From Rhodospirillaceae bacterium (GTDB lineage: Bacteria > Pseudomonadota > Alphaproteobacteria > UBA6615), in the NCBI GenBank assembly GCA_018667335.1, contig JABIVD010000030.1, forward strand, positions 1 through 51,310: 51,310 nt of DNA, in the 5' to 3' direction. The number at the start of each line of letters is the position of its first letter. Position 1 is the first letter of the stretch. A program made the translations under genes and the position numbers. Shown here in pieces: positions 1 through 51,310 of the stretch. Below the pieces are notes generated by a model. The model did no database searches. It was not told the origin of the DNA and saw nothing but the letters and a program-made list of their open reading frames with translations.

Positions 1-28
1 CTACAAACATAATGATGGGAATTGCGCG

Positions 29-1564
29 GTGATCGAAGGTCTCATGCAGACGCTCACCTGGTCGGTCATGTTCTGGCTGACGGTCGGCGTCATGATCGGC
101 ATGGTGGTGGGCACCCTCCCGGGCCTGACCGCGACGATGGGCACGGCCCTGCTGGTGCCGTTTACGTTCGCACTGCCCACGGAATCAGGCATCGCCATGT
201 TGGGCGGCCTGTATGTCTGCGCGATGTTCTCGGATGCGATCCCCGCGGTACTGGTCAACACACCGGGCACCCCTGCCGCGATGGCGACCGCGTTCGACGG
301 ACATCCGATGGTCCACAAGGGCCGGGGCCAGGAGGCCATCGTCGCCGCCTGTTTCAGCTCCGCGATCGGCACATTGTTCGGTGCTGCCGCCTACTTATTG
401 CTCGCCTGGCCGCTGATCAACATCGCCCTGAAATTCGGCCCGCCCGAGTTCTTCTGGCTGGGCGTTTTCGCGCTCACGATCATCGGCAGCCTGGCCGGTG
501 ACTCGATCCTCAAGGGACTTGCCGGCGGCGCGATCGGATTGCTGATCAGCAGCATTGGGATCAGTCATGGCAACGAGATCGCGCGCTTTACCTATGGTGT
601 GCCCGAGCTTCGCGGCGGCCTGTCCCTCGTCGCCGGCCTGATCGGCATCTTCGCGATCCCCCAGGTGCTGGCGATGGTTGCCGACCTCCGCCGGAAGGAA
701 TTTATCGCCGAGTACAAACCGGTAAGCGGGCAGACCATGGCGACCATCCGCAAGGTCCTCGCGCATCCATTTCATGTGGTCCGCTCGGCGGTGATCGGCA
801 CGTTCATCGGCATTCTGCCCGGCGCCGGCAGCCCCATCGCAGCACTGGTCTCCTACAACGAGGCGGTGCGCTGGAGTAAGGACAAGAGCCAGTACGGCAA
901 GGGCGACCTGCGCGGCGTCACCGCGTCGGAGATCGCGAACAATGCCGCCGCACCCGCGGCCATGATCCCGCTGGTCACGTTGGGTGTGCCCGGGTCCTCG
1001 CCGGCCGCCGTCATCGCCGGCGCACTGATGCTCCGCGGCCTCAATCCCGGCCCGGAGCTGTTCCAGAGCGACGGATCGCTGGTCTTTTCCTTCGGCTGGT
1101 CCCTGCTCTTTGCAGGGATCGTGACGTTTATCCTCGGCACCCTGTTCGCACCGCTTCTGGTCCGGATCATCAAGATTCCACTGCGGCTGCTGGCCCCCCT
1201 GATCATGCTGCTGGCGATCATCGGGGCCTATGCGATCCGCAACAATATCTTCGACGTCTACATCATGCTGGCCCTCGGGGTCTTCGTGTTTCTGATCCGG
1301 CCCCTGGGCTTCCATCCGGGGCCCATCGGGCTGGGCCTCATCCTCGGCCCGATCATCGAGCCGTCGCTCGTCCAGGCGATGTACATCTCCGATGCGACGT
1401 CGGTCTGGAATGTCTTCTTTACCGGCACGATTAACATCATTTTGATCACGTTGAGTGTGCTCTCCATCGTGGTCGTCGTCTGGTCCCGCCAGCGTGATCG
1501 GATGTTGGCGCGGAATGGTGCGGCGACCGGCATCTCGCACGCCAAACCGGACGGGCCGGAGTAG
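29..1564 (+). CDS. tctA: Tripartite tricarboxylate transporter permease, TctA family
   Basis: Large membrane subunit of a TTT-family secondary transporter, which imports carboxylates together with a periplasmic TctC-type binding protein. The 511-residue product has the family length. The N-terminus (IEGLMQTLTW) is followed by the glycine/proline-rich GTLPGLTATMG segment. A second conserved loop, GILPGAGSPIAALVSY, lies near residue 265, and hydrophobic segments run throughout. The GTG start at 29 is chosen because family members begin with a similar short lead into the first helix, and a GATGGGA stretch lies about 8 bases upstream. The frame stays open to the window edge, so a longer start cannot be excluded. 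tctB follows immediately. No tctC is visible and it may lie to the left. The substrate cannot be read from the sequence. Confidence 0.93.
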   Translation: MIEGLMQTLTWSVMFWLTVGVMIGMVVGTLPGLTATMGTALLVPFTFALPTESGIAMLGGLYVCAMFSDAIPAVLVNTPGTPAAMATAFDGHPMVHKGRGQEAIVAACFSSAIGTLFGAAAYLLLAWPLINIALKFGPPEFFWLGVFALTIIGSLAGDSILKGLAGGAIGLLISSIGISHGNEIARFTYGVPELRGGLSLVAGLIGIFAIPQVLAMVADLRRKEFIAEYKPVSGQTMATIRKVLAHPFHVVRSAVIGTFIGILPGAGSPIAALVSYNEAVRWSKDKSQYGKGDLRGVTASEIANNAAAPAAMIPLVTLGVPGSSPAAVIAGALMLRGLNPGPELFQSDGSLVFSFGWSLLFAGIVTFILGTLFAPLLVRIIKIPLRLLAPLIMLLAIIGAYAIRNNIFDVYIMLALGVFVFLIRPLGFHPGPIGLGLILGPIIEPSLVQAMYISDATSVWNVFFTGTINIILITLSVLSIVVVVWSRQRDRMLARNGAATGISHAKPDGPE

Positions 1565-1568
1565 GGGG

Positions 1569-2048
1569 ATGAACATGAAAAGATTTGCAGACCGAGATCT
1601 CCTGACCGCCATCATGCTGTTTGGCGTCAGCGCTCTTTTTTCGGTCGGTTCCAGTTCCGATCCGAAGGATTGGGCGTTTCCGCTGCTGGCGAACTACGTC
1701 ACCCTGGGCATTGCGATCGCCTTTCTCGCGAAGTTCATCGTCTCGGCCGTCCGCAAACACTTGCCGGACCTCCTCGCGATGACCGCAGACGACCGGGCTT
1801 CATCCGTGGATGTGGTCGTATTCATGGTGATCGTGCTCGCCTTTCTGCTCGCCATGTTCCGCCTCGGATTCTGGCCGTCGGCCCTGATCATGCTGATCGG
1901 GGCGTCGCTTTACCTGACCCGCGAGCGCACGACCCGGAACATCCGGATGGCGATCATTGTGCCGATCTGCATCAGCATCGTGGCGTTTCTGGTGTTTACG
2001 CAGGTGTTCTATGTGCCGTTTCCCGAAGCGGGCTGGTTCGCCGGCTAG
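1569..2048 (+). CDS. tctB: Tripartite tricarboxylate transporter small permease, TctB family
   Basis: Small four-helix membrane partner of TctA. About 159 residues, with hydrophobic stretches near residues 12-28, 38-55, 80-110 and 130-150 and short charged loops, as in DUF1468/TctB proteins. The ATG at 1569 is five bases after the tctA stop. A second ATG at 1575 is better spaced from the GGGGG tract at 1564-1568, so either may be used. The open frame extends back to 1455 inside tctA, but that stretch is only overlap. Translational coupling to tctA is likely. The next gene is a cupin protein in the same direction, which may belong to the same catabolic unit. Confidence 0.85.
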   Translation: MNMKRFADRDLLTAIMLFGVSALFSVGSSSDPKDWAFPLLANYVTLGIAIAFLAKFIVSAVRKHLPDLLAMTADDRASSVDVVVFMVIVLAFLLAMFRLGFWPSALIMLIGASLYLTRERTTRNIRMAIIVPICISIVAFLVFTQVFYVPFPEAGWFAG

Positions 2049-2089
2049 GACAGACGGGATTACGGGCCGAATTCGCAGGAGGATAAATC

Positions 2090-2494
2090 ATGTTGGCGTT
2101 TAATTTGCGGGCCGAACAGGCTTTCGACCCGAAAAAGCATGTCGAGAAAATTCTCGGCCAGGTCGGCGACGGCGATTTTACCGTTGCATGCTGGGAGCCG
2201 GGGCAGGTGAGCCCGAACCACTGCCACCCCGACGCCTCGGAAATATATTTCTGCTTCGAGGGTGGCGGCGTCATGAAAACGCCCGACACGACAGTCGAGG
2301 TCAAGCCGGGCGGGTTCGTTGTCCATCCGCCGGGCGAGGTGCACGAATACACGAACGGTTCCGAGCGCACGCTGTTGTTCCGGGTGCGATACGGCGGCGA
2401 CAAGCTGTCGCGCCATGTCGACTGGCCGACCAATGCGAACTGGACGCAGAAGCCGGAGGACACCGCGTATTTCGAGAAAAATCCGGTCGGTTAA
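2090..2494 (+). CDS. Single-domain cupin protein
   Basis: A 134-residue single cupin. The metal-site pattern is visible: HCHPDASEIYFCFEG around residues 44-58 (His, His, Glu) and a second motif with HPPGEVHEY near residues 82-90. A strong AGGAGG at 2077-2082 sits before the ATG at 2090. It lies 41 bases after tctB on the same strand, so it may be cotranscribed with the transporter and could act on the imported carboxylate. Small stand-alone cupins include isomerases, dioxygenases and sensors, and the sequence does not decide between these. Confidence 0.8.
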   Translation: MLAFNLRAEQAFDPKKHVEKILGQVGDGDFTVACWEPGQVSPNHCHPDASEIYFCFEGGGVMKTPDTTVEVKPGGFVVHPPGEVHEYTNGSERTLLFRVRYGGDKLSRHVDWPTNANWTQKPEDTAYFEKNPVG

Positions 2495-2570
2495 GACGGG
2501 CGCAATACCCCGCACATAAAAGTCCCTGGGCGTTACGGCCCGGCTGGCTCAGATCTGGCCGCCCGCACCA

Positions 2571-3512
2571 TCATCCCACCGGGCTGAAAAGCGCCACCAA
2601 TATGGACAGTGTCACGACGGCAAAAAGCATCGACACCAGGGTCGCTGCAGAGGCCTGATTGCCGTAGGTGTCATAGGTGGATGCCACGAGATAGACGCTC
2701 ACGCCAAGCGGCGTGGCGGCTGCAATGATTGCAATGTTCCGCCAGTCGGGCGGGATGTCCGGGAATACCGACATAAAAAGGAAAACCAGAAGGGGATAGA
2801 GCAGCAGCTTGCCCGCCGCCATGAAACTGGTTTCCCGCAGGCGTTCGCTGAAGGAAAGCCCGGCGAGAGACGCGCCGATCGCAAAAAGAGCACAAGGGAC
2901 CGTTGCGCCCTGAACCAGATTCACGAGACCGTTCAGGACTGCGGGAATCTTCACCCCCATCATCGCCGCCGCGACGCCGAGCAGGATGGAGGGCACGATC
3001 GGATTGAAAAAGACCGCCCGGAGTGCCGTCCCGGAAACGGCGATAAGACTGCTGCGCTCCTGGCTCTGGATTTCCAGCAAGACGATAGCCAGGGGCACGA
3101 TGAAGGCCATTTCTATCGTGATCAGGAGCGCGATCGGCAGAACCGAGGCCTCGCCGTAGAGCGCGAACCCGATGGGGATGGTCATGAAAACGGTATGGCC
3201 AAACGAAACCGCCAAACCCTGAACGGCCTGCTCGGCGGCGGTACATTTGAAGATCCATCTGGCGACCGCATAGCCGATCGCAAACGACATGAGCCCCGCC
3301 AGGAGATACGCCAGTACGTAATCACCACGTATTTGTTCGGCGACAGGGGCATTGGCCAGATTGCGGAACAGCAGCAACGGGAGGCAAAAGTAAAAGACGA
3401 AGGTCGTGAAGGCCTTAATGCTCTCCTTGCCCATGATTCCGCGCTTGGCGGAGATGTAGCCGGCCAAAATGACGACGAAGATCGGAATCGTAACCGTGAG
3501 CACCAAAATCAT
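2571..3512 (-). CDS. AEC family transporter (auxin efflux carrier-like permease)
   Basis: Integral membrane permease of 313 residues, beginning MILVLTVTIPIFVVILAGYI, with about ten hydrophobic helices. AEC/BASS-fold members export or import small organic acids; bacterial examples include malonate and malate carriers. A GGAGAAA ribosome site lies about ten bases before the ATG at 3512. It converges on the cupin gene and diverges from the flavoprotein at 3657. The intergenic region holds an inverted repeat. The substrate is unknown. Confidence 0.88.
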   Translation of the reverse strand: MILVLTVTIPIFVVILAGYISAKRGIMGKESIKAFTTFVFYFCLPLLLFRNLANAPVAEQIRGDYVLAYLLAGLMSFAIGYAVARWIFKCTAAEQAVQGLAVSFGHTVFMTIPIGFALYGEASVLPIALLITIEMAFIVPLAIVLLEIQSQERSSLIAVSGTALRAVFFNPIVPSILLGVAAAMMGVKIPAVLNGLVNLVQGATVPCALFAIGASLAGLSFSERLRETSFMAAGKLLLYPLLVFLFMSVFPDIPPDWRNIAIIAAATPLGVSVYLVASTYDTYGNQASAATLVSMLFAVVTLSILVALFSPVG

Positions 3513-3538
3513 GATCGTTCTATTTCTCCGACGGTAAG

Positions 3539-3567
3539 CCGGTTTTCCGTATGATCATCAAAACCGG
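3539..3567. repeat. Inverted repeat in a divergent promoter region
   Basis: CCGGTTTT at 3539-3546 and AAAACCGG at 3560-3567 are perfect complements separated by 13 bases. The pair lies between the divergent AEC permease and flavoprotein genes. It could be an operator or a cruciform. No regulator gene is adjacent to support a specific assignment. Confidence 0.4.
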
Positions 3568-3656
3568 TCCGACCCTAGATTTCGCTCGGGGCGAGTTCCA
3601 TGTGGCCAACCACCGCATGGACCAATCCAATTCAATTTGCCGGCCAGGTTCCGCTC

Positions 3657-4829
3657 ATGCGCAATTTTGACGTCATTATCATCGGTGCCGGGGCGGCAGG
3701 CCTCATGTGTGCGGCCGAAGCCAACAGGCGCGGGCGGCGGGTGCTTGTGCTGGAACGCGCGGCGAACGTCGCGCAGAAGATCCGCATCTCCGGCGGGGGG
3801 CGCGCCAATTTCACCAATTTGTACGCCACTCCCGACGACTATCTGTCGGCCAACCCGCGTTTTTGCGTCTCGGCCCTATCGCGTTACACCCAGCATGATT
3901 TCATCGCCCTGGTGGAACGCCACGGCATCGCCTATCACGAGCGCGACCACGGCCAGCTGTTCTGCGACGGCTCGGCGCAGCAGATCATCGACCTGCTGCT
4001 CGCCGAAACAAGCGGCGTGACGATCGAAACGGCGGTCAATATTTCCCGGGTTGCGAAGGACGCCGGGCATTTTTCTGTCGAAACCGATCGAGGCGCGTTT
4101 GCCGGGGACGCCCTGGTCATCGCGACCGGCGGCCCGTCGATACCGAAAATGGGGGCGAGCCGTTTCGGCTATGACATCGCCCGGCAGTTCGGCCTGAACG
4201 TGATCGAGCCCCGGCCCGGTCTGGTGCCCCTGACCTTCGATGCCGCCATCATGGAGAAGATCGAGGGGCTAGCCGGGGTATCCCTGGACGCCACGGTCAC
4301 GCTGGGCAAGGTTCACTTTACCGAAGCCCTGCTGTTCACCCATCGGGGCCTGAGCGGCCCGGCGATCCTGCAAATCTCGTCCTACTGGCGCGACGGCGAG
4401 ACGATCAAGATCGATTTGCTGCCGGGGACCGATCTGTTCGGGCACCTGAAAAATGCCAGGGCGACGCAGTCTAGAATGGAGATGCAGACGGCGCTGGCGC
4501 GGCTGATTCCCAAGCGCCTGGCGCAGAGAATGGTTGTTTGGGCCGATTGTGGCGGCCGGTTGGCCGACACCTCCGACAAGTCTCTTCGTCGACTTGCAGA
4601 GCAGGTCAACGCCTGGCGGATCACGCCCAACGGCTCGGAAGGGAACCGCACGGCGGAGGTCACCGTTGGCGGCGTCGACACCAGCGCGCTGTCGTCGAAG
4701 ACCATGGAGGCCACCGCGGTTCCCGGTCTCTATTTCATCGGCGAAGCTGTCGACGTCACCGGCCATTTGGGCGGCTTCAACTTCCAATGGGCCTGGGCGT
4801 CGGGCCACGCCTGCGGACAGGCGGTATAG
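3657..4829 (+). CDS. NAD(P)/FAD-dependent oxidoreductase, HI0933/YhiN family
   Basis: Flavoprotein of about 390 residues. The dinucleotide-binding site is VIIIGAGAAGLMCAAEANRR near residues 6-25. The family signature ISGGGRANFTN follows at about residues 46-56. The C-terminal FAD segment GLYFIGEAVDVTGHLGGFN is near the end. The family (Pfam HI0933) is widespread, but its physiological reaction is poorly defined. The start at 3657 (MRNFDV) puts the Rossmann strand at the usual distance from the N-terminus. An ATG at 3600 would add 19 residues and has a GGGCGAG tract upstream, so it remains possible. Confidence 0.88.
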   Translation: MRNFDVIIIGAGAAGLMCAAEANRRGRRVLVLERAANVAQKIRISGGGRANFTNLYATPDDYLSANPRFCVSALSRYTQHDFIALVERHGIAYHERDHGQLFCDGSAQQIIDLLLAETSGVTIETAVNISRVAKDAGHFSVETDRGAFAGDALVIATGGPSIPKMGASRFGYDIARQFGLNVIEPRPGLVPLTFDAAIMEKIEGLAGVSLDATVTLGKVHFTEALLFTHRGLSGPAILQISSYWRDGETIKIDLLPGTDLFGHLKNARATQSRMEMQTALARLIPKRLAQRMVVWADCGGRLADTSDKSLRRLAEQVNAWRITPNGSEGNRTAEVTVGGVDTSALSSKTMEATAVPGLYFIGEAVDVTGHLGGFNFQWAWASGHACGQAV

Positions 4830-4878
4830 GCACCTTCCTGTCTGGCGATTTGCGTTCGCGCGGGGGCGGTTCGGCCGC

Positions 4879-5565
4879 TCAGGCCGCTTCCTCCGCCGCA
4901 GCGCCGGCGCGTTCGTTCAGGTCGTCGAAATCATCGGGCCAGTTGTCGGCCAACCAGCGCAGATAGGTCTTGATGTTGCCCGGGTCGATGTGGACGGTCC
5001 CCCGGATCTTGTCGACCTCGGATTGATCCTCGATGGTCAGCTTCAACGAGTCATTGAAGCGGTTGATCATGTTGAACATGGAGCAGATGAGGGTCAGTTC
5101 GACGATCTCGGCTTCGCTGTACTGCGCTGCGACGCGTTCATAGACGTCGTCGCGCGATGCCGCCGTGTTCTTGGTCATATGTTCGGCCCACTCGATCGCG
5201 GCGCGCTCGCGCGCGTCGAACAGGTCCGACGTCAGATAATCGTCGGACGATATGGCGATCACCTGATCATGGGAGATGCCGGCGGCTTCGCCGAGCGCGG
5301 TGTTGTGCGCGTAGCAATACTCACAGCCATTGATGTGGCTGGTCTTGATGATGACCATTTCCTTGATCTTGCCCGACATACGCACACCCGGCCATTCGCG
5401 CTGATTGGCGGCCTGGAACGGCAGGAAAAGCATCGCCAGATAGGGCGCATGGGCCATCGTGCGATAGGCGTTCGGCACCCGGCCAACCAGACCGGTGACG
5501 GCCTCGTAGAAATGCCTCAGCTCGTCGGGTGCGTTCTCGGGGTTGATAACCGGTACTCGTGCCAT
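4879..5565 (-). CDS. Carboxymuconolactone decarboxylase/AhpD-fold protein
   Basis: A 228-residue all-helical protein of the CMD/AhpD fold. The redox motif C81-E-Y-C84 with H87 (NGCEYCYAHN) follows a conserved KEMVIIKTSHIN segment, as in peroxidase-linked AhpD-like proteins rather than the Cys-less true decarboxylases. It probably acts as a thiol-dependent peroxidase or disulfide reductase. The gene diverges from the XRE-cupin regulator at 5804. The 238-base intergenic region contains a short palindrome at 5665-5676 that may be an operator. The sequence points to thiol chemistry, but the substrate is unknown. Confidence 0.85.
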   Translation of the reverse strand: MARVPVINPENAPDELRHFYEAVTGLVGRVPNAYRTMAHAPYLAMLFLPFQAANQREWPGVRMSGKIKEMVIIKTSHINGCEYCYAHNTALGEAAGISHDQVIAISSDDYLTSDLFDARERAAIEWAEHMTKNTAASRDDVYERVAAQYSEAEIVELTLICSMFNMINRFNDSLKLTIEDQSEVDKIRGTVHIDPGNIKTYLRWLADNWPDDFDDLNERAGAAAEEAA

Positions 5566-5664
5566 TTTTGCTCTCCCATACTTCGCCGCTGATGTTTTGG
5601 GCGTTTGCCCGGTACATGGTGTCGTTCCATGTCCGGTTGGTCACCGTGACTGCGTCGACTGATT

Positions 5665-5676
5665 GTTCATCTGAAC
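5665..5676. promoter_or_regulatory. Short palindrome in divergent promoter, possible operator
   Basis: GTTCA-TC-TGAAC is a perfect 5-base inverted repeat in the region between the AhpD-like gene (minus strand) and the XRE-cupin regulator (plus strand). Its position suits autoregulation or control of the divergent gene. It is short, so chance occurrence is possible. Confidence 0.3.
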
Positions 5677-5803
5677 GAACCGTTAGACAAGGTCCGAGAC
5701 TGTTTTTGATCCGGTTCCGCTACACTGCCGGACCGATGGTTGGTCATCTACTGTAGAATCGGACGATCATCACGGTAGAAATAAGCAGATTCCGGCGGCG
5801 CAA

Positions 5804-6421
5804 TTGACCAGCAAGAACATAGAAAATGTGAGCCTGCCACACGCAGGTCCTGCCGCGCGGCCCGGTCTGGCGCTCGGCGCGCGCCTGCGGCATCACCGGA
5901 TGCTGCTCGGAAAGAAGCTCAAGGAAATTGCCGAAATCGCGGGTTGTTCTGAAAGTCTTCTGTCGAAGCTGGAGAACGGCCACGCCAACCCGTCGGTCCG
6001 GATGCTGCACCGTATCGCAATGGCGCTCGAGATCAATGTGGCGTCGCTGTTTGAGGATGATGGTTCGACGACCGGACTGGTGACGCGCGCCGAGGATCGC
6101 CCGCTCATCGATACGGAACCGTCGCGTGGCGGTCACGGCGTGCGTATGCAGCGCCTCATACCCTATGCCGACGGCCACCTGCTCCAGGGCAACATCCATA
6201 TCGTTGAGCCGGGTGGAGAGTCTGCGGGATATCTGGAGCATGTCGGAGAGGAGATCGGGTACGTCATCGAGGGGGAGATCGAACTCACCGTCGGCGATGA
6301 GGTCGTACAGCTTCGTGCCGGGGATTCGTTCAACTTTCGCTCGGAACGCCCGCACAAATATCGTAACCCGGGCAGTTCTGTCGCCCATATCGTCTGGGTT
6401 AATACACCTCCAACATTTTGA
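5804..6421 (+). CDS. XRE-family transcriptional regulator with C-terminal cupin sensor domain
   Basis: Two-domain regulator of about 205 residues. The helix-turn-helix spans roughly residues 25-82 (KLKEIAEIAGCSESLLSKLE and following). The cupin domain spans about 130-200 (IVEPGGESAGYLEHVGEEIG and GDSFNFRSERPHKYRNPG). This PuuR/HipB-like architecture usually senses a small molecule and controls an adjacent catabolic operon. No ATG start exists in this frame: TTG 5804 and GTG 5828 are the candidates, and neither has a strong ribosome site. Immediately downstream is an AT-rich palindromic region and then the oxygenase operon, so that operon is the likely target. Confidence 0.88.
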   Translation: MTSKNIENVSLPHAGPAARPGLALGARLRHHRMLLGKKLKEIAEIAGCSESLLSKLENGHANPSVRMLHRIAMALEINVASLFEDDGSTTGLVTRAEDRPLIDTEPSRGGHGVRMQRLIPYADGHLLQGNIHIVEPGGESAGYLEHVGEEIGYVIEGEIELTVGDEVVQLRAGDSFNFRSERPHKYRNPGSSVAHIVWVNTPPTF

Positions 6422-6441
6422 ATTTACGTATTATTATCTCC

Positions 6442-6471
6442 AATATTCAAGTCACTTGAATATTATTCAAA
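6442..6471. promoter_or_regulatory. AT-rich overlapping palindromes, likely operator of the oxygenase operon
   Basis: AATATTCAAGT at 6442-6452 and ACTTGAATATT at 6454-6464 form a perfect 11-base inverted repeat with one central base. Overlapping it, TTGAATA-T-TATTCAA at 6457-6471 is a second perfect palindrome. The surrounding 6420-6490 stretch is strikingly AT-rich for this GC-rich window. It lies between the XRE-cupin regulator and the operon starting at 6517, which fits a regulator-binding site overlapping the promoter. Binding by the upstream regulator is an inference. Confidence 0.6.
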
Positions 6472-6516
6472 TGACTTTAAAGTTGGCCGTAGAATCTCAG
6501 GGAAAGGGAACCGACC

Positions 6517-7077
6517 ATGACCGAATTTGCGACGCCCGAGGGGCTCGAACACGTCAAATATTACAAGTCGCCACGCGACAACCGCGTCGTCGCGATTCAC
6601 ATCCGCGCCGGCTTCGAGGAGTTCGAGAGTTTTCCGCCGTTCATGGACACCGAAGAAGAGCATGAGCATATTCGCAAGTCCTACAATGTCGATCCGACGT
6701 CCGAGCGTCGCAACAAGGCGCACATCACCGACGACAACTGGCCGCTCCAGGTGATCATGCTGAACCGCGATCCTGGCGGGACCACGGCCGCGCATTACCA
6801 TGTTCCCGATCCGGAATTCCCGCTGCCCGACCATCCCACGCGCCATCAGATTTTGCTCTGCCAGCGTGGCAAGGCCCGCATCGGCGTCTATGCAACCGAG
6901 GGTGATTTCCTCGGCGATGTAATCCTCGCGCCGAACGATCTGATCCTCATGGTCGAGGGCCACGAGGTCGAGTTCCTCGAGAAGGGAACTCGCCTGATCG
7001 AGATCAAGCAGGGGCCATTCCCCGAGACCGACGAGGCCGACAAGGTCGACCTCAAGGACAAGGTGGCGGCGGAATGA
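6517..7077 (+). CDS. Cupin-fold protein, possible metal-dependent dioxygenase
   Basis: A 186-residue protein with a cupin core. H93 and H95 in AAHYHVPD, then H106 and H110 before a glycine-rich turn (CQRGKARIGVY), give a plausible metal site. The C-terminal beta strands include APNDLILMVEGHEVEFLEKG. The ATG at 6517 follows an AGGGAAAGGG tract. It is the first gene after the palindromic operator and overlaps the next gene by four bases, so the two are translationally coupled. A hydrolase of the fumarylacetoacetase fold downstream suggests that the cupin could open or rearrange a compound whose product the hydrolase then cleaves. That pathway role is inferred only. Confidence 0.72.
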   Translation: MTEFATPEGLEHVKYYKSPRDNRVVAIHIRAGFEEFESFPPFMDTEEEHEHIRKSYNVDPTSERRNKAHITDDNWPLQVIMLNRDPGGTTAAHYHVPDPEFPLPDHPTRHQILLCQRGKARIGVYATEGDFLGDVILAPNDLILMVEGHEVEFLEKGTRLIEIKQGPFPETDEADKVDLKDKVAAE

Positions 7078-8123
7078 AGCTCGCGACATTCAGGGTCGAA
7101 ACCCCCGTCGGACCGTTCGACCGCTTCGGCGTGGTGCGCCTCGACGACGGCGACACGATCGAGAACGCGCGCCACGGCAAGGGCCAGATCATCGATATCA
7201 ATTTCGCCTATGCGGCCATGCAGGCCGATGGCGGTGATTCGAACCCGACGGGGCGCGCGGAAGCCTTCTGTCCGGCGGACCTGCAGCAGTTTGCCGGTCT
7301 CTACGGCACGGACCTCGGCCTGCTGGAGGAAACGGTCGCCTGGGCCGAAGCCCATCGTGACGCAACGGGACCCCGCGGCGAGACGCTGATCTGGTCGCTG
7401 GCTGACATCGCCTTGCGCCCGCCGATCGCCCGCGTCCCCGTGTTGCGTGACTTTGCGGCGTTCGAAGACCATCTCGAGAACACGTTCGGCAAGATGGACC
7501 TGTCGATCCCGCCGGCCTGGTACGACCAGCCGACGGCGTTCAAGGGCAACTCGACGACGATGTTCGGTCACGATTCCACCGTGCCCTGGCCGCGCTACAC
7601 CAAGAAGCTCGACTACGAGCTGGAGCTGGCCGCGATCATCGGCAAGCCGGCGCTCGACGTGGATCTCGACAACGCGTCGGACTACATCATGGGCTACACG
7701 CTGCTGAATGACTTTTCGGCCCGCGACACCCAGCGCGGCGAGATGCAGGTCAGCACCGGTCCATACAAGGGCAAGGATTTCGCATGGGGCCTCGGGCCCT
7801 GGATCGTTACATCCGACGAGATGGGTGACCCGGCCGACCTGCAGATGGCCGTGCGGATCGACGGCGAGGTCTGGGCGGAATCGACGCCCGGTCCGATGCA
7901 GTGGAGCTTCCCCGAAGCGGTGTCCTACACATCTCAGGATGAGATGCTGAACATCGGTGAGGTGCTCGGTTCGGGCACCGTCAACAATGGCTGCGGTTTC
8001 GAAATCGATCGCTGGATTTCGCCGGGGGCGGTGGTGGAACTGGAAGCCGATCGCATCGGGGTGCTGCGTCACCATGTCGCAGAGCCGAACGGTGCGCCGA
8101 TACGCTGGCAACGGGCGCAATAG
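7074..8123 (+). CDS. Fumarylacetoacetate hydrolase (FAH) family protein
   Basis: A 349-residue FAH-fold enzyme. The metal ligands of the family are visible as E182 and E184 in DYELELAAIIG and D213 in LLNDFSARD. FAH-family members hydrolyse C-C bonds in acylpyruvates or decarboxylate related diacids using Mg or Mn. The start codon overlaps the stop of the cupin gene (ATGA at 7074). The length and the N-terminal domain resemble true FAH-like enzymes rather than the short acylpyruvases. Substrate unknown; probably a catabolic step in the operon. Confidence 0.88.
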   Translation: MKLATFRVETPVGPFDRFGVVRLDDGDTIENARHGKGQIIDINFAYAAMQADGGDSNPTGRAEAFCPADLQQFAGLYGTDLGLLEETVAWAEAHRDATGPRGETLIWSLADIALRPPIARVPVLRDFAAFEDHLENTFGKMDLSIPPAWYDQPTAFKGNSTTMFGHDSTVPWPRYTKKLDYELELAAIIGKPALDVDLDNASDYIMGYTLLNDFSARDTQRGEMQVSTGPYKGKDFAWGLGPWIVTSDEMGDPADLQMAVRIDGEVWAESTPGPMQWSFPEAVSYTSQDEMLNIGEVLGSGTVNNGCGFEIDRWISPGAVVELEADRIGVLRHHVAEPNGAPIRWQRAQ

Positions 8124-8147
8124 AGACCGCGAAAGGGGCGCAAATCA

Positions 8148-9110
8148 ATGACGGTCCGTTCGGAAATTCCGGTTATCGATGTCTCTGCCGTCGTGAATGA
8201 TGATTCGGCGGGGATCGACGATCTCGCGCGCCAGATGGGCGAGGCCTGCCGCCGGATTGGTTTCTTCTGTGTGACCGGGCACGGCATCGATCCCGCCGTG
8301 CTGCGACGTAGTTTCGAAATGTCACAGGCGTTCTTCGCGCTGCCGCTCGAACGGAAGATGGCGGTCACGATGACGAAGTCGCCGAACAATCTGGGCTACA
8401 TGCCCTTCGCGGGCGAAACTCTTGATCCGGACAAGCCCGGCGATCTCAAGGAGACCTACAATCTCGGCCTCGACCTGGCGGCCGATGATCCGGAGATACT
8501 GGCCGGGAAGCCCTTTCGTGGGGTGAACCAATGGCCCGACTTGCCGGATTTCCGTGCGGCGATGCTGGCCTACTACAACGCCGTCTGGACGCTTGGCCGG
8601 CAGCTGCATTTCGCCTTCAGCCGCGACCTGGGCCTCGCCGACGAATTTTTCGAAGATAAACTCGACCGCCCGCTCGGCTACCTGCGCCTGCTTCATTACC
8701 CCGCGAATGCGCAGCCAACGGTCGCGGGCCAGACGGGAGCGGGCGAGCACACCGACTATGGCAACATCACACTCTTGTTGCCGGATGCCACACCCGGCCT
8801 CGAGGTGCGCACCCGCGAGGGTGACTGGATCGAACCGCCCGCCGTGCCCGACGCGTTCGTCTGCAACATCGGCGACTGCCTGATGCGCTGGACGAACGAC
8901 ATCTATGTCTCCACGCCCCACCGGGTTCGCGTGCCCGAGCAGGAGCGCTACTCCATCGCGTTCTTCCTCGACCCCAATCCGGATGCCGACGTGACGGTCC
9001 TGCCGGCCTGCGTCAGTGACGAAAGGCCGGCAAAATATCCGCCGACGACCGGCGCAACGTATTTGGCGGAGCGACTCACCGCGACGCAGGAATTCCGCCG
9101 CGACATGTGA
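8148..9110 (+). CDS. 2OG-Fe(II) oxygenase, isopenicillin N synthase-like
   Basis: A 320-residue enzyme with the DIOX_N N-terminal domain (VIDVSAVVND, RIGFFCVTGHGID) and the double-stranded beta-helix core. The iron ligands are H201 and D203 (GEHTDYG) and H258 (STPHRV). R267-x-S269 is the 2-oxoglutarate anchor. The family hydroxylates, desaturates or cyclises small molecules. Ribosome site GAAAGGGG precedes the ATG at 8148. It is the third gene of the operon that begins at 6517 and is followed by a weak terminator-like hairpin. The substrate cannot be deduced. Confidence 0.9.
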   Translation: MTVRSEIPVIDVSAVVNDDSAGIDDLARQMGEACRRIGFFCVTGHGIDPAVLRRSFEMSQAFFALPLERKMAVTMTKSPNNLGYMPFAGETLDPDKPGDLKETYNLGLDLAADDPEILAGKPFRGVNQWPDLPDFRAAMLAYYNAVWTLGRQLHFAFSRDLGLADEFFEDKLDRPLGYLRLLHYPANAQPTVAGQTGAGEHTDYGNITLLLPDATPGLEVRTREGDWIEPPAVPDAFVCNIGDCLMRWTNDIYVSTPHRVRVPEQERYSIAFFLDPNPDADVTVLPACVSDERPAKYPPTTGATYLAERLTATQEFRRDM

Positions 9111-9145
9111 GCGTTCATTGGGCCAGGCTCATAGAATCGATTTCG

Positions 9146-9169
9146 GCCGACGCAACGGCTTCCTTTTTT
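9146..9169 (+). terminator. Weak rho-independent terminator after the first oxygenase gene
   Basis: GCCG at 9146-9149 pairs with CGGC at 9156-9159 across a 6-base loop, with one further G-T pair outside. A T-rich tract (TCCTTTTTTG) follows. The stem is short, so termination may be partial. If functional it separates the operon ending at 9110 from the two oxygenases starting at 9291. Confidence 0.35.
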
Positions 9170-9179
9170 GTCGTGCAGG

Positions 9180-9193
9180 TTGATCCACATCAA
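9180..9193. promoter_or_regulatory. FNR/FixK/CRP-like box upstream of the tandem oxygenases
   Basis: TTGATCCACATCAA matches the FNR/FixK consensus TTGAT-N4-ATCAA perfectly. It lies 97 bases before the GTG of the next gene, leaving room for a class II promoter and a leader of about 60 bases. It falls in the 180-base intergenic region just after a weak terminator. The match is seen in the sequence. Oxygen- or redox-dependent control is inferred. Confidence 0.6.
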
Positions 9194-9290
9194 GACGTTA
9201 CAAGGCGGGATGCGCACTCTCTTTCGATAGACAGGCAGCGGTCTGGCTGGCGATCGGGATTCGATCGACGGGGGCCGGCTGGGAACGAGT

Positions 9291-9908
9291 GTGATTGATT
9301 TTGCCGCCATCGCCCGCGCAGAAGTGGCGCGCGAGCCATTTCAGTTTTTCGCCGCACCCGAGGTGCTGAAGGCAGCGGATTTGGCGGCGATTGCGGCGGA
9401 TTTCCCCGATATCCGCAAGCCCGGTGTGTATCCACTTTCGGCGCTGACCTATGGACCGGCCTTCGCCCGGCTGGTTGATGACATCCGCAGCCGGGAGATG
9501 GAAGACGTCATGGCCGAGATGTATGGCGTCGATCTCTCCGACAAACCTCTGATGATTACAGTGCGCGGCCAGGCACAGGAAAAAGATGGCCGCATTCATA
9601 CCGATACGGAGGCCAAATTCGTGACCTGTCTGCTGTATCTCAATGAGACATGGGATCAGGGCGAGGGGCGCTTGCGCTTGCTGCGCCGCCCGGATGACCT
9701 GAGTGACTATGTTGCGGAAATCCCGCCCGACGGCGGGGTTCTGGCCTCGTTTCTGCGTGCCGATAACTCCTGGCACGGACACGAGCCCGTTAAGGGGCAG
9801 CGGCGTTACGTGATGTTCAACTGGATGACCTCGTCAGACGCGCTGGAGCGCGAACTCGGACGCCACCGGTTCTCGGCAACGGTCAAAAAGCTCAATCCGT
9901 TTGCGTAA
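9291..9908 (+). CDS. 2OG-Fe(II) oxygenase (prolyl-hydroxylase-like), first of a tandem pair
   Basis: A 205-residue protein with the minimal iron and 2-oxoglutarate site: H103-x-D105 (GRIHTDTEAKF), H162 (DNSWHGHEP) and R171 or R172 (GQRRYVMFNW). The overall organisation matches small 2OG-Fe(II) oxygenases often found near glycan or secondary-metabolite genes. The GTG start at 9291 is the only reasonable start before the conserved N-terminal region, and no strong ribosome site precedes it. It is followed after 21 bases by a second oxygenase of similar layout. It is preceded by an FNR/FixK-like box, notable because the enzyme would need oxygen. Confidence 0.82.
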   Translation: MIDFAAIARAEVAREPFQFFAAPEVLKAADLAAIAADFPDIRKPGVYPLSALTYGPAFARLVDDIRSREMEDVMAEMYGVDLSDKPLMITVRGQAQEKDGRIHTDTEAKFVTCLLYLNETWDQGEGRLRLLRRPDDLSDYVAEIPPDGGVLASFLRADNSWHGHEPVKGQRRYVMFNWMTSSDALERELGRHRFSATVKKLNPFA

Positions 9909-9929
9909 GGACGGAAACAAAGGAAGCAG

Positions 9930-10607
9930 ATGATGGGGCAGCCCTCGCAGACGATTTCGGTGAACGCTCCGTCGGAAACCTCCGTGGCCGGCTCGTTCCT
10001 GGCATGCCTGCAACGCGCCGCACACGAAACATCACCCTACGACCACTGGCTCCTCGATGGCACGCTGCCCGACGGCTGTTGCGACGACATCCTCGCGCTA
10101 CCGTTCCCGCCGCCGGTGGACACCGTTTTCGACGGCCGGCGCGAGAGCAACAACAGCCTGCGGGTCTACTTCACGCCCGAAAACCAGCAAAAATACGCTG
10201 TCTGCCGCCGTGTTGTTGCGGGCTTCGAGGACCCGGGGGTGAGAAAGACCATAGAGGAAGTCACCGGCACCGATCTTTCCGATGGTCTGTTGCGGATCGA
10301 ATTCTGCCAGGACACCGCAGGCTTCTGGCTCGAGCCCCACACGGATATCTCGGTGAAGAAGTTCACCATGCTGGTTTATCTGGCGGACGACCCGGGCCTG
10401 GCAAATGCCGGCACCGACATTCTCGAAGGCCCGCCCGATCACAAGTATGTCGGATCGGCGCCCTATGGAATGAACAAGGGGGTGATTTTCATCCCCGGCG
10501 AAAACACCTGGCATGGCGTCGGCCATCACCCGGTCTCCGGCACCCGCAAATCGATCATCATCAACTACGTAACGCCGGACTGGCGCGGTACGGCTGAACT
10601 CGCCTGA
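9930..10607 (+). CDS. 2OG-Fe(II) oxygenase, second of a tandem pair
   Basis: A 225-residue oxygenase. Ligands visible are H137-x-D139 (LEPHTDISVKKF), H195 (GENTWHGVGHH) and R206 (GTRKSIIINYV). Its spacing and the NTWHG motif parallel the NSWHG motif of the preceding protein, which indicates related folds and possibly an old duplication. Start at ATG 9930 or 9933; AGGAAG lies just upstream. The gene ends one base before the convergent acyl-CoA dehydrogenase-like gene. Substrate unknown. The DGRRESNNSLRVYF region before the core is typical of the longer members of this group. Confidence 0.82.
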   Translation: MMGQPSQTISVNAPSETSVAGSFLACLQRAAHETSPYDHWLLDGTLPDGCCDDILALPFPPPVDTVFDGRRESNNSLRVYFTPENQQKYAVCRRVVAGFEDPGVRKTIEEVTGTDLSDGLLRIEFCQDTAGFWLEPHTDISVKKFTMLVYLADDPGLANAGTDILEGPPDHKYVGSAPYGMNKGVIFIPGENTWHGVGHHPVSGTRKSIIINYVTPDWRGTAELA

Positions 10608-10608
10608 A

Positions 10609-11829
10609 CTAGCCCAGATTTTCGCTCAGAAGCGGCGATGTCTCCCGTTTGAAACCTGCCAGCGCCTCGGCGATGCGGTAGCGGGTCGGGAAGGGGAACG
10701 AAATGTGCTTCTGTACCAATGCATCGCGCACATATTTCTCGATCGGCATACCCTGGATGACGCCCATGCCACCGAAAAGTTCCATGGCCTGTTCGGTGAT
10801 GCGCTGGACCGCTGTGCCGGTGAAAGCCGTCGCCATCATCTCGTAGGGCTGCCAATCGGCGCTCCCATCGGCGAAGGCCTCCGGGTTGTCCTTGGCCCAT
10901 GCCGCAGTCCAGATCAGCCGCCGCGCGGCCTCGAGGTTTGTGGCCATGTCGGCAAGGAACAACCCGACTGCCTGGTGCTCGATGATCGGTTTGCCCCCGG
11001 CGCGCCGTTCCTGGACGTATTTTATGGTTTCCTCGAGCGCCGCGCGGCCGAGGCCCAGCGTGATCGCGGCGATGGTCACATGTGTGCCCATGTCGGACCG
11101 TGGCGGGATCGCTGCGAGAATTCGGCCGGGCGGCACCCGGACGTCGTCGTAGAAGATCTCCGCGTTGTCGCCAATCTTCCGGCCGATCTTCGACATTGGG
11201 TGGCGCACCAGCCCCTCGGATTCTCCCTCGACAAGGAAGGCGCGCGGACCGTCTTTGGTCTGCGCCATGGTAACGATCAGCTTGGCGAGATAGCCGACGG
11301 TCTGGAAGTTCTTGGCGCCGTTGATTAGCCATGATCCGTCGGGCTGTTCGACCGCGCGGGTTCTGAATTCCGCGTCGGCTGGCGTCTCGGTGAAGTAGTC
11401 GAAACCGAGGTCAGTGTCGGGCTCATGGATGGCGACGGTGGTGAAATAGGTGTCGTCCTCGAGAAAGCGCGGGATGAAATATTCGCGCTGTTCGTCGGTC
11501 ATGCGTAATTCGAACCAGTCGCGCGCGCGCCGTGCCGTCAGCATGAAGTAGTAAGCCGTGCCGATGTCTCCCGCGGCCAGTTCTTCGGCGACGATGCAGG
11601 CGGTCAGATGATCGGACGCACCCGCACCACCATTCTCTTCCTGCAGCACGAAGGATCGAAAGCCGAGCTGCGAGCCCTTTTTCAGCACATCCCAGGGAAT
11701 ACGGTCTTCCCAGTTCGGCTTTGCGTCCAGTTCGAGGGCGATTGGCTTGATCTCGTTTTCGGCGAAGTCACGCGCCATCTGCTGGAACGCGCGCTGTTCC
11801 TCGTTCAGTCGGATATCGAACATGGTCAC
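10609..11829 (-). CDS. Acyl-CoA dehydrogenase family flavoprotein
   Basis: A 406-residue protein with the three ACAD domains: helical N-terminus (NEEQRAFQQMARDFAENEIK), central beta domain (GSWLINGAKNFQTVG) and C-terminal helices (AMELFGGMGVIQGMPIEKY). It would use FAD and pass electrons to ETF. In the segment where short- and medium-chain enzymes carry the catalytic Glu (YEGT after RDA), this protein reads RDALVQKHISFPF, with Ser in place of Glu. The substrate or chemistry may therefore differ. A GAGGAGTGACC tract precedes the ATG at 11829. It lies 9 bases after the dehalogenase-like gene and is probably cotranscribed with it. Confidence 0.85.
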   Translation of the reverse strand: MTMFDIRLNEEQRAFQQMARDFAENEIKPIALELDAKPNWEDRIPWDVLKKGSQLGFRSFVLQEENGGAGASDHLTACIVAEELAAGDIGTAYYFMLTARRARDWFELRMTDEQREYFIPRFLEDDTYFTTVAIHEPDTDLGFDYFTETPADAEFRTRAVEQPDGSWLINGAKNFQTVGYLAKLIVTMAQTKDGPRAFLVEGESEGLVRHPMSKIGRKIGDNAEIFYDDVRVPPGRILAAIPPRSDMGTHVTIAAITLGLGRAALEETIKYVQERRAGGKPIIEHQAVGLFLADMATNLEAARRLIWTAAWAKDNPEAFADGSADWQPYEMMATAFTGTAVQRITEQAMELFGGMGVIQGMPIEKYVRDALVQKHISFPFPTRYRIAEALAGFKRETSPLLSENLG

Positions 11830-11838
11830 TCCTCCTCG

Positions 11839-12825
11839 TTAGTCGTCCGCCCACCGCTTGGTGTCGTTCCAGCTTCGCTTGGGCTCGGTAAACTCGGTTG
11901 TTGGGTTGTTCATCTGGATGAACTGCTCAACCAGCGCAGACACGGTTTCCGGCGCATCTTCCTGGAGATAATGACCGACCCCGGGCAGCGAAATGAGCGG
12001 GCCGTTGGGCCAGAAGCTCTTGAAACGGAATTTCACCCAGTGCGGCGGCATTGCCCGGTCTTCCTCGCCGATGATGCACATGGCGGGGATGGTCTTGAGC
12101 ACGTTGATGTCGTGGGTCTCGGCCATCTCTTTGAAGAACCGGAATGTGTCCGGGTTGGCGATGGCGCGGGGGAATGCCAACGCCCCGCGGCAGGATTCTA
12201 CGGTTGGGAAGGGGCCGGAGAAGGCGCGGACCCAGGTCTCGTCCACATGGTCGGTGTTCTCGAACCCGACACGCTTCATCACCGACAGGATGGTCGAACC
12301 GAGATGGGACAGGGTGGGCTCAAACTCATGGGTCTGGGTCCAGTTGAACCATTTGTGGTGTTCGGTCGGGAAGGTGGCGTCGATCGGCTCGTCGGACCAC
12401 GGCGCGTAGGTGTTGCAGATCGCCAGGCATTTGACGCGGTCGGGATGGCGCAGCGCGAAGCTGATGCCGATCGAGCCACCCCAGTCCTGCATCACGAAGG
12501 TGATGTTACGCACGTCCAGATCGAGCAGTAAGCGCTCTAGATTGTCGGCGTGATCGCGGATGGAATAGTCGCGGTCCTGCGGGGTCTCGCTTTTGCCGAA
12601 GCCCATATGGTCCGGCACGATGACCCGGCCGACCTTGCTCAACCGGGGAATAAAATTCCGATAGAGATAGCCCCAGGTCGGCTCGCCGTGGAGCGGGATG
12701 ATGACGTCGTCCGCGCCCTCGGGTGCGTTGTTCACATCGACATAGTGCTGGCGAAAGCCATTGCCCTCGAAGAAATGCGGCTCAAACGGCCAGGTGCCGT
12801 CGAATGTCTCGTCTGCTGGTATCAT
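11839..12825 (-). CDS. Haloalkane dehalogenase-like alpha/beta hydrolase (DhlA-like, HLD-I)
   Basis: About 328 residues from the ATG at 12825. LHGEPTWGYLYRNF (residues 45-58) is the haloalkane dehalogenase oxyanion-hole motif. D114-W115 in VMQDWGGSIG is the Asp nucleophile with its halide-binding Trp. D256 and H285 (PGVGHYLQED) complete the triad, with the spacing expected for the DhlA/HLD-I subfamily. These enzymes hydrolyse carbon-halogen bonds in the cytoplasm. The start is chosen for its GGTGGA ribosome site; a longer frame to 12897 lacks one. Fluoroacetate dehalogenases and epoxide hydrolases are relatives, but the HGEPTW motif favours haloalkane dehalogenase. Confidence 0.8.
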   Translation of the reverse strand: MIPADETFDGTWPFEPHFFEGNGFRQHYVDVNNAPEGADDVIIPLHGEPTWGYLYRNFIPRLSKVGRVIVPDHMGFGKSETPQDRDYSIRDHADNLERLLLDLDVRNITFVMQDWGGSIGISFALRHPDRVKCLAICNTYAPWSDEPIDATFPTEHHKWFNWTQTHEFEPTLSHLGSTILSVMKRVGFENTDHVDETWVRAFSGPFPTVESCRGALAFPRAIANPDTFRFFKEMAETHDINVLKTIPAMCIIGEEDRAMPPHWVKFRFKSFWPNGPLISLPGVGHYLQEDAPETVSALVEQFIQMNNPTTEFTEPKRSWNDTKRWADD

Positions 12826-12891
12826 GTGTCCACCGGGGTTCAGTTGAGCGTAACGATCGCCGGAACCGGGTCTCCATCGATCATTTGAACG

Positions 12892-12954
12892 TCTCATTTG
12901 GTGAGATTATTCGAGGCGCCGATACCCGCCTGACAACGGTAGCCTGACAACGGT
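12892..12954. repeat. Palindrome and tandem 13-base repeat in a divergent promoter region
   Basis: GCCTGACAACGGT occurs twice, at 12928-12940 and 12942-12954, separated by one base. Just upstream TCTCA (12892-12896) and TGAGA (12902-12906) form an inverted repeat. The region lies between the divergent dehalogenase and amidohydrolase genes, where an activator or repressor could bind. No local regulator is assigned. Confidence 0.4.
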
Positions 12955-13018
12955 CTTGCAAACGCCTATTTTCGAGCTGTAACGCAATTGCCTGTTCTCA
13001 AACCGGAGCCACCACGCG

Positions 13019-14002
13019 ATGCCCACGATTGATATTCACACCCACATGTTCGGCGACGGCTGGCTCGACATGATCAAAAAACATGGTGCGCCCGCCTACG
13101 AGATCGCGGACATGGAAGACCGCCGCAACTATCTGGTTGAATACGGCACCCCGGCCTGCGCGCTGGAGGTCGAGGCGTTCGACTATGACAAGCGGGTCGA
13201 GATGATGGACCGGTTGGGCATCGATATCTCCATCGTCTCGCTGACCTCGCCGAACGTGCATTTCGGCGACGAGGCGATCAGCGTCGCGACGGCGCGCCTG
13301 GCCAACGACGAGATGGCGGCCGGGCAGACGGCCTATCCCGATCGCATTCGCTGGTTTGCCTCCCTGCCGTGGGAGTATCCCGACGCGGCGCTCGCCGAAC
13401 TCGACCGGTGCATCGCATTGGGGGCGGTGGGGGTCATGTGCGTGGCCCATATCGGTACCCGCCATTTGATCGATCCGCTGTTCGCACCCGTCTGGGAGGC
13501 GCTGCACAAGCGTGCATTCCCGGTGCTCATCCACCCGACGGCACCCCTGGGTGCCAAAGACGTCAATTATGGTCATGAGCGCATCCTCATGCCGGCGGCC
13601 GGGTTCATGTACGACACGACGATTGCGCTTGCGCGGATGGCCATCGACGGTTTCTTCGAGCGCTTTTCGGATATCAAGATGATCGCCAGCCACGGCGGCG
13701 GCTATATCCCGTTCGTCAACGGACGGGTCGACATGTTCTTCGGTGTCGAGACCCTGGCGAAGTTCGATATCCCGAAACTGCCCAGCGACTATTTCAGCCA
13801 GCTCTACTATGACGCCATTGTCTATGACCCGGCGGCGTTGCAGCTGGTGATTGATATCGCGGGCCCGGAAAGGGTGATGTTCGGCACCGATCTGCCGATG
13901 CCCGCGGATGTCCCCAAACTCTATGAGCTCGTGGATGGCCGTCCGGCCGGAGAGATCGCCGCGATCCGTGGTGACAACGCGGTGCGCGTGTTCGGCCTCT
14001 AG
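13019..14002 (+). CDS. Amidohydrolase family protein, ACMSD-like decarboxylase/hydrolase
   Basis: A 327-residue TIM-barrel protein of the amidohydrolase-2 group (ACMSD, gamma-resorcylate decarboxylase). Metal ligands visible are H7-x-H9 (IDIHTHMF), H172 (VLIHPTAP), H225 (IASHGGGYIPF) and D291 (MFGTDLPM). The family mostly performs non-oxidative decarboxylation or hydrolysis of aromatic or unsaturated acids. The ATG at 13019 is set by the conserved N-terminal metal motif; the upstream region is poor in purine-rich signals. A RidA-family gene follows 24 bases later, a common pairing in aromatic and amino-acid degradation loci because RidA removes reactive enamines. Confidence 0.85.
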   Translation: MPTIDIHTHMFGDGWLDMIKKHGAPAYEIADMEDRRNYLVEYGTPACALEVEAFDYDKRVEMMDRLGIDISIVSLTSPNVHFGDEAISVATARLANDEMAAGQTAYPDRIRWFASLPWEYPDAALAELDRCIALGAVGVMCVAHIGTRHLIDPLFAPVWEALHKRAFPVLIHPTAPLGAKDVNYGHERILMPAAGFMYDTTIALARMAIDGFFERFSDIKMIASHGGGYIPFVNGRVDMFFGVETLAKFDIPKLPSDYFSQLYYDAIVYDPAALQLVIDIAGPERVMFGTDLPMPADVPKLYELVDGRPAGEIAAIRGDNAVRVFGL

Positions 14003-14026
14003 AACGTCACGACCGGGAGCAAATCC

Positions 14027-14431
14027 ATGACCGAACGTGAATCCTCTGTGCGCTATCTCGCACCCGCAGGCGCGATCAAGCCAACGGGCACCTGGTCGCT
14101 GGCGAGCCGCGCCGGCGATCATGTTTTTGTGGCCGGGATGCGCGGCATCGATCCGGCGACGAACGAACTGGTCAAGGGAGATGAGAACCGGATCCGCCAG
14201 GCATTCGAGAATATGGCGCATATCGCGGCATCGGAAGGTGCCGGTCTTGGTGATGCGGTCCGGCTCACCGTCTATGTCACCGACATGGACCGTTACCGGC
14301 CGATCGTGAACAAGGTCCAGGAGGAAATCTGGGCCGGCGGGCCTTATCCGCCGCGCACGATCCTCGAGGTCTCGGCGCTTAACCAGGACGATATATTCGA
14401 GGTTGAGGGCACGTTCTACGCCCCTGTTTGA
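14027..14431 (+). CDS. RidA family reactive enamine/imine deaminase
   Basis: A 134-residue single-domain RidA/YjgF protein. The substrate-binding arginine R110 is seen in GGPYPPRTILEVSAL, and the characteristic ending is DDIFEVEGTFYAPV. GGGAGC precedes the ATG at 14027. It is probably cotranscribed with the ACMSD-like gene and may hydrolyse an enamine or imine intermediate or act as a pathway isomerase. The last 16 bases overlap the convergent MFS transporter gene. Confidence 0.88.
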   Translation: MTERESSVRYLAPAGAIKPTGTWSLASRAGDHVFVAGMRGIDPATNELVKGDENRIRQAFENMAHIAASEGAGLGDAVRLTVYVTDMDRYRPIVNKVQEEIWAGGPYPPRTILEVSALNQDDIFEVEGTFYAPV

Positions 14432-15636
14432 CCGCGACGCTTGAACACGAAGACAAGCAGCAGCGCGGTCATCAGGCTGAGCGCTGTCGTCATCATTTGT
14501 GCGATCCCGAACGGCAGCGTTGTTTCATGCGCAACGCTGGCGACGGTGAAGGTGATCAGAAACGCCCAGCCCATATGAATGAACCCGCTGAGCGCCGAGG
14601 CGGCGCCGGCGTAGGAGGGTGACACCGTATTGAGCGCTTGTGCGTAGCAGCATGCGAGCACCAGCCCGGTTCCAAGATTGGATATGGCGAACGCGCCGAG
14701 CACGTGCAGCGGTGTGATGTCGCCCGCACCGAGGCCGAGCCCGAACGCCAACTGCAGCAGCCCGCCCCCGGCGCTGGCGAACCCGCCAATCAGGACGATG
14801 TTGTCGATCGGTACCCACAGGGTCAGGCGGCCGGCGAGGAAACTGCCGACCATGTAGATCAAAGGCATCAGCATGACGCAGAGGCCGTATATCGCCGGCG
14901 ACATATCCATCTGCACGATCAGTATGATCGGCGAGGCGGCCAGGAAGGCCTGCATGGCCCCGCTCGCGAATGCGACGGTCAGGCTGTAGCCGACGAAGAC
15001 CGGATTTCCGAACAATCTGAGATAGGTCACGATCTGCTCGCCGAACCGTGCGGGGCGGCGTTGGTTGAGCGGAAGTGTTTCCTCGAGATACCGCAACACA
15101 CCGAACGCTGTGACCACGCTGATCAGGCTGGTGAAATAGAATGTGGCGCGCCAGTCGAACCATGAGACGAGTTGGCCGCCGATGAGTGGCGCGGCCGACG
15201 GGCCGACGGCCATCGCGATGGCAAGGGCACTCATCGCGCGCGCTGCGGCGGCGCCCTGAGCGGTGTCGCGGATGATCGCGCGGGCGACGACCATGGTCGC
15301 GCAGGCCCCGCTGGCCTGCAGCGCGCGCGCGGTCAGCAGCAGTTCGATGTCGGGTGCCAGGCCGGCGGCCAGGCTGGCCAGACTGAACAGCCCCAGCCCG
15401 CCGATGATCACCCGCCGGCGTCCGAACGCATCGGACATCGGGCCGACGACAAGCTGTGCGATCGCGAATGCGCCGAGATAGGCCGGTAGCATCATTTGCG
15501 CGGCCGAAAGGGACGTCTGCAAGTCGCTGGCGATACCCGGCAGGCCGGGCAGGAAGATCGTGGTGGCAAGCTGGCTCGCGAACATCATCGCGAACAAGAG
15601 AGGCATCGATGGCGCCCGGGGTCCGGCTCTGGTCAT
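14416..15636 (-). CDS. MFS transporter, Bcr/CflA-like drug efflux permease
   Basis: 406 residues with twelve predicted hydrophobic helices. The MFS motif A is VGPMSDAFGRRRVIIGG (about residues 63-79). LPGLPGIASDLQTSLSAAQM at the N-terminus matches the Bcr/CflA (DHA1) group, which exports bicyclomycin, chloramphenicol, sulfonamides or dipeptides by proton antiport. It has its own promoter region and converges with the RidA gene. The actual substrate is unknown. Confidence 0.87.
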   Translation of the reverse strand: MTRAGPRAPSMPLLFAMMFASQLATTIFLPGLPGIASDLQTSLSAAQMMLPAYLGAFAIAQLVVGPMSDAFGRRRVIIGGLGLFSLASLAAGLAPDIELLLTARALQASGACATMVVARAIIRDTAQGAAAARAMSALAIAMAVGPSAAPLIGGQLVSWFDWRATFYFTSLISVVTAFGVLRYLEETLPLNQRRPARFGEQIVTYLRLFGNPVFVGYSLTVAFASGAMQAFLAASPIILIVQMDMSPAIYGLCVMLMPLIYMVGSFLAGRLTLWVPIDNIVLIGGFASAGGGLLQLAFGLGLGAGDITPLHVLGAFAISNLGTGLVLACCYAQALNTVSPSYAGAASALSGFIHMGWAFLITFTVASVAHETTLPFGIAQMMTTALSLMTALLLVFVFKRRGQTGA

Positions 15637-15736
15637 GACGCCATCATCTGATTTGTCACGTGGCCTTCAAGGGGTGAATGCTGTGCAAAGTAGCCGGGAC
15701 GTTTCGCCCTGAACTGCGACCTGTGCTGGCATTACG

Positions 15737-15770
15737 GAAAGAAAAAGGGCGCCGGCTGCTGCCGACGCCC
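15737..15770 (-). terminator. Rho-independent terminator of the OmpA-family lipoprotein gene
   Basis: On the minus strand a GC-rich perfect-to-near-perfect stem (GGGCGTCGGC pairing with GCCGGCGCCC) closes an AGCA loop and is followed by TTTTTCTTTCC. It lies 26 bases beyond the OmpA-family stop codon at 15796, as expected for an intrinsic terminator. Confidence 0.85.
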
Positions 15771-15795
15771 CCTTCATATTCGGTATCAAAGTCGC

Positions 15796-16650
15796 TTACG
15801 GGGCGACGGAAACCTCAACGCGGCGGTTCTTTGCCTCGTCCACACCATCTGCAGTGCGCTTGGAGAGGAACTCCTCGCCATAACCGTCCATCTTCATGTT
15901 ATCGCGCGAAATTCCGCGGATGCGGAGCGCGGCAGAGACCACTGCGGCCCGGCGCTTGGACAGCGTGTCGTTGCTGGCTGCACTGCCGACCGTGTCGGTG
16001 TAGCCGCTGACGACAACCTGAACCGGGCTGAAGTTGGCGGAATACTTGACGGCGTCAGTCAGTACTGCGTTCGCAGCGGCATCGAGTGTGGCACCACCGG
16101 TCGGGAACGACACGACGAACGTCTTGCCCTTCGGCGGCTTCGCCTTCTTGGCCGGTGCGGCGTCTGCTGACGCGATCGCATTCTGCAGGGCCGGGATCAG
16201 ACCATCGAGCTGGTCGCGACATGCTGCGATGTGCGGCGGCTGGTTGTTCTCTTCCAGTTCCTGGATCCAGCACTCGTAAGACACCTGGGCTGCTGCTGCG
16301 AGCTGCGGTGCGCGGACGCGTGCGCCGCCGTCGAGGGCTTGGCTGAGCTCTTCACGCGCGGTTCCCACGTAAAAGGCGTCAGCCTTCGGGAGATTTCGCG
16401 TGGTCACTTCCGGCAGCGGCACGACTTTGGTCGGCGACGCAGCGGCCATGGACTGAAGTGCGAAATAGTCGGCGTCTTTGTAGTCGCCTTCCTTCTGCTC
16501 TGCCTGTGCCAGTCGGAGATATCCGGCCGCCAGTGCATTGTCGAATTCGGTACTGTCCGGCGCAGTCATCTGCGCCTTGCCCAGTTGCTGCCCTGTACAT
16601 GCTGTCAGTGCGATCATTGCCGCGGCAGCAAGTAATGCCTTTTTGGTCAT
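15796..16650 (-). CDS. OmpA-family outer-membrane lipoprotein
   Basis: 284 residues. The N-terminus MTKKALLAAAAMIALTAC is a lipoprotein signal with the lipobox ending at C18. The middle is helical and alanine-rich. The C-terminal third (about 175-284) is an OmpA peptidoglycan-binding domain, with VVVSGYTDTVGSAASNDTLS and KRRAAVVSAALRIRGI and the ending NRRVEVSVAP. It would anchor in the outer membrane and bind peptidoglycan. Monocistronic, with a strong terminator. The middle region resembles no specific partner that I recognise. Confidence 0.9.
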   Translation of the reverse strand: MTKKALLAAAAMIALTACTGQQLGKAQMTAPDSTEFDNALAAGYLRLAQAEQKEGDYKDADYFALQSMAAASPTKVVPLPEVTTRNLPKADAFYVGTAREELSQALDGGARVRAPQLAAAAQVSYECWIQELEENNQPPHIAACRDQLDGLIPALQNAIASADAAPAKKAKPPKGKTFVVSFPTGGATLDAAANAVLTDAVKYSANFSPVQVVVSGYTDTVGSAASNDTLSKRRAAVVSAALRIRGISRDNMKMDGYGEEFLSKRTADGVDEAKNRRVEVSVAP

Positions 16651-16808
16651 CCTAAGGATCCCCTTTTGAATTAATTCTTCCGGTCGATGTTGAGTTCCGC
16701 GCTGGTGCGGTTCCCGCTCACATACTCCCCCGACCGGGTAAGACCGATCGCGGCGATTTTACCTAAGTAGAAATATTTTCCAACCCGTACGTACCAAGAT
16801 ATGCAGAT

Positions 16809-17303
16809 TTAAGTTTTCTGCGATTCCTGAAGACATAGCATGAACAAACCGAGCGCTTCCGCCGAAAAGCGCCACATATTGGCGCTTCTGTCGCCATTTT
16901 CGGTCTCCAGCGTGGCCACTTTGGACACAGGCCCCGAGACCGCAACGCATGTATGACCGGCATCGTCACCGTATCTATTGCCCGTTGGGCCGGCCGCACC
17001 GGTCTCTGCAAGACCCCATGTTGCGCCAAGTCGCTCACGTAGAGTCTGTGCCAAAAGTTGCGCAAACGGCTCGCTGCTGGAGCGAATGCCGGCCATATCT
17101 GCGTCGGTAATGCCGGCCAGTCCTTCGCGTGATTCGCCGGTGTAGAGCACACCGCCGCCCACGAAATACGCAGAGGCGCCGGGCACGGCGAGGAGCTGGG
17201 CAGAGACAAGGCCGCCGGCGGAGGTTTCGGCCACGGCGACGGTCTCGCCGCGCGCCCTGAGAATTTCGGCGATCGCGCTGGTGTGTTCGAGCAGGTCGGT
17301 CAT
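16809..17303 (-). CDS. CinA-family nicotinamide-nucleotide amidohydrolase (PncC-like)
   Basis: A 164-residue stand-alone CinA C-terminal domain. The conserved motif is VAVAETSAGGLVSAQLLAVP (residues 22-41 region). GVLYTGESREGLAG and AETGAAGPTGNRYGD follow. The family deamidates NMN to nicotinic acid mononucleotide in NAD salvage. The start at 17303 overlaps the stop of the upstream DMT exporter gene (ATGA), so the two are coupled. The longer open frame upstream of 17303 is overlap only. VSGPVSKVATLETENGDRSA near the end is the usual C-terminal region. Confidence 0.85.
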   Translation of the reverse strand: MTDLLEHTSAIAEILRARGETVAVAETSAGGLVSAQLLAVPGASAYFVGGGVLYTGESREGLAGITDADMAGIRSSSEPFAQLLAQTLRERLGATWGLAETGAAGPTGNRYGDDAGHTCVAVSGPVSKVATLETENGDRSANMWRFSAEALGLFMLCLQESQKT

Positions 17304-18199
17304 GGCTTTCTCTCCATTTTGGCGCCGGGGATGCGTATGTCGGACAAACGTAGCGACAGGACGGCTGCGATGACCAGCCCGGCGCCGAGGATTTGCAGAC
17401 TGCTCAACGCCTGGCCGAGGATCAGGAACCCGAAGGTCAGACTCGCCACGGGTTCCACATTCATCGACATGGCGGCCGGGGCGGGGCCGGCAAGAGAGAT
17501 CGCAACGAAGACCGTAACGATGGCCGCGGCGTAGGCGCTCGGTCCGATCAGGAAGCCGGTCCACCCGGCCAGCGTCTCGGGCAGGGCGTAGTCGCCGGCG
17601 ATCCAGGTGACGACGGCGAACACGATTGAGGCGGACAGCATCATGTGGAACGTGATCGGCTGGGAATCCCCATCGCCGACCAGTCGGTTGTTGAGGATGA
17701 TCACGGTCGTGAGGCCCAGCGCGGCCATCGCGGCGAGGCCGACTCCCCTGAGATCGAGCGCATCGCCCTGAATATCGAGCGCCAGAACGAGTCCGAAAAA
17801 TGCCACAAGCAACGCGCCTACGGCCAGGAATGTTGGCCGTTCCTGGCCGCTGACCCAGGTGTAGATGCTGGTGAGCAGGGGGAAGGTGTAGAGAATCAGG
17901 ATTGCGAGGGCGACGGGGATGAACTGGATCGATGCCAGCGTGCCATATGAATAGACTGCGAGCAGACCGCCAATGGCGAAGGCAGCCAGGCGACGCCGCA
18001 TCGGCATGCGCAGGCTCCGCCTGTTTGCGACGATGATGATCAGAACGAGAACGGCTGCGAGCACTGAGCGCAGGGTCAGGAATGTCAGCGGGTTCGTGCC
18101 GCCTTCATAGGCAACCTTCGCAGCGGTGGAATTTGTGGCAAATCCGATTCCGGCGGCACCCGCCAGCGCGGCACCGAGCAACATGTTGGGGCGTGACAT
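17300..18199 (-). CDS. DMT superfamily EamA-type transporter
   Basis: About 299 residues and ten hydrophobic helices in two EamA repeats. Family motifs visible are YEGGTNPLTFLTLRSVLAA in the first repeat and SMNVEPVASLTFGFLILGQA in the second. EamA proteins export amino acids or other metabolites. The ATG at 18199 (MSRPNMLLGAAL) is chosen because family members start near the first helix. An in-frame start at 18235 is an alternative. It is coupled to the downstream CinA-family gene and diverges from the amidase. Confidence 0.87.
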   Translation of the reverse strand: MSRPNMLLGAALAGAAGIGFATNSTAAKVAYEGGTNPLTFLTLRSVLAAVLVLIIIVANRRSLRMPMRRRLAAFAIGGLLAVYSYGTLASIQFIPVALAILILYTFPLLTSIYTWVSGQERPTFLAVGALLVAFFGLVLALDIQGDALDLRGVGLAAMAALGLTTVIILNNRLVGDGDSQPITFHMMLSASIVFAVVTWIAGDYALPETLAGWTGFLIGPSAYAAAIVTVFVAISLAGPAPAAMSMNVEPVASLTFGFLILGQALSSLQILGAGLVIAAVLSLRLSDIRIPGAKMERKP

Positions 18200-18310
18200 C
18201 GTGTGCCGTTTCAGTGGACCATGGGGTCGCGACATTGGACACATCGGCCGCGTCGATCAACATATCAGGACCGATGGGTGGTATCGCTATATGCAGAACG
18301 GGAGAGATCG

Positions 18311-19747
18311 GTGACGGCGTTTGACGAGTTTGAAGACTATGATGCAGTAGGCTTGGCGACCCTGATCCGGGAAGGCGCGGTCACTGCGGCCGAGGTTATG
18401 GAAGCTGCGATTGCCCGTTGCGAAGCACGCAATCCGGCTCTCAACGCGGTCGTGTTGGAGCTGTACGACCACGGTCGCGCGGCGGTTGCGGGAGATCTTC
18501 CAGACGGCCCTCTGGCAGGCGTTCCCTATCTGATCAAGGATTTGGGCGCGACCCTGGCTGGCACGCCGACCACCGGCGGCAGCAAGTTCATGGCGGATGT
18601 GGTGCCCGACGCCGACAGCGAAACCGTGACGCGTTTGAAGGCCGCAGGGATGGCAATCTTCGGCAAGACCAATACCTGCGAGTTCGGCATGTCGATCACC
18701 TGCGAACCGCAGCTCTACGGTCCGACGCGTAATCCCTGGGATGATGCGGTGACGCCGGGCGGCTCGTCGGGCGGCGCGGCATCTGCGGTGGCCGCGCGCA
18801 TTCTGCCGGCGGCCCATGCCAGCGACGGGTTCGGTTCGATCCGCGTGCCGGCTTCGTGTTGCGGACTGGTCGGCATGAAGCCGACGCGAGGCCGGAACAG
18901 CTTTTCGCCGGGGCTCGGTGAGCGCATGGGCGGGATCGTCGCTGAACACACCGTCTCGATATCCGTGCGTGATCACGCCGCGATCCTCGATGCCACCGCC
19001 GGCCCGGCGCCGGGCGATCCCTATTTTGCACCGCCGCCGGCGCGGCCCTTCCTGGATGAAGTCGGGGTCGATCCCGGAAAGCTGCGCGTTGGGTTCAGCT
19101 ATGGCGGCGCCACGGGCGCGCGAACCGACGGCGAGCACACGCGCGTGCTCGACGAAACTCTGTCAGTGCTGGAAGGCCTCGGTCATGACGTGGTCGAGGC
19201 GGACCCGCCGATCGACAATGGCGAGATGCAGGAGATTTTCCGCACGCTGATGGCATCGAACGCCGCCCAGACCATCCGCCTGCACCCGACCAAGGGCCGG
19301 CTTCCCGAGCCGGGTGAGGTCGAGAATGTTGTCGCCGCCACTGCGGAGATGGGCGAGCGCGTTACAGGCTATGACGTGTTCTTGGCCCAGGGGCGTATGC
19401 ACCAGGCCGGACGGCGCATGGCAGCATTTCATGAAGACTATGACGTCCTGCTGACCCCGGGGCTCGGTCACATGCCGCCGAAGCTGGGCTGGATCGACAT
19501 GATGATGGACGACGCCGATGAATATTGGGACCGGGTGGCGGCATTCTCGCCCTTCACCGTCTGGTTCAACCTGACGGGTCAGCCGGCGATCAGCCTGCCG
19601 GTCGGAACAACGGACGAGGGCTTCCCGGTCTCGGTGCAGGCTGTCGGGCGCTTTGCCGATGAGGCAACCCTGTTCCGGCTGTCGGCGCAGCTTGAAACCG
19701 CGATGCCGTGGCGTGATCGGAAACCCGCGGGACTTCCGGCCGTCTGA
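18311..19747 (+). CDS. Amidase signature family protein
   Basis: 478 residues from the GTG at 18311, which follows a GGGAGAG ribosome site. The amidase Ser-Ser-Lys triad is visible: K76 (VPYLIKDLGA), S152 (TPGGSSGGAAS) and nucleophile S176 (SDGFGSIRVPAS). The loop reads DGFGS where most members read DGGGS or AAGS, so Phe sits two residues before the nucleophile. Enzymes of this family hydrolyse amides. The Glu-tRNA amidotransferase subunit is excluded by the lack of gatB/gatC neighbours. A second amidase lies convergent immediately downstream. Confidence 0.88.
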   Translation: MTAFDEFEDYDAVGLATLIREGAVTAAEVMEAAIARCEARNPALNAVVLELYDHGRAAVAGDLPDGPLAGVPYLIKDLGATLAGTPTTGGSKFMADVVPDADSETVTRLKAAGMAIFGKTNTCEFGMSITCEPQLYGPTRNPWDDAVTPGGSSGGAASAVAARILPAAHASDGFGSIRVPASCCGLVGMKPTRGRNSFSPGLGERMGGIVAEHTVSISVRDHAAILDATAGPAPGDPYFAPPPARPFLDEVGVDPGKLRVGFSYGGATGARTDGEHTRVLDETLSVLEGLGHDVVEADPPIDNGEMQEIFRTLMASNAAQTIRLHPTKGRLPEPGEVENVVAATAEMGERVTGYDVFLAQGRMHQAGRRMAAFHEDYDVLLTPGLGHMPPKLGWIDMMMDDADEYWDRVAAFSPFTVWFNLTGQPAISLPVGTTDEGFPVSVQAVGRFADEATLFRLSAQLETAMPWRDRKPAGLPAV

Positions 19748-19752
19748 AGGTT

Positions 19753-21165
19753 CTAGACGTATCCCGGCGCGGCGGCGAACGGGTGGGCCTTTTCGTATGC
19801 CCGCGCCGCGCGCAGAACCAGCGCGTCTTCCCAATGACGACCGACCAGCTGGAACGCGACGGGAAGGCGCTCGCTGCCCAGCCCGCACGGCACCGAGCAG
19901 GCGGGTTGCATGGTCAGATTGAAGGGATAGGTGAACGGGCACCAATCGACCCACTGGTCCATGTCGCGTCCGTCGGGGACGTTCTTGCCCGCCTCGATCG
20001 CTTCCAGCGGCATCTGCGGGGTGAGCAACAGGTCATAATTTTCGTGGAACCGCGCCATCCGGTTGCCAAGCTCGACCCGTGCGGCGTGGGCGCCGACAAG
20101 GTCGGTGACACTCAGCTTGCGACCCTCTTCGGCGATTGCGAGCAGCCCGGGGTCCATGAGCTCGTGTTTGTCGGCGGGGATCTGGTCCACCAGCCAGGCG
20201 TCTGCCGCGGCCCAGATCACCTCGATGATCGGCCGGACCGGCGGGATGTCCGGATCGACCTCCTCGACGATAGCGCCCAGATCACTGAGGGTCTTGGCTG
20301 CGGCAGCGACAGCGGCGGCCACGTCATCGTCGGCCCAGCCATTTTCACCGAGGGTCGGGCTGTAGGCGATGCGGACGCCCTCGATGCCGGCATCGAGCGC
20401 GTTCAGGTAGTTTTCCGATTGGGCCGAGACGGGTGCGGCCATCGAATCTCTTGAGTCCGGGCTCGCCAGCACGTTCAGCATCAGCGCCGCGTCGGTTACG
20501 GTCCGGGTCAGCGGGCCCATGTTGGCCAGATTGCCGATATGGCCGGGCAGGGGATAGTTGGGCACCAGCCCGAAGGTCGGCTTGTGGCCGAAGATACCGG
20601 CGAAAGCCGCAGGGATGCGAATTGAGCCGGCCGCGTCGGAGCCCTGGTGCAGCGGCCCCATAAAGGATGCGCAGGCTGACGACGCGCCGCCCGAGGAACC
20701 GCCGGGCGTTCGCTCCGGGTTCCACGGGTTGCGGGTGATCCCGGTCAATGGGTTGTCGGTGACGCCCTTCCAGCCGAACTCCGGCGTCGTGGTTTTTCCT
20801 GTCAGGACTGCGCCGGCCTCGCGCAGACGGGCTGTTGCGGGGGCGTCCTCGTCCTGTGGCGCATCCGGGTTGCTGGTGCGCGACCCGCGCATGGTGGGCC
20901 ACCCCTTCGTAAGCGTCAGATCCTTGATCGAAGCCGGGATGCCGTCGATGGCGGACAGGGGCTCGCCCTTCTGCCATCGAACTTCGGACTCGCGCGCGGT
21001 GGCGAGCGCGGAATCGGCATCGACCAGGCAGAAGCAATTAAGGGTCGGGTTGTGGGTCTCGATCTGGTCGAGCACGGCTCGCGTTACGTCAACGGGTGAG
21101 GCCTCGCCGCTGGCATATAGATCACTCAGCTGGGTGGCGGTAAGCGCCGCAAGGTTGTCAGTCAT
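19753..21165 (-). CDS. Amidase signature family protein
   Basis: 470 residues with K81 (IPASIKDLTLTKG), S157 (TPGGSSGGASS) and S181 (DAAGSIRIPAAF) forming the catalytic triad. The C-terminal segment QPACSVPCGL resembles substrate-pocket regions of aryl- and alkyl-amidases. It is convergent with the amidase ending at 19747. It lies 30 bases downstream of the class III aminotransferase gene on the same strand, so it probably belongs to the minus-strand unit of aminotransferase, amidohydrolase and dehydrogenase. Such a unit fits degradation of an amide or amine, though the substrate is not evident. Confidence 0.88.
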   Translation of the reverse strand: MTDNLAALTATQLSDLYASGEASPVDVTRAVLDQIETHNPTLNCFCLVDADSALATARESEVRWQKGEPLSAIDGIPASIKDLTLTKGWPTMRGSRTSNPDAPQDEDAPATARLREAGAVLTGKTTTPEFGWKGVTDNPLTGITRNPWNPERTPGGSSGGASSACASFMGPLHQGSDAAGSIRIPAAFAGIFGHKPTFGLVPNYPLPGHIGNLANMGPLTRTVTDAALMLNVLASPDSRDSMAAPVSAQSENYLNALDAGIEGVRIAYSPTLGENGWADDDVAAAVAAAAKTLSDLGAIVEEVDPDIPPVRPIIEVIWAAADAWLVDQIPADKHELMDPGLLAIAEEGRKLSVTDLVGAHAARVELGNRMARFHENYDLLLTPQMPLEAIEAGKNVPDGRDMDQWVDWCPFTYPFNLTMQPACSVPCGLGSERLPVAFQLVGRHWEDALVLRAARAYEKAHPFAAAPGYV

Positions 21166-21195
21166 CCGTAATTCCCCTGTCTCTTTCCCGGTCGC

Positions 21196-22596
21196 CTACG
21201 CGACCTCGATCTGGCCCTGCTCGCGCAGCATATCCAGCGTGTCGTCGAGCGCGCGCGTGAATCGCGCGATCATCTCCGCGATCTCGTCCTTGTTGATGAT
21301 CAGCGGCGGGCAGAACGAAATCGTATCTCCGATCGCGCGAACGATCAGCCCGTGCTCCTCGGCACGCTGATTGCAATAATCGCCGACAGCGAGCGCCGGA
21401 TCGAAAGCCTCTCCGGTTTTCTTGTCGCGAACGAGTTCTACCCCCGCGACCAGTCCCTTGCCGCGCACTTCGCCGACCAGCGGGTGTTCGAGCAACGCTT
21501 CGAGTCCGCCCATAAAATGCGGTTCCATCGACCGGACATGGCCGACGATATCTTCGTCCTCATAGATCTGTAGCGTCTCGCGGGCGACCGCGGCGGATAC
21601 CGGATGGCCGGAATAGGTGAAGCTCAGTCCGAACACGCCCACCCGGTCGCTTTCCTCAGAGATCACATCGAACACGCGGGCATTCACCATCAAAGCGGAA
21701 ATCGGGATGTAAGCGCTCGACAGGCCCTTGGCGCAGACCAGCATGTCGGGCTCGAGGCCCATCGTGGTGGAGCCGAACATGTTGCCTGTACGTCCGAAGG
21801 CCGTGATCACCTCGTCGGCGATCAACAGCATGTCGTGCTTGCGGATCACCGCCTGGACTTTGTCGTAGTAGGTCGGCGGCGGCACGATCACACCACCAGA
21901 ACCCATGATCGGCTCGGTGAAGAATGCGCCCACTGTTTCCGGACCCTCAGCCTCGATCAGCGCATCGAGTTCGTCGGCGAGGCGCGTGGCAAAGTCTTCC
22001 TCGCTCTCGCCCGGTTTCGCGTAGCGATAGTGATGCGGCGGTGTGACGTGCAGGAAACCGTCGAGCGGCAATCCGAAGGACGCGTGGTTGTAGTACAGGC
22101 CCGACAGGCTCGCCGAGGCGATCGTGTTGCCATGATAGGCGCGTTGATGGGCGATGATCTTACGCTTCTCGGGCTTACCCATCGCGTGCCAGTAGTACCA
22201 GACGATCCGCGCGGCGCTGTCATTGCCCTCTGAGCCCGAGTTCGCGAACCAGATTTTCGACATCGGGACGGGTGCAATCTCCAGCAGCTTCTCTGCCAGT
22301 TCGATCACCGGCGAATGGCTCTTGTGATTCGTCAGATGATAGTAGGGCAGGCGAGCCATCTGGTCGGCCGCCGCCTTGACCAACCGGTCCTGCCCATAGC
22401 CGAGCGAGATGCACCACAGGCCGGCCATCCCCTCGATATATTCCTTGCCGTGGATATCCTTTACCCACACGCCCTTGCCCTCCTCGATGACGACCGGACC
22501 CTTGTCCAGATGTGTCTTCAGGTTGGTGAGCGGGTGGATGATTGAAGCGGCATCGCGCGCCTCGGGTGAATTCGGGCGAGGTGAATCGTCGGGCAT
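21196..22596 (-). CDS. Class III aminotransferase (omega-amino acid:pyruvate transaminase-like)
   Basis: About 466 residues from the ATG at 22596, favoured by a GGAGA ribosome site; the frame extends to 22623. Fold-type I PLP enzyme: LLIADEVITAFGRTGNMFG includes the cofactor-binding Asp, and CAKGLSSAYIPISA contains the PLP lysine (about K290). The ANSGSEGNDSAARIVWYYWH segment and a long MDG-like N-terminal region match omega-aminotransferases acting on beta-alanine, taurine or polyamines. It lies between an amidohydrolase and an amidase on the same strand. Confidence 0.9.
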   Translation of the reverse strand: MPDDSPRPNSPEARDAASIIHPLTNLKTHLDKGPVVIEEGKGVWVKDIHGKEYIEGMAGLWCISLGYGQDRLVKAAADQMARLPYYHLTNHKSHSPVIELAEKLLEIAPVPMSKIWFANSGSEGNDSAARIVWYYWHAMGKPEKRKIIAHQRAYHGNTIASASLSGLYYNHASFGLPLDGFLHVTPPHHYRYAKPGESEEDFATRLADELDALIEAEGPETVGAFFTEPIMGSGGVIVPPPTYYDKVQAVIRKHDMLLIADEVITAFGRTGNMFGSTTMGLEPDMLVCAKGLSSAYIPISALMVNARVFDVISEESDRVGVFGLSFTYSGHPVSAAVARETLQIYEDEDIVGHVRSMEPHFMGGLEALLEHPLVGEVRGKGLVAGVELVRDKKTGEAFDPALAVGDYCNQRAEEHGLIVRAIGDTISFCPPLIINKDEIAEMIARFTRALDDTLDMLREQGQIEVA

Positions 22597-22658
22597 GCTG
22601 GTCTCCAGTCTAGAGGGCGTCATGATACATCACCAAAGCCCGGCGCGGTATCGGCGAG

Positions 22659-24014
22659 CTAGGAGGCGAGCTTGATGCCTTTGAGGATGCGCCGGCCGGA
22701 TTTGGCGAGTTCATCCATCTTGCCGCGCAGACCACGATATTTGAGCTTGCCGTTCTGCTTCTGGATCTTGCCGGCGATCATGACCGTGTCCACGTTGCCG
22801 CCATGGGCGTGGAAGACCACGCTTTCTATCGGGTTGTGTACCGGAAACAGATTCAGATCGTTCCCGTTGATCATAATGATATCAGCCTGTTTCCCGGGCT
22901 TGAGTGATCCGATCTTTCGATCCAGTCCCATCGCCCGTGCCGCATTGATGGTCGCCCATTCAAGCGCTTCACGCGGCTTGATCGAAAGGCTGTCCACCAT
23001 GGCCTTGGTTTCGCGGAACGTCGCCTGATTGTCGAGCAGGCGTTGCGGCTGCATGGCCATGCGCATCACCGTGAACATGTCACCGGAGATGTTGCATTCC
23101 ACATCGATGCCGATGCTTGGCTTGCCGCCCAGTGCGCGCACGCGCCCGATCAGTGGATTGCCATGGCCCATCTGGATTTCGACTTCGGGGGTAATTGTTG
23201 TAGAGGCACCGCAATCGATGATGAGCTTGAGTTCGGCGTCCGACAGGTAGTTGCCGTGGACCATGTTGTGCCGGCGGTCGAGCAGCTTGAGTTTCGCCAG
23301 CTTCCGATAGCCGTCCGGATTGAGCCGATTGGGCGCCCCCCAGACATGGGTGCTGATAATCAGGTCGAGTTCCTTGGCCAGCCGGAAGTCATGTTCAACG
23401 ACCTCCCATGTGGAGAAATCGACGCCGAGCGCCGACATGGCCAGCGTGACCAATGCGTCGTCGTCGGAAAGCACATCGTTGCGGAGGCGCTCCAGCTCCT
23501 TGCGGGGGTGAGGTATCTCACTGAAATGCTTGGCACCCGCAGCCGCGTCGGGCTTGGGCGAGCCATGACCGAACAGGGCCCGGATTCCGGATTCCTGTAG
23601 TCCCCGAACGCCTGCATCGGAATGGGCGGGGGTGGAGTTGTTGTGGCACCAGTCAAATATTGTGGTTGCCCCCAGATTGATCTGGTTCAACGCGCCCACG
23701 AGATTGCCGAGATAGGTGTCGTTCGCCGTGTAACGCGGGGCGATCGTGGCGTGCATGTGGTGCAGGTATTCGGGAATCGACCAATTGCCGGCAACGCCGC
23801 GAACGCCAGTCTGCCAGGTGTGCAGATGAGCATTCACGAAACCCGGCATGACGATCATGCCGGTGGCATCGATCAGCTTTGCGCCCGGTGAACGGATCGA
23901 CTTGCCGATCTTCTCGATTTCGCTGCCATTGACGAGAATGTCGCCCTTGGCAAAGTCACCGGTCTTGCGGTCCATCGAAATGATGGTGCCACCCTTGATG
24001 AGGGTCTTGGTCAT
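22659..24014 (-). CDS. Metal-dependent amidohydrolase (deaminase/chlorohydrolase-like)
   Basis: 451 residues of the cyclic amidohydrolase superfamily. Metal ligands are H63-x-H65 (VNAHLHTWQTG), a mid-barrel His (ISTHVWG), a following His (MVHGNYLSD) and an Asp in IGIDVECNISGD. The C-terminal beta-sandwich returns with LKPGKQADIIMINGNDL. Relatives deaminate purine or guanidine nucleobases or remove chlorine from triazines. GGAAACC precedes the ATG at 24014. The dehydrogenase gene lies 19 bases upstream in transcription and the aminotransferase follows, so they are likely one operon. The substrate is unknown. Confidence 0.87.
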   Translation of the reverse strand: MTKTLIKGGTIISMDRKTGDFAKGDILVNGSEIEKIGKSIRSPGAKLIDATGMIVMPGFVNAHLHTWQTGVRGVAGNWSIPEYLHHMHATIAPRYTANDTYLGNLVGALNQINLGATTIFDWCHNNSTPAHSDAGVRGLQESGIRALFGHGSPKPDAAAGAKHFSEIPHPRKELERLRNDVLSDDDALVTLAMSALGVDFSTWEVVEHDFRLAKELDLIISTHVWGAPNRLNPDGYRKLAKLKLLDRRHNMVHGNYLSDAELKLIIDCGASTTITPEVEIQMGHGNPLIGRVRALGGKPSIGIDVECNISGDMFTVMRMAMQPQRLLDNQATFRETKAMVDSLSIKPREALEWATINAARAMGLDRKIGSLKPGKQADIIMINGNDLNLFPVHNPIESVVFHAHGGNVDTVMIAGKIQKQNGKLKYRGLRGKMDELAKSGRRILKGIKLAS

Positions 24015-24033
24015 TGTTGGTTTCCTTGAAGCG

Positions 24034-24972
24034 TTATTCGGCGGCGTCTTTCAGGCCGTCATCGACCTCGACATTTTCGGCCTTGATCTCGTAGCCGGCG
24101 GCGCGCGCCTGCATCTCGATCAGCGCGGCGAAATCGTCTTCGCCGTGTCCGGCACCAATTAGAGTCTGGACCAGTTCGCGGGTCAGGGTCGTCACCGGCA
24201 TCGGCACTTCGAGATCGTGGGCTTCGGCCAATGCAAGATCGAGGTCCTTGCGTAGCATCTTCGACGTATGGGTCGCGGTGTAGTCGAGGTTTACCAGGGC
24301 CGGGGCCTTGTAGTTGGTGAAGATCGAGGACATGGCGCTGTTGTTGAAATAGTTCAGGAAGGCGTGTCGCTCGATCCCTCCCTTCTCGCAAAGTACCGTG
24401 ATCTCGGCCATGCATTGCGCAACTACCCCGAGCATGACGTTGTGCGCGAGTTTCGCGAGACGAGAGGAATCGCCCTCGCCGATATAGGTCTCTGCGCGCC
24501 CGAGCGCGGCAATATAAGGCTTCGCGATGTCGTAGGCTTCGCGCGGGCCGGAAACGCCGAGTGTCGCCTTGCCCGCGGCCACTGCGTGGCCGTTGCCGCT
24601 GATCGGTGTGGCCAGGAACATGACGCCCTTGGCTTCGCAGGCGGCGCGCATGTCCTTCGACGTCTCGATCGAGATCGTTGAGCTGTCGCTGATGATCTTC
24701 GGCAGGGATGCCCCGGACAGCACACCGTCGGGTCCGGTGATCATCTCGCGGATTGCCGTGTCGTCGGTGACGATCGTGAAGACGATATCCCGGTCGGCCA
24801 GGTCAGACGGTTTGCCGACGACCTCGACGCCCAGCGGCTCTGCCTTGGCGGCCGTGCGGTTGTAGACTTTGACGTCCGCGCCGGCCGCAATAAGCAAACC
24901 CGCCATCGGGTAGCCCATCTTGCCGGTACCGATCCAACCGACCGTATGTGATTTCAGATTGTCGCCGGACAT
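24034..24972 (-). CDS. NAD(P)-dependent beta-hydroxyacid dehydrogenase (3-hydroxyisobutyrate dehydrogenase family)
   Basis: 312 residues. The Rossmann motif is VGWIGTGKMGYPMA (residues 11-24). The substrate loop TPISGNGHAVAAGKATLGVSG is an altered form of the usual APVSGG. The catalytic lysine is K174 in RLAKLAHNVMLG. These enzymes oxidise 3-hydroxyisobutyrate, tartronate semialdehyde or related beta-hydroxyacids. First gene of the minus-strand unit that continues with the amidohydrolase, aminotransferase and amidase. It diverges from the ChaC-like gene at 25080. Confidence 0.88.
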   Translation of the reverse strand: MSGDNLKSHTVGWIGTGKMGYPMAGLLIAAGADVKVYNRTAAKAEPLGVEVVGKPSDLADRDIVFTIVTDDTAIREMITGPDGVLSGASLPKIISDSSTISIETSKDMRAACEAKGVMFLATPISGNGHAVAAGKATLGVSGPREAYDIAKPYIAALGRAETYIGEGDSSRLAKLAHNVMLGVVAQCMAEITVLCEKGGIERHAFLNYFNNSAMSSIFTNYKAPALVNLDYTATHTSKMLRKDLDLALAEAHDLEVPMPVTTLTRELVQTLIGAGHGEDDFAALIEMQARAAGYEIKAENVEVDDGLKDAAE

Positions 24973-25079
24973 GGTCTTCTCTCTCCAGATTGAATGTTGT
25001 TTGGATGGAAGAATAACAGGCCACGGGCTATACCGCCCCGACTTTCTGTTGAATAGTTCGCTTCGCGTACGGAACCGAA

Positions 25080-25715
25080 ATGCCAGATGAACCGATCAAT
25101 CCGCCTCCTACATCTTTCGTCGAATGGCCCGATGAAATGCGCGTAGAAAATCTTCGCGACACGCTCGCCGCGTCGCCCGATCCCGATACGCTTTGGGTGT
25201 TTGGTGCGGGCTCGCTTATCTGGGATCCGCGCTTCGATCCCGACGAGACGCGCATCGCCACGCTCGCCGACCACCGCCGGGCATTCAGTTTCTGGACCAT
25301 TCGGGCGCGCGGCTCCTTCGAGCGCCCTGGCCTTGGTCTGGCGCTGGAGCCGGGTGGTACGTGCGAAGGCGTGGTGTTCCGTGTGCCGGAGGCGGGCCGC
25401 GAAGGCATTCTCGATGCCCTTTGGCGGCGCGAGATGAGCGGCGGCGTTTATGTGCCGACCTGGGCACAGGCACACACCGAAACCGGCAAGGTCTGGGCGC
25501 TCGGGTTCGTCGCCAATCGGGACCATCAAAACTATGCCGGGCAACTGCCGGTCGAGACGTCGGCGCGGATCATCGCGACGGCGCTGGGAACCCGCGGCAC
25601 CTGTCATGAGTATCTATCGTTGCTGGTCGAAGCGCTGGAACGGCACGGAATCGAGGACCATGAGACATTCGATCTGCACCGACGCGTGCAGCAAGAACTG
25701 GTGAATGCCCCATGA
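25080..25715 (+). CDS. ChaC-like gamma-glutamylcyclotransferase
   Basis: A 211-residue protein with the ChaC signature FGAGSLIWDPRFD (near residues 41-53), followed by HRRAFSFWTIRARGS and GLALEPGGTCEGVVFRV. ChaC enzymes cleave glutathione to 5-oxoproline and Cys-Gly. ATG at 25080, with no strong ribosome site. It overlaps the next gene by four bases (25712-25715). The neighbours (VOC protein, quinone reductase, glyoxalase II further on) also deal with electrophiles or thiols, which supports a role in glutathione turnover. Confidence 0.85.
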   Translation: MPDEPINPPPTSFVEWPDEMRVENLRDTLAASPDPDTLWVFGAGSLIWDPRFDPDETRIATLADHRRAFSFWTIRARGSFERPGLGLALEPGGTCEGVVFRVPEAGREGILDALWRREMSGGVYVPTWAQAHTETGKVWALGFVANRDHQNYAGQLPVETSARIIATALGTRGTCHEYLSLLVEALERHGIEDHETFDLHRRVQQELVNAP

Positions 25716-26335
25716 CGAAACTGCCACGCGAACTCGCCGCCGCTGACCGGAACCGCGACGATGTGTTGGCGGTTCTCCGCGAAGTCTTGCCGGGCAGCGG
25801 GACAATTCTGGAGGTCGCCAGCGGGGGCGGGCAGCACGCGGCGTATTTCGCGGCGGCGCTGCCGGGCATTTTCTGGCAGCCGAGCGACGCCAGTCGGGAT
25901 CGGATCGCACTGATGATTGAGCGGTTTGCTAGTCTTGAGCTTTCCAATCTTCGCGCGCCCGTGCAGCTCGATGTCGGCGCCGACATCTGGCCGGTCGAAG
26001 CGCCGCATGTCGACCCACCGGTGACGGGGATCGTGAATGTAAACATGATCCAGGTCGCCCCCTGGTCCATTTGCCAGGCCTTGCTCGCCGGTGCGGCGCG
26101 CCTGATGCCGGACGGCGGCGTGCTTTATATGTATGGCCCGTTCATGCGGGATGGCGTCCACATGTCCGAGGGAAATGCAGAGTTTGACAGGTCCCTCCGC
26201 GCGCGTAATCCGGAGTGGGGTTTGCGTGATGTGTCAGATGTGTGTGACGCCGCCGCCCAAGCGGGTCTGAAACTGGACCGGATTGTCGAGATGCCGGTAA
26301 ACAATCTTTCTGTGGTGTTTCGCATCGAAGCCTAG
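25712..26335 (+). CDS. DUF938 family SAM-dependent methyltransferase-like protein
   Basis: A 207-residue protein of the DUF938 family. The glycine-rich SAM-binding motif is LEVASGGGQHAAYFAAALPG (residues 31-50). WQPSDASRDR holds the acidic residue after the second strand. MYGPFMRDGVHMSEGNAEFD matches the family core. Function unproven; the fold indicates a methyltransferase. Its ATG overlaps the ChaC stop, so they are translationally coupled. Co-occurrence with ChaC, VOC and quinone reductase genes suggests small-molecule detoxification. Confidence 0.82.
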   Translation: MTKLPRELAAADRNRDDVLAVLREVLPGSGTILEVASGGGQHAAYFAAALPGIFWQPSDASRDRIALMIERFASLELSNLRAPVQLDVGADIWPVEAPHVDPPVTGIVNVNMIQVAPWSICQALLAGAARLMPDGGVLYMYGPFMRDGVHMSEGNAEFDRSLRARNPEWGLRDVSDVCDAAAQAGLKLDRIVEMPVNNLSVVFRIEA

Positions 26336-26363
26336 AAAGATGGCGACGCCCAAGGAGAATGTG

Positions 26364-26717
26364 ATGACTGTCGAGAAGTTACAGAATGCCTACTACGTGA
26401 CCGGGGACATGGACCGGGCCATCGCGTTCTATCGCGACACGCTGGGGCTCGACCTCATGTTCCAGGACGGCGGCAAATGGGCCCAGCTCAAGGCGGGCGG
26501 CGCGAACTTCGCGTTGAGTTCTGCCGAAGAGGCACCCGATGGCGCGGTCGGCGCGACGGTTGTGTTCGAGGTGCCCGACGCCGCCGCTGCAGGCGCGGCG
26601 ATAGCCGCGGCGGGCGGAGAAATACTCGGCGAACGCGACATGGGCGACCACGGCAGGACGCTTACGTTTCGCGATCCCGACGGAAATCTTGTGCAGCTCT
26701 ATCAGCGCGCACCCTGA
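26364..26717 (+). CDS. VOC superfamily protein (glyoxalase/bleomycin resistance-like)
   Basis: About 117 residues, a single vicinal-oxygen-chelate unit starting MTVEKLQNAYYVTGDMDRAI. The ATG at 26364 is six bases after AAGGAG; an upstream ATG at 26340 is in frame but has no ribosome site. FYRDTLGLDLMFQDGGKWAQ and the ending FRDPDGNLVQLYQRAP are the classic VOC strand order. Metal ligands are less clear than in glyoxalase I, so isomerase, dioxygenase or resistance functions are all possible. Confidence 0.85.
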   Translation: MTVEKLQNAYYVTGDMDRAIAFYRDTLGLDLMFQDGGKWAQLKAGGANFALSSAEEAPDGAVGATVVFEVPDAAAAGAAIAAAGGEILGERDMGDHGRTLTFRDPDGNLVQLYQRAP

Positions 26718-26754
26718 TATCAACCAGTTCAATCGAGAGTTTGAGGAGAGAGTT

Positions 26755-27741
26755 ATGGAGACCAAGGCATTCCGCATCTACAAGTTTGGCGGCACCGGTG
26801 AGATGAAATGGGAAACCGTTGACGTCCCCAAGCCGGGGCGTGGCGAGGTCCTGTTGCGGCATACCGTGGTCGGGCTCAACCTGGCCGACACCTACCGGCG
26901 CACCGGGCTCTACCCGATGCCATTGCCGAATGGCATGGGCAACGAAGCCGTTGGTGTGGTCGAGGCGGTTGGCCCCGGCGTGCGCGCCCTGAAGGTGGGT
27001 GACCGGGTCGGCTATATCGGTGGCCAGACGTTCGACGCCTATTCAAAGCGCCGCGTGGCGAAGGTGGCAGGCCTGATTCCGCTGCCGAAATACATCAACG
27101 ATCGGACCGCGGCGGCCGCGCTGCTCAAGGGCATCACCGCGCAGTATCTCCTGCGCGACGCCTACCGCGTAAAGCGCGGCGACACGATCCTGGTGCACGC
27201 CGCCGCCGGCGGTGTCGGGCTCATCATGTGCCAGTGGGCCAAGGCCATCGGGGCGACGGTGATCGGCACCGTCAGCACCGAGGAGAAGGCGCGAATTGCC
27301 AAGCGCAACGGCTGCCATCATCCCATCGTGGTCAAACGCAAGGGGCCGAAGTTCGCCAAGAAGGTGCGCGAACTGACCAACGGCGAGGGCGTGCACTGCG
27401 TGTATGATTCGGTCGGCAAGGAAACTTGGGAGGAATCCCTGGCCAGCGTGCGTTTGCGCGGATCGGTCATCAATTTTGGCAGCGCGTCGGGCAATCCGCC
27501 GCTGACGAACATTGCCGCCACCGGGCCGCTTGGCTCACCCTACATCGCGCGCTGTGCCCTGGTGAACTACACGACCAGCCGCAAGGAGACGATGGCGCGT
27601 GCGGATGATCTGTTCGCCGCGATCAAGAAGGGGCACGTCAAGATCCGTGTGAACCAGCGCTACGCCCTGAAGGATGCAGCCAAGGCACATCGTGATATCG
27701 AGGGACGCCGGACCACCGGACAGACGATCCTGATTCCGTAA
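26755..27741 (+). CDS. NADPH:quinone reductase / zinc-free alcohol dehydrogenase family (Qor-like)
   Basis: About 328 residues of the medium-chain dehydrogenase superfamily. The NADPH motif is HAAAGGVGLIMCQWAKAIGA (about residues 144-163). GNEAVGVVEAVGPGV and the catalytic-domain segment VVGLNLADTYRRTGLYP lack zinc cysteines, as in quinone oxidoreductases. The ATG at 26755 follows GAGGAGAG; the frame extends back into the VOC gene and that stretch is excluded. Probable role: one-electron-avoiding reduction of quinones or reactive alkenals. Same strand and spacing as the adjoining VOC and dehalogenase genes. Confidence 0.9.
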   Translation: METKAFRIYKFGGTGEMKWETVDVPKPGRGEVLLRHTVVGLNLADTYRRTGLYPMPLPNGMGNEAVGVVEAVGPGVRALKVGDRVGYIGGQTFDAYSKRRVAKVAGLIPLPKYINDRTAAAALLKGITAQYLLRDAYRVKRGDTILVHAAAGGVGLIMCQWAKAIGATVIGTVSTEEKARIAKRNGCHHPIVVKRKGPKFAKKVRELTNGEGVHCVYDSVGKETWEESLASVRLRGSVINFGSASGNPPLTNIAATGPLGSPYIARCALVNYTTSRKETMARADDLFAAIKKGHVKIRVNQRYALKDAAKAHRDIEGRRTTGQTILIP

Positions 27742-27765
27742 CCCAATTCACTTGAGAGAAGCGGG

Positions 27766-28644
27766 ATGACCTGGACGGAAAAGAAGTTCGCCGACGTTAA
27801 CGGCCACCGCATGGCCTATGTGGAAACCGGCAAGCTCGACGGTGATCCCATCGTCTTCCTGCACGGGAACCCGACATCCAGCTATCTGTGGCGGAACATC
27901 ATCCCCTTTGCCGAGAGCTTCGGGCGTTGCATTGCGCCGGATCTCATCGGCATGGGGGATTCCGACAAGCTGCCCGACAGCGGGCCGGATCGGTATCGCT
28001 TCGTCGAGCATCGCGAATATCTCGATGCGCTTCTCGATCAGCTTGGAGTGAACAGCAATGTCACGCTGGTGATCCACGACTGGGGCAGCGGCCTCGGCTT
28101 CGACTGGGCCAACCGGCATCGTGGTGCGATGAAGGGCATTGCCTACATGGAGGCAATGGTAAAACCGCGCAGCTGGGAGGATTTCCCCGAGCGTGCACGC
28201 CCGGCGTTCCAGGCGATGCGTTCACCCAAGGGTGATGAGATGGTGCTCGCGAATAATTTTTTCGTCGAGACGATGCTGCCGGGTTCGATCCTGCGTGATC
28301 TGACCCAGGAAGAGCATGATGAGTACCGTCGGCCCTTCACGGAGCCCGGCGAATCTCGCCGGCCCACCCTGACGTGGCCGCGCCAGATACCCATCGACGG
28401 AGAACCGGCCGACGTTACGCAGATCATGGCCGATTATGGCGAATGGCTGCAGGCGTCGGACGTGCCAAAGCTGTTCGTCTATGCCGAACCTGGCGCGATC
28501 CTGTCGGAAGGGCCGAGCTTGGATTTCTGCCGCACCTGGGCCAACCAGACCGAAGTGACGGTCAAGGGTTCGCACTTTATCCAGGAGGATTCGCCCGACG
28601 AGATAGGCCAGGCGCTTTCCGACTGGCTGAAGGCCATCGGCTAG
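27766..28644 (+). CDS. Haloalkane dehalogenase, LinB/DhaA-like (HLD-II)
   Basis: 292 residues, the length of HLD-II enzymes. The complete catalytic pentad is present: N35 in FLHGNPTSSYLWRN, nucleophile D105 with W106 in VIHDWGSGLGFDWA, E129 in YMEAMVKPR, and H270 in GSHFIQEDSPDE. These positions fall two or three residues before those of LinB. The enzyme should hydrolyse haloalkanes to alcohols in the cytoplasm. ATG at 27766 after GAGAGAAG. The TauE/SafE permease gene follows 9 bases later. A second, DhlA-like dehalogenase lies at 11839-12825. Confidence 0.92.
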   Translation: MTWTEKKFADVNGHRMAYVETGKLDGDPIVFLHGNPTSSYLWRNIIPFAESFGRCIAPDLIGMGDSDKLPDSGPDRYRFVEHREYLDALLDQLGVNSNVTLVIHDWGSGLGFDWANRHRGAMKGIAYMEAMVKPRSWEDFPERARPAFQAMRSPKGDEMVLANNFFVETMLPGSILRDLTQEEHDEYRRPFTEPGESRRPTLTWPRQIPIDGEPADVTQIMADYGEWLQASDVPKLFVYAEPGAILSEGPSLDFCRTWANQTEVTVKGSHFIQEDSPDEIGQALSDWLKAIG

Positions 28645-28653
28645 GCCCGCGCG

Positions 28654-29400
28654 ATGGCGTTTGACGTTGCCGGACTGGCGCTCATCGCCGCCGTGTTCGG
28701 CGCAGCGGGGGTTGTGAAGGGTGTCATCGGCTTTGGCTTGCCGACCATTTCCATGGGCCTGTTGGGCGTGTTGATCGCGCCGGAGATCGCCGCGGCCATC
28801 CTGATTATTCCGACCTTTGTGACCAATATCTGGCAGGCATTCGTCGGGCCCCATACGTGGACGGTCTTGCGTCGGTTCTGGCCGATGCTGGCGGGCGTGT
28901 TCCTCGGCACGCTGACGACGGCGGGTGTGATCACAGGGGCGGACCCGCGTGTTGCGGCGGGGCTGATCGGAACCATGCTCTTCATCTATGGCGCGCTCGG
29001 GCTGTCGGGCGTGCGATTCCGGGTGCCGAGAAATGCCGAAATCGTGGCCGGTCCCATTGCGGGACTGACGACGGGGTTGATCAATGGTGCGACAGCCATC
29101 TTCGTTTTGCCCGGTGCGCCCTATCTGCAGGCCTCGGAACTCGACAGGGGAGAGCTCATTCAGGCCTTCGGATTTGTCGGGCTGGTCGCGCCCGTCGCCC
29201 TGGCGCTGGGATTCGGCCTGAACCAGTCCGTCGACACCGATCTGTGGCCGATGGTCGTCGTCGCGCTGATCGCCGCAATCACGGGCATGACGGCGGGACA
29301 GGCGGTGCGCGGCCATCTGACCGTATCCGAGTTTCAACGGTGGGTGCTGATCGGCCTCGCGGTGCTTGGATGCGTGATGGTCGTCCGGGCGCTTGCCTAG
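28654..29400 (+). CDS. TauE/SafE family membrane transporter
   Basis: 248 residues, about eight hydrophobic helices. Glycine-rich first helix AGVVKGVIGFGLPTISMGLL (residues 20-40) and internal repeat LIGTMLFIYGALGLSGVRFR. The family exports sulfite, sulfoacetate and related anions. The short gap to the dehalogenase gene suggests cotranscription, so it might export a product or halide-associated anion, but that is an inference. It converges with the glyoxalase II-like gene at 29411. Confidence 0.85.
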   Translation: MAFDVAGLALIAAVFGAAGVVKGVIGFGLPTISMGLLGVLIAPEIAAAILIIPTFVTNIWQAFVGPHTWTVLRRFWPMLAGVFLGTLTTAGVITGADPRVAAGLIGTMLFIYGALGLSGVRFRVPRNAEIVAGPIAGLTTGLINGATAIFVLPGAPYLQASELDRGELIQAFGFVGLVAPVALALGFGLNQSVDTDLWPMVVVALIAAITGMTAGQAVRGHLTVSEFQRWVLIGLAVLGCVMVVRALA

Positions 29401-29410
29401 CCTCGACCGC

Positions 29411-30199
29411 CTACCAGTCGTTGCGCAGCAGGCGCAGGTGCAGGAACACGTCCTCTTCGGTCGGGTTGTCCGGCAGCTCGGAGAATTTCGCCTTGATGCC
29501 TGCGATGACGCCGGCGCTGTCGAGGCGCATGAAGGTGTTCACCTTGCGCTCCGTGCCCAGCGTGGTGACCAGCGCGTCGTCCGGATTCTGACCTTCCACA
29601 TCAGCCAAAAGCGCCTTCGCATCGGCGTTGTTCGGCTCGCGGTCGAGGGTGAACTGGAGGTTGTTCGCGATGTAGTCGTGGCCCGGATAGATCCGGGTCG
29701 CGTCGGGCAGTTTGGAGATTTTGTCCCGGAAGGTCGCGTACAGCACATTCGGGTCGCCGGTATGGCAATGGCCGACGCCGGCGTTGAACACGGTGTCCCC
29801 GCACAACAGGTGCGGTTCGTCACTATGCCCGAACAGCGAGATGTGGATCGGCGTGTGGCCGGGGGTCTCGATGACTTCGAAATCGACCGTCTTGCCGAGT
29901 TTTACATGGTCGCCCTCGCGCACACCCTCGTCGATCCCCGGAATGCGGTTGCCAGCATTGTAGGGGCCGATCAGCTTGGCGCCTGTCGCCGCGATCATCT
30001 CATCGTTGCCCGCGATATGGTCGCCATGTTCGTGGGTGTTGAAGACCCGGGTGATATCCCAGCCCTTGTCCTTGGCGACCGCGAGGCATTTATCCGGTTC
30101 GATCGGATCGATTGCGACGGCTTCACCCGTCTCCGAACACGCGATCATATAGAAGAAGTTGCGGCCCGAATTGCCGGTCCAGATCTGTTCGACGATCAT
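29411..30199 (-). CDS. gloB: Hydroxyacylglutathione hydrolase-like MBL-fold protein (glyoxalase II)
   Basis: 262 residues. The metallo-beta-lactamase motif H56-x-H58-x-D60-H61 is in NTHEHGDHIAGND. Further ligands are in ETPGHTPIHISLF and LLCGDTVF. The C-terminal part (YPGHDYIANNLQFTLDREP) matches the HAGH-type domain that distinguishes glyoxalase II from other MBL hydrolases. It should hydrolyse S-D-lactoylglutathione. No clear ribosome site is seen at the ATG 30199. It is convergent with the TauE gene and near ChaC, in keeping with a glutathione theme. Confidence 0.87.
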   Translation of the reverse strand: MIVEQIWTGNSGRNFFYMIACSETGEAVAIDPIEPDKCLAVAKDKGWDITRVFNTHEHGDHIAGNDEMIAATGAKLIGPYNAGNRIPGIDEGVREGDHVKLGKTVDFEVIETPGHTPIHISLFGHSDEPHLLCGDTVFNAGVGHCHTGDPNVLYATFRDKISKLPDATRIYPGHDYIANNLQFTLDREPNNADAKALLADVEGQNPDDALVTTLGTERKVNTFMRLDSAGVIAGIKAKFSELPDNPTEEDVFLHLRLLRNDW

Positions 30200-30278
30200 G
30201 TCTCTACCCCGTGATTTATCCTGTTGGCGTCAACATACGCCGCCTGTGTTCCGACCGCTAGGTTCCGGCACATACCGT

Positions 30279-31382
30279 TCAGTCGATCAGGCCGCGCGCG
30301 CGCATGAACTTGAAGAGAAACGGTACCAGCATCACCACGACGGTGATGCGGACAATATGGTGGGTGGCGACGAACGCGGTGTCGACGTTGAGCGCCAGTG
30401 CCACGAGGCTCATTTCCGTCAGTCCGCCGGGTGAGAAGGCGAGCACGAGCGACGCAAATGGAATCCCGGTCAGCGCATTCAGCCCGACGGCGAAGACGCC
30501 GGAGATCACCAGCAGAATGACTGTCGCGATCCCGCCAAGCCGCAACACGCGTCCGAGATCGCGGTAGGTCAGCCCCGCAAAGCGCGCGCCGACCGATGCG
30601 CCGAGCAGGATTTGCGCAAGTGCCACCACGATCACAGGTGGCGAGGCCTGGGTCAGGCCGATCAGATGTACCGCTGCGCTCGCGACCATCGGTCCGGTCA
30701 GATGCGGCGCGGGGAGGCGTAGCATTCGAGCGGCATAGAGCCCGACGACGGCGCTGCCGGCCAGGATCACCACGTCAATGATCGTGAAGGGCGCGCCATC
30801 GCCGGAGAAGGTGCGCAGACCCGGTTCGAAATCCTCGATCAGGCGAAACAGGAACGGCAGAATCATCACCACGAGGAAGATGCGCGTTGTGTGTGCGACG
30901 CTGACCTGGCGCTCGTCGCCGCCCATCGCGCCGGTCAGCGTGACCATCTCGTTCAGCCCACCCGGGACGCCGGAGAAGAAGGCGGTCTTGGGCTCGAACC
31001 CGGCCAGGCGGAAGTAGAAGTAACCCGTCACCGTGCTGAGCAGCACATAGCCGGCAAGAGAAATGAGCGTGATCGGCCAGAGCGCTGCCCGGTCGAGGAT
31101 CTCGGGTGAGAAGGCGCTGCCCAGAAGGACCCCAAGGACGACGATCATCAGTGTGCGCAAGCGGACATCCATGTTCGTCTCGATCCGCATGAGCGTGACC
31201 GATCCCGTCGCCATCATCGCGCCCAGCATCCAGGGCAACGGCAGATTGAGCGCGTTGAAAATCGCGCCGCCGATAAACGCAATCGCGACCGTCCGTACGA
31301 ACACCGGCAAATCGCTCCGCGTCAGACGCCGTACGGGCACGATTTCGGGTGTTTTTTCTGCTTCAGCCATCGGCGCGCCCAC
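30279..31382 (-). CDS. AbrB family membrane protein (putative ammonia monooxygenase-type)
   Basis: 367 residues with two repeats of hydrophobic helices characteristic of the AbrB (PF05145) family, for example LPLPWMLGAMMATGSVTLMR and RLPAPHLTGPMVASAAVHLI. The conserved FFSGVPGGLNEMVTLTGAMG and FSPGGLTEMSLVALAL are the paired family loops. The family is annotated as regulator of AidB expression, but is a transporter-like membrane protein. A start at 31370 (MAEAEK) is possible. Its start overlaps the end of the aspartoacylase-like gene by 20 bases, indicating coupling in the nadK unit. Confidence 0.85.
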   Translation of the reverse strand: MGAPMAEAEKTPEIVPVRRLTRSDLPVFVRTVAIAFIGGAIFNALNLPLPWMLGAMMATGSVTLMRIETNMDVRLRTLMIVVLGVLLGSAFSPEILDRAALWPITLISLAGYVLLSTVTGYFYFRLAGFEPKTAFFSGVPGGLNEMVTLTGAMGGDERQVSVAHTTRIFLVVMILPFLFRLIEDFEPGLRTFSGDGAPFTIIDVVILAGSAVVGLYAARMLRLPAPHLTGPMVASAAVHLIGLTQASPPVIVVALAQILLGASVGARFAGLTYRDLGRVLRLGGIATVILLVISGVFAVGLNALTGIPFASLVLAFSPGGLTEMSLVALALNVDTAFVATHHIVRITVVVMLVPFLFKFMRARGLID

Positions 31383-32358
31383 CGAATTTGTGCCGGCGAC
31401 CGAGGCGAACCGCGGTCTGGCCGGCGGCCAGCCGGCGGGACGGCATGATCAGGACACAATTGTCGTAGGGCGTGTGGATATTTTTCGCGCCATCACGGGC
31501 GAAGATTGTGCCCCGATCGGCGATCACCTCCATGCCAACAAATGAGTCCGTGAATTGCGCGTCGTCAGTTTGCGGCACAAAGCTCCCAGTCACCTCGATC
31601 CAATGCTCGGGCGTGTTGTCGCGCAGCAGGTAATCCGCTGCCTCTGCCCGGGACGTCATGCCGAGCGTCAACAAAAAGCGATAGGCCGTGTCGATGGCCA
31701 TGGTCGTCGTTGCGGATCGCCAGTGTTGGCCGCATTCCGCGAGCACGGACTTATGTGGTTGGCCCGGCACATTGAATGCGCCGAAGTCCCTTAACCGCGT
31801 GCCGTTGGGGTGCCCTGAATCGCAGACAATGACTGCGGGGCTCGAGAGACTGTTTGAAAAATCTCGCCCTTTGTCGCTCGGTCCTGCCAGCAGGAGAGAG
31901 GGGCTGTCCGACTGCATCGAGTGAAGATCCAGCAACAGATCGACATTCTCGAAGAGCGGTCGAAGTGCGCGCACGCGTGCGCGTTCGACGTTGCTGCGTC
32001 CGTTTTTGGCATCCGTTGCCCAAAGCCGGTTCATGTCTTCGTCGATGTAGCGCGACGCATTCGGGTTTTCCGGATCGAACGCCTCGAAGGCCGCAACATT
32101 GGCGAAGACCAGAGAAAGCGCCCCGATCGCCGGCCTTATGTCGCTGCGCAGGAGGTGGTCCAGCGCCAGCGCACCCGATATCTCGTTGCCATGCATGAGC
32201 GCCACGATCGCCGCGTGGGGGCCGGGGCGACCGCTATCGAAAGTGGTCACATAGGGGATGCCGATGTTTCCCGCACGGTAGGCCGTAATATCCGGTGGCT
32301 CGAGTTCCACCTTTTCGGCGTTGCCGGCGTGCATCGAAGTGCGGCCGGCGGTCGTCAC
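31363..32358 (-). CDS. Succinylglutamate desuccinylase/aspartoacylase family metallopeptidase
   Basis: 331 residues of the M14-like AstE/AspA family. Zinc ligands H56 and E59 (MHGNEISG) and H146 (LLLDLHSM) are visible. D108-M-N110-R111 (IDEDMNRLW) is the substrate-binding motif. The product hydrolyses an N-acyl amino acid or related amide. It shares a 4-base overlap with nadK (32355-32358) and overlaps the AbrB gene at its end, so these three genes are likely one transcript. The specific substrate is not evident. Confidence 0.87.
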
Positions 32359-33155
32359 GGTGCGAACTGTTCCTTGAGGATACGTTCCTCGAGGTTGGTC
32401 TCGGGGTCGAACAAGATTTCGAAACTGCGGGTCCGGTCCTCCCGGATGATGACTTCGACGACGTTGCGCACTTCGAAGTCATCGGCGGTCGCGCTGACCG
32501 GCCGCTTCTCGGCTTCGAGGATGCGAAAGACGACATCGGCTTCATGGGGCAACAATGCGCCACGCCAGCGCCGCGGGCGAAATGCGCTGATCGGCGTGAG
32601 GGCCAGGATTTCCGCACTGAGCGGGATAATCGGGCCGTGCGCGGAGAGGTTGTAGGCAGTGCTGCCGGCTGGTGTTGAGACCAGCGCGCCATCGCAGATC
32701 AATTCGGGCATGCGTATGACGCCGTCGACCAGGATTTCCAGTTTGGCCGCCTGATAGGTCTCGCGGAGCAGAGAGACTTCATTGATCGCCACCGATTCCT
32801 GAGTGCTGCCGTCGAGTGTCTTGGCAATCATCTGGAGCGGATACAGCGTCACGGCCTGAGAGTTTTTCAGCCGCTTGGGCAGATCCTCGGGCCGGAATTC
32901 GTTCATCAGGAAACCGACCGAACCACGGTTGAGGCCGAAAACCGGCACACCGCTGTCGATAAACCGGCGCAGGGTTTGCAACATGAACCCGTCACCGCCC
33001 AGTGCGACGACCACATCGGCGTCTTCCGGCGCGACACAGTCATACGCTGCGGTGAGGTCCTTCAGCGCATCCTGCGCGGCGTCAAAGTTCGCGGCGACGA
33101 AGGCGATGCGCTCGGCAGTCACTTTGGAGGCCTTGTCTGAGTTTGCTTGGGGCAC
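32355..33155 (-). CDS. nadK: NAD kinase
   Basis: 266 residues. The NAD kinase motif GGDG is at residues 53-56 ([16 protein letters not shown]), with NE ([11 protein letters not shown]) and the [16 protein letters not shown] motif. It phosphorylates NAD to NADP in the cytoplasm. The gene is the first of a minus-strand unit with the aspartoacylase-like and AbrB genes. There is no conserved reason for that pairing, so it is probably a housekeeping gene with attached neighbours. ATG at 33155. Confidence 0.94.
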
Positions 33156-33325
33156 GATCTCGCACGCGGGTATCAGGGCTTGGCCGGCAGGCCAGGGAAG
33201 TTGGAGTATATCTTAGGGAGATGGTGACAAACCAGCCGTTGTCACGGTATCGGAGTGCCGCCAGAGTGTGGCGCCAATAGGTTTCGCTCTCACGGGCCGT
33301 TCCAGTTTCCGAAGGACTATTGCGT

Positions 33326-33820
33326 ATGAAGCTCAATCGCTTGCTGGCCGTGGCGTTGATCGCCGGATTGGCGGGGGCCCCGCTCGGGGCGTCCGCCATC
33401 GCCCAATCCGCGGATCGTCATGTCGGATATTATTATCCCGCACCGGCGACGAGCGAGATTTATGACGCACGTGTTCCCGTTCTGCCCGGCAGCGACCGCA
33501 AGCGCCGCATCGGCTTCGTGACGGTGATGACAAACGAAATGCTGAAAAATCCGTATCCGCCGCAGTTCGCGATTTTTGCCAAGGGCGCAGAGGCCGAGAA
33601 ACTGATCATCACCGGTCTGAACGCGAACAGCTATGACACGTTGTTTCGCGCGCGCGGCCTGTTCGCGATTCTGACGGCTGTCGCGCGCGGCACACCATTC
33701 TTCCAGGAACAGCCCGAATCCGACCGCTTCACGTTCTTCGACCTCGCGAAGCTGCTCGGGTTCAGCCAGATCACCTACACGGATGGTGCGTCATTTGCGC
33801 ACCAGGTCCAGCTGCGATGA
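33326..33820 (+). CDS. Secreted protein of unknown function
   Basis: About 164 residues. The N-terminus MKLNRLLAVALIAGLAGAP and the following ALGASAIA-Q form a Sec signal peptide cleaved near residue 29. The mature part is small and soluble (RKRRIGFVTVMTNEMLKN, YPPQFAIFAKGAEAEKLIIT) with few cysteines. I do not recognise a family. ATG at 33326 after GAAGGA; TTG at 33320 is in frame. It converges on the large ankyrin/Sel1 protein and diverges from nadK with 170 bases between them, which hold nothing else that I can assign. Confidence 0.75.
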   Translation: MKLNRLLAVALIAGLAGAPLGASAIAQSADRHVGYYYPAPATSEIYDARVPVLPGSDRKRRIGFVTVMTNEMLKNPYPPQFAIFAKGAEAEKLIITGLNANSYDTLFRARGLFAILTAVARGTPFFQEQPESDRFTFFDLAKLLGFSQITYTDGASFAHQVQLR

Positions 33821-33827
33821 GCCGCGG

Positions 33828-36248
33828 CTAGGCGCCGAACGACTTCAGGGTGCGCGCGACGTCGCGGTGGTTACCCTGGATCGCGTAGTCATAAGCCGAA
33901 TTCCCCTTGTCATCCGTCATGCTCAGGCGTGCGCCGGATTCGATCAGCAACCGCACGATCGTGTCGTGGCCGTTCCAGGCGGCCCGCATCAGGGGCGTGA
34001 GCCCGTCGCGGTCGATCACGTTGGGCCGCGCGCCGGCTTCGACGAGCTTTTTGACGATATCACTGTGGCCATTGCTCGCCGCCCAGGACACGGCCGTGCG
34101 GCCGTCATAGTCGGTGACGTTGAAATCGGCCCCAAGTTCCACGAGGAGGTCGACAACTTCGGTCCGCCCCCGCCAGGCGGCGTTGATCACCGCGGTGCGG
34201 CCGGATGTGTCGTTGCCCTCAAGGTCGGCGCCGCGCGACAGGAGTTCGGCGATCTTGGCCGTGTTGCCGGCTGCCGCCGCGTCGAGCAGTTCATCGCGCA
34301 GGCCGGAGCCGGCCGACCCGCGCGCACGCGGTTTCGCCACCGCGTCGAGCAGGCGCTTGTATTGTCGCGCGAGGCGGCGGGAATTGGCGATCTCCTGCGG
34401 TGCCATCTGGCGTTCGAGCACGGGCAGGATTTCATTCGCCTCTTCGCTGCCTTGTGCGGCCGCCAGATCGAAGAAGACGTGAGATTGGACCGTGTCCTGG
34501 GGCACGATGCGGCCGTCCGCGAACAATGCCCCAAGCATGAGTTGGGCTTCCTCTTCGCCGCGTTCGGCGGCGTTGCGAAGCAGCTCGACCAGTTCCTCGG
34601 GGTCGCTCCCATCCACGAGCCCGAGGAGGGTGCGTTTTGCAAGCTTGGTTTGCGCCTCTGCGAGACCCGCATCTGCGGCCTTTTCGAGTGCCTCGTTGGT
34701 GCGCTGGGTGCCAGGGTCGGGGTTTCCGCCGATCGTATCGAACGGGGTAGGGTCGGTGAGGGCGCGTGCGAGTGCGGCGTCTTCGCCGGCGATCACGGCA
34801 ATCACCTTGGCGAGCGGGTCGTCTTCCCCGTCACGCAGAGCCGGTCGGTCGAATTCGCTCGCATCCGGTGCCTTGAACACCTCGCCGGGCTGCACCGCCG
34901 CGATCTCCGTGCCGGCCAGATCGGAAAGTTCGGTTTTTTCGGCGCGCTCCAACGCGCTTTCTGACGCGCCATCCCGCACTTCGTCAGACGGGCGCGCGAG
35001 CTGCGGCGCATCCTTCAATCCTTCGGCGATTTTGACCTGTTGTTGCGGCGTGTCGTTGCTCTGGCCAATGAGGCCGTCTTCCTGCTCGTCTGCGCCGGCC
35101 AGCTTGGAGCCGATGCGCGCGAGCGAAGTTCCGGTTTCCTCGGGCTCACGAAGTTGTTGGTGGTCCTTGAGTTGCGGTGCGGGTGTTAAGGCGCCCGGGA
35201 TGCCTTTTAGTGGCACGGCGACTGTGCGCTGCGGCTGGGCGGTGGCGTCGGCGGGAACCGGTTCGTCTTTCGGTTTCACTTCCGGACCGGCATCGGGCAG
35301 GCCGGGCTGGCCGGTTGCGGCTTGCACCGCAGTTGTTTGCTCTGAAGCCTCGGGTACGCCGGTGGGGTCTTCATCTTGGTTGATCGCCGCCGTGCTCCGC
35401 GTCGGCGCCAGCGTATTCTCGGCTGCGAGCGGCAGCGTGTCCGGGAGGCTACCCTCGATTTCTGACTTCGCGGCCAGTGTGCCGCCAGATGCTGAAATTT
35501 CTCCGGTCTCGGGTGCGACCGCTCTGGTCGGATCGATTTTGCTTTCCTGGCCCTCGGCAGTCTCGCCGTCTTCCGGAGCGTCCGGATCGCCGCCGCGTTC
35601 TGCCTCGAGAGGCACGTCCGGCTCGCTCTGGTCGAGTGCGGCGAGCTCCTCAAGCGCCTCGCCGGCCGTTTTGACCGCGATCGGTGCTGGTGTCTCGGTC
35701 GGGCCTGCTTCGCGCGCAGGGTCCGCTTCTACAATCTCCTGGTCGGGCTCGGGCTCGGGGCGAAGATTGACGAAAATGATAATTTCGCGCGTGGTCTCGC
35801 CGGCGTCTTCGGCGTCGCCAGTGTCACCCTCATCCTCGAGGTCTCCCTCCAGGCTGGCTTCTTCGGCTTGATCTGCGCCTCGCCCGGCGCCACCGGCCGG
35901 CTCGTTTAGCAGCCGAAGCGCATCAGGTGCACCCCGGCGGGAATCGTTCTGGGTCGATTCTCCGGGCTCGTCGAATCCGATGTCACCACTCGTGAGGCTG
36001 TCGACATTGTCGTCGGGGTCGACGCCGGATTCCGTCTCGTCTTCGATCGTCTCACCGGGTTTGTCGGTTAGGGCGCCCGTCGAGAATTTACTCTGGAACT
36101 CGTTGCTCTCCTCATAGGAGAGGACGTCGCGTGTCGCACCACGCCCGAACCGGTCCCCGAAGGCCAGCTCGATTGCCGGCAGACTACCCAATGAGGCAGC
36201 CACCACGATAATGTGGACCAGACCTGAGGTGCCGGCCGAGAAGTACAT
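33828..36248 (-). CDS. Large envelope-associated protein with Sel1-like and ankyrin repeats
   Basis: 806 residues. The N-terminal hydrophobic segment GLVHIIVVAASLGSLPAIEL may anchor it in the inner membrane, with no cleavage motif. Residues about 60-450 are acidic, low-complexity and rich in Glu, Asp, Pro and Ala, so probably disordered. Near residues 540-640 there are Sel1/TPR-like repeats (KAADAGLAEAQTKLAKRTLL, AAERGEEEAQLMLGALFADG). The C-terminal 130 residues hold four ankyrin repeats (for example DGRTAVSWAASNGHSDIVKK, DGLTPLMRAAWNGHDTIVRL). This is a scaffold-like protein that likely spans the periplasm. Convergent with the secreted protein at 33326. No family name is certain. Confidence 0.72.
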   Translation of the reverse strand: MYFSAGTSGLVHIIVVAASLGSLPAIELAFGDRFGRGATRDVLSYEESNEFQSKFSTGALTDKPGETIEDETESGVDPDDNVDSLTSGDIGFDEPGESTQNDSRRGAPDALRLLNEPAGGAGRGADQAEEASLEGDLEDEGDTGDAEDAGETTREIIIFVNLRPEPEPDQEIVEADPAREAGPTETPAPIAVKTAGEALEELAALDQSEPDVPLEAERGGDPDAPEDGETAEGQESKIDPTRAVAPETGEISASGGTLAAKSEIEGSLPDTLPLAAENTLAPTRSTAAINQDEDPTGVPEASEQTTAVQAATGQPGLPDAGPEVKPKDEPVPADATAQPQRTVAVPLKGIPGALTPAPQLKDHQQLREPEETGTSLARIGSKLAGADEQEDGLIGQSNDTPQQQVKIAEGLKDAPQLARPSDEVRDGASESALERAEKTELSDLAGTEIAAVQPGEVFKAPDASEFDRPALRDGEDDPLAKVIAVIAGEDAALARALTDPTPFDTIGGNPDPGTQRTNEALEKAADAGLAEAQTKLAKRTLLGLVDGSDPEELVELLRNAAERGEEEAQLMLGALFADGRIVPQDTVQSHVFFDLAAAQGSEEANEILPVLERQMAPQEIANSRRLARQYKRLLDAVAKPRARGSAGSGLRDELLDAAAAGNTAKIAELLSRGADLEGNDTSGRTAVINAAWRGRTEVVDLLVELGADFNVTDYDGRTAVSWAASNGHSDIVKKLVEAGARPNVIDRDGLTPLMRAAWNGHDTIVRLLIESGARLSMTDDKGNSAYDYAIQGNHRDVARTLKSFGA

Positions 36249-36266
36249 GTCAGAGCGCCGCCGCTG

Positions 36267-37313
36267 CTAGCCGCCCGTCACACTCATGTGACGGCCGACC
36301 GCCGGGGTGTTGTGGCGTCGATCCATGACGAAGTCATGGCCCTTTGGCTTGCGGCCGATGGCTTCATGGATCGCTTCTGTCAGCAATGCGTTGTCGTCGC
36401 TGGCCCGCAGGGGCGCGCGCAGGTCTGCGGCGTCCTCCTGGCCAAGGCACATGAACAGCGTGCCGGTGCAGGTCAGGCGCACTCGATTGCAGGATTCGCA
36501 GAAATTATGGGTCAGCGGGGTGATGAAGCCGAGCCGCTGGCCGGTCTCGGCCAGGTCAAAATAGCGCGCCGGGCCGCCGGTTGAATGGTCGGACTCGGTC
36601 AGGGTCCAGCGTTCCGAGAGGTCGGTCCTGACCATCGACAGCGGCAGATATTGATCAAGCCGTTGCTCACCGATCTCGCCCATCGGCATGACTTCGATAA
36701 AGGTCAGATCGAAATCGCATTCGCCGCACCAATTGATCAGGCGATCAATTTCGCCGTCGTTCACGCCGCGCAGCGCCACCGTGTTGATCTTGATCGCCAG
36801 CCCGGCCTTGCGGGCGGCAGCGATGCCGTCGAGGACTTGGTCAAGATCGCCCCAGCGGGTGATGGCTTTGAACTTGTTCGGGTCCAGCGTATCGAGCGAG
36901 ATGTTGATCCGGCGCACGCCGGCATCGGCGAGTTCGTCGGCATAGCGCGCCAACTGGGTGCCGTTCGACGTTAGGGTCAGCTCGTCCAGCGCACCGCTGT
37001 CGAGGTGACGGCCGAGGCGCCGGATGAGCCACATGATGTTCTTGCGGACGAGCGGTTCACCGCCCGTCAGGCGCAGTTTCCGCACACCCAAATCGACAAA
37101 CGCACTGCACATCCGGTCGAGCTCTTCGAGCGAAAGAATTTCGGCCTTGGGCAGGAAGGTCATGTCCTCCGCCATGCAGTAGACGCAGCGAAGGTCGCAC
37201 CGATCGGTGACCGAGACCCGCAGATAGTCGATGGGCCGCGCAAACGGATCGATCAACGCCGGTTCGGATGGTGCGGTGTGGGATTTCGCGTTTTTGGACA
37301 GTTCTGTGCTCAT
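36267..37313 (-). CDS. moaA: GTP 3',8-cyclase, molybdopterin biosynthesis
   Basis: 348 residues from ATG 37313, giving the usual length. The radical-SAM cluster is C39-x3-C43-x2-C46 in [19 protein letters not shown]. The second iron-sulfur site is in [20 protein letters not shown], and the protein ends with the essential GG dipeptide (GRHMSVTGG). MoaA makes the cyclic pyranopterin precursor from GTP. The frame extends upstream to 37394, but that stretch lacks family similarity. It follows the tup operon and an orphan binding protein on the same strand; FdhD, MobA and FDH genes nearby confirm the molybdenum/tungsten theme. Confidence 0.93.
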
Positions 37314-37479
37314 GCTTGTGTATGTAGTGCATTTCGCGACCGGAATGTAGGGCGCGAACCGCGTCATTTCAGAAATGTTTTCGTTAAAGCGCATGATTCC
37401 GGCGTTTTTCGCGTCGTTTCAGCCGCAGTCCTTACCCGTGTTGAAGCATGTTTCGTGCCATCGGGTTCCGCTGCCACGT

Positions 37480-38652
37480 TTAGCGCGGTGCAGACTCTGG
37501 CCTGGAGCGTGGTGTCGGGACGTCGATCCCGCGTGCCACGCCCAGCGGAGGGGGCTGATCGGGGACGCTCGGTTTAATGCGGGGCCGCGGGCCCGCGATA
37601 TCCGCCCAATCCACGACCGAACGCTGCGCCGAAGATGTGTCGCGCTCCAGCGCAGCGACATCCACAAGCGCGCGTGCATCCTGGTTGACCACCAGATGCG
37701 ACGCCCGGGCACGTTCGAACGGCGCGCGCGAGGCGGCCGGCTCTTCAAGAATACGCGCGACCAGATTGCCGAGCTGGACGCCAATCCCGAATGGCTCCAC
37801 GACCATGGCCGCGAGCGCGCCGCGAATCACGCTGTCCTCATCGGTTGCCAGAAAGGGCAACTTCCGGGATTCCGCTGCGGCGGCAAGCGCCTCGACCGGT
37901 GCGGCGGGCAACAGGCTTCGGTCCAGGAGGATGACGCTTGTTTGCGGGTCGAGCTCGGAGATCCTGTTGCTGACTGCGTTCTGCAACACCGACACCGGCA
38001 GCGGCATGATCGTTAGCCCCTGGCGTTTGGCGGTGGAGGTCAGGCGTTGCAGGCGCGCTTGCATGTTTCCGTCGATCGGATCGACCGGCACTGCGACGGT
38101 CTTGGTCTCCGGCGCGAGCTTCGCAATCAGCGCGAACTGCTCAACGTGGGTTTCACCGGACACGATGCCGGTGACCGTCCGCCGCCGCCGGTTGCGTTTG
38201 TAGGATTCGGCGGTCTCGAGCGAGACCCCGGCAACCACGAGCGGCAGGCGTGAATTCGCCGCCACTGCGGCCTCGATCGACGGCACGGTGATGGCAACCA
38301 GAACATCGGCCCCCCCGCGCACGAATGCGCGAACCTGTTCAGTCGCGCGTGCCGCATCGGAGTCGGCATCGGCGACCTCGATGGTGATTGTATCGCCGGG
38401 CCATCGGCCGTGCGTTGCCAGTTGGTCGAGCATACCGTCGATGATTGCCTGGATGTCCGCATTGCTGGTGATGGTCGTCACCGCGACGAAAGGTATTTTT
38501 CGCTCATCCGGCTTGCTTTGGGCGCGGGCATGCTCGATGCCGGTCGAACCCGCGATCAGACCGATCACGAGTGCGACTATCGCGGCCCTGAATGTCATTG
38601 ATCCTGCGATCATGCTGACAGCGTGTCGTCCCGGTCGCGGTGCGTCAATCAT
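37480..38652 (-). CDS. Orphan ABC-transporter-type substrate-binding protein
   Basis: About 390 residues from 38652 (an inner start at 38613, MIAGSMTF, is equally possible). The segment MIAGSMTFRAAIVALVIGLI and following ends in a signal peptide near HARA-QS. The mature part has the type I periplasmic-binding fold: ADIQAIIDGMLDQLATHGRW, VLVAITVPSIEAAVAANSRL, VVAGVSLETAESYKRNRR. It belongs to the ABC_sub_bind (TrpX-like) type. No cognate permease or ATPase is adjacent. It is 14 bases downstream of tupA and probably cotranscribed. It could be a sensor partner or a leftover of another transporter. The ligand is unknown. Confidence 0.72.
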   Translation of the reverse strand: MIDAPRPGRHAVSMIAGSMTFRAAIVALVIGLIAGSTGIEHARAQSKPDERKIPFVAVTTITSNADIQAIIDGMLDQLATHGRWPGDTITIEVADADSDAARATEQVRAFVRGGADVLVAITVPSIEAAVAANSRLPLVVAGVSLETAESYKRNRRRRTVTGIVSGETHVEQFALIAKLAPETKTVAVPVDPIDGNMQARLQRLTSTAKRQGLTIMPLPVSVLQNAVSNRISELDPQTSVILLDRSLLPAAPVEALAAAAESRKLPFLATDEDSVIRGALAAMVVEPFGIGVQLGNLVARILEEPAASRAPFERARASHLVVNQDARALVDVAALERDTSSAQRSVVDWADIAGPRPRIKPSVPDQPPPLGVARGIDVPTPRSRPESAPR

Positions 38653-38665
38653 CGGTGGCGGCAAT

Positions 38666-39502
38666 TTAGCGGACGGATATGAACGGCGGCGTGCCGTCAA
38701 TCTGGAACCCGGCGATGAAGGATTGGCCGGCCGGGCCCGTGAGCCAGTCCACAAGCCGCGTCGCCGCACCCGCGGCAACGTGGTCATGACGTTCGGGATT
38801 GATAGGAATAATTGAATAGGGATTGGCCAGGCGGGGGCCCTCCGCGAACAGGATTTCGAGATCGCCGCGGTTCGAGAAGCTGTTCCAGGAACCGCTTTCG
38901 GTGAAGGTATAGGCGGAAAGCGCGCTCGCCATGTTCAAAGTGGCGCCCATCCCCGAGCCGGTTTCCCGGTACCAGCGGGTGCGGTCCGCCCACGGAGACA
39001 GCCCGGCGATGGCCCATAGGCTGCGCTCGGCGGCGTTGGTGCCGCTTTGGTCGCCGCGTGAGATAAATGCGAACGGCCCGCCTGCGATGCGCGCGAGCGC
39101 GCCTGCCACGTCAGGTGCGGTACGGACGTTGGCGGGATCCTTGGCCGGTCCGATAATCATGAATTTGCTCGTCATCACCAGGTGGCGTGCCGCGCCGTGG
39201 CCATCGGCAATGAATGCCTTCTCCGCATTGGGGTGATGGACCAACACGACGTCGAAGTCGCCGCTACGCCCGAGCTGCAGGATCGCCCCGGAACCCCGCA
39301 CGACGGCGCGAACCTCGATCCCGGTGTCGTCATGAAATGCGTCCAGCAGCGGGCCGAGCAGGCCTGAATTTTCCACCGACGTGGTCGTTCCGAGCAAAAG
39401 TGCTCGGTCCCCGTCGTTTGCGCTATCTGCCGCCGACGCGGGTGACGCGAGCAGGGCTGTCAAAAGGAGTGGGAGCGAGAGTATGGGCGTCAGAATGTTC
39501 AC
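38666..39502 (-). CDS. tupA: Tungstate-binding protein TupA-like
   Basis: 278 residues with a signal peptide (MNILTPILSLPLLLTALLAS and processing after SASA). The family motif LLLGTTTSVENSGLLGPLLD at residues 35-54 is the TTTS loop that binds oxyanion in TupA. VLVHHPNAEKAFIADGHGA and the MIIGPAKDPA segment follow as in TupA proteins. ModA-like molybdate binders lack this TTTS arrangement, so tungstate preference is favoured but not proved. Its ATG overlaps the tupC stop codon by four bases. It is third in tupBCA order. Confidence 0.83.
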   Translation of the reverse strand: MNILTPILSLPLLLTALLASPASAADSANDGDRALLLGTTTSVENSGLLGPLLDAFHDDTGIEVRAVVRGSGAILQLGRSGDFDVVLVHHPNAEKAFIADGHGAARHLVMTSKFMIIGPAKDPANVRTAPDVAGALARIAGGPFAFISRGDQSGTNAAERSLWAIAGLSPWADRTRWYRETGSGMGATLNMASALSAYTFTESGSWNSFSNRGDLEILFAEGPRLANPYSIIPINPERHDHVAAGAATRLVDWLTGPAGQSFIAGFQIDGTPPFISVR

Positions 39503-40221
39503 CAGAGAAGCTCACCCGCCACGAACGCACGGCCCTCTTCGGTCGTGGGCTGGGCAAAAAAGTTTTCCGCGTCGCCACTCTCCAGCAAGCGTCCCTTGTG
39601 CAGGAACAGGATGTCGTCGGCGATCCGCCGCGCCTGCGCCAGGTCATGGGTCGCCATGACGATCTTGGTGTCGGCGGCGTGAAACCCGTCGATCAGGGTC
39701 TCGACAGCGCGGGTTGCGGCCGGGTCGAGGCTCGATGTCGGCTCATCGAGAAACAACACCTCCGGTTGCGTCGCCCAGGCCCGGGCGAGTGCAAGGCGCT
39801 GCTGTTCGCCGCCGGAAAGCAACCGTGCGGGCCGTCGTGCCACGTCTGAAAGTCCCGCCTGGGCCAGCGCGGCATACGCGCGCGGCAAACGATCGGCGCG
39901 CGCCACACCGTGTGCGGCAAGCGCGTGGCTGATGTTTCCGACCGCCGAGCGGCGCAGCATCACGGGGTGCTGGAAAACCATGGCCTGTCGCCGGGCGGAT
40001 CGCCGTCCTTCGAGGCTCCAGCGAACCTCTCCCGATGTCGGGGTGAGGAGCCCGTGGCACAGGCGGAGCAGGAGGCTTTTGCCTGCGCCGTTCGGGCCGA
40101 GCAGAACCGTGCGCCGCCCGGCCTGCAGGGTGAAGCTCACATCGTCGAGCAGGCGCGTGCCACCGGCCTCGAAGGCGAGGCGTTGGACGCGCAGCGGGAG
40201 GAGTGAAGCAGGACCGCTCAT
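39499..40221 (-). CDS. tupC: ABC transporter ATP-binding protein, tungstate uptake
   Basis: 240 residues. Walker A GPNGAGKSLLLRL (about residues 38-50), signature LSGGEQQRLALARAWATQP, Walker B VLFLDEPTSSLDPA and switch His ATHDLAQARRIADDI. The short length and lack of a C-terminal regulatory domain fit TupC. It lies 10 bases downstream of tupB and overlaps tupA by 4 bases. Energises tungstate import. Confidence 0.88.
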   Translation of the reverse strand: MSGPASLLPLRVQRLAFEAGGTRLLDDVSFTLQAGRRTVLLGPNGAGKSLLLRLCHGLLTPTSGEVRWSLEGRRSARRQAMVFQHPVMLRRSAVGNISHALAAHGVARADRLPRAYAALAQAGLSDVARRPARLLSGGEQQRLALARAWATQPEVLFLDEPTSSLDPAATRAVETLIDGFHAADTKIVMATHDLAQARRIADDILFLHKGRLLESGDAENFFAQPTTEEGRAFVAGELLW

Positions 40222-40231
40222 GCTTTCATCC

Positions 40232-40942
40232 TCATGCCAGGGCCGCGCGTTTGCCGGCCGACGTGTTGATGATCTGCACGGCGGCGTTGACCGTGAGCGC
40301 GAGGAGCAGCAAGACGATCCCGAGACCGAGCGCGGTCGACAGATTGCCCTGGCTGGTCTCGAGCGCGATGGCGGTCGTCATCACCCGGGTCGCGTGATCG
40401 ATGTTGCCGCCGACAATCATCACCGCGCCGACCTCGGCGATGGCCCGGCCGAACCCGGCGAGCACGACGGTGGTGAGGGAATAGCGCGCATCCATGATCA
40501 GGGTCGTCAGCGTCGTCACCGGTCCCGCGTCCAGTGATCGCAGATGCTCGCCATACTCGACCCACAGATCGGCGACGATTTGCCGGGTCAGCGCCGCCAC
40601 GATGGGCGTGACCAGGATCGTCTGGGCGATGATCATCGCGGCCGGCGTAAACAAAAGTCCCAACACCCCGAGCGGCCCCGCGCGCGACAGGACAAGGAAC
40701 ACGATCAGGCCGACCACGACCGGCGGCAGGCCCATGAATGTATTGAGCAACAGGATGACGAAACCACGGCCGGGGAAGCGCGCCAGCGCCACGAATGCGC
40801 CGAGGGGAAATCCGATCAGGCAGGCCAGCGCGACGGCGGATAGGCTGACCCGCAGTGACAGCCCGACGATCGACAGGAAGTCGCGGTCGAAGCTGACCAG
40901 CAGCGCGCCGGCTTCCGAAAAGGCTGTGACGAAGGTTTCCAT
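40232..40942 (-). CDS. tupB: ABC transporter permease, tungstate uptake
   Basis: 236 residues with about five hydrophobic helices. The binding-protein-dependent transport motif EYGEHLRSLDAGPVTTLTTL (residues 145-164) is the EAA-type loop. First gene of the tupBCA unit. Helices such as LACLIGFPLGAFVALARFPG and GLPPVVVGLIVFLVLSRAGP match the TupB/ModB permease group. Start ATG at 40942; no strong ribosome site is visible. Confidence 0.85.
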   Translation of the reverse strand: METFVTAFSEAGALLVSFDRDFLSIVGLSLRVSLSAVALACLIGFPLGAFVALARFPGRGFVILLLNTFMGLPPVVVGLIVFLVLSRAGPLGVLGLLFTPAAMIIAQTILVTPIVAALTRQIVADLWVEYGEHLRSLDAGPVTTLTTLIMDARYSLTTVVLAGFGRAIAEVGAVMIVGGNIDHATRVMTTAIALETSQGNLSTALGLGIVLLLLALTVNAAVQIINTSAGKRAALA

Positions 40943-41061
40943 ATCGAAACTGCGCTATTTCCTGAGTTTCCGCGTGAATCTGAAGGGTTTCTTGCGCGCC
41001 CCATTATCTATGCAGGCATGTGGCGCATGTCCACTCGAAGAGCGCGGTTCTGATTCGGACT

Positions 41062-41129
41062 GGCGGGTCACAGACCCGCCCCTACATGGTGCATGGGTTT
41101 CTATTGTAGGGGCGGGTTTCCAACCCGCC
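41062..41129. repeat. Compound palindromic element upstream of fdhD
   Basis: Two 25-base arms, at 41062-41086 and 41105-41129, are reverse complements except for four bases at their centres. Each arm is also an internal hairpin, starting GGCGGGT and closing with ACCCGCC, and ends at the same CCCCTACA/TGTAGGGG junction. It lies in the 253-base region between divergent tupB and fdhD. The layout matches REP/palindromic extragenic elements rather than a terminator, since no T tract follows. Confidence 0.65.
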
Positions 41130-41195
41130 CGTGTTTTCAGGTGCGGTGAACGTCACGGATCAATCACGGCGTCTTTTTGATATGCTGTGCGGACC

Positions 41196-42089
41196 ATGGC
41201 ATCCGACGACGACATCCAGCTGAATACCGTCTATCCGAATCCCGATGACCCGCGTCTGACCGAGCCGGTCCGCGGGATCGATCAGGACGGCAATCCCGTC
41301 GATGCGCGGGTGGTGGTCGAGCGCCCCCTGACCCTGTTTCTCAACGGGCAGGAGATCGTCACCATGATGACGATCGGCGACTACCCGGACTATCTCGCCG
41401 TCGGCTATCTGGCGAACCAGAATATGCTGCTGCCCGACGACACGATCACCGGCATCGACCATGACGACGATCTGGGCGTGGTCGTGGTGCGCACGACCCG
41501 CGAGACCGACTATGAGGCGCGGCTGAAGAAGAAGACCCTGACCAGCGGCTGCGCCCAGGGGACGGTGTTCGGCGACCTGATGGAATCTCTCGAAGGGGTC
41601 GTGCTGAAGCCCGACGCGGAACTGCGCACGTCATGGCTGTATGCTCTGACCAAGGCCATCAACACCATGCCGAGCCTGTATCTCGCAGCGGGCGCCATCC
41701 ATGGCTGCGTGCTGTGCGAAAAAGACACCCCGCTGATCTATATGGAAGACGTCGGCCGGCACAACGCGGTGGACAAGATCGCCGGCTACATGCGCCTCAA
41801 GGGCATCCCCGCCGCCGACAAGATCTTCTACACGACCGGCCGCCTGACCTCGGAGATGGTCATCAAGACCGTGCATATGGGCATCCCCATCCTGGTCTCG
41901 CGCTCGGGCTTCACCGCCTGGGGCGTGGAGCTGGCCCGCGAGACGAACCTGACCCTGATTGGCCGCGCGCGGGGCAAGCGCTTCATGGCGCTGGCGGGGG
42001 AGCAGCGGATCACGTTCGATGCGGGTTCTGGTGAAAGTGATGAGGTCGCTAGCGGGTCTCGCGAGGGCGCTCGGGAGGATGCAGGCTGA
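41196..42089 (+). CDS. fdhD: Formate dehydrogenase accessory sulfurtransferase FdhD
   Basis: 297 residues from ATG 41196 (a GTG at 41187 is in frame). Conserved segments: FLNGQEIVTMMTIGDYPDYL, LTSGCAQGTVFGDLME with C119, GAIHGCVLCEKDTPLIYMED, and DVGRHNAVDKIAG. FdhD transfers sulfur from the cysteine desulfurase to the metal-bis-MGD cofactor. E. coli FdhD has a C-x-x-C site; here it reads C119-A-Q-G, so only the first Cys is kept. It is divergent from tupB, upstream of mobA, in a Mo/W-FDH block. Confidence 0.92.
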   Translation: MASDDDIQLNTVYPNPDDPRLTEPVRGIDQDGNPVDARVVVERPLTLFLNGQEIVTMMTIGDYPDYLAVGYLANQNMLLPDDTITGIDHDDDLGVVVVRTTRETDYEARLKKKTLTSGCAQGTVFGDLMESLEGVVLKPDAELRTSWLYALTKAINTMPSLYLAAGAIHGCVLCEKDTPLIYMEDVGRHNAVDKIAGYMRLKGIPAADKIFYTTGRLTSEMVIKTVHMGIPILVSRSGFTAWGVELARETNLTLIGRARGKRFMALAGEQRITFDAGSGESDEVASGSREGAREDAG

Positions 42090-42100
42090 GCCAGTACTGG

Positions 42101-42565
42101 ATGATTAGGCGCCCACTTTGGAAGTGGCTACCGATCGGTGTCATTGTCGCCCTCGGAGTGGTGGGCGCGTTTTTGATTGGGGTGTCCTATTTGACCGGGC
42201 AGATTTTTCCCGGGAATTTTGTGACCAAATCTCTCTGGGCGTTCTTGGTTTTCGCGATTTTCCTCGCACCAATTGGGGCGGTTATTCTGTCCCTTTTATG
42301 TGTTTCGCACCGAAATAGGGGGTATGCCCGCTTCTGGGACTTCTACTGGTTTTGCGCATGGTTTGGTCTTCTCTATTTGGGCTTCTGGACAATCGTCTGG
42401 TTGGGATTGTCTCAAGGTAACCAATACGTGCTGGGAGCATCATTGATTGGTGGAGTGCCTTCAGTGCTCGCCTGCAGTTTTCTATTCGGGATCTGTGTCC
42501 TTGATCGGCAGAATGAAAACGCCATTGAACAAGTAGAAGGCGTAGGTGCTCGTGGCTCCGACTAG
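42101..42565 (+). CDS. Small integral membrane protein of unknown function
   Basis: 154 residues with four hydrophobic segments (for example KWLPIGVIVALGVVGAFLIG, FGLLYLGFWTIVWLGLSQGN). The codon use and base composition are lower in GC than in the flanking fdhD and mobA genes. It is inserted between these two and overlaps mobA by 20 bases. I do not recognise a family. It might be a recently acquired gene or a membrane component of the cofactor pathway. Start ATG 42101; no clear ribosome site. Confidence 0.55.
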   Translation: MIRRPLWKWLPIGVIVALGVVGAFLIGVSYLTGQIFPGNFVTKSLWAFLVFAIFLAPIGAVILSLLCVSHRNRGYARFWDFYWFCAWFGLLYLGFWTIVWLGLSQGNQYVLGASLIGGVPSVLACSFLFGICVLDRQNENAIEQVEGVGARGSD

Positions 42566-43175
42566 ATCGATCCTCGGCGTCATCCTCGCTGGCGGGCTGG
42601 CGCGGCGTCTTGGCGGCGGCGACAAGGCGCTGCACGAGGTCGCGGGCCGACCCCTGCTGGCTCACGCGATCGAGCGGCTCAAACCCCAGGTCTCGCGAAT
42701 CGTCCTCAACGCCAACGGGGACCCGGCGCGGTTCGAGCCGTTCGGCCTGCCGGTGGTTCCCGATACCGTTGAGGGCTTCGCCGGGCCCCTCGCAGGCGTG
42801 CTCGCAGGGCTGGACTGGGCGGCTGAGAATGCCCCCGAATGCGAATGGGTGGTGACCGTCGCGACCGACGCGCCGTTCTTTCCCGACGACCTCGTCGCGC
42901 GCCTCGCCGCGGCGGTCGAATCCGAGAATGCCGACCTGGCATGCGCGGAAACCGGCGGACGGACCCACCCGGTCTTCGGTCTCTGGCCGATCCGTTTGCG
43001 CGCGGATCTGCGCCAAGCGCTGGTCGAGGAGGACATCCGCAAGGTCGATCTCTGGACCGCGCGGCATTCTCTGGCCGTGGTTCCGTTTCCCGCTCCGGTG
43101 GTCGATCCGTTCTTCAACATCAACCATCCCGAAGACGTCGTGGCGGCAGAGGAAATTTTCACAAACCTGAAATAG
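42546..43175 (+). CDS. mobA: Molybdenum cofactor guanylyltransferase
   Basis: 209 residues. The nucleotide-binding motif GVILAGGLARRLGGGDKALH (near residues 11-30) is the MobA signature. VPDTVEGFAGPLAGVLAGLD and VTVATDAPFFPDDLVARLA follow. MobA attaches GMP to molybdopterin to form MGD, required by the FDH encoded next. GTG at 42546 or 42552 are candidate starts; AGAAGG lies upstream of 42546. Probably cotranscribed with fdhD and the small membrane gene. Confidence 0.93.
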   Translation: MLVAPTRSILGVILAGGLARRLGGGDKALHEVAGRPLLAHAIERLKPQVSRIVLNANGDPARFEPFGLPVVPDTVEGFAGPLAGVLAGLDWAAENAPECEWVVTVATDAPFFPDDLVARLAAAVESENADLACAETGGRTHPVFGLWPIRLRADLRQALVEEDIRKVDLWTARHSLAVVPFPAPVVDPFFNINHPEDVVAAEEIFTNLK

Positions 43176-43242
43176 GGTGAGTGGCCGAGACGTGAATTGA
43201 CTCTTGTCTCCGGACTCACTTAAATCGCCTCCGCAGAATAAA

Positions 43243-43457
43243 GCACCCCGGCAAAGCCGAGGTGTCGCGCACCAGCCGGATCAAAAATCGGCGGTGTGCA
43301 AGACGGCCCGAGGGAGGGGAGGAGAGAGAGCAACGACGGAAGAGCGCCTGGCGCTTGACCAGCGGGAATAGGAAACAAAAAAGACCTGCCCGTGGAAAAT
43401 GCTCTTGTTTAGATTTGAGGGGTCCGGTGCGTAAAGCGCCGGGCCTTTTTCTTTTTT
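43243..43457 (+). ncRNA. Candidate terminated intergenic transcript (unassigned ncRNA)
   Basis: The 403-base gene-free region after mobA (43176-43578) holds no convincing ORF. It has a hairpin near 43243-43264 (CCCCGGCAAAGCCGAGG-type), a purine-rich tract around 43315-43340, and a strong intrinsic terminator at 43421-43457. This layout fits an unassigned sRNA or a long mobA 3' end. I could not match it to 6S, SRP, tmRNA or RNase P RNA from memory. The rest of the stretch contains the palindromic repeat at 43483-43568. Confidence 0.3.
43421..43457 (+). terminator. Strong rho-independent terminator
   Basis: GGTCCGGTGC at 43421-43430 pairs with GCGCCGGGCC at 43436-43445 across a GTAAA loop: ten pairs, two of them G-T. 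TTTTTCTTTTTT follows at 43446-43457. It is the stop signal for a plus-strand transcript covering the intergenic region downstream of mobA. Confidence 0.85.
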
Positions 43458-43482
43458 CGCCAGATCATCACAGACAGAAATA

Positions 43483-43568
43483 CCGTCATGCTCGTACTTG
43501 ATGCGGGCATCTTTGTGGAATGCGTTCGACATCGAGATGTGATACGCGGATCAAGTCCGCGCATGACG
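43483..43568. repeat. Palindromic repeat element, copy A
   Basis: Starts CCGTCATGC (43483) and closes GCATGACG (ending 43568), so its ends are complementary. The right half, GCGGATCAAGTCCGCGCATG, is identical to the right half of copy B at 44207-44283; the left half is a degenerate form of copy B's. The two copies flank the cupin gene at 43579-44133. This resembles the extragenic palindromic families common in alphaproteobacteria. Confidence 0.65.
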
Positions 43569-43578
43569 CGTTGTCGGA

Positions 43579-44133
43579 CTACTCCGCCGCGACGTCTTTC
43601 AGATTGCCCGCGTCATCCACGACCAGCCCGGTCTCCCGGGCACGGTCGATCACGCTGGGATGCCAGGCGACCTTGCCGGCGTCCGGGCCGCCGACGATCG
43701 CCAGCATCAGCGCATCGTCCTCATCGGTGATGCAGCGGAAGCCCCGATACACGCCGACCGGCACGCTGACGACATCGAGGGGTTCGAGTGCTATGGCGCG
43801 TTCCTCGTCGCCCTCCAGCCAGACAACCTCCCAGGTGCCCTTCATGGGCACGAACACCTCTTCGGTCTGGTGGACATGGAAGGCCGGGCCCGAGCCGCTG
43901 CCGGGGGTTCGCTTGTTGTAGACGAGGGAGAATCCGAAGGCGCTGCCCAGTTTCGGGATGAGATCGGGATCGTCCTGATTCTCGGTCACGTTCATGCCGA
44001 TGACGTTGACGATCTCGCGCTCATGACCGGGCAGGCGCTGGTCGAGATAGGCGAGGTCCGACCCGTTGCAGTCGGCGTAGCGCACGACATGCTTCTTCTC
44101 CATGTTGGCGGCGGAAACTTTTGGCGTGTCCAT
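43579..44133 (-). CDS. Cupin domain-containing protein
   Basis: About 184 residues from ATG 44133 (GAGAGGA ribosome site upstream). The frame continues to 44202, but the extra 23 residues are low-complexity and are excluded. Core motif AFHVHQTEEVFVPMKGTWEV (His, His, Glu) and a following EPLDVVSVPVGVYRGFRCI strand. The C-terminal VGGPDAGKVAWHPSVIDRA may bind a carboxylate. It lies between two copies of a palindromic repeat and is not obviously part of the FDH system. Dioxygenase or isomerase activity is possible. Confidence 0.75.
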   Translation of the reverse strand: MDTPKVSAANMEKKHVVRYADCNGSDLAYLDQRLPGHEREIVNVIGMNVTENQDDPDLIPKLGSAFGFSLVYNKRTPGSGSGPAFHVHQTEEVFVPMKGTWEVVWLEGDEERAIALEPLDVVSVPVGVYRGFRCITDEDDALMLAIVGGPDAGKVAWHPSVIDRARETGLVVDDAGNLKDVAAE

Positions 44134-44206
44134 GCGAATTCCTCTCGTTGGCGTGCGGGAAAGTCTCGGGCGGCCCGTGGTGGAAGTCAATTCTTCCACC
44201 AACCCT

Positions 44207-44283
44207 CGTCATGCCCGGGCTCGACCCGGGCATCTCAACAAGGCGTCTAAAAGGAGATGCGCGGATCAAGTCCGCGCATGACG
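44207..44283. repeat. Palindromic repeat element, copy B
   Basis: The left arm at 44207-44236 is a self-complementary hairpin (CGTCATGCCCGGGC ... CCCGGGCATCTC). The right arm at 44254-44283 is another (GATGCGCGGATC ... CCGCGCATGACG). The outer ends CGTCATG and CATGACG are complementary to each other. It is a compound palindrome related to copy A (43483-43568). No terminator-type T tract. Confidence 0.7.
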
Positions 44284-44311
44284 CCGAAGTGAAGTGTGAC
44301 GGCGGGCTCGG

Positions 44312-47083
44312 CTATTCCGCGGCGTTCTTCGCTGCCGCTTCCACCTTCGCGGCGCAGAATTTGAACTCGGGGATTTTCCCGACCGGGTCCAGCTGCGGAT
44401 TGGTCAGCAGGTTGGCCGCGGCCTCCGCGAAGCAGAAGGGGATGAAGACCATGCCCTCGGGCACATCCCGGTCCGAGCGCGCCGCGATCTCGATGGTGCC
44501 GCGCCGCGTCGAGACCCGGATCGGGTCCCCCGGCCAGACATCGAGGCGTTTCATCTCGCGGGGATGGAGCGAGGCCACCGCCGCGGGCTCGAGTTGGTCG
44601 AGGATTGTCGCGCGCCGCGTGATCGCGCCGGTGTGCCAGTGCTCGAGCATGCGGCCGGTCGAGAGCACCATGGGATACGCCGTATCGGGCAGCTCGTCGG
44701 GCGGCAGCACCTCGGTCGGCACGAACTTGCCGCGGCCCGACGGGGTGGGGAAGCCCTCTGCGAACATGATTTCCGTGCCGGGCCCGTCCTCGTGGTCGCA
44801 CGGATAGGTCACCGCGTCCTCGCGCTCCAGCCGCTCCCAGCTGATGCCGTCGATCGAGTGCATGGCCTCGCGCAGCTCTGCATAGATATCGCTGGGGTGT
44901 TCGTAGTCCCAGTCGAGGCCGCTGCGCCGTGCGATTTCCTGGATGATCCACCAATCCTGCTTCGCCATACCCGGTGCCGCGAGGGCCGGGCGGCCGAGCT
45001 GGACCTGGCGGTTGGTGTTGGTGACCGTGCCGGATTTCTCGGGCCATGCCGAAGCCGGCAGGATCACATCGGCATGAAATGCGGTCTCGGTCAGGAAGAT
45101 TTCCTGCACCACCAGGTGATCGAGCGCCGCGAGGCCCTGGCGGGCGTGGTGCTGATCCGGGTCCGACATGGCGGGGTTCTCGCCCATCACATACATCGCG
45201 CGTATATCGCGTTCGCGCGCCGCGTCCATGATTTCGACGACGGTCAGGCCCGGATCAGGACTAAGATCCTCGACACCCCAGAGGCTCTCGAATTTCGCCT
45301 TTATCTCCGGGTCGGCCACGCTCTGATAGTCGGGGTAGACCATGGGAATCAGCCCCGCATCCGATGCGCCCTGAACATTGTTCTGGCCGCGCAACGGGTG
45401 CAGGCCCGTGCCGGGCCGTCCGACCTGGCCGGTCATCAGCGCCAGGGAAATCAGGCAGCGGGCATTGTCGGTGCCGTGCACATGCTGGGAGATGCCCATG
45501 CCCCAGAAGATCATCGCGCGCTCGGCGGTGGCGTAGGTGCGGGCGATGGTTTTGATGGTCTCGGCGTCGATGCCGCAGACCGGCGACATGGCCTCGGGCG
45601 TGAAATCGGTGAGGGACGCGCGCAGCGCGGCGTAGTCTTCGGTGTAGCCCGCGATGTACTGCTCGTCGGTCAGCTCTTCCGCGACGATCGTGTGCATGAT
45701 TGCGTTGAGCAGGGCGACGTCCGTCCCCGGCTTGAACTGCAGGAAATGATCGGCGTGGCGGGTCAGCGCGTAACCGCGGGGATCCATCAGGATCAGCTTC
45801 GCCCCGCGCTTGGCCGCGTCCTTGATGTAGGTGGCCGCCACGGGATGATTTTCCGTGGGTCTCGCGCCGATAACGATGATGCAGTCGGTGTCTTGCGCCG
45901 CCGTGAACGGCGCCGTCACGGCGCCGGAGCCGATGGTTTCCATCAGGGCCGCGACGGAGCTGGCATGGCACAGGCGCGTGCAGTGATCGACATTGTTGGT
46001 GTGGAATCCGGCGCGGATCAGTTTCTGGAAAAGATACGCCTCTTCGTTGGACCCCTTGGCCGAGCCGAACCCGGCGACGGCGTTCCCGCCATGCTCGTCG
46101 CGCGCCCGAGTGAGGCCGGTGGCGGCGGCCTCGAGGGCCTCGTCCCAGCTCGCCTCGCGGAAATGGGTCGACGGATCGCCAGGGTCCACCTGATCGTCCC
46201 AGCGCTTGCCGACGCCGTCTTTGCGGATCAGCGGCGTGGTCAACCGGTGGGGGTGATGGACATAGTCGAGGCCGAAGCGTCCCTTGACGCAAAGGCGTTG
46301 CTCGTTGGCCGGGCCGTCACGGCCGTCGACCTTCTGAATCTTGCCGTCCTTCAGGTGATAGGTGATCTGACAGCCGACCCCGCAGAAGGGGCAGACGCTG
46401 TCGACGGTCTCATCTGCCTTCTCGACGCCGACACCGGCCTCATCGACCATGCTCGCGGGCAGCAATGCACCCGTGGGGCAGGCCTGGACGCATTCACCGC
46501 AGGCCACGCAGGTGGATTGGCCCATGGGGTCGTCGAAATCGAATACGATCTTCGAGTCTGCGCCCCGTGTGGCCATGCCGATCACGTCGTTGGACTGCAC
46601 CTCGCGGCACGCCCGCACGCAAAGATTGCAGTGGATGCAGGCGTCGAGATTAACCGCCATTGCGGCATGGCTCGTATCGGCCTCGGGCGTGGCCTCGCGG
46701 GCGGGGAAGCGGCTGGACTCGACACTGACACGGTCGGCCCATTGCCAGAATTTGGAATCCCCGTCATGGGCCGTGGCGCGGTCCGGCTGATCGGCCACGA
46801 GCAGTTCGATCACCATCGAACGCGCCTTGCGCGCCCGCTCGGCCTCGGTGTCCACCACCATGCCTTCGGTTGGCGTGCGCAGGCAGGATGCAGCCAGCAC
46901 GCGTTCGCCCTCGATATGCACCATGCAGGCACGGCAATTGCCGTCGGGCCGGTAGCCCGGCTCGGGGGCATAACAGAGATGCGGGATCTCGGTGCCTTCG
47001 CGCGCCGCGACTTGCCATATAGTTTCGTCGGGCGCGGCTGTGACCTCGCGCCCGTCGAGGGTGAAACTGATCGTGTTGCTCAT
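44312..47083 (-). CDS. fdsA: NAD-dependent formate dehydrogenase, catalytic alpha subunit
   Basis: 923 residues. The N-terminal 2Fe-2S domain has C37, C50, C53 and C67. A two-cluster ferredoxin-type domain has C149, C152, C155, C159 and C192, C195, C198, C202. The metal-bis-MGD domain has the 4Fe-4S cluster C231, C234, C238, C265 with K267. The active-site Cys is C372 (RLCHASS), coded by TGC and not selenocysteine; H373 follows. The enzyme oxidises formate to CO2 and sends electrons to the FdsGB partner. The length is close to Methylorubrum FDH1 alpha. The Tup genes support tungsten, but the metal cannot be read from the protein. It is the last gene of the minus-strand stretch from FKBP. Confidence 0.92.
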   Translation of the reverse strand: MSNTISFTLDGREVTAAPDETIWQVAAREGTEIPHLCYAPEPGYRPDGNCRACMVHIEGERVLAASCLRTPTEGMVVDTEAERARKARSMVIELLVADQPDRATAHDGDSKFWQWADRVSVESSRFPAREATPEADTSHAAMAVNLDACIHCNLCVRACREVQSNDVIGMATRGADSKIVFDFDDPMGQSTCVACGECVQACPTGALLPASMVDEAGVGVEKADETVDSVCPFCGVGCQITYHLKDGKIQKVDGRDGPANEQRLCVKGRFGLDYVHHPHRLTTPLIRKDGVGKRWDDQVDPGDPSTHFREASWDEALEAAATGLTRARDEHGGNAVAGFGSAKGSNEEAYLFQKLIRAGFHTNNVDHCTRLCHASSVAALMETIGSGAVTAPFTAAQDTDCIIVIGARPTENHPVAATYIKDAAKRGAKLILMDPRGYALTRHADHFLQFKPGTDVALLNAIMHTIVAEELTDEQYIAGYTEDYAALRASLTDFTPEAMSPVCGIDAETIKTIARTYATAERAMIFWGMGISQHVHGTDNARCLISLALMTGQVGRPGTGLHPLRGQNNVQGASDAGLIPMVYPDYQSVADPEIKAKFESLWGVEDLSPDPGLTVVEIMDAARERDIRAMYVMGENPAMSDPDQHHARQGLAALDHLVVQEIFLTETAFHADVILPASAWPEKSGTVTNTNRQVQLGRPALAAPGMAKQDWWIIQEIARRSGLDWDYEHPSDIYAELREAMHSIDGISWERLEREDAVTYPCDHEDGPGTEIMFAEGFPTPSGRGKFVPTEVLPPDELPDTAYPMVLSTGRMLEHWHTGAITRRATILDQLEPAAVASLHPREMKRLDVWPGDPIRVSTRRGTIEIAARSDRDVPEGMVFIPFCFAEAAANLLTNPQLDPVGKIPEFKFCAAKVEAAAKNAAE

Positions 47084-47128
47084 ATCCCGTTTATATCACG
47101 GTCAAAACGCCACGCGGTCGTGATTGCG

Positions 47129-47575
47129 CTAGCGAATCTCGATCAGCTCGACGTCGAACATCAGCGTGGCGTTCGGCGGGATGACCCCACCGGCACCGCT
47201 CGCGCCGTAGCCCAATGCGGGTGGAATGATCAGCGTGCGCTTGCCGCCCGGGCGCATGCCCGCCACGCCTTCGTCCCAGCCACCGATCACGCGACCGGCG
47301 CCGAGGGGGAAGTCGAAGGTCTGGTTGCGGTCGACCGAGCTGTCGAATTTGTTGCCCTTCTCGCCGTCGGTGTAGAGCCATCCGGTGTAGTGGACGACGA
47401 CTTTGTCGCCGGCCTTGGCCGCTTCGCCGGCGCCAGGTGCGTTGTCGACATAACGCAGGCCGCTGGATGTGGTGATGGTGTCTTGAGCATTGGAATCGTT
47501 GGGCATGATGAAAACCATTGCCGCGGCGAGTAGTACCGCGGTCAGCAAGTGTTGGAGACGATATAGGTGTGCCAT
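47129..47575 (-). CDS. FKBP-type peptidyl-prolyl cis-trans isomerase, exported
   Basis: About 148 residues from ATG 47575, after an AGAGGT site. The hydrophobic signal HLLTAVLLAAAMVFIMP is followed by cleavage near SNAQ-DT. The FKBP fold follows: GDKVVVHYTGWLYTDG, FDFPLGAGRVIGGWDEGVAG, GYGASGAGGVIPPNATLMFD. It should assist periplasmic folding. It sits between the GNAT gene and fdsA on the same strand; a direct role in FDH is not implied because FDH is cytoplasmic. The frame upstream of 47575 is not part of the gene. Confidence 0.88.
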   Translation of the reverse strand: MAHLYRLQHLLTAVLLAAAMVFIMPNDSNAQDTITTSSGLRYVDNAPGAGEAAKAGDKVVVHYTGWLYTDGEKGNKFDSSVDRNQTFDFPLGAGRVIGGWDEGVAGMRPGGKRTLIIPPALGYGASGAGGVIPPNATLMFDVELIEIR

Positions 47576-47661
47576 GGGATACCTCTGGATTGTATAGTAC
47601 GAGACCGAACCAGCACTAGCCCGGCCCTGCACCTGATCGAAATAAATTGCGCTTGAATAGA

Positions 47662-48168
47662 TCACGCGTTGGCCTGGAGAATACCCCTTTGCACCGCGCT
47701 GGTCAGCGCCGGTCCTTCATAAAGTCCCATCGCGTTGGTTTGCCGCAGAAAACCGAACTTTGCGTAGAAATCTTCCTTGCCGAAGACCGACGTCAGGAAA
47801 ACCCGCTTGAAGGGGAGCTTTGCCAGCAGGCCTTCCATCAGCAGCCGGCCGACGCCGCATTTCTGATGCTCCGTCGCGACCACCACATCGAAGACCGTCG
47901 CGTAATAGACCCTGTCGGACATGGCGCGCGCCGCGGCGCCGAGTTCGTCGCCCTTGTGAACGAAGACCGATGCATAGCTGCCGTGGAACGCGCGCGCGAT
48001 ATCGAACGCCTTGCGTTCAAACAGGTTCGCCGCGGCCATGATGTTGGCCAGCGCCCACCAGTCGATGGTCGAGAGTTCGTCGCTGAGTTCGTATTTGGTC
48101 TGCGTGGTTCGGTCCCCGCTTGCTTGGGTTGTTTGCCGGGTCCATGCACAAAAAAAACCGCCGTGCAT
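47662..48168 (-). CDS. GNAT family N-acetyltransferase
   Basis: Up to 168 residues from the ATG at 48168. The acetyl-CoA motif is VATEHQKCGVGRLLMEGLLA (about residues 99-118), followed by FLTSVFGKEDFYAKFGFLRQ, typical of the FYxKxGF ending of GNAT. The start lies inside the terminator hairpin at 48150-48180, and no good alternative start follows until within the fold. So the start is uncertain. A leader-like ORF (48209-48283) and its terminator precede it, suggesting attenuation. The substrate is unknown; polyamine or amine acetylation is a guess. Confidence 0.68.
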   Translation of the reverse strand: MHGGFFCAWTRQTTQASGDRTTQTKYELSDELSTIDWWALANIMAAANLFERKAFDIARAFHGSYASVFVHKGDELGAAARAMSDRVYYATVFDVVVATEHQKCGVGRLLMEGLLAKLPFKRVFLTSVFGKEDFYAKFGFLRQTNAMGLYEGPALTSAVQRGILQANA

Positions 48169-48180
48169 TTTGCCGGCGGT
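48150..48180 (-). terminator. Intrinsic terminator in the GNAT leader
   Basis: On the minus strand ACCGCCG (complement of CGGCGGT at 48174-48180) pairs with CGGCGGT (complement of ACCGCCG at 48157-48163) across a 10-base loop, with two extra G-C pairs. Eight T residues follow (48157-48150). It lies between the leader ORF and the body of the GNAT gene, and overlaps the only ATG start seen for GNAT. This layout fits a conditional terminator. Confidence 0.75.
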
Positions 48181-48208
48181 CCGTTGATCTATTGTGATGT
48201 GATGGGTG

Positions 48209-48283
48209 CTAAACCATCGTCCTAACAAAACCGGAACCGCCCTCGCTCGCGCGTCGCGCGGCAGGTTTCCACATGTGATTCAT
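48209..48283 (-). CDS. Candidate leader peptide upstream of GNAT
   Basis: A 24-codon ORF beginning MNHMWKPAARRASEGG and ending FVRTMV, 29 bases before the terminator hairpin. A promoter-like pair, TTGACG (48340-48335) and TAACAG (48317-48312) with 17 bases between, lies upstream. It has one Trp and several Arg and Met codons but no strong repeat of one amino acid. The ribosome site is weak. The position ahead of a terminator suggests a sensing uORF like those known before amino-acid or polyamine genes, though I cannot confirm the family. Confidence 0.35.
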   Translation of the reverse strand: MNHMWKPAARRASEGGSGFVRTMV

Positions 48284-48311
48284 GGTGGCGGTTCGGTTGA
48301 TGCTAGCGCGG

Positions 48312-48340
48312 CTGTTAGGCGGGTTGCTGCGTCGCGTCAA
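48312..48340 (-). promoter_or_regulatory. Sigma70-like promoter for the GNAT leader
   Basis: TTGACG as the -35 (complement of 48335-48340) and TAACAG as the -10 (complement of 48312-48317) are separated by 17 bases. The predicted start of transcription is near 48304, about 21 bases before the leader ORF. Hexamers match sigma70 moderately. No other minus-strand gene starts here. Confidence 0.4.
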
Positions 48341-48407
48341 GCGTGAACCGTTGACGCGGCGTTGCCGTGGCATGATCATGGCCACAATTCAAAAAGGAAG
48401 ACGCGCC

Positions 48408-49088
48408 ATGCCACCGAATGAAGTGGGTGAATATCTGCCCGGAGACCCGCGATACGGGCTGAATGCCGAAGAGCTGGGTCGCTACTAAAGCCAAAAACCG
48501 GCGCAATGGGTGATATTCGCCTGGGACAAGGATGATCAGGCCGACACCCGGGCCACCAATATCGAGGCGCAAAGAGAATACGCCAGGACACTTGGTGAGC
48601 GGCTGATCGGCTATGGTCATATCGTTTCGGACGATGGCACCGAAACCCTGGCGACGACCTGGTTCGTCCAGCTCGATGACCGGGCCGCCGCCGAAGCCTT
48701 CGCCGCCGCCGATCCCTTGAGCGCGGCCGGGGTCTTCGACCGCATCGATATCCGGCGCTGGTCGAACAGTTTTTTGAAGCGCGCGGCGGAGTATCAGCGC
48801 AAGGGCCTGCAGCAGTATTTCTGTACCGGTTCCAAGATCTCGGATGCCGGTGATTTTATTGCCAAGCATCTGCACGCGCATGAGAGCTATTTCGAGACAT
48901 ATGAAGACAGCTTTGTCTTCCGCGGCCCGCTGCGTTCGGAAGACGGGCTCTTGAATGTGGGCACGGCGCTGATGCTTGAGTTGCCGGGCCGGGCCGCAGC
49001 GGAAGATTTCTGGAACAACGAGCCGTTCGCCGCGAACGGCGGCTATCAGGACGATTCTCGCATCTACCGGTGGGTTTTCGGCGACTAG
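48408..49088 (+). pseudogene. YciI-like double-domain protein interrupted by an in-frame TAA
   Basis: The ATG at 48408 has an excellent ribosome site (AAGGAAG, 7 bases before). It opens a 26-codon frame ending at TAA 48486-48488. The same frame continues without a break from 48489 to 49088, encoding two YciI-like ferredoxin-fold halves (QWVIFAWDKDDQADTR and following; QQYFCTGSKISDAGDF and following). A GTG at 48510 could restart translation but has no ribosome site and would drop the start of the first strand. So it is a nonsense-broken gene, a read-through gene or a sequence error. The end overlaps fdsB by 4 bases. Confidence 0.7.
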
Positions 49089-50797
49089 TCGCCGGCTGTT
49101 CCCGGGCGCTCGCTGGAGAAGTATTTCAGAACGCTTTCCATCGGATTGGGAGCGGCTTGACCGAGACCGCAAATCGAGGCGTCGCGCATGGTTTGTGACA
49201 GCTCCGTGAGGAGGTCGGCATCCCAGTTGTCGGCCTGCATCAGCTTGACGGCCTTCTCGCAGCCAACCCGGCAGGGTGTGCACTGGCCACAGCTCTCATC
49301 TTCGAAGAATTGCGTAAGGTTGAGTGCGGCGGCGCGAATGTCATCTTTCTGAGACAGAACCACGACCGCGCCGGATCCCACGAACGCTCCATGTTCCTCG
49401 AGCGTCCCGAAGGCGAGCGGCAGATCGGCCATGGATGCCGGCAGGATACCCCCGGATGCGCCGCCGGGCAGATATGCCTGGAGGGTGTGGCCGTCGGCCA
49501 TGCCGTCGCAATATTCCGCGACCAGTTCGTTTAGTGTGATGCCGTTGGGCGCAACCTTGACGCCGGGGTTCTTGACCCGGCCCGAGACCGAGAAGGAGCG
49601 CACCCCGGCGTGGCCACGCCGGCCTTGGTCTCTGTACCAGTCGGTGCCTGACTCCAGAATTTCCCGGATCCAGAACACGGTCTCGACATTGTGCATCAGG
49701 GTCGGCTGCCCGAAGACGCCGTTCTGGGCCACATAGGGTGGGCGGTGGCGCGGCAGGCCGCGTTTGCCCTCGATTGATTCGATAAGTGCGCTTTCCTCGC
49801 CGCAGATATATGCGCCCGCGCCGCGGCGAAGCTGGATGTAGCCGGGTCCAATGATGCCTGCGTCCTCGATGGCTGCAATCTCGCGGAGGAGTATCGCCCG
49901 CCCGGCGGGGTATTCATCGCGCAGATAAATCCATAGCGCATCGGCATCGACCGCCCAGGCGGAAATCAATGCGCCTTCGAGGATCGCGTGGGGCGAACGT
50001 TCGAGGAAGTAGCGATCTTTGAAGGTGCCGGGTTCGCCCTCGTCTGCGTTGATGACCACCGCGCGTGCGCCATCCTCGGCACGCACGAAATCCCATTTCC
50101 GCGCGACGGGGAAACCAGCACCACCCATACCGCGCAGGTCAGCCCGCTCGAGTGCCGAATGCACCATTTCGTAAGTTCGGTTGTCGGACACGCAGGACTG
50201 GAAGATGGCGTAGGCACCGCGCTTCAAGGCCACATCGAGGGTCTGGTAGGGCTCGATGTGGGGCGCAGTTTCGCCTTTGGTGATCGCCGCGGTTACGGTT
50301 TCTTGCGTAGCATGATCGATATGTCGGTGGCCGACCGCGGCCGCCGGCGCATGATCGCAGCGGCCCATGCATGGCGCGCGCACGACCCGCACGTCTGTTG
50401 CCGTCTCGGCGTCAAGTGCGGCCAGCAAACGGTCCGATCCGGCTTGCATGCAAGGCAGGCTGTCGCAGACCCTCACCGTCAGCGTCGGTAATTTCACGTC
50501 GTCGTCGGTCGCGGCATCGAAATGCGCGTAGAAGGTCGCGACCTCATACACCTCGACCAGAGACAACTTCATGAGATCGGCCAACGCCGCAAGATGGCGT
50601 GGCAGTAGGCCGTGGTGGGCATCCTGGATCACATGCAGGTGTTCGATAAGAAGATCGCGACGCAGTGGTGCGTCCCCGAGAAGCGCCTGGATCTCTGCGA
50701 CCGCGTCCGGGTCGACCTGCCGGCCCTTCGGATGGGGCGCAGCCTTGCGTCGCCCGCTGCCTGGATGATGGAAGTCGTGCGGCGTTTGCTCACTCAT
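49085..50797 (-). CDS. fdsB: Fused gamma-beta subunit of NAD-dependent formate dehydrogenase (FdsG-FdsB)
   Basis: 570 residues from ATG 50797. The N-terminal NuoE-like part has 2Fe-2S ligands C111, C116, C143 and C147. The NuoF-like part has the FMN/NADH site GMGGAGFPVARKWDFV (about 223-238) and CGEESALIESIEGKRG. The 4Fe-4S ligands are C503, C506, C509 and C543 (ESCGQCTPCR and ICGLGQ). Transfers electrons from FdsA to NAD. The fusion and length match Methylorubrum FDH1 beta. Frame upstream of 50797 is not coding. The gene is separated from fdsA by about 2 kb holding yciI, GNAT and FKBP genes. Confidence 0.9.
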   Translation of the reverse strand: MSEQTPHDFHHPGSGRRKAAPHPKGRQVDPDAVAEIQALLGDAPLRRDLLIEHLHVIQDAHHGLLPRHLAALADLMKLSLVEVYEVATFYAHFDAATDDDVKLPTLTVRVCDSLPCMQAGSDRLLAALDAETATDVRVVRAPCMGRCDHAPAAAVGHRHIDHATQETVTAAITKGETAPHIEPYQTLDVALKRGAYAIFQSCVSDNRTYEMVHSALERADLRGMGGAGFPVARKWDFVRAEDGARAVVINADEGEPGTFKDRYFLERSPHAILEGALISAWAVDADALWIYLRDEYPAGRAILLREIAAIEDAGIIGPGYIQLRRGAGAYICGEESALIESIEGKRGLPRHRPPYVAQNGVFGQPTLMHNVETVFWIREILESGTDWYRDQGRRGHAGVRSFSVSGRVKNPGVKVAPNGITLNELVAEYCDGMADGHTLQAYLPGGASGGILPASMADLPLAFGTLEEHGAFVGSGAVVVLSQKDDIRAAALNLTQFFEDESCGQCTPCRVGCEKAVKLMQADNWDADLLTELSQTMRDASICGLGQAAPNPMESVLKYFSSERPGTAGD

Positions 50798-50918
50798 GGT
50801 CGGCCAGCTGCTCGAAGTTGATCGGGTGGATGGGGTGGGGCGGGCGAATCGCATTAGATTGACCAGTGTCGCCGGGGTCAACCGGGCGAAAAGTCTGGCG
50901 GGAAAACGAGAGCTATTG

Positions 50919-51140
50919 ATGGAACCTAAAATCGAATTGCGCATCGCCGAACTTCTTGCGTCGCGCCTGTGCCATGACCTCATCAGCCCGGTGGGCGCGG
51001 TCAACAGCGGCATCGAGTTGATGACCGAGTTCGGGGATGGTCCTGAGTGTGAGAGCATGGCGCTGATCACGAGTAGTGCCCGCACGGCGTCCGACTGTCT
51101 GACGTCAGCGCTTACGGAACAAATCAGCGGGATTACATAA
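50919..51140 (+). pseudogene. chpT: chpT histidine phosphotransferase, truncated
   Basis: N-terminal fragment of ChpT. ELLASRLCHDLISPVGAVNSG carries the phosphorylated H19 followed by D20, the family core. SMALITSSARTASDCL continues the helical hairpin. After about residue 60 the similarity stops and the frame closes at TAA 51138, while the full protein is about 200 residues. The break coincides with a TGACGTCAG sequence near 51100 and an IS3-like orfA start at 51183. ChpT relays phosphate from CckA to CtrA and CpdR in alphaproteobacteria. ATG at 50919, 121 bases from the divergent fdsB. Confidence 0.8.
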
Positions 51141-51310
51141 GAGAGGATTTCTGGCTCATCGTAGTGACCGAAGGAAACGCAGATGAGACAGAAATCGTAG
51201 ACACGTCAGACTGGTGCTGCCAAGGCGATCAAGGACATCCGCCGGGCAACACGCAAGCAATACTCGGCAGAAGAAAAGATCCGCATTGTCCTTGATGGGT
51301 TGCGTGGCGA
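51100..51310 (+). mobile_element. Left part of an IS3-family insertion sequence, truncated at window edge
   Basis: The sequence after the chpT break carries the start of an IS3-type orfA. A TGACGTCAGCG run at 51100 begins with TG, as most IS3 ends do, and could be the element's left terminus. The exact boundary and target duplication are not certain because the right end is outside the window. Confidence 0.65.
51183..51310 (+). pseudogene. IS3-family transposase orfA with in-frame TAG, partial
   Basis: From ATG 51183 the frame reads MRQKS, then TAG at 51198-51200, then TRQTGAAKAIKDIRRATRKQ followed by YSAEEKIRIVLDGLRG to the window end. The latter matches the helix-turn-helix start of IS3 orfA. 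The TAG interrupts a frame that is otherwise open on both sides, so the N-terminus may be broken, may start later without an obvious ATG, or the base may be an error. The rest of orfA and orfB are beyond the window. Confidence 0.65.

Follow-up and report, generated by a model that had tools for sequence, protein, structure and literature searches.

The locus described here lies in a stretch of 51,310 nucleotides of a Rhodospirillaceae bacterium, which was analysed as a whole (hereafter: the window), and comprises four genes, all on the + strand. They encode an XRE-cupin regulator (5804..6421, listed with a TTG start, the exact start being uncertain), a cupin (6517..7077) from a family without a Pfam model, an FAH-superfamily enzyme (7074..8123), whose gene overlaps that of the cupin by ATGA, and a 2OG-Fe(II) oxygenase (8148..9110) with the domains DIOX_N and 2OG-FeII_Oxy. 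Two putative operators, to which no strand is assigned, precede the cupin gene: operator 1 (TTCAAGTCACTTGAA, 6446..6460) forms the core of a 23-nt perfect palindrome (6442-6464), and operator 2 (TTCAAATGACTTTAA, 6466..6480) is a weaker tandem copy 20 bp away. A consensus scan yielded a weak terminator-like hairpin on the + strand after the oxygenase gene (9145..9160; 1 found vs 0.2 expected), which is a possible operon end, and no terminator between the regulator and cupin genes, so that transcription may read through from the regulator gene. A promoter-like match at 6466-6495, across operator 2, is at chance level (1 found vs 0.7 expected). We judge the layout to be of an ordinary kind for a catabolic operon. 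The four genes and the palindromes listed in an earlier note on this DNA are all present, and its view that the gene combination is uncharacterised agrees with our finding no description of a cupin-FAH-oxygenase-regulator combination in searches of open-licence PMC papers aimed at it.

The regulator and its predicted operators

The regulator is a member of the XRE-cupin class, as a single chain contains HTH_31 (43.4 bits; HTH_3 was also matched) and a C-terminal Cupin_2 domain (69.6 bits), both above the Pfam cut-offs. It resembles the PuuR type in having the XRE helix-turn-helix at the N-terminus and Cupin_2 at the C-terminus, which together span nearly the full length, but differs from PuuR itself in its score against the equivalog model NF007408 (80.3 bits, E 1.3e-22, below the curated cut-off of 211) and in its context, as no putrescine-pathway family was present among the ten window proteins scanned (4879-14002). 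PuuR exerts local control of a catabolic operon, that of putrescine utilisation, and the regulator at 5804-6421 is a candidate repressor of the operon described here.

The palindrome at 6442-6464 has 11-bp arms and is the only one in the window with arms of this length and a centre of 0-2 nt. When the 95-nt intergenic region was shuffled by dinucleotides 20000 times, no such palindrome arose, but 5 of 40 shuffles of the entire window yielded one; palindromy alone is therefore modest evidence, and conservation is a stronger test. In two other genomes the element is likewise conserved 5' of the cupin gene, a point on which the earlier note had made its proposal depend. That note had described overlapping perfect AT-rich palindromes, and a second one (TTGAATATTATTCAA, 6456-6470, recognised by eye) does exist; however, in two relatives its half-sites are conserved and its inner bases are not, so that it is better understood as the place where two tandem operators, spaced at 20 bp, meet. 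Tandem sites at the same 20-bp spacing occur in L022, which has the exact operator, with the regulator gene at the opposite end of the operon, and in L016, where the operator is present in a degenerate form.

Operator 1 is the only site with at most one mismatch in the 3.55-Mb genome. Among the 24 family genomes (the "family" and "order" samples are the same 24), three contain the exact operator, at most 3 kb away from the regulator or from one of its close homologues in every case, and all three exact sites precede either the cupin operon or a regulator of 49% identity, while the exact reversed control pattern has no match. When a TTY start and one mismatch were allowed, the pattern was found in 11/24 genomes and the reversed control in 15/24, so that mismatched sites carry weight only beside a regulator. 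In the Aquabacter genome, a site with one mismatch, flanked by a LysR gene and hydrolase/dehydrogenase genes, is at a distance of 2.5 kb from a regulator of 50% identity; in G006, a site with two mismatches separates a TRAP operon from a regulator of 60% identity. Hyphomicrobiales loci with regulators of 38-43% identity have no exact or near copy of the operator beside the cupin gene; by eye, they seem to bear another palindrome.

Regulator homologues, here sequence matches rather than orthologs established from a tree, were found at E <= 1e-10 at 9 of 20 related cupin loci, within the flanks retrieved, and the locus-linked copy was the best whole-genome match in four of the five genomes checked. 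Among the family genomes with the cupin, the regulator is present at 83% identity or more only in G000 and G005; G017 has retained a degenerate operator site while its best regulator match is 35% identical, G013 has a 46% identical regulator on a different contig, and G019 and G015 possess cupin and FAH genes with no regulator match at E <= 1e-3. The comparison thus shows that the predicted operator TTCAAGTNACTTGAA accompanies the regulator and its closer homologues, in the present case as two tandem copies just upstream of the cupin gene, and it very probably pairs with this regulator, in keeping with the earlier suggestion of local control. As a 15-bp element, it defines a testable regulon, predicting genes under an uncharacterised regulator. 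Elsewhere, homologous regulators adjoin TRAP or sugar-type ABC transporter genes, a hint that an organic or sugar acid is taken up.

The cupin and its FAH-superfamily partner

The 20 related cupin loci were collected with two peptide patterns, which would miss diverged relatives, and five of them (L015, L016, L017, L022 and L031) belong to genomes that a cupin search of 60 relatives also found. Genes at the loci were counted by tblastn, with the exception of LysR, counted from the output of a crude ORF picker that often took antisense frames in the GC-rich loci.

No Pfam family matches the cupin, which also lacks a significant relative among PDB sequences (best E 0.72 for the single sequence and 0.36 for the profile); a weak similarity to the WbuC family (E 4.4e-5) is below the cut-off. 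Residues G87-X5-H93-X-H95, Q111-X6-G118 and H149 are invariant in all 21 cupins aligned. The canonical metal motif of cupins is G(X)5HXH...E(X)6G with an additional His in motif 2, from which this family departs by Gln in place of the motif-1 Glu and by a longer spacing. An AlphaFold2 model, of moderate confidence (mean pLDDT 72.9, from a 21-row alignment), exhibits the cupin fold, which, in the model only, is shared with Ni-quercetinase, sugar 3,4-ketoisomerases and RmlC epimerases. The best 50 structural matches (Z 10.3-12.3), with sugar-nucleotide isomerases/epimerases first, include so many cupins that they are too general to assign a reaction. We give the cupin a slightly less than even chance of being an isomerase or tautomerase, and a slightly smaller one of being an oxygen-using enzyme.

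The protein encoded directly downstream belongs to the FAH superfamily: it contains the FAA_hydrolase domain (Pfam, 1.7e-52), the ExE...D motif, presumably the metal site, and H133, which we take to be the lid histidine; H133, E182, E184, D213, R217, Q220 and K234 are invariant in the 17 sequences aligned, that from the window included. It is not fumarylacetoacetase proper by the curated threshold (TIGR01266, 59.3 bits, cut-off 375.3), and all seven NCBIfam models matched fall below their cut-offs. The best PDB match of its profile is 8sky, which we take to be YisK, an oxaloacetate decarboxylase. The domain, the ExE...D motif and the lid histidine are common to the YisK-type and L-2,4-diketo-3-deoxyrhamnonate hydrolase-type enzymes, from which the protein differs by a longer N-terminal part, by the signature GSGTVNxGCGFE and by the overlap of its gene with a cupin gene. 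A substrate of the 2,4-dioxo-acid (acylpyruvate) type has, in our estimate, an even chance of being correct.

The FAH gene is directly 3' of the cupin gene in 16/20 related loci, and in all 16 pairs the frames overlap by four bases (ATGA in 15, GTGA in one). Identity matrices of the two proteins are correlated (r 0.95, 136 pairs), although common descent by itself likewise produces a high correlation. An adjacent FAH gene is absent from four loci; in one case the contig ends there, and in another (L023) an ACMSD-like gene stands right behind the cupin gene. In three plasmid neighbourhoods, FAH relatives (37-41% identity) have other partners. Cultured bacteria with the cupin and FAH genes include Xanthobacter aminoxidans, Aminobacter and Chelatococcus. 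Comparison of the loci shows the predicted cupin and FAH genes as a conserved core, a gene pair with overlapping frames, and their products very probably act in one pathway. The importance of the coupled pair lies in a cupin that sequence comparison links neither to a Pfam family nor to a solved structure.

Such a pair could also serve metabolite repair, as a tautomerase module that removes a toxic enol acid with no catabolic function, by analogy with the oxaloacetate tautomerases/decarboxylases of the FAH superfamily. The match to 8sky is consistent with this, and the abstract of a review of FAHD1 (PMC12176266) reports tautomerase and decarboxylase activities within the superfamily. On the other hand, one would expect an enzyme of repair to occur widely and to be expressed constitutively, whereas the cupin is patchy (at E 1e-20 in one of 385 class genomes, the window's own; in 6/24 family genomes and 6/60 relatives searched; on one plasmid altogether by tblastn), the regulator is of a ligand-responsive type and transporter genes are nearby, which together make the repair role improbable.

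The oxygenase, a rare neighbour of the pair

2OG-Fe(II) oxygenases are characterized by an HxD...H iron triad and an arginine of the 2OG site. The protein encoded at 8148-9110 contains HxD at 201/203, H258 and R267-x-S269, and is a member of this superfamily; H201, D203, H258 and R267 are invariant in the three sequences aligned, and R267-Y-S269 of the window and L022 is replaced by R-Y-T in L031. The earlier label "isopenicillin-N-synthase-like" holds for the fold family (isopenicillin N synthase, E 6e-18), but the closest solved 2OG oxygenase is 9ovh (E 7.6e-68), with which, as with thymine dioxygenase (5c3p), the protein shares DIOX_N, 2OG-FeII_Oxy and HxD..H..RxS. A paper on ancestors of the ethylene-forming enzyme mentions 9ovh (PMC12329707). 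Isopenicillin N synthase proper acts on a tripeptide (ACV) and belongs to a beta-lactam cluster. A biosynthetic or tailoring cluster, in which the oxygenase would make a secondary metabolite, might be suggested by the fold-family similarity, yet no peptide or polyketide synthase family was present among the same ten scanned proteins (4879-14002) and in other genomes the cupin-FAH pair occurs together with uptake systems; we regard such a cluster as very improbable.

The earlier note had grouped oxygenase, cupin and FAH enzyme into one unit, with oxygenation, cleavage and hydrolysis as its possible steps. Consecutive steps of the three on one substrate, in a dedicated pathway, would fit the common strand, the short gaps, the hairpin 3' of the oxygenase gene and the identical order of the three genes in L022, a locus of the same genus with an 87% identical oxygenase. 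However, L022 is the only one of the 20 related loci in which the oxygenase joins the pair. Neither cupin nor FAH genes were found around oxygenase relatives of 50-68% identity at six loci (L033, L034, L058-L061), in four of which, L059 and L060 not among them, the oxygenase is adjoined by deaminase, creatininase, aldolase or cyclase genes; more distant relatives in L035 (49%) and L036 (41%) have yet other neighbours. Of the proposed unit, the pair therefore stands, while the oxygenase is not a general member, and a dedicated three-enzyme pathway appears rather unlikely.

A probable catabolic operon

A catabolic role, proposed earlier, is supported and quite likely, and the locus as a whole is probably, if with less assurance, a catabolic operon that is inducible and controlled by a local XRE-cupin regulator of the PuuR type. 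The regulator would bind both operators cooperatively and repress by covering the promoter, until its cupin domain bound a small ligand, an organic or sugar acid, and it came off the DNA. A catabolic role is favoured by neighbours at other loci, namely sugar-type ABC transporter and RidA genes in Hyphomicrobiales, TRAP transporter genes near some loci, and 2-hydroxy-acid dehydrogenase and FAD-linked oxidase genes near some; against it, L013 and L014 have scanned neighbours that are not recognisably catabolic. First, an imported organic acid would be oxidised; the 2OG oxygenase would do so in this genus, and nearby hydroxy-acid dehydrogenases or FAD oxidases perhaps elsewhere. The cupin would then convert the product, by isomerisation or oxygenation, into an enol or 2,4-dioxo acid, which the FAH enzyme might cleave or decarboxylate to central metabolites, e.g. 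pyruvate. Bolder, and in our view doubtful, is the proposal that the cupin is the first member of a new enzyme family whose metal site consists of three His and one Gln, and that it produces an unstable enol or 2,4-dioxo acid, passed directly to the gene-coupled FAH enzyme, in a two-enzyme cassette that in marine and soil proteobacteria would operate behind varied uptake systems and first-step oxidases, the 2OG oxygenase being one of them.

ACMSD-like and RidA-like genes are located at 13019-14431 of the window and, together with the ACMSD-like gene of L023, suggested a kynurenine-type scheme, which comprises a HAAO cupin, ACMSD, a RidA deaminase and an FAH decarboxylase. It was rejected, as the cupin has no significant PDB match and chains of 3-hydroxyanthranilate dioxygenase, which we take to be present in the PDB, are absent from its matches, and as an ACMSD-like gene occurs in just 2/20 loci (L020 and L023). 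On an Aminobacter plasmid, the pair is annotated as "hypothetical protein" followed by "fumarylacetoacetate hydrolase family protein"; the substrate, if found, would give a name to these annotations and to the relatives in marine Alphaproteobacteria.

Gene content and the cupin-FAH core

The window is one complete contig of a 3.55 Mb genome, and the genes and palindromes reported in an earlier note are present in it. The gene of an XRE regulator that carries a cupin domain (5804-6421, + strand, assigned with Pfam) is separated by an AT-rich gap of 95 nt from the genes, likewise on the + strand, of a cupin (6517-7077), an FAH-superfamily protein (7074-8123) and a 2OG-Fe(II) oxygenase (8148-9110), the last being followed on its 3' side by a terminator-like hairpin that matches the consensus weakly (9145-9160). 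Two small genes beyond this point, one with the Pfam domain 2OG-FeII_Oxy_3 (9291-9908) and one without a Pfam match (9930-10607), were left out of the operon because no counterpart of either was found in L022, the related locus of the same genus.

For the cupin, neither a Pfam family match nor a related sequence in the PDB was found. Its residues H93, H95, Q111 and H149 are invariant (21/21) and sit at the canonical cupin ligand positions, except that Gln replaces the Glu ligand of the canonical motif. The metal-binding and lid residues of FAH are invariant in all 17 aligned sequences, and the nearest solved structure is 8sky, presumably YisK. The oxygenase possesses both the iron triad and the 2OG site; its nearest solved structure, 9ovh, is named in a paper on the ancestry of the ethylene-forming enzyme (PMC12329707).

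When 84,980 species genomes were scanned, 20 distinct cupin loci emerged, in 16 of which FAH lies directly 3' of the cupin gene, always with a four-base gene overlap (15 ATGA, 1 GTGA); the pair of the window and that of the Aminobacter plasmid overlap in the same way. A directly following FAH gene is missing from L021, L023, L024 and L031, the contig of L024 stopping 132 bases after the cupin gene. The 2OG oxygenase, however, is found inside the operon in a single locus of the 20, L022. Thus, of the three-enzyme unit envisaged in the earlier note, for which a neighbourhood search was suggested, the recurrent cupin-FAH pair holds, but the oxygenase does not belong to it in general. The unit should be redrawn with the cupin and FAH as the core, the regulator and tandem operators as the switch, and the 2OG oxygenase as an optional component. 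A probable catabolic role stands: the operon, as yet uncharacterised, is of an ordinary catabolic type, and its cupin family lacks a Pfam model.

Elsewhere, in a Burkholderiaceae MAG (L023, 10001-11549), the position directly after the cupin gene is occupied not by FAH but by an ACMSD-like gene (PDB 4ign, E 6.5e-56). Relatives of the window oxygenase (50-55%) occur in a plasmid operon common to two Rhodobacterales (L033 and L034), together with an ABC transporter, a cytosine-deaminase-like amidohydrolase, an FAD oxidoreductase, two NAD(P)H oxidoreductases and a creatininase.

The regulator and its proposed tandem operators

The gap contains a perfect 23-nt palindrome (6442-6464), the only one of that size in the window; such a palindrome arose in 0/20000 shuffles of the gap, yet in 5/40 shuffles of the whole window. 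Its core is operator 1, TTCAAGTCACTTGAA (6446-6460), and a weaker copy, operator 2, TTCAAATGACTTTAA (6466-6480), is located 20 bp further on, the second palindrome of the earlier note (6456-6470) being composed of their facing half-sites. The corresponding gap of L022 carries TTCAAGTGACTTGAA and, 20 bp on, TTCAAATAACTTTAG, while that of L016, from another genus of the family, carries TTTTAGTAACTTGAA and TTCAAATACCTTTAG; these retained sites bear out the proposal of a local switch. The regulator gene of L022 is placed 3' of the oxygenase gene, ~2.8 kb away from the operator; the site has thus kept its position at the cupin promoter, and it is the regulator gene that has moved. The only match in a promoter consensus scan, not above chance, overlaps operator 2; the regulator would repress by covering the promoter.

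Regulator homologues were identified at 9/20 cupin loci, within flanks retrieved to unequal lengths of at most 10 kb. When coordinates were matched by hand between the cupin-locus and whole-genome regulator searches, the linked copy was the best whole-genome match of the window regulator in four of five genomes and the second-best in the fifth, Aquabacter.

With at most one mismatch allowed, the window's own genome contains a single operator site. The exact operator is present in 3/24 family genomes (the window's own, G005 and G016) and the control pattern in none; the G016 copy sits immediately 5' of the gene for a 49% identical regulator and adjoins a sugar-type ABC transporter operon. A 2-mismatch site separates a 60% identical regulator from a TRAP transporter operon in G006, and a 1-mismatch site in Aquabacter, at a distance of 2.5 kb from a regulator with 50% identity, is flanked by a LysR gene and hydrolase/dehydrogenase genes; around another Aquabacter regulator homologue (42%, L088) no site was found at ≤3 mismatches. 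Mismatch sites alone mean little, since the TTY pattern with one mismatch occurs in 11/24 family genomes and its reversed control in 15/24. Only 3-mismatch sites surround the 46% identical regulator of G013, and the 3-mismatch site upstream of the TRAP operon of L020 is weak. G017 retains a degenerate site, yet its best regulator match is 35%; G015 and G019 possess cupin-FAH, with no regulator match found.

In five Hyphomicrobiales loci (L025, L026, L027, L032 and the plasmid locus L007), whose regulators have an HTH unlike that of the window regulator, a palindrome of another type, GGAAC/GAAAC..GTTCC/GTTTC, was noticed by eye upstream of the cupin gene.

Neighbouring genes and transporters

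Nine loci are of the Hyphomicrobiales type (L007 from the Aminobacter plasmid, L024-L030 and L032, counting L024 although it ends just past the cupin gene); the regulator is found in 8/9, a sugar-type binding-protein gene and an upstream LysR gene in 7/9 each, and RidA in 6/9. The marine version (L015, L017), identified with Pfam on L015 and L018 and otherwise by homology, comprises genes for a DctM-like transporter, a nitroreductase, a D-2-hydroxy-acid dehydrogenase, GST and DUF1330; the last two reappear in G006 next to its regulator and its TRAP operon, with 68% and 51% identity, respectively. L020 combines a 52% regulator and cupin-FAH with a TRAP operon resembling that of G006 (38-53%), and L018 and, by homology, L019 exhibit an FAD-linked oxidase and EamA transporters; the neighbours scanned in L013 and L014 included no recognisably catabolic genes. 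Uptake systems are thus recurrent partners; they belong to families whose members frequently transport small organic or sugar acids, which hints at a substrate of this kind.

A putative TctA-like gene, the next gene (1455-2048) and another for a small cupin (2090-2494) occupy 29-2494 in the window and 11002-13501 in L022. All three are linked to the operon in both genomes, in different order and orientation, with 95.5% identity for the TctA-like and 86.6% for the small cupin gene, and may serve this pathway as its uptake system. At 13019-14431 an ACMSD-like amidohydrolase gene (PDB 4ign, E 4.6e-37) precedes a RidA-like gene, so named from its sequence, forming a putative aminomuconate-type pair, and at 43588-44133 the window encodes a 41% relative of the Cupin_2 protein that adjoins the DctM-like gene of L015 and L017.
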